Shown in pieces: positions 1-64,000 of a stretch of DNA of 64,000 nucleotides (its first letter is position 1; the number at the start of each line of letters is the position of its first letter). The notes under the pieces are model-generated. The model did not search any database. It worked only from the letters and a program-made list of their open reading frames with translations, and was not told the origin of the DNA. Position numbers and translations under genes: made by a program. Source of the stretch: Bacteroidota bacterium (GTDB taxonomy: Bacteria > Bacteroidota > Bacteroidia > Palsa-948); NCBI GenBank assembly GCA_016213405.1, contig JACRAM010000069.1, positions 1 through 64,000 on the forward strand, in the 5' to 3' direction.

Positions 1-335
1 ACCGATTAAAGAAAAACAGATTACACCGATGATTAGCCAATTTGATAATTTGAAGATGTGATAATTTGAAGATGAAATCATTTTCAAATTTTCAAATTGA
101 CTCATTCTCAAATTTGTTTTAGTTTGTTTTTTCATTGGGTTGGATTGTTTTATTGGTTTGTTGGTTGTTGTTTTATACCATCGGTAGTCAGGTTTCCGAA
201 AGTTTGTTTCATCTGCGAATACGAATCAAAAACGAATTTACGAATGAAAAAAAACCATTCCCATATTCGTACATTCGTAAAAATTCGTATTCGCAGATAA
301 CTTTAGTATATTTTTCTTTTTTCGTCATTGGTCAT
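1..335. other. Gene-free left edge with short repeats
   Basis: I see no convincing gene here; the short open frames are low-complexity and lack family features. The stretch holds a direct repeat of TGATAATTTGAAGATG (around 42-57 and 59-74) and then the inverted repeat listed separately. It lies beyond the stop codon of the leftward gene at 336-1304 and may carry its transcript end. Confidence 0.6.
211..298. repeat. Inverted repeat, 16-bp perfect outer arms
   Basis: ATCTGCGAATACGAAT at 211-226 is the exact reverse complement of 283-298. The inner part is rich in further ATTCGTA/TACGAAT words. Related ATTCGTAT words occur near 32630 and 44885, so this is probably one copy of a dispersed repeat and not a specific terminator, though it could fold in RNA downstream of the leftward gene. 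Confidence 0.75.
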
Positions 336-1304
336 TTAGGTTCCTTTTATGGCTTGCGAAAATTCTATGTAGTGTTCTGATTTTTTTCCGCCTGTAAAGC
401 TGCCGAGGTAGCTTTTGATGAGGCGGATGCGCTCGCTCATTCCGATGGTTCCGTCATATAATTTTTTGCGGTCGCGGTGGGCGGTGCCATACACATCCAT
501 TGAAGCGGATAGCTGGCTGTTGAGTTTTTCTATTTCGGCTTTTAGTTTTTTGAGTTCGGCTGTGGTGAGTTTGTCATCGGGCGGATTGTAGGAGAATGAG
601 GGGTTAAGCCCTTCGATGTGTGAAATGACATCGGTTAACAGACCGGGAATGCTGGCGTAGGTTTTTTCCATGCGCGATGGGAGCACTTCTTTTCCGGTGT
701 TAATCGTGAGTTGTATTTTTCCTTTTTTATCGGCAGAAAGATTTTTAATGGTTATGGTTCCGCCATGCGGGGCAATGGTGGCGGTTTGTGCGGGGTGAAT
801 GATTTCTGCGGGCTGCCCGGTGGTTTCTTCCGCCCATGATAAATCGGTATCGCCTGTATTTTTTGCCGCACTGTTTGCCGCCACGTTGGGTATGTTCAAA
901 AAACTGTTTGGGGCTATTTTAAAAACGCGTTTGCTGGCTGCGCCCGGATAATTGGGGCGTATTTTTTTCAGGATGGCGCGGATGGCGTGCACGGTGGTGT
1001 TGCCTTCTTCCAGTTCTCCGCTCAAATAACTGAGCACGCGCGCTATGCGTTCTTCGGCACAGTTGGGGTTGGTGAGCGCTTCGGTGAAGCAGAGCAGTTT
1101 GCGGGCGGCTTTTTGCTCGTCAACTGGTTGTTTTTTGGTGATTACGCTGTTATTTGCTTTTTCAACGCTGGCAATAAAAGCGGTGTTGCTTTTTTTGCTG
1201 AGCAGTTCGCTGCTTGGTTTGTAATCTGCCCAGCTTTGAATGAGGGTATCGGCATTTTTGTATCTGCCGATGCGGGTTTCGAATGTTTTTTGTGAACCTG
1301 ACAT
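336..1304 (-). CDS. Uncharacterised 322-residue protein
   Basis: I do not recognise a named family. The protein is soluble, with no signal peptide or membrane segment. It has a charged N-terminal half, a Ser/Thr/Gly-rich middle (about residues 180-230), a short coiled-coil-like Lys/Glu/Leu stretch (about 248-268), and a basic C-terminal block ending near SERIRLIKSYLGSFTGGK. That last block looks conserved by style, being dense in charged and aromatic residues. Base composition is more GC-rich than the flanks, consistent with real coding. It is separated from the regulator operon by the repeat-bearing gap at 1305-1741, so it is probably transcribed alone. Confidence 0.6.
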   Translation of the reverse strand: MSGSQKTFETRIGRYKNADTLIQSWADYKPSSELLSKKSNTAFIASVEKANNSVITKKQPVDEQKAARKLLCFTEALTNPNCAEERIARVLSYLSGELEEGNTTVHAIRAILKKIRPNYPGAASKRVFKIAPNSFLNIPNVAANSAAKNTGDTDLSWAEETTGQPAEIIHPAQTATIAPHGGTITIKNLSADKKGKIQLTINTGKEVLPSRMEKTYASIPGLLTDVISHIEGLNPSFSYNPPDDKLTTAELKKLKAEIEKLNSQLSASMDVYGTAHRDRKKLYDGTIGMSERIRLIKSYLGSFTGGKKSEHYIEFSQAIKGT

Positions 1305-1378
1305 TTATTACAAAGATTGATTATTGTTTGGTGAGCTGATTTTTGATGAGGATGTCATGTTTTTTTTTACGATTCTTG

Positions 1379-1546
1379 CTTGTCCTGTTTCTGCTTTCGC
1401 TTGTCCTGTTCCGATTTTCGCTTGTCCTGCTTCTGCTTTCGCTTGTCCTGTTCCGATTTTCGCTTGTCCTGCTTCTGCTTTCGCTTGTCCTGTTCCGATT
1501 TTCGCTTGTCCTGTTTCTGCTTTCGCTTGTCCTGTTTCTAAAAATG
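1379..1546. repeat. 21-bp tandem repeat, 8 units
   Basis: Eight units begin with CTTGTCCTG at 1379, 1400, 1421, 1442, 1463, 1484, 1505 and 1526. The variable part of each unit is one of three versions (TTTCTGC, TTCCGAT, CTTCTGC). In the inner six units TTCCGAT alternates with the other two, giving a 42-bp higher-order period. Units are directly adjacent with no unique spacers. Confidence 0.9.
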
Positions 1547-1659
1547 CGCAGGGGCAACAGTATGTGCAATAGTTTTGCCAGAAAAAGCCGAATGCTGAAC
1601 TAAACCACGTCAGCTTATTTGTAAATTGCTGAATGTGGATTAGTTAAAACGAAAAATAT

Positions 1660-1686
1660 TTTTTTTCCTTCGGGAAGGAAGAAAAA
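1660..1686 (-). terminator. Possible terminator of the sensor-regulator operon
   Basis: A stem of CCTTC/GAAGG, extended by an A/T-rich tract on both sides, lies about 55 bases past the stop codon of the NtrC-type regulator. Read on the minus strand it is followed by a T-rich run. The stem is short, so this is a modest candidate. Confidence 0.35.
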
Positions 1687-1741
1687 TCTGGAGAGGAAAT
1701 AATAGCGGAGTTCCGTTAATATTGGCGGGAAAACGTTTTTT

Positions 1742-3091
1742 TCAAAACGGAATTTTGTGTTTCTCCATTTTTGTTCGCAGCGTGGAGAGCGGAAGCCCGA
1801 GCAGTTTTGCGGCATTTGATTTATTGCCTCCGCACTTTTCAAGTGTTTTGATAATAAAATAATATTCTATATCATTCAGGTGTTCATCCAGCGGTTTATC
1901 TCCGGGCAGTGTTTTTAAAATGGCTTTGTCTTCATATTTAATTTCAATGGGAATTAACGAAGCGGTAATCTTATTATCCTGCGCCAGCAAAACAATCCGC
2001 TCTACAAGGTTTTTCAGTTCGCGCACATTGCCGGGCCAGTTATATTTTTTTAATAGCTGCAACACCTCCTCTTCCATTTTAATTTCTTTTCCGCCACTGA
2101 ATTGTTTTATAAAGTGATTTAATAAATAAACTATATCTCCCTTTTTTTCGCGCAGGGGTTTCAGGTGAATGGGAAAAACATTCAGGCGGAAAAATAAATC
2201 TTCTCTGAATTTTCCTTCGCCCACTAATTTCTTTAAATCATGTTTTGTAGAAGCAATCAGCCGCACATCTATTTTGATGGTTTGCATTCCGCCCACTCTT
2301 TCAATTTCCATTTGTTCGAGCACGCGCAAAAGTTTCACCTGCAAATCCATCGGCATATCGTCAATATCGTCCAGATAAAGAGTTCCTTTATCTGCCAGTT
2401 CAAACCGTCCTATTTTAATTTTATCGGCTCCGGTAAAAGCGCCTTTTTCATGCCCGAAGAGTTCGCTTTCAAAAATCTCGCGCGATAGAATGGCACAGCT
2501 TACTTTTATCAGCCGCTCTTTGTTTCGATTACTGTTATAGTGAAGGATGTTAGCAAGCAATTCTTTTCCTGTGCCGGTTTCGCCCGAAATCAATACGGTT
2601 GTTTGCGAGTTGGAAACAATTTTTACATTTCCAAACAAGGATTTTGTTTCTGTTTCATCGCCAATAAAAGAAGAGAAATCATATTCTCCGATAAGTTGGG
2701 TGCGTAAAATTTTATTATCCGCCTTTATAGTTTTTAATTCCTGAATCCGCTGGATAATGAGCAGGGGCTGTTCTTTCGGGAATGGCTTGGTCAGAAAATC
2801 ATACGCGCCCAACTTAATTGCCTGCACGGCAGTTTCAACGGTGGCAAAGGCGGTCATCATCACTACATATATATCGGGATTAATTTCTTTTACCCGTTTC
2901 AGAAAATCCAATCCGTCCATCCTCGGCATCTTAATATCCGAAATAATAATATCCGCTTCCTGATTCTGAAGCAGGGTTAACGCGGCAACTGCATCGGCAA
3001 ATTCAAAAACTTTATAACCCGCATCGCGCAAATCATCGGCTATGGTAACCCGGAGGATCCGTTCGTCTTCTACAACAAAAACAGTTGGCAT
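1742..3091 (-). CDS. NtrC-family sigma-54-dependent response regulator
   Basis: This predicted cytoplasmic transcription activator has a receiver domain at residues 1-115 (acidic pocket VEDE at 7-10, phospho-acceptor D52, T80, K102). An AAA+ sigma-54 interaction domain follows, with Walker A GETGTGKE at 170-177, the GAFTGA loop at 217-222 and Walker B LYLDDI at 238-243. A Fis-type helix-turn-helix lies at about 420-445. The start is set at MPTVFVVEDE: an ATG eleven codons upstream would overlap the kinase gene and add a non-conserved tail. It lies 4 nt after the kinase stop, so the kinase is its probable partner. I found no convincing -24/-12 promoter in the window, so its target is unknown; the Nxr-like operon next door is the obvious candidate. 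Confidence 0.93.
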   Translation of the reverse strand: MPTVFVVEDERILRVTIADDLRDAGYKVFEFADAVAALTLLQNQEADIIISDIKMPRMDGLDFLKRVKEINPDIYVVMMTAFATVETAVQAIKLGAYDFLTKPFPKEQPLLIIQRIQELKTIKADNKILRTQLIGEYDFSSFIGDETETKSLFGNVKIVSNSQTTVLISGETGTGKELLANILHYNSNRNKERLIKVSCAILSREIFESELFGHEKGAFTGADKIKIGRFELADKGTLYLDDIDDMPMDLQVKLLRVLEQMEIERVGGMQTIKIDVRLIASTKHDLKKLVGEGKFREDLFFRLNVFPIHLKPLREKKGDIVYLLNHFIKQFSGGKEIKMEEEVLQLLKKYNWPGNVRELKNLVERIVLLAQDNKITASLIPIEIKYEDKAILKTLPGDKPLDEHLNDIEYYFIIKTLEKCGGNKSNAAKLLGLPLSTLRTKMEKHKIPF

Positions 3092-3095
3092 GGCG

Positions 3096-4604
3096 TTAAT
3101 TATTTTTATAAACCGGCAATACAATAGTAATTAATGTTCCAATACCGTATTCGCTTTCAATTTTTATTTCTCCGTTATGTTGTTTAATAATATTGTAGGA
3201 AATGGGAAGTCCTAATCCTGTTCCCTGACCGGGTTGTTTGGTGGTGAAGAAAGGATCAAATATTTTATCCAGTTTATCTTTTGGAATGCCAATACCGTTA
3301 TCCTTTATATATAGGAATACATTTTCCAAATCCGATTTACAATAAATCATTATTTCTCCATCGTTATTGTTTTCTTTTTTTCTTTTCTCGATAATAGCAT
3401 CTACACTATTAATGAGAAGATTCAACAGCACCTGTTCAAATTGATTTTGACTGGCAGAAATAAAAAATTGATTAGCGGGTATCTTATTTATTGTGGTGAT
3501 ATTACTTTTTTCCAGATGATAGGAAGCAAGAAGAAGCGCGTGTTCAAGCGGACTGTGTATATCGGTTTTAGTTAAAACAAATTCATGCTTGTAACTAAAG
3601 TGAAGAAGCCCCTGCACCACGTTCTCAATTTTATTTGCGGCTTCAGTCATCATGGTAAAATAATTAATGTTTTGGGAAACATTAACCGGGTCGGAAGAAA
3701 TTCTGCGTATGCAATTTTTGATTCCCGAAATGGGATTGCTTATTTCATGGGCGATGCCCGATGCCAGAATTCCAACCGAAGCGAGTTTCTCAGAATTGAG
3801 AAGCGATTTATGAGTTTGCTGAAGTTCAGTATGGGTTTTCTCGAGCCGTTCAATCATCTCGATAAATTTATTATAGAGAATATCAATTTCATCGTGGGAA
3901 AAAAACAATCTGCGGAGTTTGAAAGAAAAACTTTTTTCCAGAACTATTTTCTTGTCTAATATTTCCTGCAGCGAATCCAGATTAATTTCATTTGCCGTTT
4001 GGCTGATAAATTTTATGGGAGTTGTAATAACATACGAATAAAGGAAGGCAATGAGCAAACTGAGAATTAAAAAAAGCAGCAGCACAATAATTAAATAATT
4101 GTAAGTAAAATTAATGTCCTTCCGTATCTGGTTTTCGTACAACCCCACTCGGATGGTTCCGTTTTTACTGCCAAGAACCGGCACAGCAATATCGCGGATA
4201 TATTTGCTGTTTTCATTTTCATCCTGAATTAGTACAACATTTAACTCACTGTTATTTTTTAATGAGTTTGCCTTGATTAGCTCTGCGGGAATACCGTTTT
4301 CAAAAGTGTGGGCAATGATATTATTTTTATTATCTGAAATTAATATATAAGCAATGTTGGAATCTATGCCGCGTGTGCGGTCAATAATATTATTTAATTC
4401 AGCAACATCATCATACAGCATGCTGGATAAAGATTTTTCAGCAATGCTTTTAGCGATAAAAACTCCCCGCTGGTTAAGTTCTCTTTCAAGCGAACCGGAA
4501 ACCGTATGCCAGATGATAGGGATGTTTATGGCATTGAATAAAATAATAGCCAGAACAATACCGATGGTGAACTTCCAGAATAACGGGATAAAAGTTCTTT
4601 TCAT
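3096..4604 (-). CDS. Membrane sensor histidine kinase
   Basis: The predicted inner-membrane kinase has a transmembrane helix at about 11-33, a periplasmic sensing region at about 34-168 that looks like a single Cache/PAS fold, a second helix at about 169-192, and a HAMP-like linker. The HisKA motif ASGIAHEISNP has phospho-acceptor H286. The C-terminal HATPase_c domain shows N, G1 and G2 boxes (DNGIGIP, GTGLGL). Its start overlaps the stop of the upstream PhnD-like lipoprotein gene as ATGA, which implies tight translational coupling. The arrangement of binding protein, kinase and NtrC-type regulator is the same as in the AioXSR/ArxXSR oxyanion-sensing systems; the similarity of layout is observed, the ligand is inference. 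Confidence 0.93.
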   Translation of the reverse strand: MKRTFIPLFWKFTIGIVLAIILFNAINIPIIWHTVSGSLERELNQRGVFIAKSIAEKSLSSMLYDDVAELNNIIDRTRGIDSNIAYILISDNKNNIIAHTFENGIPAELIKANSLKNNSELNVVLIQDENENSKYIRDIAVPVLGSKNGTIRVGLYENQIRKDINFTYNYLIIVLLLFLILSLLIAFLYSYVITTPIKFISQTANEINLDSLQEILDKKIVLEKSFSFKLRRLFFSHDEIDILYNKFIEMIERLEKTHTELQQTHKSLLNSEKLASVGILASGIAHEISNPISGIKNCIRRISSDPVNVSQNINYFTMMTEAANKIENVVQGLLHFSYKHEFVLTKTDIHSPLEHALLLASYHLEKSNITTINKIPANQFFISASQNQFEQVLLNLLINSVDAIIEKRKKENNNDGEIMIYCKSDLENVFLYIKDNGIGIPKDKLDKIFDPFFTTKQPGQGTGLGLPISYNIIKQHNGEIKIESEYGIGTLITIVLPVYKNN

Positions 4605-5518
4605 TGTTTAACAGGAGCGCAAGAAATAATATTTTTATACAATGTATCGCTTGTCAATGCGAATTTATCAATCATAAGATCGTCAAGAATTTTTTTTCCT
4701 TCCGGGTCATTATGGATATTCAGAAATATTTCTTCTATTTTGTTTTTAAGTTCCTTGTCAAAGTTCTTTGAAACAACCACCGGAGGCATGCCCATGTATT
4801 CGGATTTTTCAATAATCCGGATATTTTTTATTTTGTCATGAGATTTTTTACTTACGTAGTCATATATTAACCCATCCACTGAAGCGCCATCCACCACATT
4901 TTTTGAAACCAACTGAATGGAAATATCATGTGCATGCGAATAAATTGTTTTAGAAAAAAAATCTCTTCCTGTCAGATGAAATAATTCATTAATCCTCCGC
5001 TCAGGATATAATTTCCCTGTATTTGATAATGGATCTGTAAAAGCAAAAGATTTTCCCTTAAGGTCCTTTAAAGAATGGATGGACGAATTTTTATTTGCAA
5101 TAATATATGCTTGATAATAGGGAAGGCCATTGATGATTGGGATGACAAGTAATTCGCAGTGTTCTTTGTTAATTATATATGCTCCGGAACAAATAAATGC
5201 AATATCAACCTGATGTTTGGCTAACATTTCATTTATTTCTGAATATGTTTTTCGTTGTTCAAATTTTACAGGTTTGTTTATTTTTTTTGAGATGTAATCA
5301 AATAATTCTATATAATAATTAAATGTTTCGCTGGGAGAAGTCATTGCGGATACAGCCACACGGAGAGGGGAAACTGTATCATTCACAGTGTTTGCATTGA
5401 CATTCTTTGTGGTTTTTGAAAAATCAATCTGAACAACATTGTCGCTGTCAAAATTGTTACATCCGATTGCAACAATTGAAAAAATAATTATTAGTATAAA
5501 AACATGAAGCGTTTTCAT
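4601..5518 (-). CDS. PhnD-like periplasmic binding lipoprotein (sensor accessory)
   Basis: A 305-residue solute-binding protein with a lipoprotein signal (lipobox VAIGC, lipidated C20), so it should be anchored to a membrane in the periplasm. The mature part follows the phosphate/phosphonate-binding PhnD layout: PLRVAVSA strand at about 51, DIAFICSGAY at about 105-114, LKDLKGKSFAFTDPLSNTG in the hinge region, and VDGASVDGLIYDYV. Two cysteines, C110 and C121, lie next to the expected ligand pocket. No ABC transporter permease or ATPase gene is nearby; instead it is fused translationally (ATGA overlap) to a histidine kinase, which argues for ligand sensing and not uptake. Ligand unknown. Confidence 0.85.
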   Translation of the reverse strand: MKTLHVFILIIIFSIVAIGCNNFDSDNVVQIDFSKTTKNVNANTVNDTVSPLRVAVSAMTSPSETFNYYIELFDYISKKINKPVKFEQRKTYSEINEMLAKHQVDIAFICSGAYIINKEHCELLVIPIINGLPYYQAYIIANKNSSIHSLKDLKGKSFAFTDPLSNTGKLYPERRINELFHLTGRDFFSKTIYSHAHDISIQLVSKNVVDGASVDGLIYDYVSKKSHDKIKNIRIIEKSEYMGMPPVVVSKNFDKELKNKIEEIFLNIHNDPEGKKILDDLMIDKFALTSDTLYKNIISCAPVKQ

Positions 5519-5533
5519 TTAAAATTTTTAAAA

Positions 5534-5577
5534 CAAAGGTGAGGATTATGCTAATGATAATAGATGACAAAAATCAT
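5534..5577 (-). promoter_or_regulatory. FNR-like site and -7 element of the sensor operon
   Basis: On the minus strand the palindrome ATGAT-TTTT-GTCAT (5564-5577; one mismatch between arms) is followed by CACCTTTG (5534-5541), close to the Bacteroidota -7 consensus TAnnTTTG. The palindrome centre (5570.5) is 36.5 bases from the last base of the -7 element, which places it near -41 relative to the expected start. The gene starts 16 bases further on. Confidence 0.6.
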
Positions 5578-5631
5578 TAAAACACAATGGCGAATTATGA
5601 GTGTACGTGTTCTAAATTATCGGATTGGAAT

Positions 5632-5823
5632 TTAATTCATCTTGGAAATTTCATTTGTCTCTTTTCCGATTTCGTCTTTCGCCTTTTTAAATTCACTGAT
5701 TCCTCTGCCCAATCCTTTCATGAGCTCCGGAATTTTTTTACCTCCGAAGAGAAGAAGAACAACGGCAGCAATCAGGATGATTTCGGTTGTGCCGAGCATG
5801 CCAAGTAAAATGGTGGTAATCAT
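5632..5823 (-). CDS. tatA: TatA/E-family twin-arginine translocase subunit
   Basis: A 63-residue protein with an N-terminal transmembrane helix (about 10-27), the hinge [12 protein letters not shown], and an amphipathic helix ([17 protein letters not shown]), the standard TatA layout. It is the last gene of the molybdoenzyme operon, 5 nt after the TorD-like chaperone gene. The catalytic subunit of that operon carries a twin-arginine signal, so a dedicated pore component is a sensible fit. No tatC is present in this window, so it presumably works with a TatC encoded elsewhere. Confidence 0.93.
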
Positions 5824-5828
5824 GGACT

Positions 5829-6422
5829 TTAATTTTTAACAGCGTAAAACTCCGACTCCTCATGAATAAGTTTTACTAAAAGAGAAGATAATTCCGAATA
5901 GAAGTCATTCGGATTAGTTTGGCTGAGATTTTCTGAGAATTTACCGGAGAATTCAAGCAAATGATCGTTGATGAATTTTACGTAGGCATCTTTGGTGATT
6001 TCGAGCTGTTCTTTGTTTTTTGCGATTGACATTTTTACTAACAGCAATGACAAAAATTCAAGCTGGTAGGTAATGGCATCCGGACTTTCTCCGCTTTTCG
6101 CTGTCATACCAAACGCTTTATAGAATGCAGCTACATCGGTTACCGAATTCAATTTTGAAAGGCAGGTGCTTTCTGAGACGGGAACAGTGCCTTTCAGGAA
6201 TAAACGCGAATATTCTGACAAAAGTGTTTTGTAATTTGCGTTTTTAAGAATTTCCAGTAATAATTTTTTGTATTCTATATTTAATTCCGTTCGTTTTGAT
6301 AATTCGAAAACTATTTCTCTGATTTCTGCAATATTATTTTCCTCAGGATAAGAAAAACCTTTGCTTATTACTCTGAATAAATCCGCTTTCACAAGTTTTA
6401 TATCGGTTTCGGTTGTGTACAT
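5829..6422 (-). CDS. TorD/NarJ-family molybdoenzyme chaperone
   Basis: A 197-residue all-helical cytoplasmic protein. The region [20 protein letters not shown] followed by QLEFLSLLL matches the diagnostic TorD/DmsD/NarJ segment (a Pro-Asp followed by a Leu-Glu-Phe helix). Members bind the Tat signal of a molybdoenzyme and hold it until the cofactor is inserted. The start at 6422 ([10 protein letters not shown]) is chosen because an upstream in-frame ATG would overlap the gamma-subunit gene and add 32 residues without family features. Position inside the operon identifies the alpha subunit as its client. Confidence 0.85.
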
Positions 6423-6442
6423 TTTTTTAAAATTAATTGAAT

Positions 6443-7327
6443 TTATTTTTGAATGATTAAATCTGACCACATACTGTAATGTTTTCTGCCACCAATATTT
6501 CCTGTATTTCCATTCCATACTGCAAATGCAATCTTTGTATTGTCAGGTATGGGTGCATCATTAACGTCTGTAGATTTTATAGGTCTTGCGATAATTACTT
6601 TCCATGTGTTGTTTTCCCACACACCCCAAGCCGATGCGTTTTGTGTTTCCTGTGTGGTGAGCGTGCCGAATCCTTCTGCCACACACTCTTCCGATGGATC
6701 TTTTCTGTCAAAAAGCGACATAGGATTGCCGGCATAAGAACCTGGTAAGAAATTTTTACCCATGCCTTTTGAATAGTCCAATGCTGAAATGTCGCGGGCG
6801 AATTTTCCGTTGGTGCCATCTCCTTGCCTTTCTGCCATAGGATAAATATCAGTCCAATAATTTGGATAAGCATCTTTCACATCTCTGAATCCGTTTTCAA
6901 CATCGTTTTGCCAGATTGCTTTCCAGTGAATGATATGCACTCTTCCGTTCTTATTTCCCATCATAAAAACCGGATTTTGTGCTATGTCCATTGGCAATTG
7001 AATCGCTACCTGATCGCAAAACTTGTCGGTCTCTACAATAATATCTTTTGTGCTGTCGGTCCATTCCAACAGAAAACCAATTGTTTTTCCATCGTTGATG
7101 CTTTTAACCTTTACATCTGTAATGCTTGGCTTTTGCAGTGTAGGATTAGTAATGTTTTGCGGCATAACGCTCACAGATACTGCCGTTGCTTTATTCCACT
7201 CAGCGCTTTTTATGTTTCTTTTTGAAACGGAATCTACTTTCACCGAACTGATAGTCAATCCGGTTTGGGCATTTGAAATAATTATTGTGCCGGCAAAAAT
7301 TAAAAGAAGACAATTTTTTATTTTCAT
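6443..7327 (-). CDS. nxrC-like: Haem-binding gamma subunit of type II molybdoenzyme (NxrC/EbdC-like)
   Basis: A 294-residue exported protein with a Sec signal peptide (about residues 1-20, ending ISNA-Q). It matches the ethylbenzene-dehydrogenase-type haem domain: GFLLEWTD near 84-91, QVAIQLP near 107-112, the Met ligand region PVFMMGNKNG (M122 or M123) and the C-terminal GGRKHYSMWSD (K282 or H283), which correspond to the Met and Lys/His axial ligands of haem b in EbdC-type subunits. It should take electrons to or from the Fe-S beta subunit on the outer side of the inner membrane. The chaperone gene begins 20 nt after its stop. Which residue binds haem is inference from spacing. Confidence 0.87.
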   Translation of the reverse strand: MKIKNCLLLIFAGTIIISNAQTGLTISSVKVDSVSKRNIKSAEWNKATAVSVSVMPQNITNPTLQKPSITDVKVKSINDGKTIGFLLEWTDSTKDIIVETDKFCDQVAIQLPMDIAQNPVFMMGNKNGRVHIIHWKAIWQNDVENGFRDVKDAYPNYWTDIYPMAERQGDGTNGKFARDISALDYSKGMGKNFLPGSYAGNPMSLFDRKDPSEECVAEGFGTLTTQETQNASAWGVWENNTWKVIIARPIKSTDVNDAPIPDNTKIAFAVWNGNTGNIGGRKHYSMWSDLIIQK

Positions 7328-7369
7328 ATCTGCTATTTTAAATGTTTCTTACTTTATTTTTCTGATTAG

Positions 7370-7774
7370 TTAAAATTTATAACCTACACCCACACTAATT
7401 ATCCATATATTTTTTTTAGAGGCGGGGCTTGCCAAATAATACATTGGCAGAGCCAGCGCAAATTTTTTGTAGTTTAATTGAAAACCTGTGCCAAGCGTAG
7501 GACTGACCGTTAACTCATTATTGATTTCAACAAAGCGCAAAGAAGGAAACATTCCATAGGATATTCCACACTTACCATAATCCAGCCGGACAGCAGGACC
7601 ACCAAAATTCAGAAATCCTGAAAACATTTCGGTGCCACTATGTTTGTGTGTGCTGATTATTATAGATCCAACGGTTTTGTAAGAAACTTTTGGAGATTCT
7701 TTCTTAGGAGTTTCCTGTGCAAATGATAGTTGTGTTAAGAAACATAAAAGGCAATAAAAAAATATTGTTTTCAT
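7370..7774 (-). CDS. Small exported barrel-like protein inside the Nxr-like operon
   Basis: I do not recognise a family. The 134-residue product has a clear signal peptide (MKTIFFYCLLCFLTQLSFAQ), a Lys/Pro-rich linker and then alternating hydrophobic segments (SIIIS, FGGPAVRLDYG, LGTGFQLNY, FALALPMYYL) ending in ISVGVGYKF, an aromatic C-terminus typical of outer-membrane barrels. It is too short for a large barrel; perhaps four to six strands. The start at 7774 is preferred over an ATG 17 codons upstream because the latter would bury the signal peptide. It sits 13 nt after the beta-subunit gene and before the gamma gene, so it is co-transcribed with the enzyme. Confidence 0.7.
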   Translation of the reverse strand: MKTIFFYCLLCFLTQLSFAQETPKKESPKVSYKTVGSIIISTHKHSGTEMFSGFLNFGGPAVRLDYGKCGISYGMFPSLRFVEINNELTVSPTLGTGFQLNYKKFALALPMYYLASPASKKNIWIISVGVGYKF

Positions 7775-7787
7775 AGTTGTAATTTTT

Positions 7788-8918
7788 TTAAGGTGTATTA
7801 TGTCTGAATGTCCCGTGTTTTTCATCGTTATATGGTCTTACATAAACCGGCTCGGTGAATGGTACTTTCGTTAACACTTCGCCCTGTTCATTGTATCCCA
7901 CAGTATAATCTCCTTCCACTTTGTAGTGATGAATTGTTTTTGGAGAATTTCCAAAGAGCAAAAATGCACCCAGCGCTTCTTTATCGTTTTTAACATCCTT
8001 GTAAGCTTTGATTGCATGCTCTACACCGGGTCCAAACATCTGGTTCAAAAAATCTGCCGGCACATGAATCGGTGGAACATAATACACATTTGGTTCAGTA
8101 CCATGCTGGGGATAAAGAGGCAATGCAATTTTTTTGATATGAACAAGCTGATCAATCGGATTGTCCGCTTTTGCTTCTCCCTGTTTACTTAAAAAACCCT
8201 GCATTCTTATTTTGCCAATACAGGTCTGCACACATCTTGGTTGTTCTCCTTGTTCCACCAAAGGATAACAGCCGATACATTTTTCTGAAACACGGGTTAC
8301 CATGTTGAAAAAAGTTTTCTTATACGGACACGCCTTCACACATTCTTTATATCCTCTGCAACGGGATTCATCAATCAGCACAATTCCGTCTTCCGGTCTT
8401 TTGTAAATCGCTTTTCGCGGGCATGCAGCAAGACAAGCAGGATAGGTACAATGATTGCAAATGCGAGCCAGATAAAACATCCATGTATCATGAATTCCGC
8501 TGAAGAAGGCTCCTTTGTTTACATTGGCAGAACATTCATCTTCACCCATATTCGGAAAAGCATAATCACGCTCTTCGGGTCTCCAACCTTTTACATTTTC
8601 TCCAACAGCAGTTTCGAAAATCGTTTTTCCTTTAAATGTTTTAGTGGCTTTATCCCAGGACTGATCTCCCATTTCTTTGAGTGTATTCACATCCCATTTC
8701 AAAGGGTAACCTCCGTATGGCTTTGTTTCAACATTATTATAAAACATGGTTTCCTGACCTTTGCCCGATGTCCACGTAGTTTTGCAGGCAACTGTGCATG
8801 TTTGGCATGCAATACATTTATTAGTGTCGAATATGTAGGCAATTTGTTTTTTCGGACGATTGTCATCATAGGGATATTGCATCTCCCTGTTTAGTTGCCA
8901 GTTTTTTACTTGTGACAT
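7788..8918 (-). CDS. nxrB-like: Fe-S beta subunit, Nxr/Nar type
   Basis: This 376-residue electron-transfer subunit has four cysteine clusters: C35/C38/C41/C45, C154/C157/C162/C166, C187-x2-Y190-x2-C193-x3-C197 and C214/C217/C229/C233. In the third cluster an aromatic residue replaces one cysteine (CRGYKECVKACPYKK), as the Trp does in NarH, predicting a [3Fe-4S] centre. The N-terminal part through KCIACQTCTVACKTTWT and ETKPYGGYP is, from memory, much closer to NxrB of Nitrospira and anammox bacteria than to NarH. It has no signal of its own; family members are exported with the Tat-tagged alpha subunit. It is shorter than the roughly 430 residues usual for Nitrospira NxrB, mainly at the C-terminus. 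Confidence 0.93.
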   Translation of the reverse strand: MSQVKNWQLNREMQYPYDDNRPKKQIAYIFDTNKCIACQTCTVACKTTWTSGKGQETMFYNNVETKPYGGYPLKWDVNTLKEMGDQSWDKATKTFKGKTIFETAVGENVKGWRPEERDYAFPNMGEDECSANVNKGAFFSGIHDTWMFYLARICNHCTYPACLAACPRKAIYKRPEDGIVLIDESRCRGYKECVKACPYKKTFFNMVTRVSEKCIGCYPLVEQGEQPRCVQTCIGKIRMQGFLSKQGEAKADNPIDQLVHIKKIALPLYPQHGTEPNVYYVPPIHVPADFLNQMFGPGVEHAIKAYKDVKNDKEALGAFLLFGNSPKTIHHYKVEGDYTVGYNEQGEVLTKVPFTEPVYVRPYNDEKHGTFRHNTP

Positions 8919-8955
8919 AGTTTTGTATTTAATATTCTTTTATGTTCTCTCGTGT

Positions 8956-11900
8956 TTATTTTGCTTTTGGCGTCTGAACCGGTGGAGCTGAACTTTTTAT
9001 TTTTGTAAAACCACCCTTCATGAATTTTTTAAAGTCTTCACTTTCATAAGTAGGGCGCACTTGTTTTTTTGCACCTTCCCATAAACCTATTCCATCAAGT
9101 CCGCCTTTTTCTGCAAAAGTTATTTTAACAAAGGATTCTCTAGGAGCACCTGTGGCTCCATGAACATCCAGCTCAAATCCTTTTCCAATCATTTGCCCGA
9201 AGTTATTTTTACGCACTAATGAATCGGTAAGCAGTGTTGGTTTCAGCCAAGCTCTTGTGCAGCTTTGGTGAGATCCTCTTCGGAACAATGATTGGTATCC
9301 GGTCTTTTCATTTTTTGCTTGTCCGGTCGGATTGTTTTTTGAACCCGCAATAGAACCGTAAGTAGAACCATACGCGTTATGCCACATTCTCAGAACTCCA
9401 CGGGGAGTTCCGGGATAATATCGTGCGCGACACAATAAGCGGGAAAGTTCATAGGCGTCCGTATTTTTTTTCTGTTGCCATCCACGGAAAGGACGATCCT
9501 CAGGATCGGCATCCATCCAGACATAATCCCCGTCTTCTACACCAAGCGCTTTTCCATCGTTTGGATTAATGTCCACATATAATTCAGTAACAAATGGTTT
9601 GCGTTTATCTGCTCGGTGCATGTCGCCAAACGGACCGAACCAAACAGCAACGATATCTGTATCCACTGGTGTGGTATGCGCACCATGACGGTATTTGGGT
9701 GTGTGGAAAATAAATTTATAATCCTTATCGGCTGTAGTTAATGGGTGATTAGTTAGTTTCTCTTCGCTCCATGGTTTAACAACATTTCTTCCCTGACGGA
9801 CATCACCCGACATATTCTCTCTTGAAACACCGTAGCTCTCGGGTGATGAAGGTTTGATAGAGGGATGGGGATTCGAAACAATAACATTGGGTTCATGGAA
9901 TGTAGAATCAATCGGCTCTCTGTGTACAGGTAAATTTTCACCGGCAGCTAAGAATTCCGGTTCATCTCTGTAAAATTCCAAACGTCCGGTTTTGGTGTAC
10001 CATTGTTTGCTTTCTTCCACCTGTTCATACCCTATGAATTTGGGATACGTTCTTGACATTAACAAAGAAGGAATTCCTTGTTTGGCTTTTGCCTCAACTT
10101 CCAATACGTTGTACCCTTTTGTTGCAGGACTTGCATCAAATACCCTTTGTAAATACACTTCAGGTTTCCCTTCGTTTGAAAATTTAAAATAATCATTGAA
10201 ACGATTGTCGCCTGTAAGGTTAGCCATTGCTTTAGCAATCCCCGCAATTGCTTCCAGATCACCTTTTGTATCATAAATTCTTGGTAAGGGAGTTCTGGGA
10301 TAAATGTATAAGAATGGGTTTGTTACTGACATCGTAGCATCCGGTGATTTAAATTCTCCCCATGAATCAACAGCAAAAACAATATCGGCATATTCACAAG
10401 ATCCTGTCCACCACCAATCAAACACACCAATGAATTCTACTTTTGGATACGCATTTACAACTGCCTCGTAATGTCCTTTATTATTAGCCAGCAGTGAATT
10501 ACCATTGGAAACCATTACCGATTTTGTGGGTGTTGGCATGTGTGTGTTTCCTGTCAGCACTTTATCGCCCACTTTCAGCATGCGATCGCTGTTGTTAAAA
10601 AAGTGTGCCGATTCGTATGAAAAATATTTTTTAACCTCGGCCGGTTTTCCTTCTTCCATTTGAATATTGAAAGGATTTTCCAGAATATAAGCAGGTAACC
10701 CGCTAAAGAATGCCGCACGATAATTTCCTGCATAGCTTCCTACATTTCCGCCAACTCTACCAATGTTTTTTGTAAGAGAAGCAAGCATCAGAACTGTTCT
10801 GTCTTTTAAATCATTATTAAAAAATTGATTAGGTCCCATGCCCATTGCAAATAATGTTTTGCCGGAATGTTTTGCAATGTCTCTTGCGATTTTTTTAATT
10901 CCTTCGACAGGAGCCCATGTTAAATCAGAAACAATTTCAGGAGAATAATTTTCATTTACATACTGTTTGATCAAATCGAAAACAGTACGTACTTCCACTT
11001 CTTTTCCATCGGCTAAGGTTACTTTGTATTTCCCTTCCAATGCCGGGAAAATTCCTCTGTCGTTCATCTTTTTACCATAATCATCGCGTCCAATTGGCGT
11101 AACAGCATTTAATTTTTCATCCCATATCATAAAATCTCCCCAGTCTTTTCTGTCTTTTTCGGAAACGAATGCCCCACCTTGCTTCGCCATTGGAGTTTGT
11201 TTTTCATCCGCTTTTATCACATGGATGTAATCAACAATATCTTTATTTTGATATTCTTTAATTACCTCCGTTGGTTTTAAAAATTGATTGGTGTCCATTC
11301 TAACTAAGAATGGCATATCGGTAAATTTCTTTACGTATTCTGCATCAAATAATTTTTCATTGATGATCACATTTGTAAATCCAAGTGCTAATGCAGGAGT
11401 AACTCCGGGACGAACGATCAATACATTGTCTGCTTTATTTGCGGTGGCGCTGTATTCACACGCAATCACGGTAACTTTTGCACCTTTCATTCTTGCTTCA
11501 GTTAGCCAATGCGCATCCGGCATTTTTGTTGTGATCCAGTTCATTCCCCAAACAATAATATTGTCGGAATGCTCCACACAAACTAAATCGTAGTCTACTG
11601 TCTGTTGTCCGGTAACCATGGGGTGACCCGGAGGCAAATCAGTATGCCAGGCATAACTATCCCAGGCCCTTGCACCTTTTGCTTCATCTGCGCTGCAATT
11701 ATTTATTTTCGCATCAAGCAATGCCAGTGAATTCGCAAAACGATTCATCCCGAAAATCCGTGTAACACCCAAAGCAGCCATTCCACCTCTGTGCTTCAGT
11801 ACCTGAACCCCCTTTCCATGAGTTGCTTCAACCATTTCTTTTGCATATCCCTGCTCTTCTAAATACTTCTTTCCTTTTTCTCCATTATAAGTAGTAGCTA

Positions 11901-12477
11901 TATTTTGTAAAGCTTTTGCTGCATATTCCGATGCTTCTTCCCATGTAATTTTTATAAATGCTTCCTTGCCTCTTCCTTCAAAATATTTTTTCGGGGCCGC
12001 ACCATTACTCTCACGAGGGAAACCGTCTTTTATCCATTGCAAAAATCCTTCACGAACAACAGGAGATTTAGCTCTTCTGTCACCGTAAAATCTTCTATGC
12101 AATGCCAATCCTTTTTGGCAGCAACGTGGCTCCCACCTTGCCGATGCTACGTTGCCTTGTAGGTCTTCTGCTTTTGAAAATCCATAGCTTGGAGCAATAC
12201 GAACGATGGTATCGTTCTTAACATGTGCTTTTAGCAAACAATTATGTGTGTCATTTGGAGCACACAGAAAAGTAAATTCACTTTCATGTTTCCACATATC
12301 ACGATATGTTTTTTCCCAATCGCGGTTAGGATATGCTGCAAGCGGATTATTTATATCCATCGGATCGAAAAAAGCAAATGCCTTACTGAATCCTTCCAAG
12401 GGTAATTGGGAGAGCGCAATAGTGCCCAAACTTGAAAGAGCGGTGCTTCGTAGAAATTTTCTTCTTGATATGTCCAT
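8956..12477 (-). CDS. nxrA-like: Molybdopterin catalytic alpha subunit, Nxr/Nar type, Tat-exported
   Basis: An 1173-residue DMSO-reductase-family enzyme, type II branch. It begins with a twin-arginine signal (SRRKFLR, R5-R6) and a hydrophobic stretch, so it acts in the periplasm. The [4Fe-4S] ligand region is C72-x5-H78-x-C80 (LCAPNDTHNC) with C119/C120 in EPRCCQKG, the pattern of Nxr-type proteins. D280 in WHTDLPPGHP aligns with the Asp molybdenum ligand of NarG (YCDLPPASP). The MGD-binding regions follow, and the C-terminal cap domain includes YRHGAHTTPVDTD. Overall length matches Nitrospira-like NxrA (about 1150). Likely reaction: nitrate/nitrite interconversion, probably nitrate reduction here given the anaerobic neighbours; chlorate, selenate or another oxyanion cannot be excluded. 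Confidence 0.93.
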   Translation of the reverse strand: MDISRRKFLRSTALSSLGTIALSQLPLEGFSKAFAFFDPMDINNPLAAYPNRDWEKTYRDMWKHESEFTFLCAPNDTHNCLLKAHVKNDTIVRIAPSYGFSKAEDLQGNVASARWEPRCCQKGLALHRRFYGDRRAKSPVVREGFLQWIKDGFPRESNGAAPKKYFEGRGKEAFIKITWEEASEYAAKALQNIATTYNGEKGKKYLEEQGYAKEMVEATHGKGVQVLKHRGGMAALGVTRIFGMNRFANSLALLDAKINNCSADEAKGARAWDSYAWHTDLPPGHPMVTGQQTVDYDLVCVEHSDNIIVWGMNWITTKMPDAHWLTEARMKGAKVTVIACEYSATANKADNVLIVRPGVTPALALGFTNVIINEKLFDAEYVKKFTDMPFLVRMDTNQFLKPTEVIKEYQNKDIVDYIHVIKADEKQTPMAKQGGAFVSEKDRKDWGDFMIWDEKLNAVTPIGRDDYGKKMNDRGIFPALEGKYKVTLADGKEVEVRTVFDLIKQYVNENYSPEIVSDLTWAPVEGIKKIARDIAKHSGKTLFAMGMGPNQFFNNDLKDRTVLMLASLTKNIGRVGGNVGSYAGNYRAAFFSGLPAYILENPFNIQMEEGKPAEVKKYFSYESAHFFNNSDRMLKVGDKVLTGNTHMPTPTKSVMVSNGNSLLANNKGHYEAVVNAYPKVEFIGVFDWWWTGSCEYADIVFAVDSWGEFKSPDATMSVTNPFLYIYPRTPLPRIYDTKGDLEAIAGIAKAMANLTGDNRFNDYFKFSNEGKPEVYLQRVFDASPATKGYNVLEVEAKAKQGIPSLLMSRTYPKFIGYEQVEESKQWYTKTGRLEFYRDEPEFLAAGENLPVHREPIDSTFHEPNVIVSNPHPSIKPSSPESYGVSRENMSGDVRQGRNVVKPWSEEKLTNHPLTTADKDYKFIFHTPKYRHGAHTTPVDTDIVAVWFGPFGDMHRADKRKPFVTELYVDINPNDGKALGVEDGDYVWMDADPEDRPFRGWQQKKNTDAYELSRLLCRARYYPGTPRGVLRMWHNAYGSTYGSIAGSKNNPTGQAKNEKTGYQSLFRRGSHQSCTRAWLKPTLLTDSLVRKNNFGQMIGKGFELDVHGATGAPRESFVKITFAEKGGLDGIGLWEGAKKQVRPTYESEDFKKFMKGGFTKIKSSAPPVQTPKAK

Positions 12478-12490
12478 AATTATTGTGGAT

Positions 12491-12877
12491 TTACTTTACT
12501 GATTTTGTACTTGCAGTTGATGTGCCTGCAGAGCTTTCTTTTTTAATGAAAGCAAGAATGGATTTAATATCAGCATCTGAAAGCTGAGTAAAATCCGGCA
12601 TTGGAATATTGTTGTACTCTTTAAATAATGCAACGGCCGTGGCATCTCCGGATTTGACAAGTGTTTGCGAGGATTTTATCCATTTTATTAAACGAGGTTC
12701 AGGATATTTTGCATGAACACCTTTCAGGTCAGGACCTACTATTCGTCCCTTTCCAACGGTGTGGCAAGCCGTGCAGTTAGCAGCGAATAATGTCTGCCCT
12801 GTGGCAGCAGAGGGTGCCTGTGAAAATAATTTTAAAGAACAGACGGAAAGGAGCGCGATGATAAATGTTGATTTCAT
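12491..12877 (-). CDS. Periplasmic c-type cytochrome of the Nxr-like operon
   Basis: A 128-residue monohaem class I cytochrome c: signal peptide to about residue 20, haem motif CTACH (C35, C38, H39) and probable Met ligand M93 in NNIPMPDF. A Ser/Thr/Ala-rich tail follows. It is the first gene of the operon, 13 nt ahead of the alpha-subunit gene, and is the natural soluble electron carrier between the haem gamma subunit and the respiratory chain. The size and the GxxLFxxxCxxCHxxGxGxxxGPxL pattern are typical of small Bacteroidota cytochromes c. Confidence 0.93.
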   Translation of the reverse strand: MKSTFIIALLSVCSLKLFSQAPSAATGQTLFAANCTACHTVGKGRIVGPDLKGVHAKYPEPRLIKWIKSSQTLVKSGDATAVALFKEYNNIPMPDFTQLSDADIKSILAFIKKESSAGTSTASTKSVK

Positions 12878-12916
12878 AGTATAGGATTTTTGGTTGATGT
12901 GGTTTTAAATTCGACA

Positions 12917-12960
12917 CAAATATGTTGCGATAAATTATCATAGACAATGATTTATCTCAA
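12917..12960 (-). promoter_or_regulatory. FNR-like site and -7 element of the Nxr-like operon
   Basis: Minus strand: TTGAG-ATAA-ATCAT (12947-12960), close to the FNR consensus TTGAT-N4-ATCAA, followed by CATATTTG (12917-12924), one base from TAnnTTTG. The centre (12953.5) lies 36.5 bases from the end of the -7 element, the same distance as at the other four sites in this window. The leader to the cytochrome start codon is about 40 bases. Confidence 0.55.
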
Positions 12961-13105
12961 TATTATTTATGTTTTGCGTCATAATTTTCATAGAAATTTA
13001 TTCTCCTCCTTTTGAAAAAAAACTGACGAAAGATTTTGTTTAGAAAGGGAACCTGCTTCGAATACAAATCATTCATATTATATATGTCAATAACATCACT
13101 GAAAT

Positions 13106-13149
13106 ATGACCATCGTCATAGAATGCAGTTATCCCCCCTTCTACATTTG
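13106..13149 (+). promoter_or_regulatory. FNR-like site and -7 element of nifJ
   Basis: A perfect palindrome ATGAC-CATC-GTCAT (13106-13119; extended by T/A on the outside) is followed by TACATTTG (13142-13149), a perfect TAnnTTTG element. Centre (13112.5) to end of the -7 element is 36.5 bases. The start codon is 18 bases after the -7 element. No -7 element at this distance exists on the opposite strand, so the site probably serves nifJ only. Confidence 0.7.
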
Positions 13150-13166
13150 AGAGTTAATTTTATGGC

Positions 13167-16100
13167 ATGAAATCCACAATGAAAATCATGGATGGCAACG
13201 AGGCGGCCGCTTACGTTGCTTACAGAACCAGTGAAGTTTGTGCTATCTATCCTATCACTCCTTCTTCAACTATGGGAGAATTTTGCGATGAATGGTCGGC
13301 TGCGGGAAAGAAAAATATTTTTGGTGAAGTTCCGCGAGTGATGGAAATGCAAAGTGAGGCGGGTGCTGCGGGCGCTATTCACGGAGTTTTGCAAGGAGGC
13401 GCGCTTGCCTCCACGTTCACTTGTTCGCAAGGTTTGTTGCTGATGATTCCGAACATGTACAAAATTGCCGGTGAGTTAACGCCTACCGTTTTTCATATTG
13501 CTGCACGAACACTTGCTACACATGCCCTTTCCATTTTTGGTGATCATTCCGATGTGATGTCTGTTCGCCAGACAGGATGGGGAATGTTATTTGGTCGCAA
13601 TGCGCAGGAAGCGATGGATATGGCGATGATTGCGCAGGCAGCTACACTTCGTTCCAAAGTTCCGTTCCTGAATATATTCGATGGATTCCGCACTTCGCAT
13701 GAGCTTATGAAAGTGGATGTGATCACGGATGATATTATTTTAAAAATGATTGACGAAGGCGATCTTCTCATGCATCGCAGCCGTGCCATGTCTACAGAAA
13801 AACCTTCAATCCGTGGCACTGCGCAAAATCCGGATGTGTTCTTTCAGGGAAGAGAAGCATCCAATAAATATTATTTAAATGTTCCCATCGCTGTGAATGA
13901 CGCGATGAAACGTTTTGCTGAACTAACAGGAAGATCATATAAACTTTATGAATACGTTGGGCATGCAAATCCTGACCGCATCATTGTGATTATGGGTTCG
14001 GGTTCAAATACCGTTCACGAAATGGTGGATCATTTGAACGCGAATGGAGAAAAAGTCGGATACGTTTATGTGCGTTTGTTCCGCCCGCTGGATGTGAAAG
14101 CATTTGTAAATGCAATTCCAAAATCAGTAAAGAAGATTGCGGTTCTTGATCGCTGCAAAGAGCCCGGAAGCATTGGAGAGCCGCTTTATCTGGATGTAGT
14201 TTCTGCAATTGCTGAAAGCCTTGCCTCACCCCAGCCCTCTCCAAAGGAGAGGGAGGAAACCCAAGGAGAAAGAAGGCAGATGCCTCTTATCATTGGCGGT
14301 CGTTACGGTTTGGCATCGAAAGAATTTACTCCTGCAATGGTAAAAGCTGCGTTTGATGAATTGAATGCAGCTGTTCCTAAAAAACATTTCACTGTTGGTA
14401 TCGAAGATGATATCACACACCTGAGTTTAGAATATGATCCGGCATTCTCATTGGAGAAACAACATTTATTTCGAGGATTGTTTTATGGTTTAGGTGCCGA
14501 TGGAACCGTAAGCGCAAACAAGAACTCAATAAAAATTATTGGAGACACAACCGATAATCATGTTCAGGGATATTTTGTTTACGATTCAAAAAAATCAGGT
14601 TCGCTCACTGTTTCGCATTTGCGTTTCGGAAAAAATCCGATACGTTCGACTTATTTAGTTGGTTCCGCAAATTTCATCGCCTGCCATCAGTTTAATTTCA
14701 TCAGCAAATATGATATCCTGAAAACTGCGGAAGAAGGCGCAACATTTTTATTGAATACGCCTTTTGACAAGGAAGATGTGTGGAATAAACTTCCGAAACA
14801 TATTCAGGAGGAAATTATTGGTAAGAAAATTAAATTTTATGTAGTGGATGCGTCTAAGGTTGCGCGCGAAGCGGGAATGGGTTCAAGAGTGAATACTATT
14901 TTGCAAACCTGTTTCTTTGCCATAGCAGGAATTTTGCCGAAAGAAGATGCAATAATGCGTATCAAAGAAGCAATCCAGAGATCGTATTCGGGAAAAGGTG
15001 AAAAAGTAATACTGAAAAATTTTGATGCCGTTGATAAAGCAATTGCCAATCTTCACCAGATAGACTATTCAAAATTTAAAACCGGAAATATTGGCGGAGA
15101 AAATATAGTGTCAGATTCCGCGCCTGATTTTGTTAAAAATGTTTTGGCGAAGATTATGATGTTTGAAGGGGATGAATTGCCGGTGAGCGCATTCCCTATT
15201 GACGGAACCTATCCTGTTGCAACTACCAAATGGGAAAAAAGAAATATAGCCGATTCGGTTCCTCAATGGGATGCCGAATTGTGTTCTCAGTGCGGAAAAT
15301 GTTTTTTGATTTGTCCTCACGCAGCAATACGCTGCAAAGTGTATGATAAAACTAAATTGTCAGATGCCCCAAAAGATTTCAAACATACTACTCCGATAGG
15401 AAAAGAATTTTTAAAAGAGACGGAAGCATATACATTGCAGGTTGCTGTAGAAGATTGCACAGGATGTAATTTATGTGTAGAATATTGTCCTGTAGAAAGC
15501 AAAGCTCAACCCGGGCACAAAGCCATCAACATGGTTTCGCAGATTCCAATTAAGGAAACTGAAATCAAGAACTGGAATTTCTTTTTATCACTTCCTGAAA
15601 TTGACCGTTCGCGTGTAAATAAAAATACGGTGAAAGGAACGCAATTGCTGCAGCCATTATTTGAATTCTCAGGCGCTTGTTCCGGCTGCGGAGAAACTCC
15701 CTATGTAAAATTGCTTTCGCAATTGTATGGCGATAAAATGATAGTTGCCAACGCTACAGGATGTTCTTCCATTTACGGAGGAAATCTGCCAAGCACTCCC
15801 TGGTCAACCAACAACGAAGGTTGCGGACCGGTTTGGGCAAATTCCCTGTTTGAAGACAATGCGGAATTCGGACTCGGAATAAAAATGGCGTACGATAAAA
15901 AAGCCGATATGGCAAGAACAATTCTGAACAGCATTCGTGATATTGTTGGAGAAAGTTTTGTGGATGAAATTCTAAATGCAGATCAAAGTACCGAAGATGG
16001 AATTCGTAAGCAGCGCGAAAGAATAAAATCGTTGAGAGCATTGATTTCTTCAAGCAATGATTTTGCAATGAAACAGCTTACTTACCTTGCTGATCATCTT

Positions 16101-16742
16101 GTAAAAAAATCACACTGGATAATCGGAGGTGATGGATGGGCATACGATATCGGCTTTGGTGGATTGGATCACGTACTTTCCACAGGAGAAAATGTGAACA
16201 TCATAGTGCTGGATACAGAAGTTTATTCCAATACGGGCGGACAAAAATCTAAATCTACTCCAATTGGCGCAAGTGCAAAATTTTCTGTGAACGGAAAAGC
16301 GAGTGGTAAAAAAGATTTAGCATTGCAGGCAATTGCGCATGGCTCAGCGTATGTGGCGCAAATTGCCATGGGAGCAAACGATGCGCATACGGTTAAAACC
16401 ATTCAGGAGGCGGAAGCATTCCCCGGAACATCTTTGATAATTGCTTACAGTCATTGCATTGCGCATGGGTATGATATGGTGCACGGAGCAGAACACCAGA
16501 TGAACGCAGTGAAATCAGGATACTGGCCACTGTTCCGATACAATCCGTTGAAACCAAAAGGAGAACGATTCACGATTGATTGCAAAGAGCCAACGTTGCC
16601 GCTGAAAGATTTTCTTTACAATGAAACACGCTTCAGCATACTCACAAAACAAGATCCTGCAAATGCAGAAAAGCTACTTGCGCTTGCAGAACATGGCGTG
16701 AGCGATCATTGGGAACGATTGCTGGCGCTGAAGAATTTATAG
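13167..16742 (+). CDS. nifJ: Pyruvate:ferredoxin (flavodoxin) oxidoreductase
   Basis: A single-chain 1191-residue PFOR that converts pyruvate and CoA to acetyl-CoA and CO2 with reduction of ferredoxin, in the cytoplasm. Domain order is standard: domain I with AIYPITPSSTMGEF, domain II, CoA-binding domain III starting near GGRYGLASKEFTP, the 2x[4Fe-4S] ferredoxin domain (CSQCGKCFLICP from C706; CTGCNLCVEYCP from C764) and the TPP domain (CSGCGETPYVK, GDGWAYDIGFGG, SNTGGQKSKSTP). About 20 residues at 352-371, just before domain III, are encoded by a dispersed palindromic repeat in frame. The only strong promoter I see carries an FNR-like site, implying anaerobic expression and a role in feeding ferredoxin to benzoyl-CoA reductase. 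Confidence 0.97.
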   Translation: MKSTMKIMDGNEAAAYVAYRTSEVCAIYPITPSSTMGEFCDEWSAAGKKNIFGEVPRVMEMQSEAGAAGAIHGVLQGGALASTFTCSQGLLLMIPNMYKIAGELTPTVFHIAARTLATHALSIFGDHSDVMSVRQTGWGMLFGRNAQEAMDMAMIAQAATLRSKVPFLNIFDGFRTSHELMKVDVITDDIILKMIDEGDLLMHRSRAMSTEKPSIRGTAQNPDVFFQGREASNKYYLNVPIAVNDAMKRFAELTGRSYKLYEYVGHANPDRIIVIMGSGSNTVHEMVDHLNANGEKVGYVYVRLFRPLDVKAFVNAIPKSVKKIAVLDRCKEPGSIGEPLYLDVVSAIAESLASPQPSPKEREETQGERRQMPLIIGGRYGLASKEFTPAMVKAAFDELNAAVPKKHFTVGIEDDITHLSLEYDPAFSLEKQHLFRGLFYGLGADGTVSANKNSIKIIGDTTDNHVQGYFVYDSKKSGSLTVSHLRFGKNPIRSTYLVGSANFIACHQFNFISKYDILKTAEEGATFLLNTPFDKEDVWNKLPKHIQEEIIGKKIKFYVVDASKVAREAGMGSRVNTILQTCFFAIAGILPKEDAIMRIKEAIQRSYSGKGEKVILKNFDAVDKAIANLHQIDYSKFKTGNIGGENIVSDSAPDFVKNVLAKIMMFEGDELPVSAFPIDGTYPVATTKWEKRNIADSVPQWDAELCSQCGKCFLICPHAAIRCKVYDKTKLSDAPKDFKHTTPIGKEFLKETEAYTLQVAVEDCTGCNLCVEYCPVESKAQPGHKAINMVSQIPIKETEIKNWNFFLSLPEIDRSRVNKNTVKGTQLLQPLFEFSGACSGCGETPYVKLLSQLYGDKMIVANATGCSSIYGGNLPSTPWSTNNEGCGPVWANSLFEDNAEFGLGIKMAYDKKADMARTILNSIRDIVGESFVDEILNADQSTEDGIRKQRERIKSLRALISSSNDFAMKQLTYLADHLVKKSHWIIGGDGWAYDIGFGGLDHVLSTGENVNIIVLDTEVYSNTGGQKSKSTPIGASAKFSVNGKASGKKDLALQAIAHGSAYVAQIAMGANDAHTVKTIQEAEAFPGTSLIIAYSHCIAHGYDMVHGAEHQMNAVKSGYWPLFRYNPLKPKGERFTIDCKEPTLPLKDFLYNETRFSILTKQDPANAEKLLALAEHGVSDHWERLLALKNL
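14223..14254. repeat. Dispersed palindromic repeat inside nifJ
   Basis: CCCTCTCC (14235-14242), AAA, GGAGAGGG (14246-14253) form a perfect 8-bp hairpin preceded by GCCTCACCCCAG. The same repeat type occurs outside genes at about 44920-44953 (CCTCTCC TTCA GGAGAGG, then GGGTGAGG). Here it is read in frame as ASPQPSPKERE in a surface loop. Confidence 0.85.
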
Positions 16743-16768
16743 GAAAAGTTACTGAGCGAATTACTGAT

Positions 16769-17170
16769 TTATGCCAGATCTCTTGGATTCACTTTTAGTT
16801 TTGCAAGCACAAACTCTTCTACAACTTTAGCCCGTTCAAAACATTCACTTACTTTTTTAACATCAAGGCAGTATTCGCTGGTGCAGTTTTCATCTTGTGT
16901 TTTGCAGCCGAAGCAGGAAATATCAATGCACTTAAATCCCCTGTCAATCTTACAACATTCAGCTAAAAGATTTTCAAGGGAGTTATTCGTAATGTTTTTG
17001 ACATTTTTTTCTTTGAGGTAGGATTGCAGAAATTCAATCACCGCATTTTTTGTGCTTTGGCAGGCGCAAAGTGTAACCGTGTCTTCACTCGGGCGGCAGA
17101 GTTCGTCATTGGCAATGCGCAAAAGCGAAGAAGCATTACGCAAAGAAGGGAGAGCAGGATTTGTATTCAT
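16769..17170 (-). CDS. Small cysteine-rich protein of unknown function
   Basis: I do not recognise this 133-residue protein. It has no signal peptide or membrane segment. Ten cysteines are present, several in pairs or close spacing (CACQ, CCKIDRGFKC, CFGCK, CTSEYC), which suggests metal binding or an Fe-S site, followed by a helical C-terminus. It converges with nifJ (26 bases between stop codons) and has its own start region near 17170, so it is not part of the nifJ transcript. Confidence 0.6.
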   Translation of the reverse strand: MNTNPALPSLRNASSLLRIANDELCRPSEDTVTLCACQSTKNAVIEFLQSYLKEKNVKNITNNSLENLLAECCKIDRGFKCIDISCFGCKTQDENCTSEYCLDVKKVSECFERAKVVEEFVLAKLKVNPRDLA

Positions 17171-17209
17171 GGGAAAAAAATTATTTGTTGCTATTTAGTC
17201 CGTATGCAT

Positions 17210-17677
17210 AATTGAATAACGAACATTTGAACATGTGAATAACGAATTAAGAAGTAGGTTTTGACTTTGATGCTGTTTCAATACTTTTAACAAAAATTGA
17301 AATTAATTCATTACATTCTGTTATCAATTCTTTTACTTGTTGCTCTCCAGATTTATCGGGATAAATTTTGCTCTATGCATTATTCTTAAGCAGTTGTATG
17401 ACTCCCTCAACTCTTTCAGGCATACTTTCATCTTATGAAGAAAATCACTTTTAGATTCAGCGCTTTTTGCTTCACCATAATTTAAAGATGGAGAGGTGCC
17501 TGACCTCAGCAATTGTCCTCCTAAATGAGATGCTGATTTTGAATTTGGTAAACTTTCTACAAAAAATATAATATCAACTGCAAAATCAATTAACCGTTCT
17601 TCAATATCATATTTCTTTTCTCTCATTTTATTTCGCTATTCGTTATTCAAATGTTCTATTATTCTACTGTTCAAATG
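17210..17677. mobile_element. Inverted-repeat-framed four-helix-bundle gene (candidate non-autonomous element)
   Basis: The left arm (17210-17250) contains AATTGAATAACGAACATTTG and a second partial unit; the right arm (17633-17677) contains TTCGTTATTCAAATGTTCTA followed by a related unit. The arms are inverted relative to each other, sharing the core GAACATTTGAATAACGAA with variation. They enclose only the four-helix-bundle gene, whose ancestral stop codon lies inside the left arm. Both arms recur as an arm-only pair at 48046-48150. No transposase is present; mobility is inference. Confidence 0.5.
17247..17626 (-). pseudogene. Four-helix-bundle (S23-type) protein gene with a frameshift
   Basis: The first 97 codons (17333-17626) encode the typical N-terminal two-thirds of the 23S-rRNA-intervening-sequence/four-helix-bundle family: ERLIDFAVDII, SLPNSKSASHLGGQLLRSGT, SLNYGEAKSAESKSDFLHK, LKELRESYNCLR. 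The frame then stops, but a shift near 17363-17366 restores a family-like C-terminus (SGEQQVKELITECNELISIF) ending at 17247. Loss of one T from a T-run (TTTT to TTT) explains it. It could be a real pseudogene or a sequencing indel. Family members bind no known substrate with certainty and are frequent beside repeats in Bacteroidota. Confidence 0.7.
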
Positions 17678-17742
17678 AAAAGGTGAATAGCAATTGTTTT
17701 TTCAAATATATATTTTTGAACTCAAAATCTAAATAATGTTAG

Positions 17743-18483
17743 TCATGACCCTGCTCCAATACTTTTTCCTCCATCCACATAAATTAATTGTCCGGTTATG
17801 AACTGCGCCTTTTCAGAAGCAAGAAAAGCAACCACATTGGCAACATCTTCGGGCTTGCCCATTGTTTTTGTCGGCTGCGCGTCTATGAGTTGTTGCTGAA
17901 CTTCCGGTTTCAAAGCTTGTGTCATGGGAGTTTCAATCAGTCCTGGGGCAACGGCATTTACCAGCACATTGAACTTGCCCAGTTCCAGGGCGAGCACACG
18001 CGTGAGTGCGTTTACACCTCCTTTGGAAGCCGAGTAATTAGATTGCCCGCGGTTGCCGAGCCATGCGCGGGAAGAAATATTTATTACTCTTCCTGATTTT
18101 TGTTCCTTCATGATTTTTGCCGCCTCTTTGCACATGAGCCATGTTCCTTTCAGGTTGACATTGATTACAGTGTCAAAATCTTCCTCACTCATTTTCCAAA
18201 TCATATTGTCCTTAATAATGCCGGCATTGTTCACCACCACATCAACCCGCCCGTGCTGTTTCATCACTTCTGCGAATAACGCAGCAACGGGTTCTGACTT
18301 GCCGATGTGACAAAGATGTGCGGAAGATTTATCAGTTCCGATTTCGTTTCTGAGTGTTTCGCAGCCGGCAATATCCGTGCTTACGACCATGACAACAAAA
18401 AAACCGTCAACAGAAAGTTTCTGCGCAATGGCTCTTCCGATTCCGCGGGAAGCGCCTGTTACAATTGCAATTCTTTTTTCCAT
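17743..18483 (-). CDS. Short-chain dehydrogenase/reductase, FabG-like
   Basis: A 246-residue SDR with NAD(P)-binding TGASRGIG (9-16), NNAG (85-88), catalytic S137/S138, Y150 and K154, and the C-terminal GQLIYVDGG typical of FabG-like enzymes. General role: interconversion of a 3- or 2-hydroxyacyl and oxoacyl thioester in the cytoplasm. It is the third gene of the mobA-like/xdhC operon, overlapping xdhC by 25 bases, and that operon shares a regulatory site with bcrCBA. A step in beta-oxidation of the ring-reduction product is therefore plausible (BadH, 2-hydroxycyclohexanecarboxyl-CoA dehydrogenase, is also an SDR), but the substrate cannot be read from sequence. Confidence 0.88.
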   Translation of the reverse strand: MEKRIAIVTGASRGIGRAIAQKLSVDGFFVVMVVSTDIAGCETLRNEIGTDKSSAHLCHIGKSEPVAALFAEVMKQHGRVDVVVNNAGIIKDNMIWKMSEEDFDTVINVNLKGTWLMCKEAAKIMKEQKSGRVINISSRAWLGNRGQSNYSASKGGVNALTRVLALELGKFNVLVNAVAPGLIETPMTQALKPEVQQQLIDAQPTKTMGKPEDVANVVAFLASEKAQFITGQLIYVDGGKSIGAGS

Positions 18484-19247
18484 AATATGATTTTATTTTT
18501 AACAGCGATTAATTTTCCGAGTATGCTTACCGCAATTTCTTCCGGACCTTCCGCGCCAATATCTATTCCCATCGGCATATCCACTTTTTCCAACTCTTCT
18601 TCTGAAATGTTTAACCCTTCTGTAAACATTTTTTTTGTCATCTTCACTTTTCGCTGGCTGCCTATCATGCCGAGATAAGCAAACGGTTTCTTAATGCAGA
18701 AGGCAAGAATATCACGGTCAATGGGATGAGAATAAGTCATGATGCAGATAAAAGTGTTTTCATCAAAAGGCAAAATCTTCAACGCCTGCTCGTATGACAA
18801 ATTCATTTTGCTTACTTCTTCCTGCCTGCAATCATCCACATATTCTTTTCGGTCATCAATAAGCACTACTTCGAATTGAAAATTCACAGCGTATTTTGCA
18901 AGCGCTTGTCCGGTATGTCCTGCGCCAAAAATGTAAAGTTTATTTTTCTTCATGATGGGTTCAATATAAATATCAACTGTTCCGCCACAGCACATCCCGT
19001 GCTGATGCAACAAATCGTGACGAAATATTTTCGGTTCATTTTCTTTTATCTGTTCAAGTGCGTTTTTTATAACTGCTTTTTCAAGTTCTCCTCCTCCAAT
19101 CGTTCCGAAAATTTTGCCGTTCTCGTACACGATCATTTTCGCTCCTATTTTTCGTGGTGTACTTCCTTTTGTATTTACAATCGTGCAGACAACTGCATTT
19201 GTGCCTGCTTTCTGAATTTCAATTATTATTTCATAAATATTTTTCAT
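18459..19247 (-). CDS. xdhC: XdhC-family Mo-cofactor maturation protein
   Basis: A 262-residue protein with the two XdhC/CoxI blocks: N-terminal TIVNTKGSTPRKIGAKMIV and GTIGGGELE followed by the HGMCCGG cysteine motif, then a Rossmann-like LYIFGAGHTGQALAKYA and the C-terminal GMIGSQRK and MPMGIDIGAEGPEEIA. XdhC proteins bind molybdenum cofactor, help add the terminal sulfido ligand, and hand it to xanthine-oxidase-family hydroxylases. Translation is coupled to the MobA-like gene upstream (ATGA overlap). No xanthine-oxidase-family hydroxylase lies in the window; 4-hydroxybenzoyl-CoA reductase elsewhere would be a fitting client. Confidence 0.93.
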   Translation of the reverse strand: MKNIYEIIIEIQKAGTNAVVCTIVNTKGSTPRKIGAKMIVYENGKIFGTIGGGELEKAVIKNALEQIKENEPKIFRHDLLHQHGMCCGGTVDIYIEPIMKKNKLYIFGAGHTGQALAKYAVNFQFEVVLIDDRKEYVDDCRQEEVSKMNLSYEQALKILPFDENTFICIMTYSHPIDRDILAFCIKKPFAYLGMIGSQRKVKMTKKMFTEGLNISEEELEKVDMPMGIDIGAEGPEEIAVSILGKLIAVKNKIILWKKELQL

Positions 19248-19840
19248 GCCTGCGCGAAAATATATTTCTCGTAATCTTCTTTCATGTTAATATTGGCAAG
19301 AACTCGTTTGTCGTTGACTTCTACATCTATTTTTGGGAACTCCGCCAAAATATCCCTCAAGTTATGTTCGCTTCCCTGCGTAGCGCTGATAAGTCGAATG
19401 ATTTTTTTTGAAATTAATACGGGATGACCTTTTCTTGCCTGATAAAAAAGTTGCGTGTATCCGAGAGAATATCTGTTCTTCATTAATCTTTCAATAATCT
19501 CTTTATCAACGAAAGGATTATCAGCGTTCTGTATAAAAACAAAATCACAGGATAGCATTTTGTTGATTCCGAGTTTTAATGAATGAAATCTTCCAAAATT
19601 GGAATCTGTTTTTACTATTTCTGAAACAAACGGTTTTACTGATTCAATTTGTTTTTTCCACTCGCCTTCGCTGTATTCTTTATTAATCACTACGCAAATA
19701 TTTTTTATGTCCGCATTAAAATAAGTTTCGGTAATTTTCTGCAGAAAAGTTTCCCCATTGAAATCCAGAAATACTTTCGGAAAATTCATGCGTTCCGACT
19801 TCCCTCCTGCAAGAATCACTACGCCATAAGTCTCTTCCAT
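19244..19840 (-). CDS. MobA/MocA-like molybdenum cofactor nucleotidyltransferase
   Basis: A 198-residue NTP transferase: nucleotide-binding VVILAGGKSERMNFPK at the N-terminus, a conserved NADNPFV acidic motif near 104-110 and GHPVLI near 138-143, which is typical of MocA (CTP:molybdopterin cytidylyltransferase) and its relatives. MocA makes the cytosine dinucleotide form of the cofactor used by xanthine-oxidase-family enzymes, matching the following xdhC. The MGD cofactor of the Nxr-like alpha subunit would instead need a MobA elsewhere. First gene of its operon, divergent from bcrC over a 108-bp region that holds a shared palindrome. Confidence 0.85.
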   Translation of the reverse strand: MEETYGVVILAGGKSERMNFPKVFLDFNGETFLQKITETYFNADIKNICVVINKEYSEGEWKKQIESVKPFVSEIVKTDSNFGRFHSLKLGINKMLSCDFVFIQNADNPFVDKEIIERLMKNRYSLGYTQLFYQARKGHPVLISKKIIRLISATQGSEHNLRDILAEFPKIDVEVNDKRVLANINMKEDYEKYIFAQA

Positions 19841-19857
19841 AATAAATTATTTCTCTA

Positions 19858-19901
19858 CGAAACTACTTGCCAAATAGTCTTTAAAACATGATGAAAATCA
19901 T
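19858..19901 (-). promoter_or_regulatory. FNR-like site and -7 element of the mobA-like/xdhC/SDR operon
   Basis: The perfect palindrome ATGAT-GAAA-ATCAT (19888-19901) is read here from the other side. The minus-strand 8-mer TAGTTTCG (19858-19865) is one base from TAnnTTTG and ends exactly 36.5 bases from the palindrome centre. The start codon follows 18 bases later. Confidence 0.45.
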
Positions 19902-19931
19902 AGTATCATATTACACATGGAAGTTACTTTG
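19888..19931 (+). promoter_or_regulatory. FNR-like site and -7 element of bcrCBA
   Basis: ATGAT-GAAA-ATCAT (19888-19901, perfect palindrome) followed by TTACTTTG (19924-19931), one base from TAnnTTTG. Centre 19894.5 to the last base of the -7 element is 36.5 bases; start codon 18 bases later, as for nifJ. The same palindrome faces the divergent mobA-like operon. Confidence 0.65.
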
Positions 19932-19948
19932 CCTAAAATAATTGAGAA

Positions 19949-21112
19949 ATGAAAACACTTGATACACTCCTGAAAGAATGCGAAACACTTGCCTTTGATC
20001 TGAATTTCACGAGGGCAAAAAAATGGAAAACAGATGGCAAAGACAGAATTCTTGTCGGCTATCTTCCTATTTATGTTCCGCGTGAAATTATTCACGCAGC
20101 TAATGGTTTACTGGTCGGAATCATGGGCTCGGGCGACAGAAAACAAATCATCAAAGGCGATGCGTATTATCAATCGTATATCTGCCATCTCCCGCGCGGA
20201 ATTATTGAAATGGCGCTTGATAAAAACCTTGACAACTTTGACGGGTTCATGTTTCCCGCAATCTGCGACTGTGTAAGAAATCTTTCCGGCATGTTTAAAC
20301 TTTCAAAGAAGGGAAGCTTTCAGCGCTACTTTGATTACCCTCAGAATTTTGACGCGCTCATCGGAGGCACTTTTTACATACAGGAAATGGAAAAGATAAT
20401 GGAAGATATGTACAATGTAAATAAAGTGAAAGTAACTACGGAAGGAATAAATCATGCAATAAAACTTTATAACAAGAACAGAGAGTTGATAGAAAAAATA
20501 TACGATATCCGTCAGGAATTTCCGTGGAGGTTATCTGCCGTAGAAACCTATCACATACTCCGGGCAGGAATAACAATTCCGGTAGAAGAACACAATGAAA
20601 TTCTGGAACAGGTGGTAGAGCACATCAGTAAAGAGCGCGGAGAACCTATGGACAACATCAGAGTTGTTGTAAGCGGTTCTTTCTGCGAGCAGCCGCCTAT
20701 CGGCTTGATAAAATCCATTGAGATGGCTAGTTGTTATATTGTGGAAGATGATTTCATGCTTGGTTCAAGATTAATTCTTGGAAACATTAAAGATAATTCC
20801 AGCAAGCCGTTGGAAGTGCTTGCGGACGCGTACATCAATCAAAGCACATTTTCTTCCTGCTTTTATGATGTTGGAAATCCCAAAGGAAAAAGGTTGGTTA
20901 CACTTACGAAAGAAAGAAATGCGGATGGAATAATTTTTTCTGCAGCAAGTTTCTGCGATCCTGCTTTGCTTGATCGTCCGCAAATGCAACAGGAATGTGA
21001 CGCTGCCGGAATTCCGCACATTAATTTTCAGTATCATGAAAATACCGGACAGTTCAAAGTGATAAAAGAACAGGCAGGAACTTTTTCAGATTCAATAAAA
21101 CTCTGGGCATAA
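19949..21112 (+). CDS. bcrC: Benzoyl-CoA reductase subunit C (BcrC/BadD family)
   Basis: A 387-residue member of the 2-hydroxyacyl-CoA dehydratase D-component superfamily. GYLPIYVPREIIHAA, GDAYYQSYICHLPRG, FPAICDCVRNLSGM and RYFDYPQNFD are, from memory, near-identical in layout to BcrC of Thauera and BadD of Rhodopseudomonas; length is the same (386-387). Cysteines in YICH, ICDC and SFCD are positioned as the Fe-S ligands of this superfamily. With BcrB it forms the ring-reducing module of class I, ATP-dependent benzoyl-CoA reductase (benzoyl-CoA to cyclohexa-1,5-diene-1-carboxyl-CoA) in the cytoplasm. First of three tightly spaced genes (38 nt to bcrB). Confidence 0.9.
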   Translation: MKTLDTLLKECETLAFDLNFTRAKKWKTDGKDRILVGYLPIYVPREIIHAANGLLVGIMGSGDRKQIIKGDAYYQSYICHLPRGIIEMALDKNLDNFDGFMFPAICDCVRNLSGMFKLSKKGSFQRYFDYPQNFDALIGGTFYIQEMEKIMEDMYNVNKVKVTTEGINHAIKLYNKNRELIEKIYDIRQEFPWRLSAVETYHILRAGITIPVEEHNEILEQVVEHISKERGEPMDNIRVVVSGSFCEQPPIGLIKSIEMASCYIVEDDFMLGSRLILGNIKDNSSKPLEVLADAYINQSTFSSCFYDVGNPKGKRLVTLTKERNADGIIFSAASFCDPALLDRPQMQQECDAAGIPHINFQYHENTGQFKVIKEQAGTFSDSIKLWA

Positions 21113-21149
21113 ATCAGAAATAAATTAAGAACCAAGAAAAAAAATTCAC

Positions 21150-22451
21150 ATGGCAGACCCCAAAGAAGCAATCAAAGAAAAAAGCATGAACCTTCAAAAG
21201 GATATGCTCGCAAAACAATTTCATGATCTCGGTAAAGCAAAAGAGCTTGGAAAAAAAGTAGTGTACACTTTCGTTCCAGGAAATCTCACCGAACTGATTC
21301 TTTCGTTCGATATGCTTCCCGTTTATCCTGAAATAAATGCATTGCAATCAGGCATGCGAAAAAAATCCGGTTCTTATATTAAGGACGCAGAAAAAATGGG
21401 CTATTCCGAAGACGTTTGCACCTATGTGAAGTGTGATATTGGCATGATGTTGAACGGAAATATCGGTCCCACCGGAGAAAAACTTCCTTCGCCCGATTTG
21501 CTTTTGCTTAGTTATACAGGATGTTTCACATTTTTAAAATGGTTTGAAAATCTTGAGCGACTTTATCCCGGAGTTCCGGTTGCTATGTTGCACACTCCTT
21601 ATCAGGAAGATGGAAAAATTACGCAAGATCAAATTGATTACATGGTAAAGCAGTTGAAAGAAGATGTGATTCCGAAAATGGAAAAGGTATCAGGGAAAAA
21701 ATATGATCAAACACGTTTGTCAAAGATGATGGAGAATTCTGTGAAGGCAGAAGATTTACTAGTGAAAGTTTTAGAGAGTGCAAAAAATGTTCCTTCGCCC
21801 ATTGATGCTTATTTCGCTGGTGTATATTACATCGGTCCCATCTTCACAGCATTTCGCGGAACAGAAGCAGCCGTTGAATATTATACCGAACTCTGGAACG
21901 AAGTTCAGGAGAGAATGAGACTTGGACTTGGTCCCGTTACACCGGAAGGAGAAATCAAAGAACAAAAATTTCGTTTGGTGGTGGAAGGTCCGCCCAACTG
22001 GACAAACTTCCGCGAGTTCTGGAAAATATTTTATGATATGGGCGCGGTCATTGTCGCTTCTTCCTATACAAAAGTTGGTGGAGTTTACGATTTAGGTTTC
22101 CGCCACGATCCGAAAGAGCCGCTCGAAAGTTTGTCAAAATATTGCATGGGTGTTTACACAAACATGAATTTGCCTCAGCGAGTAGGTTTATTGGAAAAAT
22201 ATGTGAAGGAATATAAAGCCGATGGCTTTTTAATCAACTCTATCAAATCATGCAATTCATTTTCTGCAGGACAATTAATGATCATGCGCGAAATCGAGCA
22301 GCGCACAGGTGTTCCTGTTGGTTTCATAGAAAGTGATTTAGTAGATCCAAGATATTTTTCCTATGCGAATATTAAGAATCGTTTGGAATCCTATTTCCAG
22401 ATGCTAGGACAGCGAAAAATTATTTTGAAACAGGAAGGAGTTTTAGCATAA
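21150..22451 (+). CDS. bcrB: Benzoyl-CoA reductase subunit B (BcrB/BadE family)
   Basis: This 433-residue subunit has the length expected for BcrB. Diagnostic stretches are FVPGNLTELILSFDM, YSEDVCTYVKCDIGMM, LLLLSYTGCFTFLKWFE, SPIDAYFAGVYYIGPIFTAF, LVVEGPPNWTNFREFWK and NSIKSCNSFSAGQL, followed by ESDLVDPRYFSYANIKNRLE. These correspond closely to Thauera BcrB as I remember it, much more than to HgdB-type 2-hydroxyglutaryl-CoA dehydratases. Cysteines in VCTY, TGCF and KSCN are the likely Fe-S ligands. It pairs with BcrC to bind benzoyl-CoA. bcrA starts 18 nt after the stop. Confidence 0.92.
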   Translation: MADPKEAIKEKSMNLQKDMLAKQFHDLGKAKELGKKVVYTFVPGNLTELILSFDMLPVYPEINALQSGMRKKSGSYIKDAEKMGYSEDVCTYVKCDIGMMLNGNIGPTGEKLPSPDLLLLSYTGCFTFLKWFENLERLYPGVPVAMLHTPYQEDGKITQDQIDYMVKQLKEDVIPKMEKVSGKKYDQTRLSKMMENSVKAEDLLVKVLESAKNVPSPIDAYFAGVYYIGPIFTAFRGTEAAVEYYTELWNEVQERMRLGLGPVTPEGEIKEQKFRLVVEGPPNWTNFREFWKIFYDMGAVIVASSYTKVGGVYDLGFRHDPKEPLESLSKYCMGVYTNMNLPQRVGLLEKYVKEYKADGFLINSIKSCNSFSAGQLMIMREIEQRTGVPVGFIESDLVDPRYFSYANIKNRLESYFQMLGQRKIILKQEGVLA

Positions 22452-22469
22452 TTAAAAATCTATACTGAA

Positions 22470-23891
22470 ATGAATAAATATTATTTAGGAGTTGACCTTG
22501 GTTCAACCACATCCAAAGCGGTGATCATTAACGAGGACGATGAAATTATCGGACGCGGAATCACAAACACGCGTTCTAATTATTCTGTGGCTGCTGACAT
22601 TGCCCGCGATGAAGCTGTTTACAATGCGCGCTTTTCCATCCTCCAGAAAAAAATGGGAGATGAAATGAAAGCGAAACCCGAGTATAAAAGATACATTATT
22701 GATCTGGAAAGTGTTTTTCAATACGAGCAATTCAAGGTTCGTCTGGATAAACTGGGAGATGAATTGGTAAGAACCTGCAATGAATTTTTTAAAGATGAAA
22801 AAAAGAGAAATGAAATCCTCGGGCATTTGAGAAGTATCCGCAAAGTATTCAAGCCGGTAATCAAACACGATTACCTGTACAATAATCTTGGAGCAAAAAA
22901 TCAGTTCTTCCGCGATATTGTTTCTGAAAAATATAATGAGGAAGTGAACAAGCTCGATATGTCGCTCTTCGAACCGCTAATGACCGTGTGGGACAAGAGT
23001 ATCAGCCCTGCCGAAAATCAACGCGTAACTTTTAATTTCAAAGAACTCGTTCATAAAGCAATGGACGAGTTGAAAGAAAAATATAAAAATCTTCCTGAAA
23101 CTTCTGCAGACAGCACCAGCGTGAATTTTGATGCTGAAATGAATTTGCTGAAAGGAAATTTTACTCATGTTTCAGAAACTCTTCGTGCGCATATTGATGA
23201 AATTGCTGAAATAGAATTCAACATTACCAACATGACCGGAACTGGTTACGGCCGTGCACTTTTACCTTTTCCGGAAGATTGCATTCGTTCTGAAATTTTA
23301 TGTCATGCGTTTGGAGCTCATGCTGTTTTCCCTGAAACAAGAACTGTTTTGGATATTGGCGGACAGGACACAAAAGCAATTCAGGTGGATAAGTACGGAT
23401 TAGTTACAAGTTTCCAGATGAATGATCGCTGCGCTGCTGGGTGCGGAAGATACCTCGGCTATATTGCGGATGAGATGAGTATTTCGCTGAATGAATTGGG
23501 TCCCATGGCAATGAAAGCGGAGAAAGAAGTTATTATTTGTTCTACTTGTACTGTATTTGCCGGTGCTGAACTCCGCGAACTTACCAACCTTGGAGAGAAG
23601 CGCGAAGATATTTTGGGAGGATTGCACAAAGCCATCATTATGCGTGCTATGTCTTTGATTGCGCGTTCAGGAGGAGTGTTCAATGAATTTACTTTCACAG
23701 GAGGAGTTGCGAGAAATCCGGCAGTCATAAAATATCTCGGACAACTTGTAAAAGAAAATTACGGAGACAAAATAAAAATCAACATCCACACCGATTCTAT
23801 TTTTATGGGAGCATTGGGTGGAGCAATGTTTGCGCGAAGAAATATACAAGCTGATTTACCTTCTGAAAAGAAGAGTAAAGCATTGGCATGA
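22470..23891 (+). CDS. bcrA: Benzoyl-CoA reductase ATPase subunit A (BcrA/BadF family)
   Basis: A 473-residue BadF/BadG/BcrA/BcrD ATPase of the acetate-kinase/actin fold: phosphate-binding GVDLGSTTSKAVII at the N-terminus, a charged helical insertion (about residues 60-255), GTGYGR, DIGGQDTKAIQ, DRCAAGCGRYLG (C321, C325) and ICSTCTVFAGAE (C357, C360). The long insertion identifies the A/F type, not the 250-290-residue D/G or HgdC type; at 473 residues it is slightly longer than the usual 437-438. It couples ATP hydrolysis to electron transfer from ferredoxin into BcrBC. A BcrD partner, next in the Thauera order bcrCBAD, is absent here, so either A forms a homodimer or D lies elsewhere. Confidence 0.9.
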   Translation: MNKYYLGVDLGSTTSKAVIINEDDEIIGRGITNTRSNYSVAADIARDEAVYNARFSILQKKMGDEMKAKPEYKRYIIDLESVFQYEQFKVRLDKLGDELVRTCNEFFKDEKKRNEILGHLRSIRKVFKPVIKHDYLYNNLGAKNQFFRDIVSEKYNEEVNKLDMSLFEPLMTVWDKSISPAENQRVTFNFKELVHKAMDELKEKYKNLPETSADSTSVNFDAEMNLLKGNFTHVSETLRAHIDEIAEIEFNITNMTGTGYGRALLPFPEDCIRSEILCHAFGAHAVFPETRTVLDIGGQDTKAIQVDKYGLVTSFQMNDRCAAGCGRYLGYIADEMSISLNELGPMAMKAEKEVIICSTCTVFAGAELRELTNLGEKREDILGGLHKAIIMRAMSLIARSGGVFNEFTFTGGVARNPAVIKYLGQLVKENYGDKIKINIHTDSIFMGALGGAMFARRNIQADLPSEKKSKALA

Positions 23892-24015
23892 AATAGTTTT
23901 TGAGACTCTGTCGTCTCTCATAGTTGGGTGCATGGCAAAATGCATTGAGTCACTTTTTTATAAGTTCTACGATATGATTTAGAAATTTTTCTGACCGAAC
24001 ATATTCTGTAAATTG

Positions 24016-24088
24016 TGACTCCACCAGGAATCGAACCTGGATTTAAAGTTTAGGAAACTTCCGTTCTATCCAATTGAACTATGGAGCC
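24016..24088 (-). tRNA. tRNA-Arg (anticodon CCT)
   Basis: A 73-base cloverleaf on the minus strand: acceptor GGCTCCA pairs with TGGAGTC (one G-T pair), D-arm GTTC/GAAC, anticodon stem GAAGT/ACTTT with loop TTCCTAA (anticodon CCT, decoding AGG), T-arm CCAGG/CCTGG with GTTCGAT. Discriminator A at 24016; CCA is not encoded. Its 3' end faces the bcr genes. Confidence 0.95.
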
Positions 24089-24176
24089 GATTAATTTACA
24101 AAAGTCATTTTATAAAAATCTTCTTTCACTTCCCGCCTAATGTTGGGATTAAACAAAAAGGTTGGGAAAGTTTATA

Positions 24177-25526
24177 TTATTTTATCCTCGAAATGAAAAT
24201 ATCCTGAAGACCCCATCCTGAAAATTTCAGTCTGCCGAATTCTCCATTTGTATTGAATTCACCGCCCACGTAACAATTGCCTGCCTGATCAGAAGAAATA
24301 GTCATGCCTTCATCATCTTCTGTTCCGCCTCCCTGAAGAACCCACATCAAGCTTCCCTTCTGATCGTATTTTACTATGCACGCATCTTTTCCACCCGCGC
24401 TAGTAATATTAATGCTTCCAAACAAAACATCTTGGCTGATAGCGGCAGCCACATAACAATTTCCTGCGGCATCGGTAGAAACTTTTCTGTATTCGTTTAA
24501 GCCGGTTCCGTTTGTGCCTCTTGTCCAAGCTAACTTTCCGCTCGATTCAAATTTTGCCAGAAAACCGTTGCTTCCGGATACTCTTGTTAACATATTCCCC
24601 CCAAAAGATTTTGTTCCATAGAAAACACCTCCTACAAAAATTTGCCCGTTGTTTGCCACATCAATTCCATAGCCAATGTCGTTTGCGGTTCCTCCTGCGC
24701 GCTTTGCCCATAACATTATACCGCTCGGGTTATATTTTATTAAGAATATATCTGTATCAAAGTATCCTGCACTTGCAAGCGCTGTTCCTCCAAACGTGGC
24801 ATTGCCGGTAAAATATCCTGTGAGATAACAGTTGCCGGCAACATCGGTGCTGATGGCGTATGCTTCGTCCTGATAAGCACCGCCTCCGGTTCTTATCCAG
24901 ACAAGATTACCTGCTGCATCGTATTTGGATACAAACACATCGCTGTAGCCAACACTCGTAATTTTTGTATTTCCAAACAAAGCGGTACCGCTGAAATATC
25001 CGCACACGTAACTGTTTCCAGAAACATCGGTTGCAATTCCAAAACCTCCGTCTTCAGTTTTGCCTCCTCCATTGCGTACCCATAAGAGGTTTCCGGAAGG
25101 ATTGAACTTTGAAACAAATATATCTGCGTCTCCTGCTTGTGTAATGGTGGTGCTTCCCATGGTTGTAGTTGCACCTTGGATAAAAAAGAATCCTGTTATA
25201 TAGCAGTTGCCGGTAATATCTGTACTGATAGCGTTTGCGTAGTCATCATTTTGCCCGCCAACCTGTTTTGCCCATAGGAGAACGCCATCGGCATCGTATT
25301 TTGCGATGAATACATCGGTTCCGCCCGCGCTTACAAGGCGTGTACTGTCAAAAGCAATGATGCTGTCAAAATATCCTGTTACGAAAATATTTCCTGTCAG
25401 ATCTGTAGCAATGCCTGTTATTTTATCTACCGCAGGACCTCCGGCAACTTTTGTCCACTCCCATTCCTGTGAAAATGAAAAGATACTCAAGAAAAACAGT
25501 GCGAAGAAAAAAATCAGTTTTTTCAT
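24177..25526 (-). CDS. Secreted beta-propeller (SBBP repeat) protein
   Basis: A 449-residue exported protein with signal peptide MKKLIFFFALFFLSIFSFSQ. The rest is about seven to eight SBBP-type repeats of roughly 50 residues with the pattern GNxYxTGxFxGxxxFGxxxLxSAGxxDxFxxKYxxxGxLxWAxxxGG, expected to close as a beta-propeller. No obvious type IX C-terminal sorting domain is present: the protein ends in the last repeat (IFISRIK). Function is unknown. A TACTTTTG -7 element lies just upstream (minus strand, 25544-25551), so it is transcribed on its own. Confidence 0.85.
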   Translation of the reverse strand: MKKLIFFFALFFLSIFSFSQEWEWTKVAGGPAVDKITGIATDLTGNIFVTGYFDSIIAFDSTRLVSAGGTDVFIAKYDADGVLLWAKQVGGQNDDYANAISTDITGNCYITGFFFIQGATTTMGSTTITQAGDADIFVSKFNPSGNLLWVRNGGGKTEDGGFGIATDVSGNSYVCGYFSGTALFGNTKITSVGYSDVFVSKYDAAGNLVWIRTGGGAYQDEAYAISTDVAGNCYLTGYFTGNATFGGTALASAGYFDTDIFLIKYNPSGIMLWAKRAGGTANDIGYGIDVANNGQIFVGGVFYGTKSFGGNMLTRVSGSNGFLAKFESSGKLAWTRGTNGTGLNEYRKVSTDAAGNCYVAAAISQDVLFGSINITSAGGKDACIVKYDQKGSLMWVLQGGGTEDDEGMTISSDQAGNCYVGGEFNTNGEFGRLKFSGWGLQDIFISRIK

Positions 25527-25606
25527 ATAGTAAAATGGAGTGCCAAAAGTAATATTTTTCTCCGATGTATCAGATTGTCATTCATTATCATAAAAAAGGT
25601 AAAAGT

Positions 25607-26626
25607 TTACTTTGAATTGATTATGGAATCGGCAAGAAAATGCGAAACTGTGTCATTAACCGATTGCAGAACAGGCATGAATTCAAACTGAAATGCGTTT
25701 TGAAATTTTCGACTGGAGTAGGATAAATTCATTTGCGAATATTTTGCGATTTCCCTTGTTAAAATATGCCGGGAGTTTGTAAGCGAACTTTGTAGTTTAT
25801 CAAGCCGCCACGCAATTTCTAGAATAAATTTTCCTGCTTTTTTATCGGGAACTGCTTTGCCTAACGAGCTATAAACCATCTCCATAAATTTTTTGTACGG
25901 CAGGTTTTCAGATGATAGAATGAATTTTTCGTTTTTAATTTCGTTGTTCATCAGCACAGTCATTGCTCTCACAACATCGCGCACATCTACATAACCAATT
26001 CCTCCGCTTGTGTACCAGCGAAATCCTTTATTAGCGCTAAGAAAAATGTCTCCGCTGCTTCTCCTCCAGTTGCCGGGTCCTACTACGACCGATGGATTTA
26101 CAATAACCATATTTAGCCCTTCCTGAGAGGCTCGCCATACTTCATTTTCTGACAAGTATTTACTAATGGCATAAGCGGAAAAATTAGTTTTCTCATTCCA
26201 ATAGGTTTCTTCTGTAATTTCTTTTCCGAATTCAATACCCAGAGCAGCCACCGAACTTACATGGCAGAACTTCTGAATTTTTTTTTCCAGCGCAACATTT
26301 ACCATGTTTGCTGTGCCAGTAAGATTGGTATGAATCATTCTTTCACCGTGTTTCGGATTCAGGGAAACAATGGCAGAGCAGTGATAAACATGTCTTACAT
26401 CTATCATCGCTTCAGCCAAAGAAAAAATATCAAGCATCTCGCCTTCAACCCATTCAATTTTTGAGAAAAGCTCATCGGCATTTGAAGAATAATAGGCAAA
26501 AATTTTCCTAACTTCATCCAGATTGCTTTTTGTTCTTCTCAATGCCCTCACACGTTCGCCTTTTTTAATAAGGTCATGTAAAAGATGAGCGCCAATTAAT
26601 CCGGTTCCACCCGTAACTAAAATCAT
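25607..26626 (-). CDS. NAD-dependent epimerase/dehydratase family protein
   Basis: An extended SDR of about 339 residues. The N-terminus [15 protein letters not shown] has the GxxGxxG nucleotide motif immediately at the start, which is why 26626 is preferred over an ATG six codons upstream. Catalytic SSVAALG and YAISKYLSE (YxxxK) are present, and [10 protein letters not shown] follows. Similar proteins in Bacteroidota are generically annotated as NAD-dependent epimerases and resemble dihydroflavonol-4-reductase-like enzymes; the substrate is unknown. Divergent from tyrS with about 33 bases between the two start codons. Confidence 0.88.
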
Positions 26627-26645
26627 AGAGTAAATGTAAATCATT

Positions 26646-26653
26646 TATCTTTG
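26646..26653 (+). promoter_or_regulatory. -7 element of tyrS
   Basis: TATCTTTG is a perfect match to TAnnTTTG and ends only 6 bases before the tyrS ATG. If used, the transcript would have almost no leader. A TTG start overlapping this element is possible but would put coding sequence inside the promoter. Confidence 0.5.
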
Positions 26654-26659
26654 GCGATT

Positions 26660-27943
26660 ATGAAAAAGAATTTTGTTGAAGAACTCAAATGGCGCGGAAT
26701 GCTTCACGATGTGATGCCCGGCACCGAAGAATTATTGAATAAGGAAACTGTGGCTGGATATATCGGTTTTGACCCCACTGCGGATTCTTTGCATGTGGGA
26801 AGTTTAGCGCAGATAATGACGCTTCTTCATTTTCAGAAAGCAGGACACAAACCAATCGCTTTGGTTGGTGGAGCAACAGGAATGGTGGGAGACCCTTCGG
26901 GGAAATCTGAAGAAAGGAATTTACTCGATGAAAAAATATTGAATCACAATCTTGGATGCATAAAAGTTCAGTTAGAAAAATTTCTTGACTTCAACTGCGG
27001 AAAAAATTCTGCCGAGATTGTGAATAATTACGATTGGCTGAAAGAATACGATGCTCTTGATTTTGCGCGCGACATCGGAAAGCACATTACAGTCAGTTAC
27101 ATGATGGCAAAGGAATCTGTGAAAAGCAGATTAGATGCAGGAATGTCATTCACTGAATTTATGTATCAACTTTTTCAAGGGTATGATTTTTATTATTTAT
27201 GGAAAAATAAAAATGTGAAACTCCAGATGGGCGGTTCCGACCAGTGGGGAAATATTGTTACCGGAACTGAACTTATCAGAAGGAAGGGCAAGGGAGAAGC
27301 ATTTGCATTGACAACCCAACTCGTCAAAAAATCTGATGGAAGTAAGTTTGGTAAAACAGAAAGCGGAAATATTTGGCTTGATCCAAAGAAAACATCTCCT
27401 TACCAATTTTTTCAATTCTGGATGAATGCATCTGATGATGATGCGAAAACATATATCAGGATTTTCACGTTGCTGACCGAAGAAGAAATTGAACTGCTCG
27501 AACACAAACACAGCGAAGCGCCTCATCTTCGTCTTTTGCAAAAAGCATTAGCAAAGGATGTAACTGTAAGAGTTCACTCTGAAAATGATTTTAATTCAGC
27601 GGTGGAAGCATCTGAAATTTTGTTTGGCGAATCCACAGCAGAAGCATTAAAAAAACTTTCTGAAGATGATTTGCTTTCTGCCTTTGATGGAGTGCCTCAG
27701 ATGGAAATTTTTAAATCTGAACTTGAAAAAGGAATCAATGCGGTAGATTTTTTTTCCGAGAAAACAAAAATATTTCCTTCTAAAGGAGAAGCCCGGAAAA
27801 TGATTCAGCAGGGTGGCGTTGCCATTAATAAGGAAAAACTCAGTAATATTAAGGCATTAATTTCTTCATCACATCTTCTCAATGGCAAATACATCCTTGC
27901 TCAAAAAGGAAAGAAGAATTACTACCTTATCAAATCAGTATAA
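26660..27943 (+). CDS. tyrS: Tyrosine--tRNA ligase
   Basis: A class I aminoacyl-tRNA synthetase of 427 residues that charges tRNA-Tyr. It has the HIGH-type motif HVGS (45-48) after GFDPTADSL, the tyrosine-binding QGYDFYYL and GGSDQWGNI, the KMSKS-type loop KFGKT (about 228-232), and a C-terminal S4 RNA-binding domain ([20 protein letters not shown]). The ATG at 26660 is preferred to a TTG three codons upstream because it gives the conserved N-terminal length and the upstream codon lies within the -7 element. Confidence 0.97.
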
Positions 27944-28004
27944 ATCCTTAATTTCGGCATACAATATTTTCGTCCTTATATAGTTAAGGAGGAAGTTTTC
28001 AAAA

Positions 28005-30629
28005 ATGAATTTCTTTAAAAAAATACGACTCTTTGCCACTTGCTTTCTGCCATCAGCCATCTGCCTTCTATCCTCCTGCTCTCAAAAGAAAAACACATTC
28101 ACCAGCCGCACTTATCATAATCTTACTGCACATTATAATGGTCTTTACTGGGCAAATGTAAGCTTGGATGAAGGAATTTTTAATCTCGAAAAAGCGCACA
28201 AAGACGATTACAGCAAAATACTACCGGTGTTCAAATATGCAGATGACAAAGCGGCAAAAGCAAACTATCCGCAGTTCGACAAGGCGATAGAAAAAATAAA
28301 TAAAGTAATACAATATCATTCCATGCTCATCAAAGGGAAAGAGCATAACAGGTGGATTGACGAAAATTATATGACACTTGGCAAAGCTCACTTTTACAAG
28401 CGTGATTATTATGCCGCTGTAACTGTCTTTGAATATGTAGTGAAAATATTTTCTGAGAATCCTGTCAAGTATGATGCTTTTCTATGGCTGGTTCGCTCCT
28501 ATAACCAGATGAACAGCGTGATAAAGACTGGTCCTATTCTCGATTTGCTGAAGCACGATAAAAATCTTCCCAAGCGTTTGCGCGATGACTATCAATCTGT
28601 GCTTTCAGATTATTATGTTCGAACTGAACAGTATAAAAAAGCAGAGGAAGCGCTCGCAAAAGCAGTTGAACTTACTAAAAAGAAAACTATTCGCGGAAGG
28701 TATTTATACATTCTCGCGCAACTTTATGAAGATGAAGGGGATTTGAAAAAAGCAACCGATTATTATTCCGGAGCAGCAAAACTTCATCCCTCCTATGAAA
28801 TTGAATTCAATGCGCGGCTGGCAAAAGCAAGAACTTTTCAGGTTGATAAAGGAGCCGATACAAAAGAATTGAAAAGGGAATTGCAGAGGATGCTGAAGGA
28901 TGAAAAAAACAAAGAATATCTTGATCAGGTTTATTATGCACTCGGAGATATTTCATACAGGGAAAATGATATTCCATCGGCTCTTGCCTATTTTAAATTA
29001 TCAGCTCAGAGTAGCATGGCAAACACACGCCAGAAAGGAGTGAGCTATCTGCACATTGCTGATATTTATTTCGACCGGAAAGAATATAAACCTGCTCAAT
29101 CGTATTATGACAGCACCATGGCTTTCTTGCCGAAAGATTATAAAAACTACGAGCAGATAAAAAATAAAAAAGAAAGTCTGACAGCGATGATAAAAAATAT
29201 TTCCATCATTTCGCGCGAAGACAGCTTGCTGAAAGTTTCAGCAATGGATACTGCACAAATCGGAAAACTGATTGATGGAATTATTGCAAAACTAATTGAA
29301 GAAGAAGAAAAGAAAAAACAGGAGCAGGAAGCAAAAGGAAATACTTCAAACAGCACTTCTTTAACGAATGACAATAATCCTTGGCAGAGCGGAAATTCAA
29401 GCGGAACATGGTATTTTTACAACACCAACACGGTGAGTTTTGGTTTTGCTGAGTTTTTTAAAAAATGGGGCAACCGCACTTTGGAAGATAACTGGAGGAG
29501 AAGCAGCAAAGAAACCATTATGGCTGAAGAACAAGTTGACACTGCAAAAGAAGATACTGCTGTTAAAGGAAAAATTGCTGACAACAAAACACAAGCTTAT
29601 TACATAAAGAATATTCCATTTGACGAAGATCAGAAAGTAAAATCACGCCTTAAAATCATTGATGCCTATTATATACTTGGAGGCATTTATAAAGAAGATT
29701 TGCAGAATAATCCAAAATCTGCCGAAACATTTGAAGAACTTCTCAAGCGTTATCCTGATAACAAGTACACATTGAACCTTTATTATCAATTATATCGCAT
29801 TTATCTGGCAGAGAATAATCAAGGCAGAGCGAATTATTATAAAGACAAAATCCTGAATGAACATCCTGATTCAGAGTATGCGAAGATTATCAGGAACCCT
29901 GATTATCAGAAGGCGCTGCTTGCATCAAAAAATGAGATAGAAAAATTTTATGGAGAAACTTTTTATGCATATCATCAGGCGCAGTATGGAGAAGTGATTG
30001 CAATGGTGAACAAGGCAGATTCATTTTACAGCAGCAGCGATCTGATGCCTAAGTTTGCACTCTTACGTGCGTATTCTATTGGCAGAACACACGGTGAGGA
30101 TGATTATGAAAAGGCACTGCAGGGAGTGATAGCGAAATATCCTAAGGATGATGCAAAAGCCAAGGCGCAGGAATTACTTGACTATATGAAAAAACTAAAA
30201 GAAGCTCCTGTGGATTCTGCTGCACTGAAAGACACAATCAAGTACATGTCTCCCTACACTTTCAAGGACAGTTCAGAACATCAATGTATCATAATTATTT
30301 CTGCAAAAAAAATTAATATCAGCGATTTCGAAATACGTATTTCAAATTTTAATTCAGAATATTTCCGTTTGTCAGATCTTTCTACAAGTCATGCACTGAT
30401 GGATATGGAACATCAAATCGTGAGTGTGAAAACATTTTCCACTGCTGGAAAGGCGAAAGATTATTTTGACTTAATCAATCAGGATAGCAAAGTATTTAAA
30501 GATATTTCACCTGAAGATTACCAGATATTTCCCATATCGAGCGATAACTATGTGGTTTTTTACCAGCTGAAAAACATCAATGAGTATAGAAAATTCTTTT
30601 CCGATAATTATTATAAAAAGGAGAAATAA
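28005..30629 (+). CDS. PorW/SprE-like TPR lipoprotein (type IX secretion/gliding)
   Basis: An 874-residue lipoprotein (lipobox LLSSC near residue 25) followed by a long series of TPR-like helical repeats (about residues 60-380 and 540-720) and a C-terminal region with two mixed alpha/beta segments (HQCIIIIS..., HQIVSVKTF...YQIFPISSDNYVVFY). The mature N-terminus (SQKKNTFTSRTYHNLTAHYN) and the size match SprE of Flavobacterium and its homologue PorW, needed for type IX secretion. A Lys/Glu-rich linker lies near 425-450. Part of the signal peptide is encoded by a CTGCCATCAGCCATCTGCC-type dispersed repeat. Confidence 0.85.
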   Translation: MNFFKKIRLFATCFLPSAICLLSSCSQKKNTFTSRTYHNLTAHYNGLYWANVSLDEGIFNLEKAHKDDYSKILPVFKYADDKAAKANYPQFDKAIEKINKVIQYHSMLIKGKEHNRWIDENYMTLGKAHFYKRDYYAAVTVFEYVVKIFSENPVKYDAFLWLVRSYNQMNSVIKTGPILDLLKHDKNLPKRLRDDYQSVLSDYYVRTEQYKKAEEALAKAVELTKKKTIRGRYLYILAQLYEDEGDLKKATDYYSGAAKLHPSYEIEFNARLAKARTFQVDKGADTKELKRELQRMLKDEKNKEYLDQVYYALGDISYRENDIPSALAYFKLSAQSSMANTRQKGVSYLHIADIYFDRKEYKPAQSYYDSTMAFLPKDYKNYEQIKNKKESLTAMIKNISIISREDSLLKVSAMDTAQIGKLIDGIIAKLIEEEEKKKQEQEAKGNTSNSTSLTNDNNPWQSGNSSGTWYFYNTNTVSFGFAEFFKKWGNRTLEDNWRRSSKETIMAEEQVDTAKEDTAVKGKIADNKTQAYYIKNIPFDEDQKVKSRLKIIDAYYILGGIYKEDLQNNPKSAETFEELLKRYPDNKYTLNLYYQLYRIYLAENNQGRANYYKDKILNEHPDSEYAKIIRNPDYQKALLASKNEIEKFYGETFYAYHQAQYGEVIAMVNKADSFYSSSDLMPKFALLRAYSIGRTHGEDDYEKALQGVIAKYPKDDAKAKAQELLDYMKKLKEAPVDSAALKDTIKYMSPYTFKDSSEHQCIIIISAKKINISDFEIRISNFNSEYFRLSDLSTSHALMDMEHQIVSVKTFSTAGKAKDYFDLINQDSKVFKDISPEDYQIFPISSDNYVVFYQLKNINEYRKFFSDNYYKKEK
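28028..28080. repeat. CTGCCATC-type repeat in a signal-peptide coding region
   Basis: The run TTTGCCACTTGC, TTTCTGCCATCAGCCATCTGCC, TTCTATCCTCC is an imperfect array of GCCATCT-like words, read as TCFLPSAICLLSSC. The same word family appears inverted at 55206-55228, also inside a signal peptide (TSAICHLSS). Confidence 0.6.
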
Positions 30630-30641
30630 AAAATCTGGCTA

Positions 30642-32606
30642 TTACTGCTTTTTCAGTTTAGGATCCATCTGCTGGGCAATCTGAAAATACTTATCTGCAT
30701 TTACTTTATCTCCCATATTCTGATAGGTGATGGCAATAAAAAAATACGCTCTTGCATTATCGGGCGCATATTTAATAGCATTTTGAAAACTTACAATCGC
30801 TCCATTGAAATCTTTTATAGTTCCCAGAACACTTCCTAAATTCATGTTGGCATCAATAAAGCGCGGATCTATCTGCACTGCCTGTTGAAATTTTTCTTTT
30901 GCTTCAGAGTATTTGCCCCATTCGAAATACACCGTGCCAATATTGTTTAACGTAATAGCATCCGAAGGACTTAGTTCAGCGGCTTTATTATAATTCACTA
31001 TTGCCTTCTCATAATTTTTCATTCTGTAATATGCAACGCCCATTTGCGTATAAGCACTGGCGAAAGTAGGATGAATCTTAACCGCTTTTTCCAGCTCAGC
31101 AATTCCTTCTTCATAAATCTTTTTCTTTTTCTCAGCATCAGGTTCAGCATTTGCGATAACTTTCACAAGTTCCAACCCAAGATAATAATGTGCCTTTACG
31201 CTATTTGGGATAATATTCACATCGTGCGAATAAAGAGTGTAATTATCTTTCCAGTCGGGATTACGCGAATAGGTTTTATAAGAAAAAAGAATCAGCACAA
31301 CAGCAAGCGGATATAATTTCCAGTTTCCAACTTCCAGTTTTGGATTATCCTTCATGAAATATTTTATATAAAGCACCGCTATGCAAATACAGAAGCCAAG
31401 CGAAGGAAAATACATCAGTCGGTCACCCATGGATGTTCCAATAATGAGAACAAGATTCGAAAAAATAAAAATAGTAATCAGGAAAAATAATATTCCGAAA
31501 GAAATGCATTTTAATTCCTGATTCCTGCCTCCTGATTCATGATTTTCTTTGAAGGACTTGAAAAGAATAAATGCAGAATAACTTCCTATCGCCAGATAAA
31601 ACAGCAATGAAATTATTGACAAGACATTTCCCATATCAACAATCGGAATCTGATTGAAAGAATAATCATAGGAAAGCGGGTGAGGGGAAATTAATTTCAT
31701 AATATACAAACCAAGAATATAAAATGAGGTTCCTATATGTGTGCTGAAAGTTTTTGTTCCTGCAATAATATTATCCGCCATGGAAACGCCTGTATCGGAA
31801 AATCCCTGAAGAACAGAATGCCTGATGAGGAGATATATGACTGCAGTTCCGACAAAAAAGGAAGTAATAGAAACATTTTTTCTTATAGAAGCAGGTGTGA
31901 AAAAATGCACAGCCAATGGAAGCAAAGCGAGAAATGTGATGGAGGTTTCTTTGGAAAAGAGCGAAAGAAAATAGGTCAGCAGACTATAAGCAAGAAATTT
32001 TTTCTTTCTGTTTTCGATAAATCGAAAAACAAAAATAAAACTGCAAATAACAAAAAGGAAACAAAGCATTTCATCACGGCTTTTGATGTTTGCTACTACT
32101 TCCACATGCAATGGATGAGCGATAAACAAGAGGGAGGTGATGAATGCGAATAATTCATTTCCTCCCCCAAAGTTCCCTCCAAAAGGGGATAAGCGACAGA
32201 GGAAAAAAAATAACATCATTCCCGTAATTCCATACAAAATAATATTTACAAAATGGCTAACACCAGGTTTGTCAGGAAAATAATTCCATTCAATCGCATA
32301 GGTGGCGAGCGAGAGCGGGCGGTATAATCCATCTTTAATTGAAAGGTAGCCCTGCCGATAAGAGGTTTTGAAAATTTCAGGAATGGAGTGAATGCCCTGC
32401 CTTACAATATTGTTTTCTTTTATCGCAGAAAAATCATCCAGCACATACCCATTGGAAAGAGTGTTTGAATAAAGAAGAATTCCGAAAATGCCAATGATGA
32501 GTGCAAGTGTCAATCTGCGTTTTGTGTCTGTAGAAGATGGATGTTTATTCCCTTTATTAACAGGCGTCAGCGGGAATTTATTTTTTTGTTTCTGCTTTTG
32601 TTTCAT
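30642..32606 (-). CDS. Polytopic membrane protein with C-terminal TPRs (TMTC/mannosyltransferase-like)
   Basis: A 654-residue inner-membrane protein. After a basic N-terminus, about 10-12 hydrophobic segments span residues 30-440; the early motif NGYVLDDFSAIKENNIV and the following RPLSLATYAIEW are typical of the TMTC/DUF1736 family of GT-C-fold glycosyltransferases that use lipid-linked sugars. The last 190 residues are four to five TPR units (AHYYLGLELV, AYTQMGVAYYRM, LNNIGTVYFEWGKY, ANMNLGSVLG, AYFFIAITYQNM). The start MKQKQKQKN is preferred over an ATG 23 codons upstream, which would overlap the divergent promoter region. Three short dispersed repeats are read in frame. Confidence 0.8.
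   Translation of the reverse strand: MKQKQKQKNKFPLTPVNKGNKHPSSTDTKRRLTLALIIGIFGILLYSNTLSNGYVLDDFSAIKENNIVRQGIHSIPEIFKTSYRQGYLSIKDGLYRPLSLATYAIEWNYFPDKPGVSHFVNIILYGITGMMLFFFLCRLSPFGGNFGGGNELFAFITSLLFIAHPLHVEVVANIKSRDEMLCFLFVICSFIFVFRFIENRKKKFLAYSLLTYFLSLFSKETSITFLALLPLAVHFFTPASIRKNVSITSFFVGTAVIYLLIRHSVLQGFSDTGVSMADNIIAGTKTFSTHIGTSFYILGLYIMKLISPHPLSYDYSFNQIPIVDMGNVLSIISLLFYLAIGSYSAFILFKSFKENHESGGRNQELKCISFGILFFLITIFIFSNLVLIIGTSMGDRLMYFPSLGFCICIAVLYIKYFMKDNPKLEVGNWKLYPLAVVLILFSYKTYSRNPDWKDNYTLYSHDVNIIPNSVKAHYYLGLELVKVIANAEPDAEKKKKIYEEGIAELEKAVKIHPTFASAYTQMGVAYYRMKNYEKAIVNYNKAAELSPSDAITLNNIGTVYFEWGKYSEAKEKFQQAVQIDPRFIDANMNLGSVLGTIKDFNGAIVSFQNAIKYAPDNARAYFFIAITYQNMGDKVNADKYFQIAQQMDPKLKKQ
31317..31343. 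repeat. In-frame repeat, TTCCAACTTCCAG type
   Basis: TTTCCAGTTTCCAACTTCCAG and flanking bases form an imperfect tandem of (T)TCCA(A/G)(C/T)TT words, read on the minus strand as PKLEVGNWKLY in a loop between membrane segments of the TPR membrane protein. Confidence 0.6.
31513..31546. repeat. In-frame repeat, CCTGATTC type
   Basis: Three near copies of CCTGATTC (TTCCTGATTCCTGCCTCC, TGATTCATGATT) occur in a row and are read as ENHESGGRNQE in a predicted loop of the TPR membrane protein. Confidence 0.6.
32161..32192. repeat. In-frame repeat, CCCCTTTTGGAGGG type
   Basis: CCTCCCCCAAAGTTCCCTCC followed by AAAAGGGGA is read on the minus strand as SPFGGNFGGGNE between two membrane helices. It belongs to the same CCC/GGG-rich class as the repeats at 44355-44389 and 47906-47985. 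Confidence 0.6.
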
Positions 32607-32656
32607 TCCGAAACGAAAGTACGAAATTCGTATATTCGTTCTCTCAACCACGAGCA

Positions 32657-33166
32657 ATGCCAAATAGTAAAACACTTATTCTTGATGCGCGACAAATTCA
32701 GCAGCGTATTAACAGAATCGCTTATCAGATTTACGAAAATAATTATCAAGAGAAAGAACTCATTATAGCAGGAATTACAAAGAACGGTTATACATTGGCA
32801 GAAAGAATTTCAGAAAAAGTAAAAGAAATTTCCTCCATCAAAGTAACGCTGGCTGAAATCATCGTGAATAAAAAAAATCCTCTTTCCGAAAATGTGAAAG
32901 TGAACTTGCATGAAAAAGAGTTGAAAGATAAAGTGATTATTGTGGTAGATGATGTATTGGAGTCTGGAAGAACTATGATGTATAGCATGGATCCTTTCCT
33001 CAAATATTCTGTGAAGCGACTCACTACTGTTGTGCTTGTTGACCGCGCTCACCATTCCTATCCTGTGAAAGCTGATTATGTCGGCATCTCTCTTGCCACC
33101 ACTATGCAGGAACACATTTCCGTTGAACTGAATGGCGGGAAAAACGATGCTGTGTACCTGATGTGA
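32657..33166 (+). CDS. PyrR-like phosphoribosyltransferase
   Basis: A 169-residue type I phosphoribosyltransferase with the PRPP-binding loop [15 protein letters not shown] (about 94-108) and the N-terminal arrangement of PyrR/uracil phosphoribosyltransferase proteins ([26 protein letters not shown]). It could be a bifunctional pyrimidine regulator or a salvage enzyme; I see no PyrR attenuator structure in this window and no pyr genes nearby. Divergent from the TPR membrane protein across 50 bases; its stop codon overlaps the start of the copper ATPase gene. Confidence 0.8.
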
Positions 33167-35328
33167 TGAATCATCACGGACATACTTACGAAAAAGAAAC
33201 CCAGATTACTCTGCATGTTGAAGGAATGACCTGTGCGCATTGTGCCATGACGATTACAAAAGTTTTAGAAAACAATGCTGCTGAATATCCCAATGTAAAT
33301 TACGCGACCGGAGAAGCAAGATTTTTCTTAGAGGATGAAAGCGGATTGAAAAAAATAATTGATGGAATTCAAAAAGCAGGATATAAAGTAATAAGTCAAT
33401 CGGAAGTTGAAGCGCACGAGAAGGGACTTGCATCGGTAGAGAAAAAATTTCTTAGCACTATTCCGTTTACGATTCCGCTTTTTCTCTCTCATATGATTTT
33501 CAAGCACGACTTTGTGTTGAATCAGCCGCTTGTACAGTTAGTCATGTGCATTCCTGTTTTTATAATCGGCTTGATATACTTTGGAAAAAGTGCATGGAGT
33601 TCTGTTAAAGTTGGAGCGCCCAATATGGATGTGCTCATAATGATTGGTTCGGGTTCGGCATTTGTATACAGCATTATCGGATTGGTTCTTTTTTTTGGAA
33701 CACATGAAGCACACAATTATTTATTTTTTGAAACCACAGCCACCATCATCACGCTTGTTCTGCTTGGAAATGTTATTGAACACCGCTCGGTGAAACAAAC
33801 CACCAGCGCTATCAGCGAACTCACCAAACTTCAGACTTCCATAGCAAAAAAAGTAATGCTACATAACGGGCTGGAAATGATTTATGAAGTTTCAGTGAAA
33901 GAAATTCTTGTCGGAGACATTTTGATTGTAAACATGGGGGATAAAATACCTGTGGATGGTTCAATTCTTTCAGGAAATATTTCTGTGGATGAATCTATGA
34001 TTACAGGAGAAAGTTTTCCTGTGGAAAAATCCAAAGGAGAAAAAGTCATTGGAGGAACCATCACTGTGAGCGGGAATATGCGGATGCTCGCTGAAAAAAT
34101 CGGAAAGGAAACAGTTCTTTCAAAAATTATTGAGATGGTGAAGAACGCACAGCAAGCCAAACCTTCCATTCAAAAACTCGGAGATAAAGTCAGCAACATT
34201 TTTGTTCCGATAGTTTTAGGCGTTTCAGTTTTAACTTTTTTGATTTGTCATTTTGTTTTTGATATTTCCATTCAGAAATCTTTGATGAACAGCATTGCCG
34301 TGCTGGTAATTTCCTGTCCTTGCGCGATGGGACTGGCAACTCCCACAGCCGTAATGGTTGGAATCGGGCGAGCAGCAAAAAATGGAATTCTCATTAAAGG
34401 CGGAAGCTCTCTCGAAGAATTTGCGAAAGTGAAAAGCATAGTGTTCGATAAAACAGGAACGCTCACCACAGGCAATTTCAAAATAAAAAATATTGAAGCG
34501 AAGAACGGTTCTTCAAAAGAAGAAATTGAATCTGTTCTTTTTTACCTTGAACAACATTCTTCACACCCCATTGCAAAATCAATCGTGAATGAATTGAAAG
34601 GCAAATCATTTTACAAGATTTCTTTTGCCGAAATCAAAGAGATAAAGGGCATCGGCATTGAAGCAAAAACTTCTGATGGTATCATTTACAAAGTAGGTTC
34701 GCAACGACTGATTGCAGAATCTTCAGCAGATAAATCCCATTCTCTTTATGTTTTGAAAAATAATTTCCTGATGGGCGTTGTAGATATGAATGACGAAATA
34801 AAAGAAGGTTCAAAAGAAACTATTTCTTTTTTAAAATCCCTGAATATTAACCCAATTCTCCTCAGCGGAGATACAAAAAAACGCTGTGATGAAATTGCAT
34901 TCGAACTTGGTATTAAAGAAGTTTACAGTGAACAGCTGCCCGATCAAAAACTCAACATGATAGATTCACTGACAAAGAATGGGCATATTGCAATGGTGGG
35001 AGATGGAATCAACGATGCGCCTGCGCTTGCAAAAGCATCTGTAGGGATTTCAATAGGGAACGCTACACAAGTTGCTATTCATTCATCGCAAATAATTTTA
35101 TTGAATGAAAAGGATTTATTGCAATTACAAACTGCTTATCTTATCAGCAAACACACGCTGAAAACCATAAAGCAAAATCTTTTCTGGGCATTTTTTTATA
35201 ATGTGGTTGCCATTCCGATTGCAGCAGCAGGATTTCTCAGCCCTATGATTGGCGCGCTTATTATGGCATTTTCAGATGTTGTTGTGATTGGAAATTCAAT
35301 CCGCTTAAAGTTGAAAAAACTTTCCTGA
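33166..35328 (+). CDS. copA: Copper-translocating P1B-type ATPase
   Basis: A 720-residue ATP-driven copper exporter of the inner membrane. One N-terminal heavy-metal domain has GMTCAHC (20-26), preceded by a His-rich MNHHGH. Eight predicted membrane helices follow, with the actuator TGES (MITGESFP), the CPC metal site ([13 protein letters not shown]384/C386) that marks Cu(I)/Ag(I) pumps, the phosphorylation motif DKTGTLTTG (D428) and the hinge [13 protein letters not shown]. The ATG at 33166 is chosen over a GTG one codon earlier; it overlaps the stop of the PyrR-like gene by one base, so the two are translationally coupled although functionally unrelated. Confidence 0.95.
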
Positions 35329-35341
35329 TGATGTTTTTTAT

Positions 35342-36907
35342 ATGAAAGTGCAAAAGGATATATTCATCGTATTGTTGGTATATGTATTACTTGCAATCAT
35401 TTTATTTCCTCACTATAAGTATTTTGTAGATTCTCCTGATGCGCTGCAATATCTTGTCATTGCGAAAAAATATTCTGTAGGGAATTTTACAGAAGCCATG
35501 AACAGTTTCTGGAGTCCTCTTTTCTCATGGCTTTTATCAATTTTAATATTGAGCGGGATTGAGCCTATTGTACTTGCCAAAGTATTGCAATTAGTAATTG
35601 GAGGTTTTGTATTACTTGGAATCAACAGACTGCTTTCAAGCAGCAATAACAGATTTATTTATTATTCAATAATGTCTGCCGTTCTTATTTTCATTCTCAA
35701 CTGCGTGCTTTTGGTTTTAACTGCAGATTTGATATTTCTTGCGTTATCAATTTGGCTCGGTGTTATTTTGAATAAAAAAACATTTTACTTTGGAAAAAGG
35801 ATTTCATTTATAATTATTGGAACAATGGGCGCATTACTATATTTTTCAAAGGGCATTGGATTTTCTTTTTTCTTAGTAACATTTTCCGCTTACAATTTAT
35901 TATTATACTTCAAAAAAGAGTCTCCTGTCAAAACTATATTGATAAAATATGTGCTGACGTTATTTGTCTTTTTGGGGATTTCATCTGTTTGGATTTATTT
36001 AATAAGCAATAAGGAAAATAAATTTGTTATTTCTTCTGCTGCTTCCTATAATTTGAATGTTATCAACCCTTTTATCAACCCCGATGTTTTTTCAGAAATA
36101 AGACACCCGTATTCGAGGCAAGGACTCACCCCACCTCCTAGTGAATCATCATTATGTGCATGGGAAGAGCCGCAAAAAATGTTTTTGGTTCAGTGGTCTC
36201 CATTTACAAGTTCTGAAAATTTTATTCATTATTTGTTAGTGATTGGAAAAAATTTGCTGAGCATACGTTCATTTTATTTTGGATTAGATGCGGGAACTGT
36301 TTTATGTATTTCTCTGCTGTTATTATGGTTTTATGGGAAAGAAGATGTTAAAAATATTTTTACAAATAATCTGACATTGTTTGTTTTATGTATTTGCTGC
36401 ACTTTTCCATACGTTTTTCTTTTAGTAATGGAAAGATATCTTTGGATTAACACGGTTGCAATCGCAATACTTTCTTATTATTCTTTTCATAGACTCATTG
36501 AAAGAAATAAAAAAGTAGGAATATTATTTTTATCCATTTTCCTCTTTCTTTTTGTCAAAAATCCTTTGATTGAATTTAGAAAATATTATAATGAGCACGT
36601 AGCAATTTATAATGAGAAAGCAGAAGTAACAAAATTTATTTCGGGAGAAACTGCCTCTCTTTTTTCATCAAATGAAAATCCAGATGTGCATTACGCTAAA
36701 TCAGCTCTTGTTAGTTATTTGGCAGATAGAAAATACTTCGGCATGCTCTGCGTTCCTGAACAAGGCAAAAACATTGCACAAGAATTACAAAAATTCAATA
36801 TCAGGTATTTATTGTCTTGGGATAGCTCTTTGGTTGTTCCTGATTCAATATATTCGAACGAAAAAATAATTCCTGAAATCGAATTAAAAATTTATCAACT
36901 GAAATAA
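35342..36907 (+). CDS. Polytopic membrane protein, GT-C/ArnT-PMT-like
   Basis: This 521-residue protein has about 10-11 membrane helices and a soluble C-terminal region. The first luminal loop carries DSPDALQYLVIAKKY and SFWSPLFSWLLS, the acidic loop and W-S-P-L motif seen in GT-C glycosyltransferases of the PMT/ArnT class that use polyprenyl-phosphate sugars. It begins the surface-polysaccharide cluster (13 nt after copA) and runs in the same direction as the four genes behind it, with very short gaps. Sugar and acceptor unknown. Confidence 0.7.
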   Translation: MKVQKDIFIVLLVYVLLAIILFPHYKYFVDSPDALQYLVIAKKYSVGNFTEAMNSFWSPLFSWLLSILILSGIEPIVLAKVLQLVIGGFVLLGINRLLSSSNNRFIYYSIMSAVLIFILNCVLLVLTADLIFLALSIWLGVILNKKTFYFGKRISFIIIGTMGALLYFSKGIGFSFFLVTFSAYNLLLYFKKESPVKTILIKYVLTLFVFLGISSVWIYLISNKENKFVISSAASYNLNVINPFINPDVFSEIRHPYSRQGLTPPPSESSLCAWEEPQKMFLVQWSPFTSSENFIHYLLVIGKNLLSIRSFYFGLDAGTVLCISLLLLWFYGKEDVKNIFTNNLTLFVLCICCTFPYVFLLVMERYLWINTVAIAILSYYSFHRLIERNKKVGILFLSIFLFLFVKNPLIEFRKYYNEHVAIYNEKAEVTKFISGETASLFSSNENPDVHYAKSALVSYLADRKYFGMLCVPEQGKNIAQELQKFNIRYLLSWDSSLVVPDSIYSNEKIIPEIELKIYQLK

Positions 36908-36912
36908 CTTGT

Positions 36913-38070
36913 GTGAAAAAAAACCTTAAAATACTTTTCATTCCCAGGTGGTATCCTGACAGAAACGACCCGTTAAAAGGCATTTTCATCAGACGCCATG
37001 CCTTGTCAGTTGCATTGAAGCATAAAGTTGCTGTTCTTTTTGTTAACGCTGATCCTGAAATGAAAAATAAAATTTATGATTCTGAATTTTCTGTTGAAGA
37101 TGGAATATCAACTGCAAGGGTATATTACAATAACTCAGCACCATCCTTCATCAAATTTTTCCGTTACTTAAAATCCTGCAGATTGGGAATAAAAATTATT
37201 AAAGAAAAATTCGGAACGCCCGATATTTCCCATATTCATGTTTTAGCAAGAACTTTTTTTATAGCGTATTATTATAAAATGTTTAACAACACTCCATATA
37301 TCATTACCGAACAATGGTCAGGTTATTTACCTGAAGATGGTTCCTATAAAGGATTTTTGAAAAAGTGGCTTACCAAACTTGCTGTGCGAAAAGCAGATGG
37401 CGTTACTGTCGTAAGCAAAAGTTTGAGGGATGCAATGATTACATATAAATTAAATAACGTATATCACATTATTCCAAATGTTGTAGATATAAACCAATTT
37501 CATCCAGCGCCTGAAAAAAAGTTGAAAGAAAAATTTACACTGCTCACAGTTGCCGATATGGATGATAGAGCGAAAAATATATCCGGCACAATTAGAGTAA
37601 TAAAAAAAATATCTTTTTTAAGAAATGATTTTGAATATCATATAATCGGAGATGGTGCAGACATGAAGGAGATGGAAAAGCTTGCTGTGGAAAATAAATT
37701 ATTGAATAATTTTATTTTTTTTCATGGTGCAAAAAAATCTTCTGAAGTAGCTGAAGCAATGAGAAACGCAGATGCATTTATTTTGTTCAGCAATTATGAT
37801 AATATGCCAAGCGTGATGACAGAATCACTGGCTAGCGGGCTGCCTGTAATTGGCTCTGCCATTCACGGCATGATGGAGCATATTAATAATGAGTTGGGAA
37901 TATTGGTTCCTCCCTGTGATGAAAATGCACTCTGTGATGCTATTCAGGCAGTTTTGAAAAAAACAAAAATGTTCAATGCAGATTATTTGAGAGAATATGC
38001 AATGAATAATTTCAGTTATAATGCTGTTTCAGAAAAATTCGACAACGTATATAAAGAAGTGATTCTGTAA
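36913..38070 (+). CDS. Glycosyltransferase, GT4 (group 1) type
   Basis: A GT-B-fold enzyme of 385 residues. N-terminal IPRWYPDRNDPLKGIFIRRHA is typical of nucleotide-sugar transferases of this group; ITEQWSGYLPEDGSYKG forms the acceptor side; the donor side has VSKSLRDAM, PNVVDINQFHP and the C-terminal EX7E region (PSVMTESLASGLPVIGS) with phosphate-binding ILFSNYDNMP. A GTG start five bases after the previous stop is used because no ATG occurs before the conserved N-terminal strand. Expected to extend the saccharide on the cytoplasmic side of the membrane. Confidence 0.9.
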   Translation: MKKNLKILFIPRWYPDRNDPLKGIFIRRHALSVALKHKVAVLFVNADPEMKNKIYDSEFSVEDGISTARVYYNNSAPSFIKFFRYLKSCRLGIKIIKEKFGTPDISHIHVLARTFFIAYYYKMFNNTPYIITEQWSGYLPEDGSYKGFLKKWLTKLAVRKADGVTVVSKSLRDAMITYKLNNVYHIIPNVVDINQFHPAPEKKLKEKFTLLTVADMDDRAKNISGTIRVIKKISFLRNDFEYHIIGDGADMKEMEKLAVENKLLNNFIFFHGAKKSSEVAEAMRNADAFILFSNYDNMPSVMTESLASGLPVIGSAIHGMMEHINNELGILVPPCDENALCDAIQAVLKKTKMFNADYLREYAMNNFSYNAVSEKFDNVYKEVIL

Positions 38071-38072
38071 AA

Positions 38073-39359
38073 ATGTTTAAAAAAATCGTATCAACAATTT
38101 TTGCGCGCACATTACTTGCAGGTTTGACATTTGCTCTCGCTATCGTTACTTCGCAGTATTTGGGGCCTGAGGGAAAAGGCGATGCAAGTTTATTTATGCT
38201 CAATCTTACGATTGTTCAACTGATAAATAATTTTGTTGGAGGACCCTATCTTGTTTACCTTGTCCCAAGAAATAACATCATGCATCTTCTTTTGCCATCC
38301 TATGCATGGGCGTTTATTTCTTCCATCACCGCGCCACTTATACTCGTTCTTCTGCATTTATCTGATGCAGATTCCTGCAGACATCTTATCATGATTTCAT
38401 TATTATATTCTGTTATTACAATCAATACCATGATTATGATGGGAAAGGAAGAAGTGCACAAATGTAATCTCACTGCTTTGCTTCAATCATTTACAATGAT
38501 CGCGTGTTTTGTTTTTTATCTTGAAATTTATGGCATGAAAAATTTATCAGCCTATATTAATGCCCTTTATTTTTCATCATCCATTGCTCTTATTTTGAGT
38601 TTTGTTTTTATTATTAAACATCTTCAGAAAATCTCATTCAAAAATATAACTGTAACTTTTTATGAAACATTGAAAAGTGGATTTGTCGTGCAGGCGGGAA
38701 ACATTGCGCAAATGTTCAATTACCGCTTAAGTTTTTATCTGGTAGATAAATTTCATGAAGAGGGAAGAAAAGAAGTTGGAATTTATTCAATCGCTGTTTC
38801 TGTTGCAGAGGCATTATGGCTCATCAGCCAGAGTGTGGCTCTTATTTTGTATTCCAGAATTTCAAACTCAGATGACAAACAATATTCTCGAAAACTTACA
38901 GTGATTTTAGTAAAAATTGTATTTCTTAGCACGATCGTTTGCACCGGCATTTTGCTTTGTATGCCTGCATCCTTGTTTGCATTTGTTTTTGGAGAGGGTT
39001 TTGGCGGGATAAAAGCCGTTCTTTTTCCCCTCAGTGTAGGTATAATTATTTTTTCTGCAGGAATAATATTCAGCGCCTACTTTGTTGGCATAGGTAAACC
39101 AAAAGTAAGTGTTTTCGCTTCCATGATTGGGTTTTGCATAACATTGGCATTAGGATTTATTTTGATTCCACGGTATGGCATGATGGGGGCTGGAATTACA
39201 GCGAGCGCATCTTATACGAGCGGAGTAGTTTATCAGTTTATCATGTTTATGAAAGAAGCAGAAGAGGTGCACCTTCGTGATTTTATTTTTACACGAAATG
39301 ATTTTAATGTTGTTTATCTGGAAATGAAAAATATTTTTTTTTCGAAACAAACTCAATAG
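38073..39359 (+). CDS. Polysaccharide flippase (Wzx/MATE-like)
   Basis: A 428-residue protein with 12 predicted membrane helices and the N-terminal pattern of oligosaccharide flippases (TSQYLGPEGKGDASLFML, where a G-x-G-x-G-x-small motif follows helix 1). It should move undecaprenyl-linked repeat units across the inner membrane. It starts 3 bases after the GT4 gene, and its cluster partners are two glycosyltransferases and an asparagine-synthase-like amidotransferase. No Wzy polymerase is recognisable in the window. Confidence 0.85.
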   Translation: MFKKIVSTIFARTLLAGLTFALAIVTSQYLGPEGKGDASLFMLNLTIVQLINNFVGGPYLVYLVPRNNIMHLLLPSYAWAFISSITAPLILVLLHLSDADSCRHLIMISLLYSVITINTMIMMGKEEVHKCNLTALLQSFTMIACFVFYLEIYGMKNLSAYINALYFSSSIALILSFVFIIKHLQKISFKNITVTFYETLKSGFVVQAGNIAQMFNYRLSFYLVDKFHEEGRKEVGIYSIAVSVAEALWLISQSVALILYSRISNSDDKQYSRKLTVILVKIVFLSTIVCTGILLCMPASLFAFVFGEGFGGIKAVLFPLSVGIIIFSAGIIFSAYFVGIGKPKVSVFASMIGFCITLALGFILIPRYGMMGAGITASASYTSGVVYQFIMFMKEAEEVHLRDFIFTRNDFNVVYLEMKNIFFSKQTQ

Positions 39360-39373
39360 GTTTTGGTCTTATC

Positions 39374-41395
39374 ATGTGTGGCATTACTGGCATAATCAAT
39401 CTTAACGAAAGCGTTCGGGATATCCCTCTTCATATTAAAACGATGACGGATACGCTACGACACCGAGGTCCTGACGGAGAAGGTTTTTTATTTCACGGAG
39501 ATTCTAAAATGGTTTCAGCATATGGAAAGGAAACACCTGCAAACGTTATTGAATCTGCCCTTACTTATTCTCCGAAAATTTCTGTTGAGAATGTTCCTAT
39601 AGAAAATATTCGTTTTGCTTTTGGTCACAGAAGGTTATCTGTTATTGATGTTTCTCCTGCAGGACATCAGCCGATGTGTGATGCTGAAAAAAAAATCTGG
39701 ATTATTTACAACGGTGAAATTTACAACCATATAGAACTTCGCGTAGAGTTGTCTGATAAAGGATTCTCTTTCCGGACAAATACAGACACGGAAGTTATTT
39801 TACAATCCTATTTGCATTGGGGAGAAAATTGTGTGAATCATTTCAACGGAATGTGGGCGTTTGTGATTTTTGACAGCGAAAAAAATATTTTATTCTGTTC
39901 GCGCGACAGGGTGGGAGTGAAGCCTTTCTATTATTACAAGGACGAGAATGTTTTTGCTTTTGCATCTGAGCAAAAAGCACTGCTAAAGCTTCCGTTTGTT
40001 CATACAGCGATAAATCGCAAAGCGGCATCCGCATTTCTTGTCGGAGACATACAATATATCGAAAGAGGAGAAGAGAATATGTTCAAAAATATTTTTGAGC
40101 TGATGCCAGCGCACAACTTCTGGATAAATTTGAAAACAGGGGAATTGGCAAAATGGAATTATTATAACCTTAAAGCAAACACGCTTTGTTCATCATTTGG
40201 TGAAAATAAATTCTCAGAATACCGTGATGAAACGGAGAGACTTCTTGTCGATTCTGTACAACTCAGATTGCGTTCTGATGTTCCTGTGGGTTCATGCCTT
40301 AGCGGTGGCATTGACAGTTCGGCCATCGTAAGCATCATGGGAAAATTAATCAGCACAGGACATAAAGTAAATCTTGGAGACAAGCTGAATGTATTTACAC
40401 TGAAGTTTGAAGAAAAAGATATTGATGAAAGTCCATGGGCAAAATATGTGGTTGACCAAACAAATGCAGAATGGAATTTAGTCCGCCCCACTGCAGTTGA
40501 TTTGCTAAAAGATTTCCACGACATGAATTATGCACAGGACACTCCTGTTTGTTCGACAGGAACTTACGGACAATTTCAGCTAATGCGCAGAGCAAAGGAA
40601 AAAAACATAAAAGTTATTCTTGATGGACAAGGAGGCGATGAATTATTCGGAGGGTATCTGTCACATTCTATGGTATTCTGGAAAGAACTTTTACGCAATG
40701 GGCAGATTAAAAAACTTTTTTCCGAAACATCTGCAGATGGAAAAGCAATGTTCAATTTTAAGCAAATGAGTAAAAACTTTTTCAGAAAACAATTTATATC
40801 ATTAACGCCCCCTTCTTTGCAGGAGTCATTTTATAAATCTTATTTCAGTCAAAATGGTTTTTTAAATAAAAGTGTTATACGTGAGTATGTCAATACAAGC
40901 ACTGGGCTGGCAGAGATGGATGTAAACACATCCACTTCGCTTAACGAAGCGCTTTTGAAAGATTTTACAAATACACGCCTGAAAATGTATCTCAAATACG
41001 AAGATCGTTCATCCATGTGGCATTCCATTGAGGCGCGAACTCCTTTTGCCGATGACCATAAGCTTGTGGAATATATTTTCAGCATTCCAGGGACATATAA
41101 AATTCATAATGGAGTAAATAAACATTTACTTCGCGAAGCAATGAGAAATTACCTTCCGAAAGAAATCAAGGAAAGAAAAGACAAACTTGGCTTTGTTACC
41201 CCGATAGATAAATGGATGAAGCAGATTCAGAATGAATGCCTCGACTTTTTTGACGATTCAGTGAAAGATTTTATTGATGTACAAAAACTAAAAAACAATC
41301 CCCGTAAGTTTTTCAGCATTTCAAATCATACAGATGGCGTGCGTGTATTCAGAATGATAAGTTTTGCCGTATGGAAAAAATTATTTAATCTGTAA
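39374..41395 (+). CDS. asnB: Asparagine synthase (glutamine-hydrolysing) family protein
   Basis: This 673-residue amidotransferase has an N-terminal glutaminase domain with nucleophile C2 (MCGITGIINL), RHRGPDGEG and YNGEIYNH, and a C-terminal synthase domain with the ATP-pyrophosphatase loop SCLSGGIDSSAI and LDGQGGDELFGGY. Length and the intervening inserts fit the AsnB-like enzymes that sit in capsule and O-antigen clusters, where they may amidate a uronic acid instead of making free asparagine. Located 14 bases after the flippase gene. Confidence 0.93.
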   Translation: MCGITGIINLNESVRDIPLHIKTMTDTLRHRGPDGEGFLFHGDSKMVSAYGKETPANVIESALTYSPKISVENVPIENIRFAFGHRRLSVIDVSPAGHQPMCDAEKKIWIIYNGEIYNHIELRVELSDKGFSFRTNTDTEVILQSYLHWGENCVNHFNGMWAFVIFDSEKNILFCSRDRVGVKPFYYYKDENVFAFASEQKALLKLPFVHTAINRKAASAFLVGDIQYIERGEENMFKNIFELMPAHNFWINLKTGELAKWNYYNLKANTLCSSFGENKFSEYRDETERLLVDSVQLRLRSDVPVGSCLSGGIDSSAIVSIMGKLISTGHKVNLGDKLNVFTLKFEEKDIDESPWAKYVVDQTNAEWNLVRPTAVDLLKDFHDMNYAQDTPVCSTGTYGQFQLMRRAKEKNIKVILDGQGGDELFGGYLSHSMVFWKELLRNGQIKKLFSETSADGKAMFNFKQMSKNFFRKQFISLTPPSLQESFYKSYFSQNGFLNKSVIREYVNTSTGLAEMDVNTSTSLNEALLKDFTNTRLKMYLKYEDRSSMWHSIEARTPFADDHKLVEYIFSIPGTYKIHNGVNKHLLREAMRNYLPKEIKERKDKLGFVTPIDKWMKQIQNECLDFFDDSVKDFIDVQKLKNNPRKFFSISNHTDGVRVFRMISFAVWKKLFNL

Positions 41396-41397
41396 TA

Positions 41398-42150
41398 ATG
41401 AAAGTTTCCATTATCACTGTTTGTTATAATGCAGAAACAACGATTGAGTCTGCCATTCAATCCGTGCTTCAACAGAGTTATAGCGATATTGAATATATTA
41501 TTGTTGATGGAAATTCCACCGACAAAACAATTTCAATAATTGAAAAATATAAGAATAGAATTTCAAAGCTCATTGTTGAAAAAGACAGTGGAATGTATTT
41601 CGCTATTAATAAAGGAATAAAATCTGCTTCGGGAGATGTTGTTGGCATTTTGAATGCAGATGATTTTTATGTGAATGAAAAAATAATTTCTCTGATTGTG
41701 AAAGAGTTTCAGTTAAAACAAACCGACTGCGTTTATGGAGATTTGCAATATGTGGCAAAAGATAATTCGCAAACAATTTTCAGATACTGGAAATCACAGC
41801 CATATAATCCAAAACTTTTTCTCAAAGGGTGGATGCCCCCGCACCCAACATTTTTCGTAAGGAGAAACTGCTATGAAAAATTCGGATTGTTCAATACTTC
41901 CTTTTCTATTGCTGCTGATTATGAACTCATGCTCCGGTTCCTGTATAAGAACAAAATCTCATCTTCCTATATTCCGGAAGTGCTGGTGAAAATGAGAACA
42001 GGCGGAAAGAGTAACGTTACCCTGATAAGCCGAATAAAAGCGAATCGTGAAGATAAAGCAGCATGGAAAATAAACGGATTAAAGCCGGCACCGTTCACTT
42101 TTATTGCAAAGCCGCTTTCAAAACTGAGACAATTTTTTCCCCACCCCTAA
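41398..42150 (+). CDS. Glycosyltransferase family 2
   Basis: This GT-A enzyme of 250 residues has the N-terminal SIITVCYNAETTIESAIQSV, the IIVDGNSTD motif, the DxD-like NADDFY (metal-nucleotide site) and the later IAADYELMLR acceptor motif; closest in style to WcaA/WbbD-type transferases. Its last codons (FFPHP) and its stop codon lie in a CCCC-CCCT-AA-AGGG dispersed repeat, so the C-terminus has probably been rewritten by that repeat. Starts 2 bases after asnB and is the last gene of the cluster. Confidence 0.92.
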   Translation: MKVSIITVCYNAETTIESAIQSVLQQSYSDIEYIIVDGNSTDKTISIIEKYKNRISKLIVEKDSGMYFAINKGIKSASGDVVGILNADDFYVNEKIISLIVKEFQLKQTDCVYGDLQYVAKDNSQTIFRYWKSQPYNPKLFLKGWMPPHPTFFVRRNCYEKFGLFNTSFSIAADYELMLRFLYKNKISSSYIPEVLVKMRTGGKSNVTLISRIKANREDKAAWKINGLKPAPFTFIAKPLSKLRQFFPHP

Positions 42151-42158
42151 AGGGAGTA
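42132..42158. repeat. CCCCTAAAGGG repeat at the end of the GT2 gene
   Basis: CCCT-AA-AGGG (42145-42154) within TTTTCCCCACCCCTAAAGGG. The TAA stop codon of the glycosyltransferase is the loop region of this hairpin. Confidence 0.6.
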
Positions 42159-42221
42159 AGTTATTTTCGGCTGAGAAAAATTTCTTTTCTTGTTTTCACC
42201 CTTTATGGAAAGGGAATACTT

Positions 42222-43184
42222 TTAGAACTTGGCGCGAATGGTACGTTTGGTATATTTCTTCCCCTTGAAATAAGATTTATACTTTGTCTTGGCAAACCTG
42301 CTTCTTCCTTTCAGCACGTAACTCGCGTTAATGGTAGTGCTCAGGTAAGAATCATTGTGCGTAGGGTCGCCACGTTTAGGATACACTTTGGTTCCATTTT
42401 CAATATGCGGATAATAATTTCTGGGATCAGGGAGCGAATTATCATCGTATGTTAACTCAGGATTGCGGTTGGCAAGATCAATGGCTGTTTGATTGCCGGC
42501 AAAAACAGAGGGGTCAACATAGTTCGTACTAACATCATCAAGATAATCCGTGAAAGTTGTTCTCCAGTTAAGCTCCCATCCGATGCGGTATATTTTGCTG
42601 ATGGTAAAAAAGAATCCTGCTCCTGCGGGAACGGCAATCTGAAATTTTCCATAAACTTTTGGAGCGCCTGCAACAAGTCCCTGACCTTCTGTATGCAATG
42701 GGGCTAATGCAACCCAGCTTCCGTTATATTGTGCTTTGGGGTTATTATACAATCCTGCGAATCCGGTAAAAATATATGCCTTGAAATCATTGCGGTAGCG
42801 ATAGGTTCTTCCCAGATCGGCAACATCATAAAACATATACTGACCGGTAACGCTTGCTTCATAAATATCATTTCTGAAACTAAGGTTTCTTCCCGTTCTG
42901 CCGGGATTGGTAGAAAATTTATCTGCTCCTGAAATCCGGTTCCAGGCAAGGCTGGTTCTGATATAAATATCAGGATTGATTTTATATCGGGCAAATCCTC
43001 CTACCGCACTTCTTGTCTGCGATAGTTTTAAATCAAGAATGAAATCTCTTCGTGTTTTTTCTTTTCCTCCGATTTCACCCAGATAATTTGCAGCGCCAAG
43101 GTTCACTCCGAAATCCCATTTATACTGAGAAAATCCCAGCGTGGAAAAGGAAAGAATAAAACAGGAGAAAACTATTTTTTTCAT
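42222..43184 (-). CDS. Outer-membrane barrel protein, DUF6089/PorG-like
   Basis: An exported protein of 320 residues: signal peptide MKKIVFSCFILSFSTLGFSQ, then YKWDFGVNLGAANYLGEIGG, the usual opening of DUF6089 barrels, which include PorG of the type IX secretion system. Repeated aromatic-flanked strands follow (IYIRTSLAWNRISG, KAYIFTGFAGLYN, IGWELNWRTTFTDYLDDVST). The basic C-terminal tail (FKGKKYTKRTIRAKF) ends in Phe. The start is placed three codons inside the longest frame because the signal peptide begins there. It faces the polysaccharide cluster tail to tail. Confidence 0.85.
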   Translation of the reverse strand: MKKIVFSCFILSFSTLGFSQYKWDFGVNLGAANYLGEIGGKEKTRRDFILDLKLSQTRSAVGGFARYKINPDIYIRTSLAWNRISGADKFSTNPGRTGRNLSFRNDIYEASVTGQYMFYDVADLGRTYRYRNDFKAYIFTGFAGLYNNPKAQYNGSWVALAPLHTEGQGLVAGAPKVYGKFQIAVPAGAGFFFTISKIYRIGWELNWRTTFTDYLDDVSTNYVDPSVFAGNQTAIDLANRNPELTYDDNSLPDPRNYYPHIENGTKVYPKRGDPTHNDSYLSTTINASYVLKGRSRFAKTKYKSYFKGKKYTKRTIRAKF

Positions 43185-43265
43185 TGTAAACATTCAGATA
43201 CAGCTTGAACGGAATTTTCGTTTACTTTGTTTCAGTTATTACAACTACAAAGATATAAATTTTAT

Positions 43266-44219
43266 ATGAAGAACAAAATCTGCAATTTATTAGGAATTCA
43301 GTACCCTATTATACAGGCAGGAATGATCTGGACCAGTGGCTGGCGGTTGGCTTCAGCCGCTTCAAATTCAGGTTGTTTAGGACTGATTGGTGCGGGCTCC
43401 ATGCACCCCGATGTTTTGCGCGAACATATTCAGAAATGCAAAAAAGCGACCACTCAACCTTTCGGAGTTAACGTGCCCATGCTTTATCCTGAGATAGAAA
43501 AGATAATGAATATCATTGTGGAAGAAGGTGTGAAAGTTGTTTTCACTTCTGCCGGAAACCCGAAAACATGGACGGGCTGGCTGAAGGAGCGAGGAATAAA
43601 AGTAGTGCACGTGGTAGCCAGCGTAAAGTTTGCGCAGAAGAGCGAAGAGGCAGGATGCGATGCGGTGGTGGCGGAAGGTTTTGAAGCAGGCGGGCACAAC
43701 GGGCGCGAAGAAACTACCACGATGGTTCTGATTCCGATGGTGAGAGAAAAAATAAAACTCCCGCTCATTGCCGCAGGTGGAATTGCCACCGGCAGGCAAA
43801 TGCTTGCGGCACTTGCTCTGGGCGCGGACGGAGTGCAGATCGGCTCACGCTTTGCGGCTTCAGAAGAATCTTCGCTTCATGCCGGCTTTAAAAAGAAAAT
43901 CACTGAACTGAATGAAGGCGATACGCAGCTCTCCCTGAAAAAATTAGGTCCTGTGCGGGTAGTGAAGAATAAATTTTTTATGCAGGTGCAGGATGCCGAA
44001 GACAAAGGCGCGTCAACGGAAGAACTGAAAACTATTTTAGGAAAAGCCCGCGCAAAAAAAGGAATGTTTGAAGGAGATTTGGAAGAAGGCGAACTGGAGA
44101 TAGGGCAGGTGAGCGCCATGCTGAAAGAAATTAAACCGGTGAAAAGAATTGTGGAGGAAATTATTGCGGAATATGAATTTTCGAAGAAGGAAATTTGTGA
44201 AAGGGGAGAGAGTTCTTAG
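43266..44219 (+). CDS. Nitronate monooxygenase / FabK-like FMN enzyme
   Basis: An FMN-binding TIM-barrel protein of 317 residues of the 2-nitropropane-dioxygenase family: GIQYPIIQAGMIWTSG, GCLGLIGAGSMHPD, PFGVNVPM, a GGHNGREETTTMVLIP loop with the catalytic-type His, AAGGIATGRQML and ADGVQIGSRFAASEE. Family members oxidise alkyl nitronates or act as enoyl-ACP reductase (FabK); sequence alone does not separate the two. The start at 43266 (MKNKICNLLG) removes a 13-codon upstream extension that overlaps the promoter region. Convergent with ribE; the two stop codons overlap. Confidence 0.88.
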   Translation: MKNKICNLLGIQYPIIQAGMIWTSGWRLASAASNSGCLGLIGAGSMHPDVLREHIQKCKKATTQPFGVNVPMLYPEIEKIMNIIVEEGVKVVFTSAGNPKTWTGWLKERGIKVVHVVASVKFAQKSEEAGCDAVVAEGFEAGGHNGREETTTMVLIPMVREKIKLPLIAAGGIATGRQMLAALALGADGVQIGSRFAASEESSLHAGFKKKITELNEGDTQLSLKKLGPVRVVKNKFFMQVQDAEDKGASTEELKTILGKARAKKGMFEGDLEEGELEIGQVSAMLKEIKPVKRIVEEIIAEYEFSKKEICERGESS

Positions 44220-44845
44220 GAAAGGCGGGAAGAAAGAATCTTTTCAATGTGCTTGCCGAGAATATCAAACTCGATGTTTGCTTTATCGCCTTTCTTCAGA
44301 GAAGAAAAATTGGTGTGCTTGAATGTATGTGGAATGATTGCCACTGAAAAGGAAGCCCCCTCTAAATCTCCCCCGTTAGGGGAGGTGTCAACAACAGTAA
44401 GAGATACGCCATTTATGCAAATGCTTCCCTTTTCAATTATCAGATTTGAGACTTGAGACTTGGAGTTTGAGACTTGGAATTTGAAACTCCAGCTTCCCTT
44501 TTCTTTCTTGATTGCATTCACCTCTGCCATGCAATCCACATGCCCCTGCACAAAATGCCCGTCCAGCCTATCACCGATTTTTAATGAGCGTTCAAGGTTT
44601 ATCCTATTTCCTTTTTTTAATAAGCCAAGATTGGATTTATCGAGAGTTTCTTTAACCGCTGTTACAGTATAATTTTTCCTGGAAGAAGAAATGTTTTCTA
44701 CGGTGAGGCACACTCCGTTGTGCGCAACGCTTTGCCCGATTTTTAATTCCTTCGCAAAAGCACATTCAATCCCGAACCTGAGATTGGATTTATCCTTCTC
44801 AATAGAAATTACTTTTCCTGTGGCTTCTATAATTCCTGTAAACAT
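44216..44845 (-). CDS. ribE: Riboflavin synthase alpha chain with two repeat insertions
   Basis: Riboflavin synthase (209 residues) dismutates 6,7-dimethyl-8-ribityllumazine to riboflavin. The start MFTGIIEATGKV is the universal family N-terminus; the open frame extends 37 codons further upstream but only through dispersed repeats. Two lumazine-binding halves are clear (SVAHNGVCLTV, then GSICINGVSLTVVD and PHTFKHTNF). In the second half two stretches do not fit the family: residues about 118-135 (FQVSNSKSQVSN region) and about 153-164 (SPNGGDLEG), and both are encoded by dispersed repeats. They fall in surface loops, so activity may be retained. Confidence 0.93.
   Translation of the reverse strand: MFTGIIEATGKVISIEKDKSNLRFGIECAFAKELKIGQSVAHNGVCLTVENISSSRKNYTVTAVKETLDKSNLGLLKKGNRINLERSLKIGDRLDGHFVQGHVDCMAEVNAIKKEKGSWSFKFQVSNSKSQVSNLIIEKGSICINGVSLTVVDTSPNGGDLEGASFSVAIIPHTFKHTNFSSLKKGDKANIEFDILGKHIEKILSSRLS
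44355..44389. repeat. In-frame CCC/GGG repeat in ribE
   Basis: GCCCCCTCTAAATC then CTCCCC-CGTTA-GGGGAG, a hairpin of the same class as those at 47906-47985. It is read as SPNGGDLEGAS, between the conserved GVSLTVVD and SFSVAIIPHT of riboflavin synthase. Confidence 0.8.
44441..44492. repeat. In-frame GAGACTTG repeat in ribE
   Basis: TTTGAGACTTGAGACTTGGA followed by further TTTGAGACTTGGAATTTGAA words: four to five imperfect copies of a GAGACTTGG/AATTTGA unit, read as KFQVSNSKSQVSN. The same unit family is intergenic at 47843-47880 and 48633-48741. Confidence 0.8.
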
Positions 44846-44856
44846 GGTACGGATAA

Positions 44857-44953
44857 CCCTTCGACTACGCTCAGGGTAAACTTGACTGCGAATATACGAA
44901 TTACAAAAAATGCGGATAAGTTCCCTCTCCTTCAGGAGAGGGTTAGGGTGAGG
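44857..44953. repeat. Cluster of three dispersed repeats upstream of ribE
   Basis: ACCCTTCGACTACGCTCAGG (about 44857-44876), an ATATACGAATTAC word (44889-44901) and the CCTCTCC-TTCA-GGAGAGG hairpin with GGGTTAGGGTGAGG (44923-44953). They fill the gap between ribE and the adhesin gene and leave little room for a promoter. Confidence 0.75.
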
Positions 44954-44956
44954 CAA

Positions 44957-47713
44957 TTACTTGCTGAGCAAATGCACATTGCCTACCAGCGAGCGGGGAA
45001 TGATTCCTTTGAGGCGGATGTCATTCACAATGCAGGCATAAAAGTACACTCCATCTGAACATTGCATTTTTGTCTGTGCGCTTTTTCCATCCCACATTAT
45101 TTCAGGGTCGGCAGTGCGGAACACTTCCGTTCCCCATCGGTTGTAAATCTTAATGTCAATATCCTTTACATATTTATACGGATGCAGGGGAGTGAAGAAA
45201 TCGTTTGACCCGTCCCCGTTCGGAGTGAACACATTGGGGAGTTCATAGTAAGGGCAATTGTCAATGCAAACCAGGTTGCTGAAAGCGCTTTCGTTGCTGA
45301 ATGAATCCACCGAAGTGACCGCGTAGCATCCCGCAATGGATGACAAACTATCATCAATAAATGTGGTAGTGTTTATGTTGAAAATAGTATCGAGCACTGA
45401 AAAATCATCGTCTTCAACAGGCGAATAATAGAGGATGTAATACAGCGCGTCATCGCAGCAGGAGTTGTTCGGGTTGTTCCACGTTAAAATATTTCTTGAT
45501 AAGTCGCAGCTTGAATCCACCGCCAGCGAAACAGGGCAGGGCGGAGTCAGGTCAACAGGCGCGCAGCAAAGTTCCTGAGACCAGTTGATGAGCGGCTTTG
45601 GAAGCGTGGTGTCAATGTATGCGCCAGTGCTTTTCACCTTGTAGCAATACGTTATTCCGTTGCCCAGCCCCGTATCGGTAAATGTTTGCAAAGTAGTGGT
45701 GCCGATAGAATCCCACACAGAGCCGTTGAATTTATAAATGTCATACCGGTCATTTGACCATGGCACCTGCTCGTTCCAGGTGATTTGAATCTGATTATCG
45801 TTCGGATGGCAGGTTAAAAACACCGAAGAAGCGCTTTGCGCATAGCAGGATGAAGTACTTGTTCCGTGATAAAAGTCAACGCGGTACTTGTAGGGTTTGG
45901 TTTGCGTAGTGAGGAACGAATCAAGATAAGTAGTATCCAGCGCGGCAAAGAAGGGGCTGGAGAATGTTTTTATCAGAGAAAGAGGAGCAGACCCGGCAGC
46001 GCGCATCAGTTCAAATTTATAAGGACCTGGATTCAGTATAGTATCAAAATCCGTAGCGCTCACGAGCGGCTTCACCCATTTTATATTTATCACTCCGTTG
46101 GTGGTGCCTGTGTTTTTCACATCCACATTGGTGATAATGGGCATGTCGCGCACCAGGTGTTTGCACACAGGGTCGGAGGCATAACTTTCGGCACCGTCAA
46201 TATAAGTTGCTGTTACGCGGTAGGAATAATCATTGCCCGGCACCAGCCCCAAGCCCCCGTTGTTATCGGTGTAAGAAGTGGTGGCGTTTGATACGGTGGC
46301 TATCAGCGTGTATCCCCACAAAGGCGGAACGCCTGTTACGCAGTTGCCTGCCGTGTTGGTATCGCAGCCGATCCTGCGGTATATTTTGTATTTGTAAAGA
46401 TAATTCCCCGATTGGTTATTGCAGGGAGCGGTGTTCCAGCTCAGAAGCATTTTGGCGCAATCAGGACCGGCAGCAAGGTTGGCGGGTGCGGGCGCAATCA
46501 CCCGTATGAAAAATGATTCGTAATCCGTAAGCGGAACGGCAGGACTATCAGGCGCACCGTCATCCACCGCTTTGAAGGTTACAAGGTAGGGCTGCTGCCT
46601 CACCTGGCTGCAGGTGGGAGTCCATGAAAAAATTCCGGTAACCGGAGTTGCTGGCGGAATAAATGATGTGGTAAAGGTGGCAGAAGGTGTTGTGTTGAAC
46701 GGACCTCCTGTGACGGTAAAGGATTGAATGCCGTCAAGCTGAATAACGTCAGTAGCCGTAACCGTGAGCGTAAGATTTGTATTTGCCAGAATACAGGTAT
46801 CATCCACAGGTGAAATTACGGGAGGGTCGTTCTGGCAATTGCATACTCTTATTTGCATGTCTCTTCTCACTGTGCCGATTAAAGAGCGATGATGTGTCCA
46901 TTTATTTAACGCCCACTCTTCAACATCAATTGCAAAATTATATTCATCACAGTCAGGAGGGCTGATAACTGCCGGAGGAACATTCCACACAAAATCCCCG
47001 GTATAAGGGTCAAGCGAAACGCCCGAAGGAATATAATAGCCGGGAATCGGAACGCCTCTATCTTCAAAACACACACCAAGTTTATATGACAAACTATCTC
47101 CGTCAATATCGGATGCGCCCGGGTTATGAATAAAAATTTTTCCCGCACAAGCCCTGTCAACCGGAGGATTGGAAAAGGTGGGAGAGCTATTGCACTGTGG
47201 CATCCCATAAGCAGAAGAGATTTTCAGGGTATCCTGTATGCTGAAAGGAATGTCGCCATTACCGGGCGGCATGTTCACTATTCCAGTATTACGGTTGGCA
47301 TCGGTCATGGAAAGAATGTAAGTTCCCGGACCCGAATACGTATGAGTGGTTGTGTAAACATTTTTTTTAATGTTCAATGAAACTAAACTGGGAGAACCAA
47401 TGTTCCATTCCCCCATGTGGTGAGTGTTCCCGCTTCCGCAGGAGCAGCCTGAAGCATTCCAATAATCTGTTGAGGGGTCGCCCGGTTCAAAATTGCTTCT
47501 GCAAACCACAGCCGTGTCGCCAACTCCTCCTCCAAAATTTATGGTGAGCATGCATCGGTCTGCCGGGTCGCTGCTTCCTTTTGTATAAGTTGTTATTGTA
47601 ATTGAATAAGTATATCCTCCCAAACATTCGAAAGTAATTTCACCTGCTCGCTCGTGAGTGGCGAAAGAGAAATAAGAAAGAATAGAAAAAAGTATGGTAA
47701 AGATTCTTTTCAT
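44957..47713 (-). CDS. Large secreted protein with gliding-type (CHU_C) C-terminal domain
   Basis: A 918-residue exported protein: signal peptide ending FSFA-T, an N-terminal ITFECLGGYTYSITITTYT domain common in Bacteroidota gliding-associated proteins, a Ca-binding-like cadherin/Ig region (DDTCILANTNLTLTVTATD), fibronectin-III-like repeats (about 430-800) and a C-terminal domain LPNVFTPNGDGSNDFFTP...YNRWGTEVF...WDGK...DGVYFY characteristic of type B sorting by the type IX secretion system. It is expected on the cell surface or in the medium; adhesin-like. Ligand unknown. Confidence 0.92.
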   Translation of the reverse strand: MKRIFTILFSILSYFSFATHERAGEITFECLGGYTYSITITTYTKGSSDPADRCMLTINFGGGVGDTAVVCRSNFEPGDPSTDYWNASGCSCGSGNTHHMGEWNIGSPSLVSLNIKKNVYTTTHTYSGPGTYILSMTDANRNTGIVNMPPGNGDIPFSIQDTLKISSAYGMPQCNSSPTFSNPPVDRACAGKIFIHNPGASDIDGDSLSYKLGVCFEDRGVPIPGYYIPSGVSLDPYTGDFVWNVPPAVISPPDCDEYNFAIDVEEWALNKWTHHRSLIGTVRRDMQIRVCNCQNDPPVISPVDDTCILANTNLTLTVTATDVIQLDGIQSFTVTGGPFNTTPSATFTTSFIPPATPVTGIFSWTPTCSQVRQQPYLVTFKAVDDGAPDSPAVPLTDYESFFIRVIAPAPANLAAGPDCAKMLLSWNTAPCNNQSGNYLYKYKIYRRIGCDTNTAGNCVTGVPPLWGYTLIATVSNATTSYTDNNGGLGLVPGNDYSYRVTATYIDGAESYASDPVCKHLVRDMPIITNVDVKNTGTTNGVINIKWVKPLVSATDFDTILNPGPYKFELMRAAGSAPLSLIKTFSSPFFAALDTTYLDSFLTTQTKPYKYRVDFYHGTSTSSCYAQSASSVFLTCHPNDNQIQITWNEQVPWSNDRYDIYKFNGSVWDSIGTTTLQTFTDTGLGNGITYCYKVKSTGAYIDTTLPKPLINWSQELCCAPVDLTPPCPVSLAVDSSCDLSRNILTWNNPNNSCCDDALYYILYYSPVEDDDFSVLDTIFNINTTTFIDDSLSSIAGCYAVTSVDSFSNESAFSNLVCIDNCPYYELPNVFTPNGDGSNDFFTPLHPYKYVKDIDIKIYNRWGTEVFRTADPEIMWDGKSAQTKMQCSDGVYFYACIVNDIRLKGIIPRSLVGNVHLLSK

Positions 47714-48188
47714 GCTGAACAGTACATCAAAAATAGTACAATAGTGGAATGAACAAACTAATGTACGGAATATTTCACTGCGGGTAAAATAAAAAAGCCC
47801 TCTGATTTATACCAAAGCAACCGGGCTTTCCGAAATGTTGAAGTCCCAAGTTCCAAATTCCAAGCCCCAAATTCCAAGGTCGTATCCCCAAGGGAGAAAA
47901 GAAAGGCAGCCCTAACCCTAAAGGGGACAAAGACAAAAACCAAAATCCTTCACCCTTTAGGGCGGAGGCAGGGATTTAGGGCAAAGTGTGCGTCAGTCTA
48001 GTTCTACGAGGTTTCCTGTGGGTAGAGATTTATAGTAGAACTGTAAATTGAATAACGAACATTTGAACATTTGAACTAAGAACATTCGAAGTGAATGTAT
48101 TTTACTTCTGACTTCGTTATTCAAATGTTCTATTGTTCTATTGTTCATTTTTTAGTTTACCCACAACAAACATAGTAGAACCTAAGTC
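47714..48188. other. Repeat-filled intergenic region
   Basis: No gene is supported in this 475-bp gap. In order: an AAAGCCC/GGGCTTT stem with a 22-base loop (47794-47829), possibly a terminator of the upstream leftward gene; TCCCAAGTTCCAAATTCCAAG words (47843-47880); CCCTAAA/TTTAGGG-type repeats (47906-47985); and the nested inverted-repeat structure at 47998-48187. Confidence 0.75.
47998..48187. mobile_element. Nested inverted-repeat element without a gene (MITE-like)
   Basis: Outer arms: TAGTTCTACGAGGTTTCCTG then TGGGTA on the left, and the complement of AGGTTCTACTATGTTTGTTG then TGGGTA on the right (48151-48185). Inner arms: AATTGAATAACGAACATTTG at 48046 and TTCGTTATTCAAATGTTCTA at 48112, the same arms that frame the four-helix-bundle gene at 17210-17677. 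Only about 35 bp lie between the inner arms. The word ATAGTAGAAC also occurs directly repeated at 48032-48041 and 48172-48181. Confidence 0.55.
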
Positions 48189-48560
48189 TTAATACAGCTT
48201 AATGGTCTTGCTCACCTGCTTGCCTTCTTCCAGTTTAACAAGGGCGCTGCCGGCAGTAAGCGTGCTGGTGGAAATGGGCGTGATGTCTGCCTGCAAAATG
48301 GCGGGGAGTTTAAACGTGAAGGATACAGAACCTGCGGCATCGGTCACACCGGTTTGGTCCTGAATGTTAAGGTTTCCGTTTGTTCCCGGGGGAGGATACA
48401 AATGCACCGTTGCAGAAAAAACCGGAGAGCTGTTGTTGCCATCCACCACGTTTATCACCACATCGCATTCTTTATTCCGCTGGCATGAAAAAGAAAAAGC
48501 CAGCATAAATACAGAGAGGCATGCAATGAAAACATAAGCAGGGTATCGGCTTGATTGCAT
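48189..48560 (-). CDS. Small lipoprotein with carboxypeptidase-regulatory-like domain
   Basis: A 123-residue protein with a lipoprotein-type signal (SFSCQ, lipidated Cys at about residue 26). The mature part is one beta-sandwich: VVINVVDGNNSSPVFSATVHLY, GVTDAAGSVSFTFKLP and VKLEEGKQVSKTIKLY, the pattern of carboxypeptidase-regulatory-like/CarboxypepD_reg domains. Cell-envelope location expected; function unknown. It is followed on its promoter side by a large inverted repeat (48633-48741). Confidence 0.8.
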   Translation of the reverse strand: MQSSRYPAYVFIACLSVFMLAFSFSCQRNKECDVVINVVDGNNSSPVFSATVHLYPPPGTNGNLNIQDQTGVTDAAGSVSFTFKLPAILQADITPISTSTLTAGSALVKLEEGKQVSKTIKLY

Positions 48561-48632
48561 GAGTATATTTTTTATCCTTTACAAAGGCGAGGCAAAGATA
48601 AATATTACTTGCACGTGTGCAACAAAAAAATA

Positions 48633-48741
48633 AGTCCCAAGCATCAAGCCCCAAGTTCCAAGTCCCAAGAAACAGCCAGCATCGGCTGTTCCCTTGGAAT
48701 TTGGGTCTTGGAATTTGGAACTTGGGACTTGGGAACTTTCG
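48633..48741. repeat. Long inverted repeat of CCCAAGTTCCAAG units
   Basis: AAGTCCCAAGCATCAAGCCC and CAAGTTCCAAGTCCCAAG on the left are mirrored by CTTGGAATTTGGGTCTTGGA and ATTTGGAACTTGGGACTTGG on the right, with AGCATCGGCT in the middle. It lies between mqnC and the small lipoprotein gene and could form a stable hairpin acting as a transcription end for mqnC. Confidence 0.8.
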
Positions 48742-48747
48742 GGGGAC

Positions 48748-49899
48748 TCAGTAATTCACCACCTGCTCCACTGTTTCCTGCGGAAGAATGCGGTATTCAT
48801 ACTGCTGGTTTCTCAACTGAGGTTCAAAACCCGCTTCGCGGATGGCATCTTGTATGGTTTTAAAAGTGAAGCGGTGAGGTGCGCCTGCCGCGCTAACCAC
48901 ATTTTCTTCCAGCATAATACTTCCGAAATCGTTGGCGCCTGCGTGTAAACTTAGCTGAGCGGTTTCTTTTCCCACCGTGAGCCATGATGCCTGAATGTTA
49001 AGAATGTTCGGAAGCATGATGCGGCTCATCGCAATCATGCGGATGTATTCTTCGCCTGTGGTACTGTTTTTTACCCCGCGCACTTCGGCAAGAAGCGTGT
49101 CCACATCCTGAAATGTCCATGGAATGAAAGCGAGAAATCCTTTTGCGTGTTTCGGCTTTTCGTTTTGCACTTCACGAAGCCAAACCAAATGTTCAAATCG
49201 TTCATACAGCGTTTCCACATGCCCGAACATCATGGTGGCTGATGTGGTGATATTAAGTTTGTGCGCGGCTCGCATCACATCCAGCCATTCTTTACCTCCG
49301 CATTTTCCGTTGGAAATTAATCTGCGCACGCGGTCATTCAGAATTTCCGCGCCTGCACCGGGGAGAGAATCCAATCCGGCTTCCACCAGAGCTTTCAGCA
49401 CTTCGGTGTGCGTGGATTTTTCCAACTTGGTGATGTGCGCCACTTCGGGCGGACCGAGCGAATGCAATTTTAACTTCGGATAAAGTTTTTTTAGTGAAGA
49501 AAATAAATCGGTATAGAATTTTAATCCGAGTTCAGGGTGATGTCCACCCTGCAACAGCAACTGGTCTCCTCCCCATCGGAAGGTCTCTTCAATTTTTTTC
49601 TTATACGTTTCAATATCGGTGATGTACGATTCAGCGTGTCCCGGAATGCGGTAGAAGTTGCAGAACTTGCAGTTGGCAATGCACACATTGGTGGTGTTTA
49701 GGTTTCGGTCTATCTGCCAGGTAACAATGTGTTCGCTTCCCTGCCTGCCGGCAGGCAGGGCTTTCTTCTGAATTTTTCTCAGCTCATTCGCCACATACAT
49801 CAGTTCGGAAATAGTCGCCTTCTCAAAGAGAAAAACTCCTTCTTCAATGGAAAGAAATTCAAACTGCAGCGCGCGTTTAAGAAGGGAATCACTATTCAT
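48748..49899 (-). CDS. mqnC: Cyclic dehypoxanthinyl futalosine synthase (menaquinone, futalosine route)
   Basis: A radical-SAM enzyme of 383 residues: cluster ligands C73-x3-C77-x2-C80 (NVCIANCKFCNFYR), GGDQLLLQGGHHPELG, HSLGPPEVAHI, LDSLPGAGAEILNDRVRR and ATMMFGHVET, followed by AFIPWTFQ. These features fit MqnC, which cyclises dehypoxanthinyl futalosine in menaquinone biosynthesis; MqnE is the nearest alternative. Menaquinone would be the quinone pool for the anaerobic respiration encoded at 5-13 kb. Residues 47-54 (ALPAGRQG) are an in-frame insertion of a perfect palindromic repeat just before the conserved VTWQIDRN. Confidence 0.85.
   Translation of the reverse strand: MNSDSLLKRALQFEFLSIEEGVFLFEKATISELMYVANELRKIQKKALPAGRQGSEHIVTWQIDRNLNTTNVCIANCKFCNFYRIPGHAESYITDIETYKKKIEETFRWGGDQLLLQGGHHPELGLKFYTDLFSSLKKLYPKLKLHSLGPPEVAHITKLEKSTHTEVLKALVEAGLDSLPGAGAEILNDRVRRLISNGKCGGKEWLDVMRAAHKLNITTSATMMFGHVETLYERFEHLVWLREVQNEKPKHAKGFLAFIPWTFQDVDTLLAEVRGVKNSTTGEEYIRMIAMSRIMLPNILNIQASWLTVGKETAQLSLHAGANDFGSIMLEENVVSAAGAPHRFTFKTIQDAIREAGFEPQLRNQQYEYRILPQETVEQVVNY
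49739..49760. repeat. Perfect palindromic repeat in mqnC
   Basis: The 22-bp sequence centred on CTGCCTGCCGGCAGGCAG is its own reverse complement. It is read as ALPAGRQG, an insertion known by eye from many Bacteroidota draft proteins. Confidence 0.9.
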
Positions 49900-49938
49900 A
49901 TTTTCTCTACATTTACCCTCTCAAAAATAAGAATTAAT

Positions 49939-51375
49939 ATGACGCTCATTAAGAAAGGACCCGTTCCGTCAGAGAACGAAAACATGGTGGTGCTGTGTAA
50001 AAGGAATTCTTCGCTTGAAGGATTCGGTTTGTCATCTTCCGAAATGGAGTATGCGAAAATGGAATTCGAAAAGAAGGACAAAAAACTTGTCGTTATCAAC
50101 CAATTGAGGCGAGTGGTGATTCTTTCGCTGCTGGTTAAAAAAGAAAAAGAAGCGCTCACGCTGGAGGTCTGCCGGAAAGCGGGAGATAAAATAGCCATCT
50201 ATCTCAACGATGCGAAAAAAGAATCCATCGTTGTTGTGGATGCCATTGGCGATGCAAAAGCAATCCTCGCTCTTGCTGAAGGAATCGCGCTCGGCAATTA
50301 CCAGTTCATCAAATACAAGACAAAAGATTTTCAGAAAGATAAATTTACCCTCAGAAATATTTTCGTCAACAGCAAAAAAGTAAATGTAAAAGATGTTGAA
50401 CGCTTGCAGATTTCGGTGGATGCGGTTGGAGAAGCAAGAACCTTGGTGAACGAACCCGTCAGCACACTCAACGCGACACAACTTGCAAAAGAATTTCAGC
50501 GATTGGGAAAGGAAGCGGGATTCAAAGTGACCGTGTTTGATAAAGCAAAAATCACTTCGCTCGGGATGGGCGGACTGCTGGCTGTGAATTTAGGAAGCGT
50601 TGATCCGCCCACCTTCACCATCATGGAATGGAAACCCAGCCGCCATAAAAATAAAAAACCGATTGTGCTCGTAGGAAAAGGTGTGGTGTACGATACGGGC
50701 GGATTGAGTTTGAAGCCCACACCCAATTCCATGGACTACATGAAGTGCGACATGGCGGGCTCTGCCGCTGTGGGAGGAACGATGTACGCCATCGCGAAAG
50801 CAAAACTTCCGGTGCATGTGATAGGTTTGGTTCCTTCAACGGATAACCGCCCCAGTGGAAACGCGTATGCACCCGGTGATGTAATAAAAATGTATGACGG
50901 GCAAATGGTGGAAATGCTCAACGCGGATGCGGAAGGAAGAATGATTCTTGCCGATGCGCTTGCGTATGCGAAGCAATATAACCCTGAACTCGTGATTGAC
51001 CTGGCAACGCTGACAGGCGCTGCAATCGCTGCTATCGGAACTTTCGGAATGGTGGCGATGGGAACAGCAAGCGAAACGCAGAAAAATAAATTGAAAGCCA
51101 GCGGAAACAATGTACACGAGCGCCTGGCAGAATTTCCTTTCTGGGAGGAATATGATGAGCTTATCAAATCCGATATTGCCGACATGAAAAATATTGGCGG
51201 TGCGTACGGAGGCGCCATCACAGCAGGGAAATTTCTCGCGCGCTTCATTGATTATCCATGGATTCATCTTGACATTGCCGGTCCCGCATTTCTCACCGTG
51301 AAAGATTCCTATCGCGGAAAAGGCGGAACGGGAACGGGAGTTCGTCTTCTTTTCGATTTTCTTAAAAATTATTAA
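49939..51375 (+). CDS. pepA: Leucyl aminopeptidase (M17)
   Basis: An M17 metallopeptidase of 478 residues that removes N-terminal residues from peptides in the cytoplasm. The catalytic C-terminal half shows VLVGKGVVYDTGGLSLKP, KCDMAGSAAV, the family signature NADAEGRMILADAL and GGAYGGAITAGKFL, containing the two-zinc ligands (Lys, Asp, Asp, Glu). The N-terminal domain is typical in length. The start MTLIKKGPVPSE is used; the frame stays open 70 codons upstream but only through the reverse strand of mqnC. Confidence 0.95.
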   Translation: MTLIKKGPVPSENENMVVLCKRNSSLEGFGLSSSEMEYAKMEFEKKDKKLVVINQLRRVVILSLLVKKEKEALTLEVCRKAGDKIAIYLNDAKKESIVVVDAIGDAKAILALAEGIALGNYQFIKYKTKDFQKDKFTLRNIFVNSKKVNVKDVERLQISVDAVGEARTLVNEPVSTLNATQLAKEFQRLGKEAGFKVTVFDKAKITSLGMGGLLAVNLGSVDPPTFTIMEWKPSRHKNKKPIVLVGKGVVYDTGGLSLKPTPNSMDYMKCDMAGSAAVGGTMYAIAKAKLPVHVIGLVPSTDNRPSGNAYAPGDVIKMYDGQMVEMLNADAEGRMILADALAYAKQYNPELVIDLATLTGAAIAAIGTFGMVAMGTASETQKNKLKASGNNVHERLAEFPFWEEYDELIKSDIADMKNIGGAYGGAITAGKFLARFIDYPWIHLDIAGPAFLTVKDSYRGKGGTGTGVRLLFDFLKNY

Positions 51376-51386
51376 GAACTCAAATC

Positions 51387-51471
51387 ATGAATATCGAACA
51401 AGGAATATCGAATGTTGAAGTAAATTAAAAACTTCGGTGTTCAGCATTCCTTGTTCAGTATTCGATATTCA
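51387..51471. repeat. Inverted repeat of GAATATCGAAC units
   Basis: TGAATATCGAACAAGGAATA and TCGAATGTTGAAGT on the left are mirrored by ACTTCGGTGTTCAGCATTCC and TTGTTCAGTATTCGATATTC on the right, with about 15 bases between. It fills the gap between pepA and pdxA and ends 7 bases before the pdxA start. Confidence 0.85.
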
Positions 51472-51477
51472 AAAAAT

Positions 51478-52524
51478 ATGTCTTCAGAAAAAATAAAAGT
51501 TGGCATCACGCAGGGCGACCCGAACGGAATCGGGCTGGAAGTTATTATTAAAACTTTTATGGATACTTCCATGCTGGAAGTTTGCACGCCTGTTCTTTTC
51601 GGCTCGCAGAAAACTTTTTCTTTTCATCGCAAGGCAATGAATGTGGAAATACGCTTCAATCAGATACGAAGCGCTGAGCAGGCAATGCAAAGACAGCTCA
51701 ATATTTTAAATGTGTACGAAGAAGAAATTCCGATTGAGTTCGGCACTTCCACTCAAACAGCAGGAAAATATGCTTTGAAGTCAATTGGCGCTGCCTGCGA
51801 AGCATTGGAGCAAAAGAAAATTGATGTGCTGGTAACGGCACCCATCAACAAGCATAACATTCAGTCAGAACAGTTTCAGTTCAAAGGGCACACCGATTAT
51901 TTGGAGAATCGTTTTAAAAACGATGCGCTCATGCTGATGTGTTCTGATAAATTCCGCGTTGGCGTGGTGACCGGGCATGTTCCGCTTGCGAATGTTTCCG
52001 CCATCATCAACCAGGATAAAATAGTTAATAAAATAAAACTGCTCAACAAATCTCTCCTGGAAGATTTCGGAATACGCAAACCAAAAATCGCTGTGCTCGG
52101 ATTAAATCCGCACGCAGGAGATAACGGAACAATCGGTGGCGAAGAAGCAGTGGTGATTGTTCCCGCTATCGCGAAAGCGAAAAGCGAAAACATAATGGTG
52201 ATGGGACCGTATTCCGCTGACGGGTTTTTCGGAACCGCGATGCACATGAAATTCGATGCGGTGCTCGCCATGTATCACGATCAGGGACTGGTTCCGTTCA
52301 AGGCGCTCGCGTTTGATTCAGGAGTGAATTACACAGCAGGACTTCCGGTCATCCGCACTTCTCCCGACCACGGAGTGGGTTACGACATTGCCGGGCAAAA
52401 CAAAGCCAGCGAAACATCTTTCCGCTCGGCAGTGTATCTTGCCTGCGATATTTTCAGAACGAGAAAAGGAGAAAAAGAAATTTACGCCCACCCGCTCAGA
52501 TCATATTCTCAGGAAAGGGAATAA
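51478..52524 (+). CDS. pdxA: 4-hydroxythreonine-4-phosphate dehydrogenase
   Basis: A 348-residue PdxA of the DXP-dependent pyridoxal-phosphate pathway. N-terminal VGITQGDPNGIGLEVI, LVTAPINKHNIQ, FKGHTDYLE (metal His), GLNPHAGDNGTIGGEE, AMYHDQGLVPFKAL (metal His) and TSPDHGVGYDIAG (metal His) are all present. The ATG at 51478 gives the family N-terminus; an ATG nine codons upstream lies inside the inverted repeat. Same direction as pepA but separated by that repeat. Confidence 0.96.
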   Translation: MSSEKIKVGITQGDPNGIGLEVIIKTFMDTSMLEVCTPVLFGSQKTFSFHRKAMNVEIRFNQIRSAEQAMQRQLNILNVYEEEIPIEFGTSTQTAGKYALKSIGAACEALEQKKIDVLVTAPINKHNIQSEQFQFKGHTDYLENRFKNDALMLMCSDKFRVGVVTGHVPLANVSAIINQDKIVNKIKLLNKSLLEDFGIRKPKIAVLGLNPHAGDNGTIGGEEAVVIVPAIAKAKSENIMVMGPYSADGFFGTAMHMKFDAVLAMYHDQGLVPFKALAFDSGVNYTAGLPVIRTSPDHGVGYDIAGQNKASETSFRSAVYLACDIFRTRKGEKEIYAHPLRSYSQERE

Positions 52525-52550
52525 TTTTTTGTAGAAAGAAAGAGTAATGC

Positions 52551-54125
52551 TTATTTTTCAAGTATTGTAAATTCCGTTCTGCGGTTCATTTGCCGCCCCT
52601 CCTCCGTATCGTTTGTGGTGATGGGCTGTGATTCTCCATAGCCCTTTGCTGTAAGGCGGTCTTTGCCGATGCCTTTGCTGATGAGGTAATCCACTACGGC
52701 TTGCGCGCGCTCCTGTGATAATTTTATGTTGTATTCATCTGTTCCTTTGCTGTCGGTGTGGCTTGACAATTCGATTTTCATAGCGGGATTATTGGTCAGC
52801 AACTGGACTAAGCGTTCAAGTTCTGACATGGATTCGGCACGCAATGTTGCTTTATCAAAATCATAAAAAATGTTTTTCAATACTATTTTGCTTCCTATAT
52901 TTATTTTTTCCAGCGGAATGGTTTTAATTATTTCCTTGTAAGCGGCTGTGTCGGGTATGCTCACGTTGTCAGAATAAAAAAGGTAGCCCTCTTTCTTTAC
53001 GTTGATGCCGTAATTTTTTCCCGATGGAAGTGATATGAGAAACTTCCCTGTCGAACTATTGGATTTTATCTGTGAGAGAACTTCGTTTTTTTCGTTGTCG
53101 GTAATTTCAATAGCTGACTCGAGCGGAGCGGATGTTAATTTATCAACGACCATTCCTTTAAACAGGGTTAGTTTGGGTCCCTTGTCTTTTTTTATTTCTA
53201 CGGGATTGATTTGATAAATATCTTTTTCTCCTATGCCTCCTGATTTTGCCGATGCGTAATAACCTGTTTGCCCGTCTGCCGTTACCACAAAATATAAATC
53301 ATCATCAGGAGTATTAATAGGAGAACCAAGATTGATTGGTTTTGTCCATTTCCCTTTTTCAAATAATGATTTGAAAATATCATATCCCCCTGTGCTTTTG
53401 TGTCCCTTGGAGCTGAAATAAAGTGTCGTTCCGTCCGGGTGAATGAAAACGGCTTCTTCGTCTTCTGGCGTGTTGATGATGGAACCCATATTTTTTGCTT
53501 TCCCCCATTTTCCGTTTTTATCCTTCCTGCACATCCAGATATCTCTTCCGCCTTGCCCTTCTTTCCGGTTGCTGACAAAATAAATAGTATTGCCATCGGG
53601 AGCAATGCTTGCTGATGATTCGTGGTCTGCGCTGTTGACGGGTTCGGGCAGTTTATCGGGCTCGCTCCACTGTTCTCCTTCCAAGACGGATTTATAAATG
53701 TCTCCATTTCCATTTTCATTATCGCGATACAGCAGCATGGTTTGCCCGTCATTGGAAAGAGCAATAGCCGAGTTATGCCTGCCCGGCTGGTTGATGGATT
53801 CCGACAACCGTTTTGCTTCTCCCCATTTTTTTTCTTTCTCATCATAGTAGGATTCATACACATTTTCCATCCCTTGCTTTCCTTTCTTGATTTCTTTTTC
53901 TGTCACCGGTCTTCTGGAGGTGAAAACCATCATCTGCCCATCGGCTGATATCACCGGAGCATATTCAGAAAATGCCGTGTTGATGGTTTTGCCAAGATTG
54001 GTGATGGTGATTTTTTCGGCATCAGCACCCGGCTTTTTGGTGGAAGAGATTTGTTGTGCAAGGGTGAAAAAGCCAAAGCAACAAATCAGCAAGACCGCCA
54101 ATTGAAATCTCTTCGGGATACACAT
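52551..54125 (-). CDS. OmpA/PD40-repeat envelope protein (PorE-like)
   Basis: A 524-residue exported protein: signal peptide to about residue 24 (LAQQ), five WD40-like PD40 repeats (AISNDGQTMLLYRD-type blocks such as SIAPDGNTIYFVSNRK, FIHPDGTTLYFSSKG, VTADGQTGYYASAKSGG; about 45-275), a carboxypeptidase-regulatory-like domain (about 325-390) and a C-terminal OmpA peptidoglycan-binding domain (NIFYDFDKATLRAES, SHTDSKGTDEYN, LSQERAQAVVDYL, GYGESQPI). This order matches PorE, which ties the type IX secretion machinery to peptidoglycan; paralogues are common in Bacteroidota. Next to a PorP/SprF-like gene, as is usual. Confidence 0.93.
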   Translation of the reverse strand: MCIPKRFQLAVLLICCFGFFTLAQQISSTKKPGADAEKITITNLGKTINTAFSEYAPVISADGQMMVFTSRRPVTEKEIKKGKQGMENVYESYYDEKEKKWGEAKRLSESINQPGRHNSAIALSNDGQTMLLYRDNENGNGDIYKSVLEGEQWSEPDKLPEPVNSADHESSASIAPDGNTIYFVSNRKEGQGGRDIWMCRKDKNGKWGKAKNMGSIINTPEDEEAVFIHPDGTTLYFSSKGHKSTGGYDIFKSLFEKGKWTKPINLGSPINTPDDDLYFVVTADGQTGYYASAKSGGIGEKDIYQINPVEIKKDKGPKLTLFKGMVVDKLTSAPLESAIEITDNEKNEVLSQIKSNSSTGKFLISLPSGKNYGINVKKEGYLFYSDNVSIPDTAAYKEIIKTIPLEKINIGSKIVLKNIFYDFDKATLRAESMSELERLVQLLTNNPAMKIELSSHTDSKGTDEYNIKLSQERAQAVVDYLISKGIGKDRLTAKGYGESQPITTNDTEEGRQMNRRTEFTILEK

Positions 54126-54239
54126 CTACAATAAGATTAAACAGATTTCTGAAAGATTACGGTGATTACTTTGTGCTATTTCATCCACGCAATCTGCTTT
54201 TTTGTTTTTTCTAAAATCACCGTAATCTCAGTATATAAT

Positions 54240-55262
54240 CTAAATTCTTGAAGCGGATTTAGGCAGGAACGGATTGGGATTTACAAAGCGCAGGGAAATT
54301 TCAAAGCCGCCTTGTCCGCTGCTGGCAGTTTTTAATTTTGAAATGTTTACATCATAACTCAAGCCGATGTTAAACTGTGCAAACTCAAGCACTACGACAG
54401 GGATCACGGCATCTTTATTCCGGTAATGCGCGCCCAGCGAAATGGCAGCGCCTTTCACATAACCGGAACTGGATGCTTCCCTAAACGTGTAGCGGAACAT
54501 ATTTCCAAAAAAAAGTTCTGATGATTTTCCCTGCTGAAAATAAATAAAGCCCGGTACCAGCGAAAAATTTCTGTTGCTTAACCGCACAAGCCCGTTTGCA
54601 TACCCCGTAATTTTCATGTTGAGTTTATCATCCTTTCCGTAAAAAGAATAGGCAGGGCGGTTCGCATGGAATATGGATAGGCCCGCGCTTAAATCAAGTT
54701 TGTCCTTGCCATATTCATAATGAATGCCGCTTCCTAAATCAGGATAGGTTAAACTTGCTCCGCCCGATGGCTCACCGGATGGCATCGCGGCATTGTAACT
54801 GCTTCCGTCATACTGATTCATCCACTGAAGGTCAGCATTATTAATGCTTCGCTGGGCAAATCCGCCATAAAGCCCGGCACCAAGCGTGCTTTCCTTGTTG
54901 ATATAAACATGATAGGCATAAGTTATGTTTCCCTGTAAAGTTTTCATTTTCGCATTGCCTGCCTGGTCTTGAAAAATAGTTACGCCCATAGCAGAAAATC
55001 CTTTCCTGCCTTTCTTTTTGGCAATCTTCGCATCAAAGGAAACATTGGCTGTGCTGTAAGGGGTTGCAACGCTGTTCCATTGGTTTCTGTAATTGATGAT
55101 GGCGCGCAGATCACTTTCGGCTCCCGACTGCGCTGGATTAACAAGCAAGGGGGTCATCCAGAACCGGGCGAAGTGAATGTCCTGGGAAAAAGCCATGTAA
55201 GAAGAAAGATGGCAGATGGCAGATGTAAGAATACAAACTGCTAAGAGAGTAATTTTTTTCAT
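54240..55262 (-). CDS. PorP/SprF-family outer-membrane protein
   Basis: This 340-residue barrel protein is of the PorP/SprF type. Signal peptide, then FSQDIHFARFWMTPLLVNPAQSG, the family opening (HFSQFYxxPLxxNPAxTG), INYRNQWNSVATPYSTANVSFD, GVTIFQDQAGNAKMKTLQGN and AYHVYINKESTLGAGLYGG. Such proteins often pair with one secreted protein carrying a gliding-type C-terminal domain, and here that partner is the gene directly upstream in transcription (stop 12 bases before this start). Part of the signal peptide (ILTSAICHLSS) is encoded by the GGCAGATGGCAGATG repeat. Confidence 0.92.
   Translation of the reverse strand: MKKITLLAVCILTSAICHLSSYMAFSQDIHFARFWMTPLLVNPAQSGAESDLRAIINYRNQWNSVATPYSTANVSFDAKIAKKKGRKGFSAMGVTIFQDQAGNAKMKTLQGNITYAYHVYINKESTLGAGLYGGFAQRSINNADLQWMNQYDGSSYNAAMPSGEPSGGASLTYPDLGSGIHYEYGKDKLDLSAGLSIFHANRPAYSFYGKDDKLNMKITGYANGLVRLSNRNFSLVPGFIYFQQGKSSELFFGNMFRYTFREASSSGYVKGAAISLGAHYRNKDAVIPVVVLEFAQFNIGLSYDVNISKLKTASSGQGGFEISLRFVNPNPFLPKSASRI
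55206..55228. repeat. GGCAGATG repeat in the PorP-like signal peptide
   Basis: GAT-GGCAGATGGCAGATG is a tandem pair of GGCAGAT, read on the minus strand as TSAICHLSS inside the hydrophobic core of the signal peptide. Same word family as 28028-28080. Confidence 0.65.
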
Positions 55263-55274
55263 TACACTTTTTAA

Positions 55275-57998
55275 TTATCGAATTAAACTGATATTTCCTT
55301 TTTTGCTTTCCTTTTTTCCATTTGTTAAAGTTGCTTCCAGATAGTAAACAAACTCAGCGGAGTTCATGAGTTTGCCTTTGTATATTCCATCCCAGCAGAT
55401 TTTAAGATTATCGGTTGTAAATACTTTTTCTCCCCATCGGTCGTAAATGGAGAAGGAGAATGTTTCTATGCATTTGCCCAGCACACATTCCAGTTCGTTC
55501 TGCCCGTCTTTGTTTGGAGAGAAAGCATTGGGAACAAAAATTTCTCCGCAATCCAGCAAATCAACCGTAACGGTTACACAGGCAGAAGCAGTGCAGTTGC
55601 CGGCATTGGTAACTGTAACGCAATATTGAGTAGTTGCACTCGGAGAAACAGAAATTGCCTGAGTGGTGGCGCCATTGCCCCAACTGTAAGTTCCTCCTCC
55701 CGAAGCAGAAAGAGCAACTGTTGCCCCTTGCGAAATAGTAGTATCAGAACTTACCGTTGCAGTTGGATTTGAATTAACCGTTACAGCGGCAGAAGTAGTA
55801 TCAGAACAAGAGCCGCAGGAAGCATAGACAGAATAAGTTCCTGCAGATGTTACGGGAATGCAAGAAGTAGTTGCGCCTGTAGTCCAGGAATAATTACATC
55901 CTCCGGAAGCACAAAGCGTGGTGCCCTGTCCCTGACAAAAAGTTAAACTCCCGCTGACAACTGCATTCACAGCGGAGATTACCGAAACATTTCCTACAGC
56001 AGATGCCGTACAGGTATTCACGCCAGTTACGGTTACTGTATAATTTGTTGTGGAAGCCGGGTTCACAACAATTGAAGAAGAAGTTTGCCCTGTGTTCCAC
56101 GAATAAGTTCCTCCCCCGCTGGCAGTGAGCGTTGCCGCATCGCCTGTGCAAATGGAGGTGCTGTTCACAGAAGCGTTTGGCGCGGCAAGAACTGTAACTG
56201 TGGCGGAAGTGGTATCGGCACAAGAGCCAACGAATGCAATCACAGAATAAGTTGTATTTGTTATGGGAGAAACGGTAATGGAAGTAGTGGTTTGCCCTCC
56301 TGAAATCCATGAATAAGAATTTCCTCCGCCTGCTGTAAGGATGACTGATTGTCCGCTGCAAATGGGATTATTTCCAGTAATCGTTGCAGTGGGAGGGGAA
56401 GTAATGTTTACCGTTACAGCAACCGTATCGGCACAGGTTCCTGAAGTAACAAATACAGAATAAGTTGTAGTGGATGTCGGGGAAAGAACAACTACAGCAG
56501 TGAGTGTTCCATTGCTCCAGGAATAATTGCTTCCTCCGCCCGCAGTGAGTGTTGTGCTTTGCCCAGCGCAAATAGTTGTAATTCCCGAAATAGTGGCGGT
56601 GATATTATTTGATACTACCACAGTGACCGAATCAATGCTTGAGCCGCAGGAATTTGTTACTGTAACGGAATAAGAAGTTGTGATTGTCGGAGAAACTGAA
56701 ATTGATGCAATGGATTGTCCCGTACTCCATAAATAATTTCCTCCACCGGTTGCTGTGAGTATTGAGTTCGCGCTGGGACAAACCGTAATATCCGCGCCAG
56801 CATTTGCCGTAGGGAGAGGATTCACGGTTACATTCACCGCATCCGTATTGCTTCCGCAGGAATTTGTTACTGTTACAGAATAATTGGTAGTTATTGTTGG
56901 CGATGCAACAGGATTTGAAATGTTCGGGTTGCTCAATCCGGTTATTGGCAACCAGGCATAAGTTCCTCCACCGGTGGCGCTCAATGTGGTATTCGCAGAT
57001 TGACAAATAGTAACATCCGTTCCGGCATTAGCGGTGGGCAGAGGAGTTACAGTGATGGTGATTGTTTGCGTTGTAGATCCTGAGCCATTGGCATTGGTGG
57101 CGGTGAGCGATGCTGTGTACGTTCCGCTCGCGCTGTAAGTAACGCAGACAGTTTGGGTTGTAGCAGTTGCAGGGTTTCCTCCCTGAAAATTCCAACTCCA
57201 GGATGTGGGAGCGTTTGTGCTTGCATCCGTAAAAGTTACGCACTGTGCCGCGCAAACAGTAGTGCTGCTTGTTGAAAAACTTGCAACCGGCACACCGCCA
57301 CTAGGAACAGAAAGCGTAATGTCATCTACAGCAATTGAGGGGTCACCATTTGATGGAATTCCATCATCATTATTCGTCCAGTTAAATCCTATTTTAACAT
57401 TCGGATTATTGTTTGCACTTGCAGGAAGTAATATTGAATAGGCAGTCCACCTGCCTTGAGGAGCGCATACTCCTAGTGGAGGTTTTGCAAGTGGGTCAAT
57501 CATAGTCCATGTTGCGCCATCATAATACCAAAGAGTTGCATCATCATTTACATCTCCGTTTGCAATATAATTAAATGCAAGAGTAATGGTAGATTGTCCT
57601 GTACAATTAATGGTTGGAGATTCAACTCTCATATTTGTGGTTACACAGAAAAGCACACCGCAAAATCCACCTGCATCATATGAGGCTCCCTGGTCTAAAA
57701 CAAAACCATCATCAGCACCTATGTGAAGAGATGGATCTGCTGCCCCGCAAACTGAACCGCAAGCAGGGGGTGCATTACCACACTCTGCACCGCTCACAAA
57801 CCATTTGTTGGATTCCGGGTCATTCAATCCGGTTGATGTTTGTGTCCATGGCCCGTTTGGTCCTGTCGTGTATAATGTTACTAAACACGGATTTCCTGAA
57901 ACGCATCCATTCTGAAACGCTTCTGTCCAGAAAATTGTTTGAGCGTTTGAAGCGATGACAGAAAATATGGCGATGAAGAGGAGTAATTTTTTTTTCAT
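55275..57998 (-). CDS. Large secreted Ig-repeat protein with gliding-type C-terminal domain
   Basis: A 907-residue exported protein. Signal peptide (ASNAQ), then a jelly-roll/MAM-like domain (about 22-235: WTEAFQNGCVSG, NKWFVSGAECGN, DPSLHIGADDG, TLAFNYIANGD, VKIGFNWTNNDDG), a PKD domain (about 236-320), seven to eight Ig-like repeats of about 70-80 residues (CxGxxTTLTAxGGGxYxW...TTxYxVxVT) and the C-terminal FVPNAFSPNKDGQNE...YDRWGEKVF...WDGIYKGK sorting domain. The N-terminal domain is shared with the genes at 58026 and 59229. Probable type IX-exported adhesin or enzyme; partner of the downstream PorP-like protein. Confidence 0.93.
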   Translation of the reverse strand: MKKKLLLFIAIFSVIASNAQTIFWTEAFQNGCVSGNPCLVTLYTTGPNGPWTQTSTGLNDPESNKWFVSGAECGNAPPACGSVCGAADPSLHIGADDGFVLDQGASYDAGGFCGVLFCVTTNMRVESPTINCTGQSTITLAFNYIANGDVNDDATLWYYDGATWTMIDPLAKPPLGVCAPQGRWTAYSILLPASANNNPNVKIGFNWTNNDDGIPSNGDPSIAVDDITLSVPSGGVPVASFSTSSTTVCAAQCVTFTDASTNAPTSWSWNFQGGNPATATTQTVCVTYSASGTYTASLTATNANGSGSTTQTITITVTPLPTANAGTDVTICQSANTTLSATGGGTYAWLPITGLSNPNISNPVASPTITTNYSVTVTNSCGSNTDAVNVTVNPLPTANAGADITVCPSANSILTATGGGNYLWSTGQSIASISVSPTITTSYSVTVTNSCGSSIDSVTVVVSNNITATISGITTICAGQSTTLTAGGGSNYSWSNGTLTAVVVLSPTSTTTYSVFVTSGTCADTVAVTVNITSPPTATITGNNPICSGQSVILTAGGGNSYSWISGGQTTTSITVSPITNTTYSVIAFVGSCADTTSATVTVLAAPNASVNSTSICTGDAATLTASGGGTYSWNTGQTSSSIVVNPASTTNYTVTVTGVNTCTASAVGNVSVISAVNAVVSGSLTFCQGQGTTLCASGGCNYSWTTGATTSCIPVTSAGTYSVYASCGSCSDTTSAAVTVNSNPTATVSSDTTISQGATVALSASGGGTYSWGNGATTQAISVSPSATTQYCVTVTNAGNCTASACVTVTVDLLDCGEIFVPNAFSPNKDGQNELECVLGKCIETFSFSIYDRWGEKVFTTDNLKICWDGIYKGKLMNSAEFVYYLEATLTNGKKESKKGNISLIR

Positions 57999-58025
57999 CT
58001 TGTATTATAATTTACGCAACTATTT

Positions 58026-58964
58026 TTATTTATTGCTGTTGCCGACAAAAACTTTTTTAACAATCACGCTTTCGTTAATCTCAATGTGTACGAAACATAT
58101 CATGGCTGATTCATTCAGTATGATTTTATTTCCAACCATCGCAGCAGGCAGATTTTTTCCCAGCACATCCGTTACGCTCATGATGCGGAAGGGAAGCGAA
58201 CTTTCAACGAGAATGTTTCCATCCGCAGCATAAACAGAAACCGTATGAGCCAAATCAGCGGGCGAAGCAATGCCGGTTGTTCCTGCAGAAAGCGCAATGT
58301 CATCCACCGCAAAAGAAGGGTCAGTTCCAATGCCATCGTCATTGTTTTTCCAGTTGAATCCGATTTTCACATTCGGATTATTATTGGCGCTGGCAGGCAG
58401 CGCAATGGAAAAAGCAGTCCATTTCCCTGATGGAGAGCAGGCACCGAGTGGAGGTTTTGCAAGAGGGTCCAATTGCGCCCATGTTGCGCCATTATAATAC
58501 CAAAGCGATGCATCATCATTTACTCCATCACCATTTTCCATATAATTAAAAGCAAGCGTAATAGTTGATTTCCCCGAACAATTAATTACGGGTGATTCCG
58601 TGCGCATATTGGTGGTAACACAAAACAAAGTTCCGCAAAATCCACCGGCATTATAGGAAGCGCCTGCGTCCTGTGTCGTGAAGCCATCATCTACTCCTAT
58701 GTGTAGTGAGGGATCTGTTCCTCCGCAGGTTGAACCGCATACTCCTGCCGCATTGCCACATTCGCTTCCGCTCACAAACCATTTGTTTGACTGTGCATCA
58801 TTGGTGCCGGTTGATGTTTGCGTCCATGCTCCATTAGTGCCGGTATATGCTGTAGCGAAACATCCGGACACACAACCATTTTGAAACGCTTCCGTCCAGA
58901 AAGTTTGCGAGTGAGAAATAAAAAAACAAAATGTGGCGATTAAAGAGAATAAAATTTTCTTCAT
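58026..58964 (-). CDS. Secreted jelly-roll protein with short C-terminal sorting domain
   Basis: A 312-residue paralogue of the N-terminal third of the preceding large protein: signal peptide (FISHSQ), WTEAFQNGCVSG, NKWFVSGSECGN, DPSLHIGVDDG, GGFCGTLFCVTTNMRTESP, TLAFNYMENGDG, WTAFSIALPASANNNPNVK and IGFNWKNNDDG, where conserved cysteines suggest disulfides. The last 75 residues (VYAADGNILVESSLPFRIMSVTDVLGK...VFVGNSNK) look like a type A type IX sorting domain. It lies 27 bases upstream of the large paralogue in transcription, so the two may be co-transcribed with the PorP-like and perhaps PorE-like genes. Confidence 0.88.
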   Translation of the reverse strand: MKKILFSLIATFCFFISHSQTFWTEAFQNGCVSGCFATAYTGTNGAWTQTSTGTNDAQSNKWFVSGSECGNAAGVCGSTCGGTDPSLHIGVDDGFTTQDAGASYNAGGFCGTLFCVTTNMRTESPVINCSGKSTITLAFNYMENGDGVNDDASLWYYNGATWAQLDPLAKPPLGACSPSGKWTAFSIALPASANNNPNVKIGFNWKNNDDGIGTDPSFAVDDIALSAGTTGIASPADLAHTVSVYAADGNILVESSLPFRIMSVTDVLGKNLPAAMVGNKIILNESAMICFVHIEINESVIVKKVFVGNSNK

Positions 58965-58974
58965 GTAATCTGAA

Positions 58975-59181
58975 TTAGAAATGAAAGAGTAAAATTAAAA
59001 AATCAATTTGAAGGAGAGAAATAAAAACGAGAAAAGTTTTTAACTCCGCTTTGCGAGAGTCCGTACTTTTGCCGGACCCGAAGCCCGCAGATAAACTATG
59101 TGAGGTTTTTTTAAAAAACTCATCTGCAAAAAAGATGTTTTGGTCTGATATATTCAGCACTTCGTCTAAAAGTTGTCCCAT
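58975..59181 (-). CDS. Possible small protein, 68 residues, unknown
   Basis: I do not recognise it. The first 45 codons look protein-like (MGQLLDEVLNISDQNIFFAD, then SAGFGSGKSTDSRKAELK), with acidic and aromatic residues in a helical pattern; the last 20 are hydrophobic and may be incidental. It lies in the 264-bp gap between two divergent cargo genes. The DNA includes a GTCCG/CGGAC hairpin (59062-59080). Support is weak, and it may be non-coding. Confidence 0.3.
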   Translation of the reverse strand: MGQLLDEVLNISDQNIFFADEFFKKTSHSLSAGFGSGKSTDSRKAELKTFLVFISLLQIDFLILLFHF

Positions 59182-59208
59182 TACTATGATATAAGGTAAT
59201 AACTAGTG

Positions 59209-59216
59209 TAACTTTG
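59209..59216 (+). promoter_or_regulatory. -7 element of the frameshifted cargo gene
   Basis: TAACTTTG matches TAnnTTTG exactly and lies 12 bases before the start codon at 59229. No FNR-like palindrome is present at the distance seen in the anaerobic genes. Confidence 0.5.
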
Positions 59217-59228
59217 AAGTTTGAATAG

Positions 59229-61879
59229 ATGAAAATGAAAGCAGCAAGCAAAATATTATTTTTTATTTCCATTCTTTTACAGGGTGGTTTTGCATTCTCA
59301 CAGGTGCTGAATGATTACCGCTCAGTTGTCACAGGAAACTGGAATGCGCTTGCAACTTGGCAGAGCTATAATGGAGTGGCTTGGGTTGCTGCTACTGTTC
59401 TTCCAACTGCTGCCGTTGCCCAAACCATTACCATTCAAAGTCCGAATATCGTAACAATTACTGCCGCTGTTTCCGTTGATCAGGTTGTTATTAATTCTGG
59501 AGCCACACTCCAAACCTCAGCCGCAATTGTTCTCACTATTGCCGCTGGTGCAGGGGATGACCTTACTGTTAATGGAACGTTCATAGATGCTTCTTCTGGG
59601 AGCATTGTATGGAGTGCCGGCACAACATGGCTGATGGGCGCGGCAGGAACATTAATTAAAACCACCATCTCTGCGGCAACGGGCTGGCAAGGAAATTATT
59701 CTGGAGGTATAGCCACAATCCCTGCTACGGCAAATTGGATTATCAGAAGAAATACTGCAGTAAATCCTGTCATCACAACTATAGGAGCATATTATCCAAA
59801 CCTCACCATTGAAAATAATGTGGCAGGTATCTGGACAACGGCAACCACTTCAACTTTTCAAGGCACTACAGGATTTCCAACCATCAAAGGGAATTTTGAT
59901 ATTGGCGGGAGCGGAACCAGCACAGTTGATTTTCTGAACGGGCATACATTTGCTACACCTTCGCTTGTTCAGGGAAACACCATTATTCGTGCAGGAAATA
60001 TATTACGCAATTACGGCACTGGTCTGGAGATGCAAGGCGACCTCACAGTGAGCGGAACAGTAAATTATGCTGCAGGAGCTGGTACAAGAAAAATTATTTT
60101 TTCCGGAGGAAATGCTCAATCCATCAGCGGAGCAGGAACTCTGAATATTCGTGACATGACCATGAGCAAATCTGCAAATTCACTCACACTCAATCGCGCC
60201 ATCACCATTGACAATGTGCTTACGATGACCACAGGTATAATTAATTCTTCTTCACCAACAAATTTTCCTACCATCAACACAGCCGGAACAGTTGCCGGAG
60301 CAAACAATGCAAGTTTTGTGAATGGTCCTGTGAGATATATCGGTACTGCCGCATTCACTTTTCCTGTTGGAAAAGGCAGCGATTATCAGCCGCTTGGTTA
60401 TGGCGCTACCGGTGGCGGTGGAGTTTTTTGGACAGAGAATTTTAATCCGGCCGGAATATGGACAACAACTAATACAGGAGCAAATTCTGCAAGCGCAAAC
60501 ACTTGGTATATCAGAGTTGTCAGGAAGACGGTTTGCCAGCTGGTTCTTGCGGTTCGGGTTGTCTTGTTGGAAATTCATTACACCTTGGTTCAACTACTCT
60601 TGGTGATATTGGGGCTGCGTATGATGCGGCACAAACAACTAACAAAAGAGCAGAGTCACCAATAATAAATTGTTCCGGAAGAGTTGGAATAACCCTTGCA
60701 TTTAACTTTATTGAATATGGGGAAGGAGCCACTGATGATGCAATCTTTGAGTATTACGATGGTGCTGTTTGGGCGCTATTGGGTAATCCTGCAAAACCCT
60801 TTTGTTGCGGTCCTGCGGTTTGCGATGGTCAACTTCAGGGTTTATGGACCGCTTACTCAGTCGCTCTCCCTGCTTCGGCTGACAATAACCCCAATGTAAA
60901 AATTGGTTTTAGGTGGACAAATAATGCATCGGGTGGAAGCGACCCTTCTTTCGCTGTGTGGAACATTACCCTATCAGCTCCTCCTACCGTTGATTTCACC
61001 TGCGAATATTTTTTTGCTAACCCAACAACTACTTTCAATAATACGATGGGTGTGGGGCTTGCACAAATAGAAAATTGCGAATACTGGGTTCTTACCCGCA
61101 ATGCCGGCACAGCAAGTAAAAACGTAACTCTTAACTGGGATGCCAACAGTTGCATTACCGCGCCCGCCATAATCACTGATTACCGTGTTGCCCGCTGGGA
61201 TGGCGCTGTGTGGCAGAACGAAGGCAGTACAGCAACAACCGGTGCTGTTCCGCCTGCAGCGGGGAGTATAACAAGCGGTTCGGTTTCAACCTTCAGCCCC
61301 TTTACCATTGGTTCTATTGTAACATGGTCTCTGCCAATTGAACTTTTAAGTTTTGATGCAAAAACAAGAAGTGAGGTTGTGGATTTATCTTGGACTACCG
61401 CTACTGAAATAAATAATGATTTTTTTACTGTAGAACGCTCTATAGATGGAAAAATATTTACTTCAATCGGGAAAGTTAAAGGCGCAGGCAACTCAAGCAC
61501 AAAGCGTAACTATAAACTTACGGATACAAAACCTGTGAATGGAATTAACTACTACCGCCTCAAGCAAACCGACTTTGACGGAGCCTATTCTTATTCAAGC
61601 GTTGTTGCAGTCAATATGAAAGACGAATCACCGCTGGAAATAATCAGTATTGTGAATGGATCTGATGATAACCCTACTGCCTGGATTCAAAGCGATGGCA
61701 GCAGTTTTATCAAACTGGAAATTATTGATGATGCCGGAAAACTAATCCGTTCCTTTCATTTTCAAGCTGCCGGCAGTGTAACGCAAATTTCTCTTGGCAC
61801 CCATTCCTTTGCTAAAGGAATTTACTTCCTGAAAGTAAGCGATGAAAACGATGTAAGAATAAAAAAATTCAGTCTCTGA
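59229..61879 (+). pseudogene. Secreted type A cargo protein gene split by a frameshift
   Basis: Two overlapping frames read as one protein. The first (from 59229) has a signal peptide (GGFAFSQ), a G8-like/right-handed repeat region (NAGVT-type strands, about 30-390) and the opening of the jelly-roll domain (GVFWTENFNPAGIW, NTWYI). Just there, at about 60511-60522, the reading frame is lost; the frame one base over continues it (SCQEDGLPAGSCGSGCLVGN, AESPIINCSGRVGITLAFNF, NNPNVKIGFRWTNN) as in the paralogues, then a fibronectin-like region (LPIELLSFDAKTRSEVVDLSW) and a type A sorting domain ending KKFSL. A single missing base explains it. Real mutation and sequencing error cannot be told apart. 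Confidence 0.85.
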
Positions 61880-61911
61880 TTTTTTATTTAATAACCAATA
61901 ATTTTTTTAAG

Positions 61912-62913
61912 GTGTTCTGTTATGTAATTGTACCGGGATTAATTCCGGTTGTACTTTTTTCATGTAAGACACATTCGCAAATTCTTGATAGCAAGGAATC
62001 CGTCCATGTCAACGACAGTTTGGAGATGTGGTATTTTTCCGGCTTTTTTAAAAATAAACATAGCAACAACCTGTATTCCTTATCGTATCTGGTTTTTCAT
62101 AGAGGCAATGAGATGAGCGGCAAACCAGCATTTTCATCTCATGTCGCCATAACAGATATTGAAAATAAAAATTATTATTTTGAAATATTTAATCCGGTTT
62201 ATGCTAAAAAAAATGTTCCTGATTTTTCAGAAAACCTTGATTTGTATATCGGCAATGATTCGCGGAACGTGCATTTGAATGCGAGAAAAAAAAATTATTT
62301 GCTGAAAGCCCGTTCGCAAAGGCAAAATAATTTTGACATAAAACTATTTTGTGACCGCGAAATAACGGACACGGTGAATAATTTCTGTTCTGATACGAAT
62401 AAGTATAACGTTTTTCATTCTTTTTCATTTTTCAGAGAAGTTGAAGGAAAACTTAACTTTGGCGAAGCAAAAATGAAAGTCAGTGGAGAATTATTTTATA
62501 ACAGGATTTATAAAACAAAATCATTAATGCTGTCTCATAAGGAAATCTTTTTGTTCAACATGCAAATTGACAGCACAGGGGAATGTTTTACGGTTTTTTT
62601 TACTAATGAAAAAAATAATCCCGAATCATTTAACATTATATCAATCTGCTCAACCAGTAAAAAAATTAATAAAACAGATATTGAAATCAAGCCAACAGGA
62701 TTTTGGGAAAGCGCTAAACTAAAGAAGAATTATCCGATAAAATGGGAAGTTAAAATTCCTTCTGCGAATGTAAATGTGAACTTAACCGCTACATCTGAAA
62801 ATCAGGAAATACAGTGGATGAAAAACGGTTATTGGATGGGCTCCTATTGGATAACTTCTGCGGCAGACAGCACAAAAAGAATCGGGAAAGCAACCGCTGT
62901 TTGTTTGAAATAG
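61912..62913 (+). CDS. CrtC/AttH-like lipoprotein
   Basis: A 333-residue protein with a lipoprotein signal (VVLFSC) and a beta-rich mature part. SLEMWYFSGFFKNKHSNNLY, SLSYLVFHRG and SSHVAITDIENKNYYFE resemble the first half of the hydroxyneurosporene synthase/AttH family, whose members are lipocalin-like and include carotenoid hydratases; the ending MKNGYWMGSYWITS fits less well. The start is a GTG, chosen because the signal peptide begins there and no ATG precedes it. Followed 10 bases later by a methyltransferase gene, suggesting a small operon for modifying a hydrophobic molecule. Function not assignable. Confidence 0.6.
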   Translation: MFCYVIVPGLIPVVLFSCKTHSQILDSKESVHVNDSLEMWYFSGFFKNKHSNNLYSLSYLVFHRGNEMSGKPAFSSHVAITDIENKNYYFEIFNPVYAKKNVPDFSENLDLYIGNDSRNVHLNARKKNYLLKARSQRQNNFDIKLFCDREITDTVNNFCSDTNKYNVFHSFSFFREVEGKLNFGEAKMKVSGELFYNRIYKTKSLMLSHKEIFLFNMQIDSTGECFTVFFTNEKNNPESFNIISICSTSKKINKTDIEIKPTGFWESAKLKKNYPIKWEVKIPSANVNVNLTATSENQEIQWMKNGYWMGSYWITSAADSTKRIGKATAVCLK

Positions 62914-62923
62914 AATTTTTATT

Positions 62924-63763
62924 ATGACAGATATCTCTATAAATACAGTAGCCGATTATTACAACAAAAACCAAATTCTATATAATCTTCTTTGGTCAAG
63001 TGATGTATTGCATTATGGATTTTGGGAGACAGGAATAAAAAATCATAAAGAAGCCCTTCAGAACACAAATTCATTTGTGGCATCTTGCCTTGATTTGAAA
63101 CAGGGGGAAATAGTACTGGATGCCGGTTGTGGTGTAGGAGGAGCAGCGATTTATATGGCAAAACAATTCGGAGTAAAAGTGAACGGAATAACCATATCAC
63201 ATGTTCAGGTAAAACAGGCATTGAAGTCGTTAGAAAAAAATAATGCTATCAAACATCTGCTTAACTTTGAAAAGAGAAACTATACGGATACGGGGTATGG
63301 CAGCGAATCGTTTGAAAAAATTTATGCCATAGAGAGCAGTTGCCAGGCAAGCAGCAAAAAAAAATTCGCTGAAGAGATGTATCGTTTGATGAAGCCGGAT
63401 GGAAAACTTGTCGTGAATGATTTTTTTCTATCGGAAATAAAAAATGAGTATGATAAAAAAAATTTAAACAGTTTTCTTCAAGGGTGGGCAATACCTCACC
63501 TTTCGCGAAGGGAGGATTTTTATGAGATTTTATCAAAGACTGGATTCCGAAACATTCAAGTTTATGACAAAACAAACGACATAAAAAAATCAAGCCGCAT
63601 TGCGTGGATGCTGGGTGTTGTGTTTTATCCTTTTTCATGGGTTGGGTCAGCGTTGAAAATTATTCCTGAGAATATGCATCCGCATTGTGTGGCGTGTATT
63701 AATCAAAAATATTTATTTCTTAACCGGGTGGCAAATTATCTGGTCTTTGTTGCTGAAAAATAA
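62924..63763 (+). CDS. SAM-dependent methyltransferase (class I, tocopherol/sterol MT-like)
   Basis: A 279-residue class I methyltransferase. SAM motif I is VLDAGCGVGGAAIYMAKQFG; VNGITISHVQVKQA and AIESSCQASSKKKFAEEMYR are typical of the gamma-tocopherol/sterol/cyclopropane-type group; MKPDGKLVVNDFF is the post-II strand. The N-terminal YNLLWSSDVLHYGFWE is also characteristic of that group, which methylates lipid-like acceptors. A hydrophobic segment lies near 224-242. Same operon as the upstream lipoprotein; acceptor unknown. Confidence 0.88.
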   Translation: MTDISINTVADYYNKNQILYNLLWSSDVLHYGFWETGIKNHKEALQNTNSFVASCLDLKQGEIVLDAGCGVGGAAIYMAKQFGVKVNGITISHVQVKQALKSLEKNNAIKHLLNFEKRNYTDTGYGSESFEKIYAIESSCQASSKKKFAEEMYRLMKPDGKLVVNDFFLSEIKNEYDKKNLNSFLQGWAIPHLSRREDFYEILSKTGFRNIQVYDKTNDIKKSSRIAWMLGVVFYPFSWVGSALKIIPENMHPHCVACINQKYLFLNRVANYLVFVAEK

Positions 63764-63775
63764 ATTTTATTTACC

Positions 63776-64000
63776 ATGACTTTAATTCGCTGTGTTATAG
63801 ATTATTTTGAGAATAACAAGGCGCCACTTGGAAATTTTATTGCTTCATTCTTGTTTTTTGTCCTGCTGAGAAATTTCACCGAAGTGTATGCTACTCATCA
63901 GGATTTGTATTTGATGCAAACACTCACATACTCTCCGTTTTATATTGCACTTGCCTGCTGGCTTATTTTTCTGATTTGTCTTTTTACCAAGGCGGATGTT
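63776..64000 (+). CDS. Membrane protein, truncated by the window edge
   Basis: The first 75 codons of a gene that continues past the window. It starts MTLIRCVIDYFENN and shows two strongly hydrophobic segments (FIASFLFFVLLRNF and FYIALACWLIFLICLFT), so it is an integral membrane protein. It begins 12 bases after the methyltransferase stop and belongs to the same transcript. No family can be assigned from this fragment. Confidence 0.7.
   Translation, partial: MTLIRCVIDYFENNKAPLGNFIASFLFFVLLRNFTEVYATHQDLYLMQTLTYSPFYIALACWLIFLICLFTKADV

Follow-up and report, generated by a model that had tools for sequence, protein, structure and literature searches.

The 64,000-nucleotide stretch of Bacteroidota DNA analysed here (the window) encodes, inside an operon for an NXR-type enzyme, a protein predicted to form a very small eight-stranded outer-membrane barrel, which probably passes small oxyanions, in this case nitrate and nitrite. 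The open reading frame at positions 7370–7774 of the minus strand is a real gene with a product of 134 amino acids. It is more than a chance reading frame: 54 distinct homologues could be aligned, with G36, G59, P60, P77, L94 and W124 present in 54/54. The gene starts 13 bp past the nxrB stop and ends 42 bp ahead of the start of the gamma gene, on a single strand throughout; an alternative in-frame ATG at 7825 would give a product of 151 amino acids overlapping nxrB. The same-strand operon order is cytochrome c, NxrA-like alpha, beta, barrel gene, EB_dh gamma, NarJ-type chaperone and TatA, and the features of the locus are as follows.

12491–12877, minus strand: cytochrome c (PF00034, 4.7e-13)
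8956–12477, minus strand: nxrA-like alpha subunit with a twin-arginine start (PF00384; 7b04 NXR-A, E 8.6e-254)
7788–8918, minus strand: nxrB-like beta subunit, 4Fe-4S, giving the context of the barrel gene
7370–7774, minus strand: gene for the predicted small outer-membrane barrel, 134 amino acids, without a named family; 54 distinct family sequences
7718–7774, minus strand: signal-like peptide, residues 1–19, followed by Q20 (from the sequence; predicted helix 2–18)
7373–7690, minus strand: predicted barrel, residues 29–134 (AlphaFold2 model; best matches OmpA, NspA, OprF, OmpX, Ail and PagP)
7535–7537, minus strand: codon of Arg80, probably inward-facing; R or K in 53/54 members
7376–7378, minus strand: codon of Lys133, probably inward-facing; K or R in 19/19 nitrogen-linked and 0/12 sulfate-linked members
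6443–7327, minus strand: gamma subunit, EB_dh haem b type (PF09459, 3.4e-27)
5829–6518, minus strand: NarJ-type chaperone (PF02613, 1.1e-10)
5632–5823, minus strand: TatA (PF02416, 4.2e-16)

Anammox NXR-A (7b04) is the best solved match of the alpha subunit, and a Tat motif can be read from its sequence; because alpha starts with this twin-arginine motif, the NXR-type enzyme encoded in the window is probably periplasmic. The 134-residue protein begins with a hydrophobic signal-like segment, a feature found by a simple threshold in 53/54 family members, and its C-terminus reads GVGYKF. Searches of Pfam, NCBIfam and PHROG gave zero family matches for it, and four members of the barrel family matched no Pfam family up to E 1. 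The CxxCH motif is absent from its sequence, which rules out a c-type haem protein. The description in the initial annotation of an exported, barrel-like protein of 134 residues inside an NXR-like operon was thus borne out by the reading frame, the signal-like segment, the eight predicted strands and the matches to small barrels.

Elsewhere in the window, a PhnD-like binding protein (PF12974, 5e-55), a histidine kinase and a response regulator, the latter two identified by eye, follow directly after tatA on the minus strand (1742–5518) and may together sense oxyanions and regulate the operon. Positions 1370–1539 hold a tandem array of 21/42-bp units, whose minus-strand reading gives NRTSESR-type repeats. 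A short in-frame insert with a palindromic core (14226–14276) lies within a gene named by eye as pyruvate:ferredoxin oxidoreductase-like, with no second copy of the insert within the window.

Searching 395 Bacteroidia genomes for NxrB, we found 13 that match at E ≤ 1e-80. In the organism's own genus, only one of seven genomes has the NXR-type operon and another (G002) has NarH instead, a pattern that suggests acquisition or loss of the operon. The closest operon (genome G072, also locus L030), with an NxrB 91% identical, has a barrel homologue (E 8.7e-13) immediately ahead of the gene for cytochrome c. Two further Bacteroidota NXR operons (L041 and L042) carry the barrel gene downstream, among cofactor genes, the flanking genes being named moaA and moeA by eye. 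Placement between beta and gamma is peculiar to the window genome among the NXR operons seen; the contig scan for such loci retained 80 of 281 confirmed. An operon with 74% identity in NxrB from a metagenome-assembled genome labelled Bradyrhizobiaceae (L037) groups with the Bacteroidota operons, pointing to transfer or mis-binning, and a Turneriella metagenome-assembled genome (L099) has two adjacent, divergently oriented NXR-like gene sets.

Using a four-row profile, and without reference to neighbouring genes, we found the barrel in at least 15 of the same 395 genomes at E ≤ 1e-4; a 14-row profile again returned at least 15, 13 of them with E < 1e-20. These counts are lower bounds, as the class searches scored a limited number of each genome's candidates (in one search, 10 of up to 175). 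In family-level samples the barrel was present in 13/131, 27/120, 2/38 and 2/36 genomes. No plasmid-borne relatives were found for two queries. Two candidates were rejected as relatives: a match in the organism's own genome (C95, E 0.08) that is confined to roughly the first 60 residues, including the signal peptide, and a match in G001 (E 0.002; reading frame L003) that is likewise limited to about the first 60 residues and lies in a frame that reads as another protein.

We used AlphaFold2 to generate a model of the window protein together with three relatives (pLDDT 78.9, pTM 0.63). Eight strands are predicted, at residues 29–34, 37–44, 51–57, 60–66, 69–84, 87–102, 105–114 and 123–133. The barrel-like character claimed in the initial annotation was reproduced less fully in a poorer model led by the L041 protein (pLDDT 68.4), which has seven strands and again finds small outer-membrane barrels as its best matches. 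Foldseek placed OprF as the top solved match (E 1.7e-3), with Ail, OmpA and OmpX below it, interspersed with unrelated barrels. The first 14 rows from VIA-align are all outer-membrane or designed transmembrane barrels. OmpA leads (Z 6.5, rmsd 4.0 over 102), with further matches to NspA (Z 5.9), OprF (5.8), PagP (5.4), OmpX (5.4, rmsd 3.9 over 91), Ail (5.4, 3.6 over 86), a designed barrel (5.3) and OmpW (5.1, 4.4 over 102); all are weak or middling, Z ≤ 6.5 being in a range that VIA-align itself calls common. A viral structure library also gave weak matches to outer-membrane barrels. By sequence, OmpX was the only weak phmmer match (E 0.14), the four-member profile gave no match up to E 10, and no significant sequence or profile match linked the protein to the OmpX/Ail family. 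Its outer-membrane location and eight strands are given here as predictions.

The predicted strands show strong alternation between two faces across the family, with a strand-column score of 2.96 compared with 1.36 ± 0.31 for shuffled columns and 0/5000 shuffles as high. The inward/outward split is derived from this alternation and not from coordinates. Among 1402 inner-face cells from 54 members, 185 are K/R, 6 are D/E and 525 are G/A/S, while turns and strand ends hold 328 K/R and 223 D/E in 2241 cells; the basic excess is therefore located in the lumen. The outer face is hydrophobic in 1289/1563 cells (82%) and charged or amide in 19/1563; because the hydrophobic face was the one assigned outward, this figure is in part built in, which is not true of the charge bias. 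The window protein's own inner face has a net charge of +2. An anion path would call for just such a lumen, rich in glycine, basic and almost without acidic residues, and the barrel may be open. Sulfate-linked members retain Arg80 though they lack Lys133, so the lumen does not cleanly separate substrates. These members form a single clade on the barrel tree, so position 133 is at most a candidate specificity switch.

We then scored neighbouring marker genes by phmmer at 52 barrel loci whose discovery had not relied on gene neighbours. The class sample, excluding the organism's own genome, supplied 12 of them, and the family-level samples of 36, 131 and 120 genomes supplied 1, 13 and 26. The window, L041 and L042, found via NXR, are outside this count. 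Nitrogen-oxyanion genes were present at 16 loci, sulfate-assimilation genes at 12 and neither at 24, several of the last being on short contigs (4–9 kb) and all being scored on the stretch obtained. Of 40 random 16.5-kb windows from barrel-bearing genomes, none had nitrogen genes and one had sulfate genes. By Fisher's test, p is 3e-5 for nitrogen and 2e-8 when sulfate is counted as well; both values are optimistic in that the loci are related to one another. The search for homologues and their gene neighbours proposed in the initial annotation yielded a family of 54 members, part of it linked to nitrogen or sulfate metabolism. Against the annotation's own refuting condition, a majority of homologues away from molybdoenzyme operons, its proposal does not survive in its original wording, as only 8/52 loci have a molybdoenzyme gene in the stretch obtained. 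What the linked loci share is an oxyanion substrate, not a molybdoenzyme or a protein complex.

The nitrogen loci comprise the NXR operon of L030, NarGHI with NarK (L129 and L132), NirK/NorB/NorQ (L124), a NIT-domain chemoreceptor (L125) and NirBD in 11, several with NarK/NasA or NirC. Profiles support these names for NIT (6.6e-47), NarI (6e-60), NIR_SIR (4.2e-24) and NirK (3e-103, above the cut-off), while the NarK-type MFS profiles (8e-89 and 4e-53) are both under the curated cut-off. The 12 sulfate loci are operons with siroheme/TauE, CysH and CysD, CysD being confirmed by profile. In the sulfate operons of L143, L203–L209 and L224–L227, a Lys133-lacking barrel is next to a siroheme synthase–TauE fusion, several of them with a TonB-dependent receptor. 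At L131, L215, L218 and L220, which belong to the 24 loci with neither kind of gene and occupy three places on the barrel tree, the barrel adjoins a Na+/H+ exchanger.

At the level of whole genomes, NirB is present in 33/85 genomes of the family of G343 and in 10/10 of its barrel genomes (p 3e-5), including G458, though its barrel is outside the nir locus; no barrel was found in 23/33 NirB genomes. Co-occurrence with NxrB/NarH in the class sample (4/12 barrel genomes versus 50/382, own genome excluded, p 0.067) is only suggestive, and of 44/395 genomes with NarH the barrel was found in only 2.

Several NXR operons encode a porin of ~430 amino acids, Alginate_exp by Pfam. Flanks were usable in 14 Bacteroidota NXR operons, which divide into 4 with the barrel, 7 with the porin, 0 with both and 3 with neither, so that the porin is present in 0/4 operons with the barrel versus 7/10 without (p 0.035). 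This p is weak, rising to ~0.05–0.07 by our arithmetic without L043 or with L033 re-scored: L043 ends ~650 bp after nxrB, leaving a barrel further downstream possible, and the L033 porin was called by eye with no Pfam match. In addition, L042 has only 2.2 kb upstream and the porin of L031 lies on the other strand. The count excludes L032, L050, L051, L052 and L039 (contigs too short), L037 (Bradyrhizobiaceae label, porin present), the distant L015/L016 and loci from other phyla. At nir loci, the porin was found in 0/11 with the barrel, 15/24 without it and 0/40 random windows (p 4e-4), using full loci and with a Pfam check on four porins; 9/24 barrel-less nir loci have neither. In the arrangement NirB-NirD-X-NarK-NasA, X is the barrel in L133, L190 and L192 and the porin in 7 loci, in some of which a regulator on the opposite strand intervenes.

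On the NirB tree, which omits L322 (NirB split in two), barrel and porin loci are neighbouring sister groups, so one event may account for the swap at nir loci. The NxrA tree, with 20 rows, requires a minimum of three changes in barrel state, and the barrel tree, with 54 rows and the duplicate L202 omitted, forces three changes of the NXR label. On these trees the link to NXR has thus changed three times or more, and the barrel/porin swap overall is not a single historical event; the individual tests are modest.

The predicted strand number, size class and export of the window family are like those of other small barrels (the OmpA domain, NspA, OmpX, Ail and the OprF N-domain), from which it differs in having no significant sequence match, a basic and nearly acid-free inner face family-wide, and genes beside oxyanion metabolism. 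The Alginate_exp-type porins (PF13372) hold the barrel's place in nas and NXR operons but are ~420–540 residues compared with 134, show no detected sequence relation and never share a locus with it (0/11, 0/4); the window protein gave no match to PF13372. OmpW, the structural match at Z 5.1, is eight-stranded, and the Caulobacter crescentus protein is described as a small, cation-selective ion channel of ~120 pS (PMC4659666, excerpt). In contrast, the window protein has no Pfam match and the inner face of its family is basic. In Escherichia coli, nitrate represses ompW via NarL (PMC4886647, excerpt), so nitrate control of a small barrel has precedent.

Natural eight-stranded barrels are usually narrow and often closed. 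A closed barrel of the OmpX/Ail kind, with a stress, surface or envelope-stability role and co-regulated with anaerobic or nitrogen metabolism without being a channel, would fit the presence of OmpX and Ail among the structural matches, the lone weak sequence match to OmpX and the 24/52 loci with no nitrogen or sulfur gene. We regard it as unlikely, though the strongest of the alternatives, as it does not account for the 185:6 ratio of basic to acidic residues on the inner face or for a porin in the same operon slots, and the eight-stranded OmpW conducts ions (PMC4659666, excerpt). A soluble, periplasmic, lipocalin-like oxyanion-binding protein could use a conserved basic interior as a ligand pocket, and lipocalins and avidins do appear as lower-placed entries in the structural lists; with membrane barrels ranked first and an outer face so hydrophobic and so poor in charged or amide residues, this is very improbable.

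The initial annotation had offered two roles, a small pore for nitrate/nitrite or an anchor for the periplasmic complex. The gene's position between beta and gamma would suit a protein that anchors the NXR-type complex or adds a further subunit to it. The initial statement that structural components are absent from known Nxr operons is not right: the nxr cluster of Kuenenia stuttgartiensis includes a non-catalytic, tubule-forming subunit, NXR-T (PMC8387239, excerpt). NXR-T, too, is small and encoded as an extra in an nxr cluster, but it carries a c-type haem, whereas the window protein is without CxxCH. The position of the barrel gene also varies among NXR operons, 10/14 of the Bacteroidota operons examined are without it, and its relatives sit with NarGHI and with NirBD, NasA and CysDH, which are cytoplasmic enzymes. 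With the majority of linked enzymes either cytoplasmic or not related to NXR, there is no common complex to anchor, and we give the anchor hardly any credence. The pore, in contrast, is favoured by the unrelated nitrate/nitrite systems alongside the barrel and by its replacement with a porin.

As a pore, the barrel of ~106 residues would have a lumen lined by glycine, small polar residues and lysine/arginine, with acidic residues nearly absent, through which nitrate and nitrite may cross the outer membrane; an open lumen, anion conduction and the substrate are all inferred. In the window, it would bring substrate to, and drain product from, the Tat-exported NXR-type enzyme; since that enzyme is presumably periplasmic, the outer membrane is its only barrier and no transporter beyond such a channel would be needed. 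Relatives would serve NarGHI/NarK and NirBD/NarK/NasA likewise, and those in which a lumen residue differs would probably serve the assimilation of sulfate.

Inner-membrane nitrate transport by NarK and NirC is well studied, and outer-membrane crossing is usually ascribed to general porins. In the literature searched, with most subscription journals and preprints outside its scope, we found no paper on nitrate, nitrite or sulfate porins and nothing on the barrel family. The fold class is thus known, the family is undescribed in the libraries searched, and the function is proposed here. More tentatively, with some doubt as to the whole, the family may represent Bacteroidota-wide dedicated oxyanion channels that rank with the smallest pores in nature. 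NXR operons would have acquired them on three or more occasions, and nar, nas/nir, denitrification and sulfate operons independently of these; the barrel and Alginate_exp-type porins could stand in for each other, and residue 133 would set the nitrate-linked branch apart from the sulfate-linked one.

The barrel family accompanies nitrate and sulfate systems that are unrelated to one another, and it trades places with a porin. If the proposed function is true, ions would pass through a barrel of just ~106 residues, and outer-membrane control of inorganic nitrogen uptake would become directly testable.
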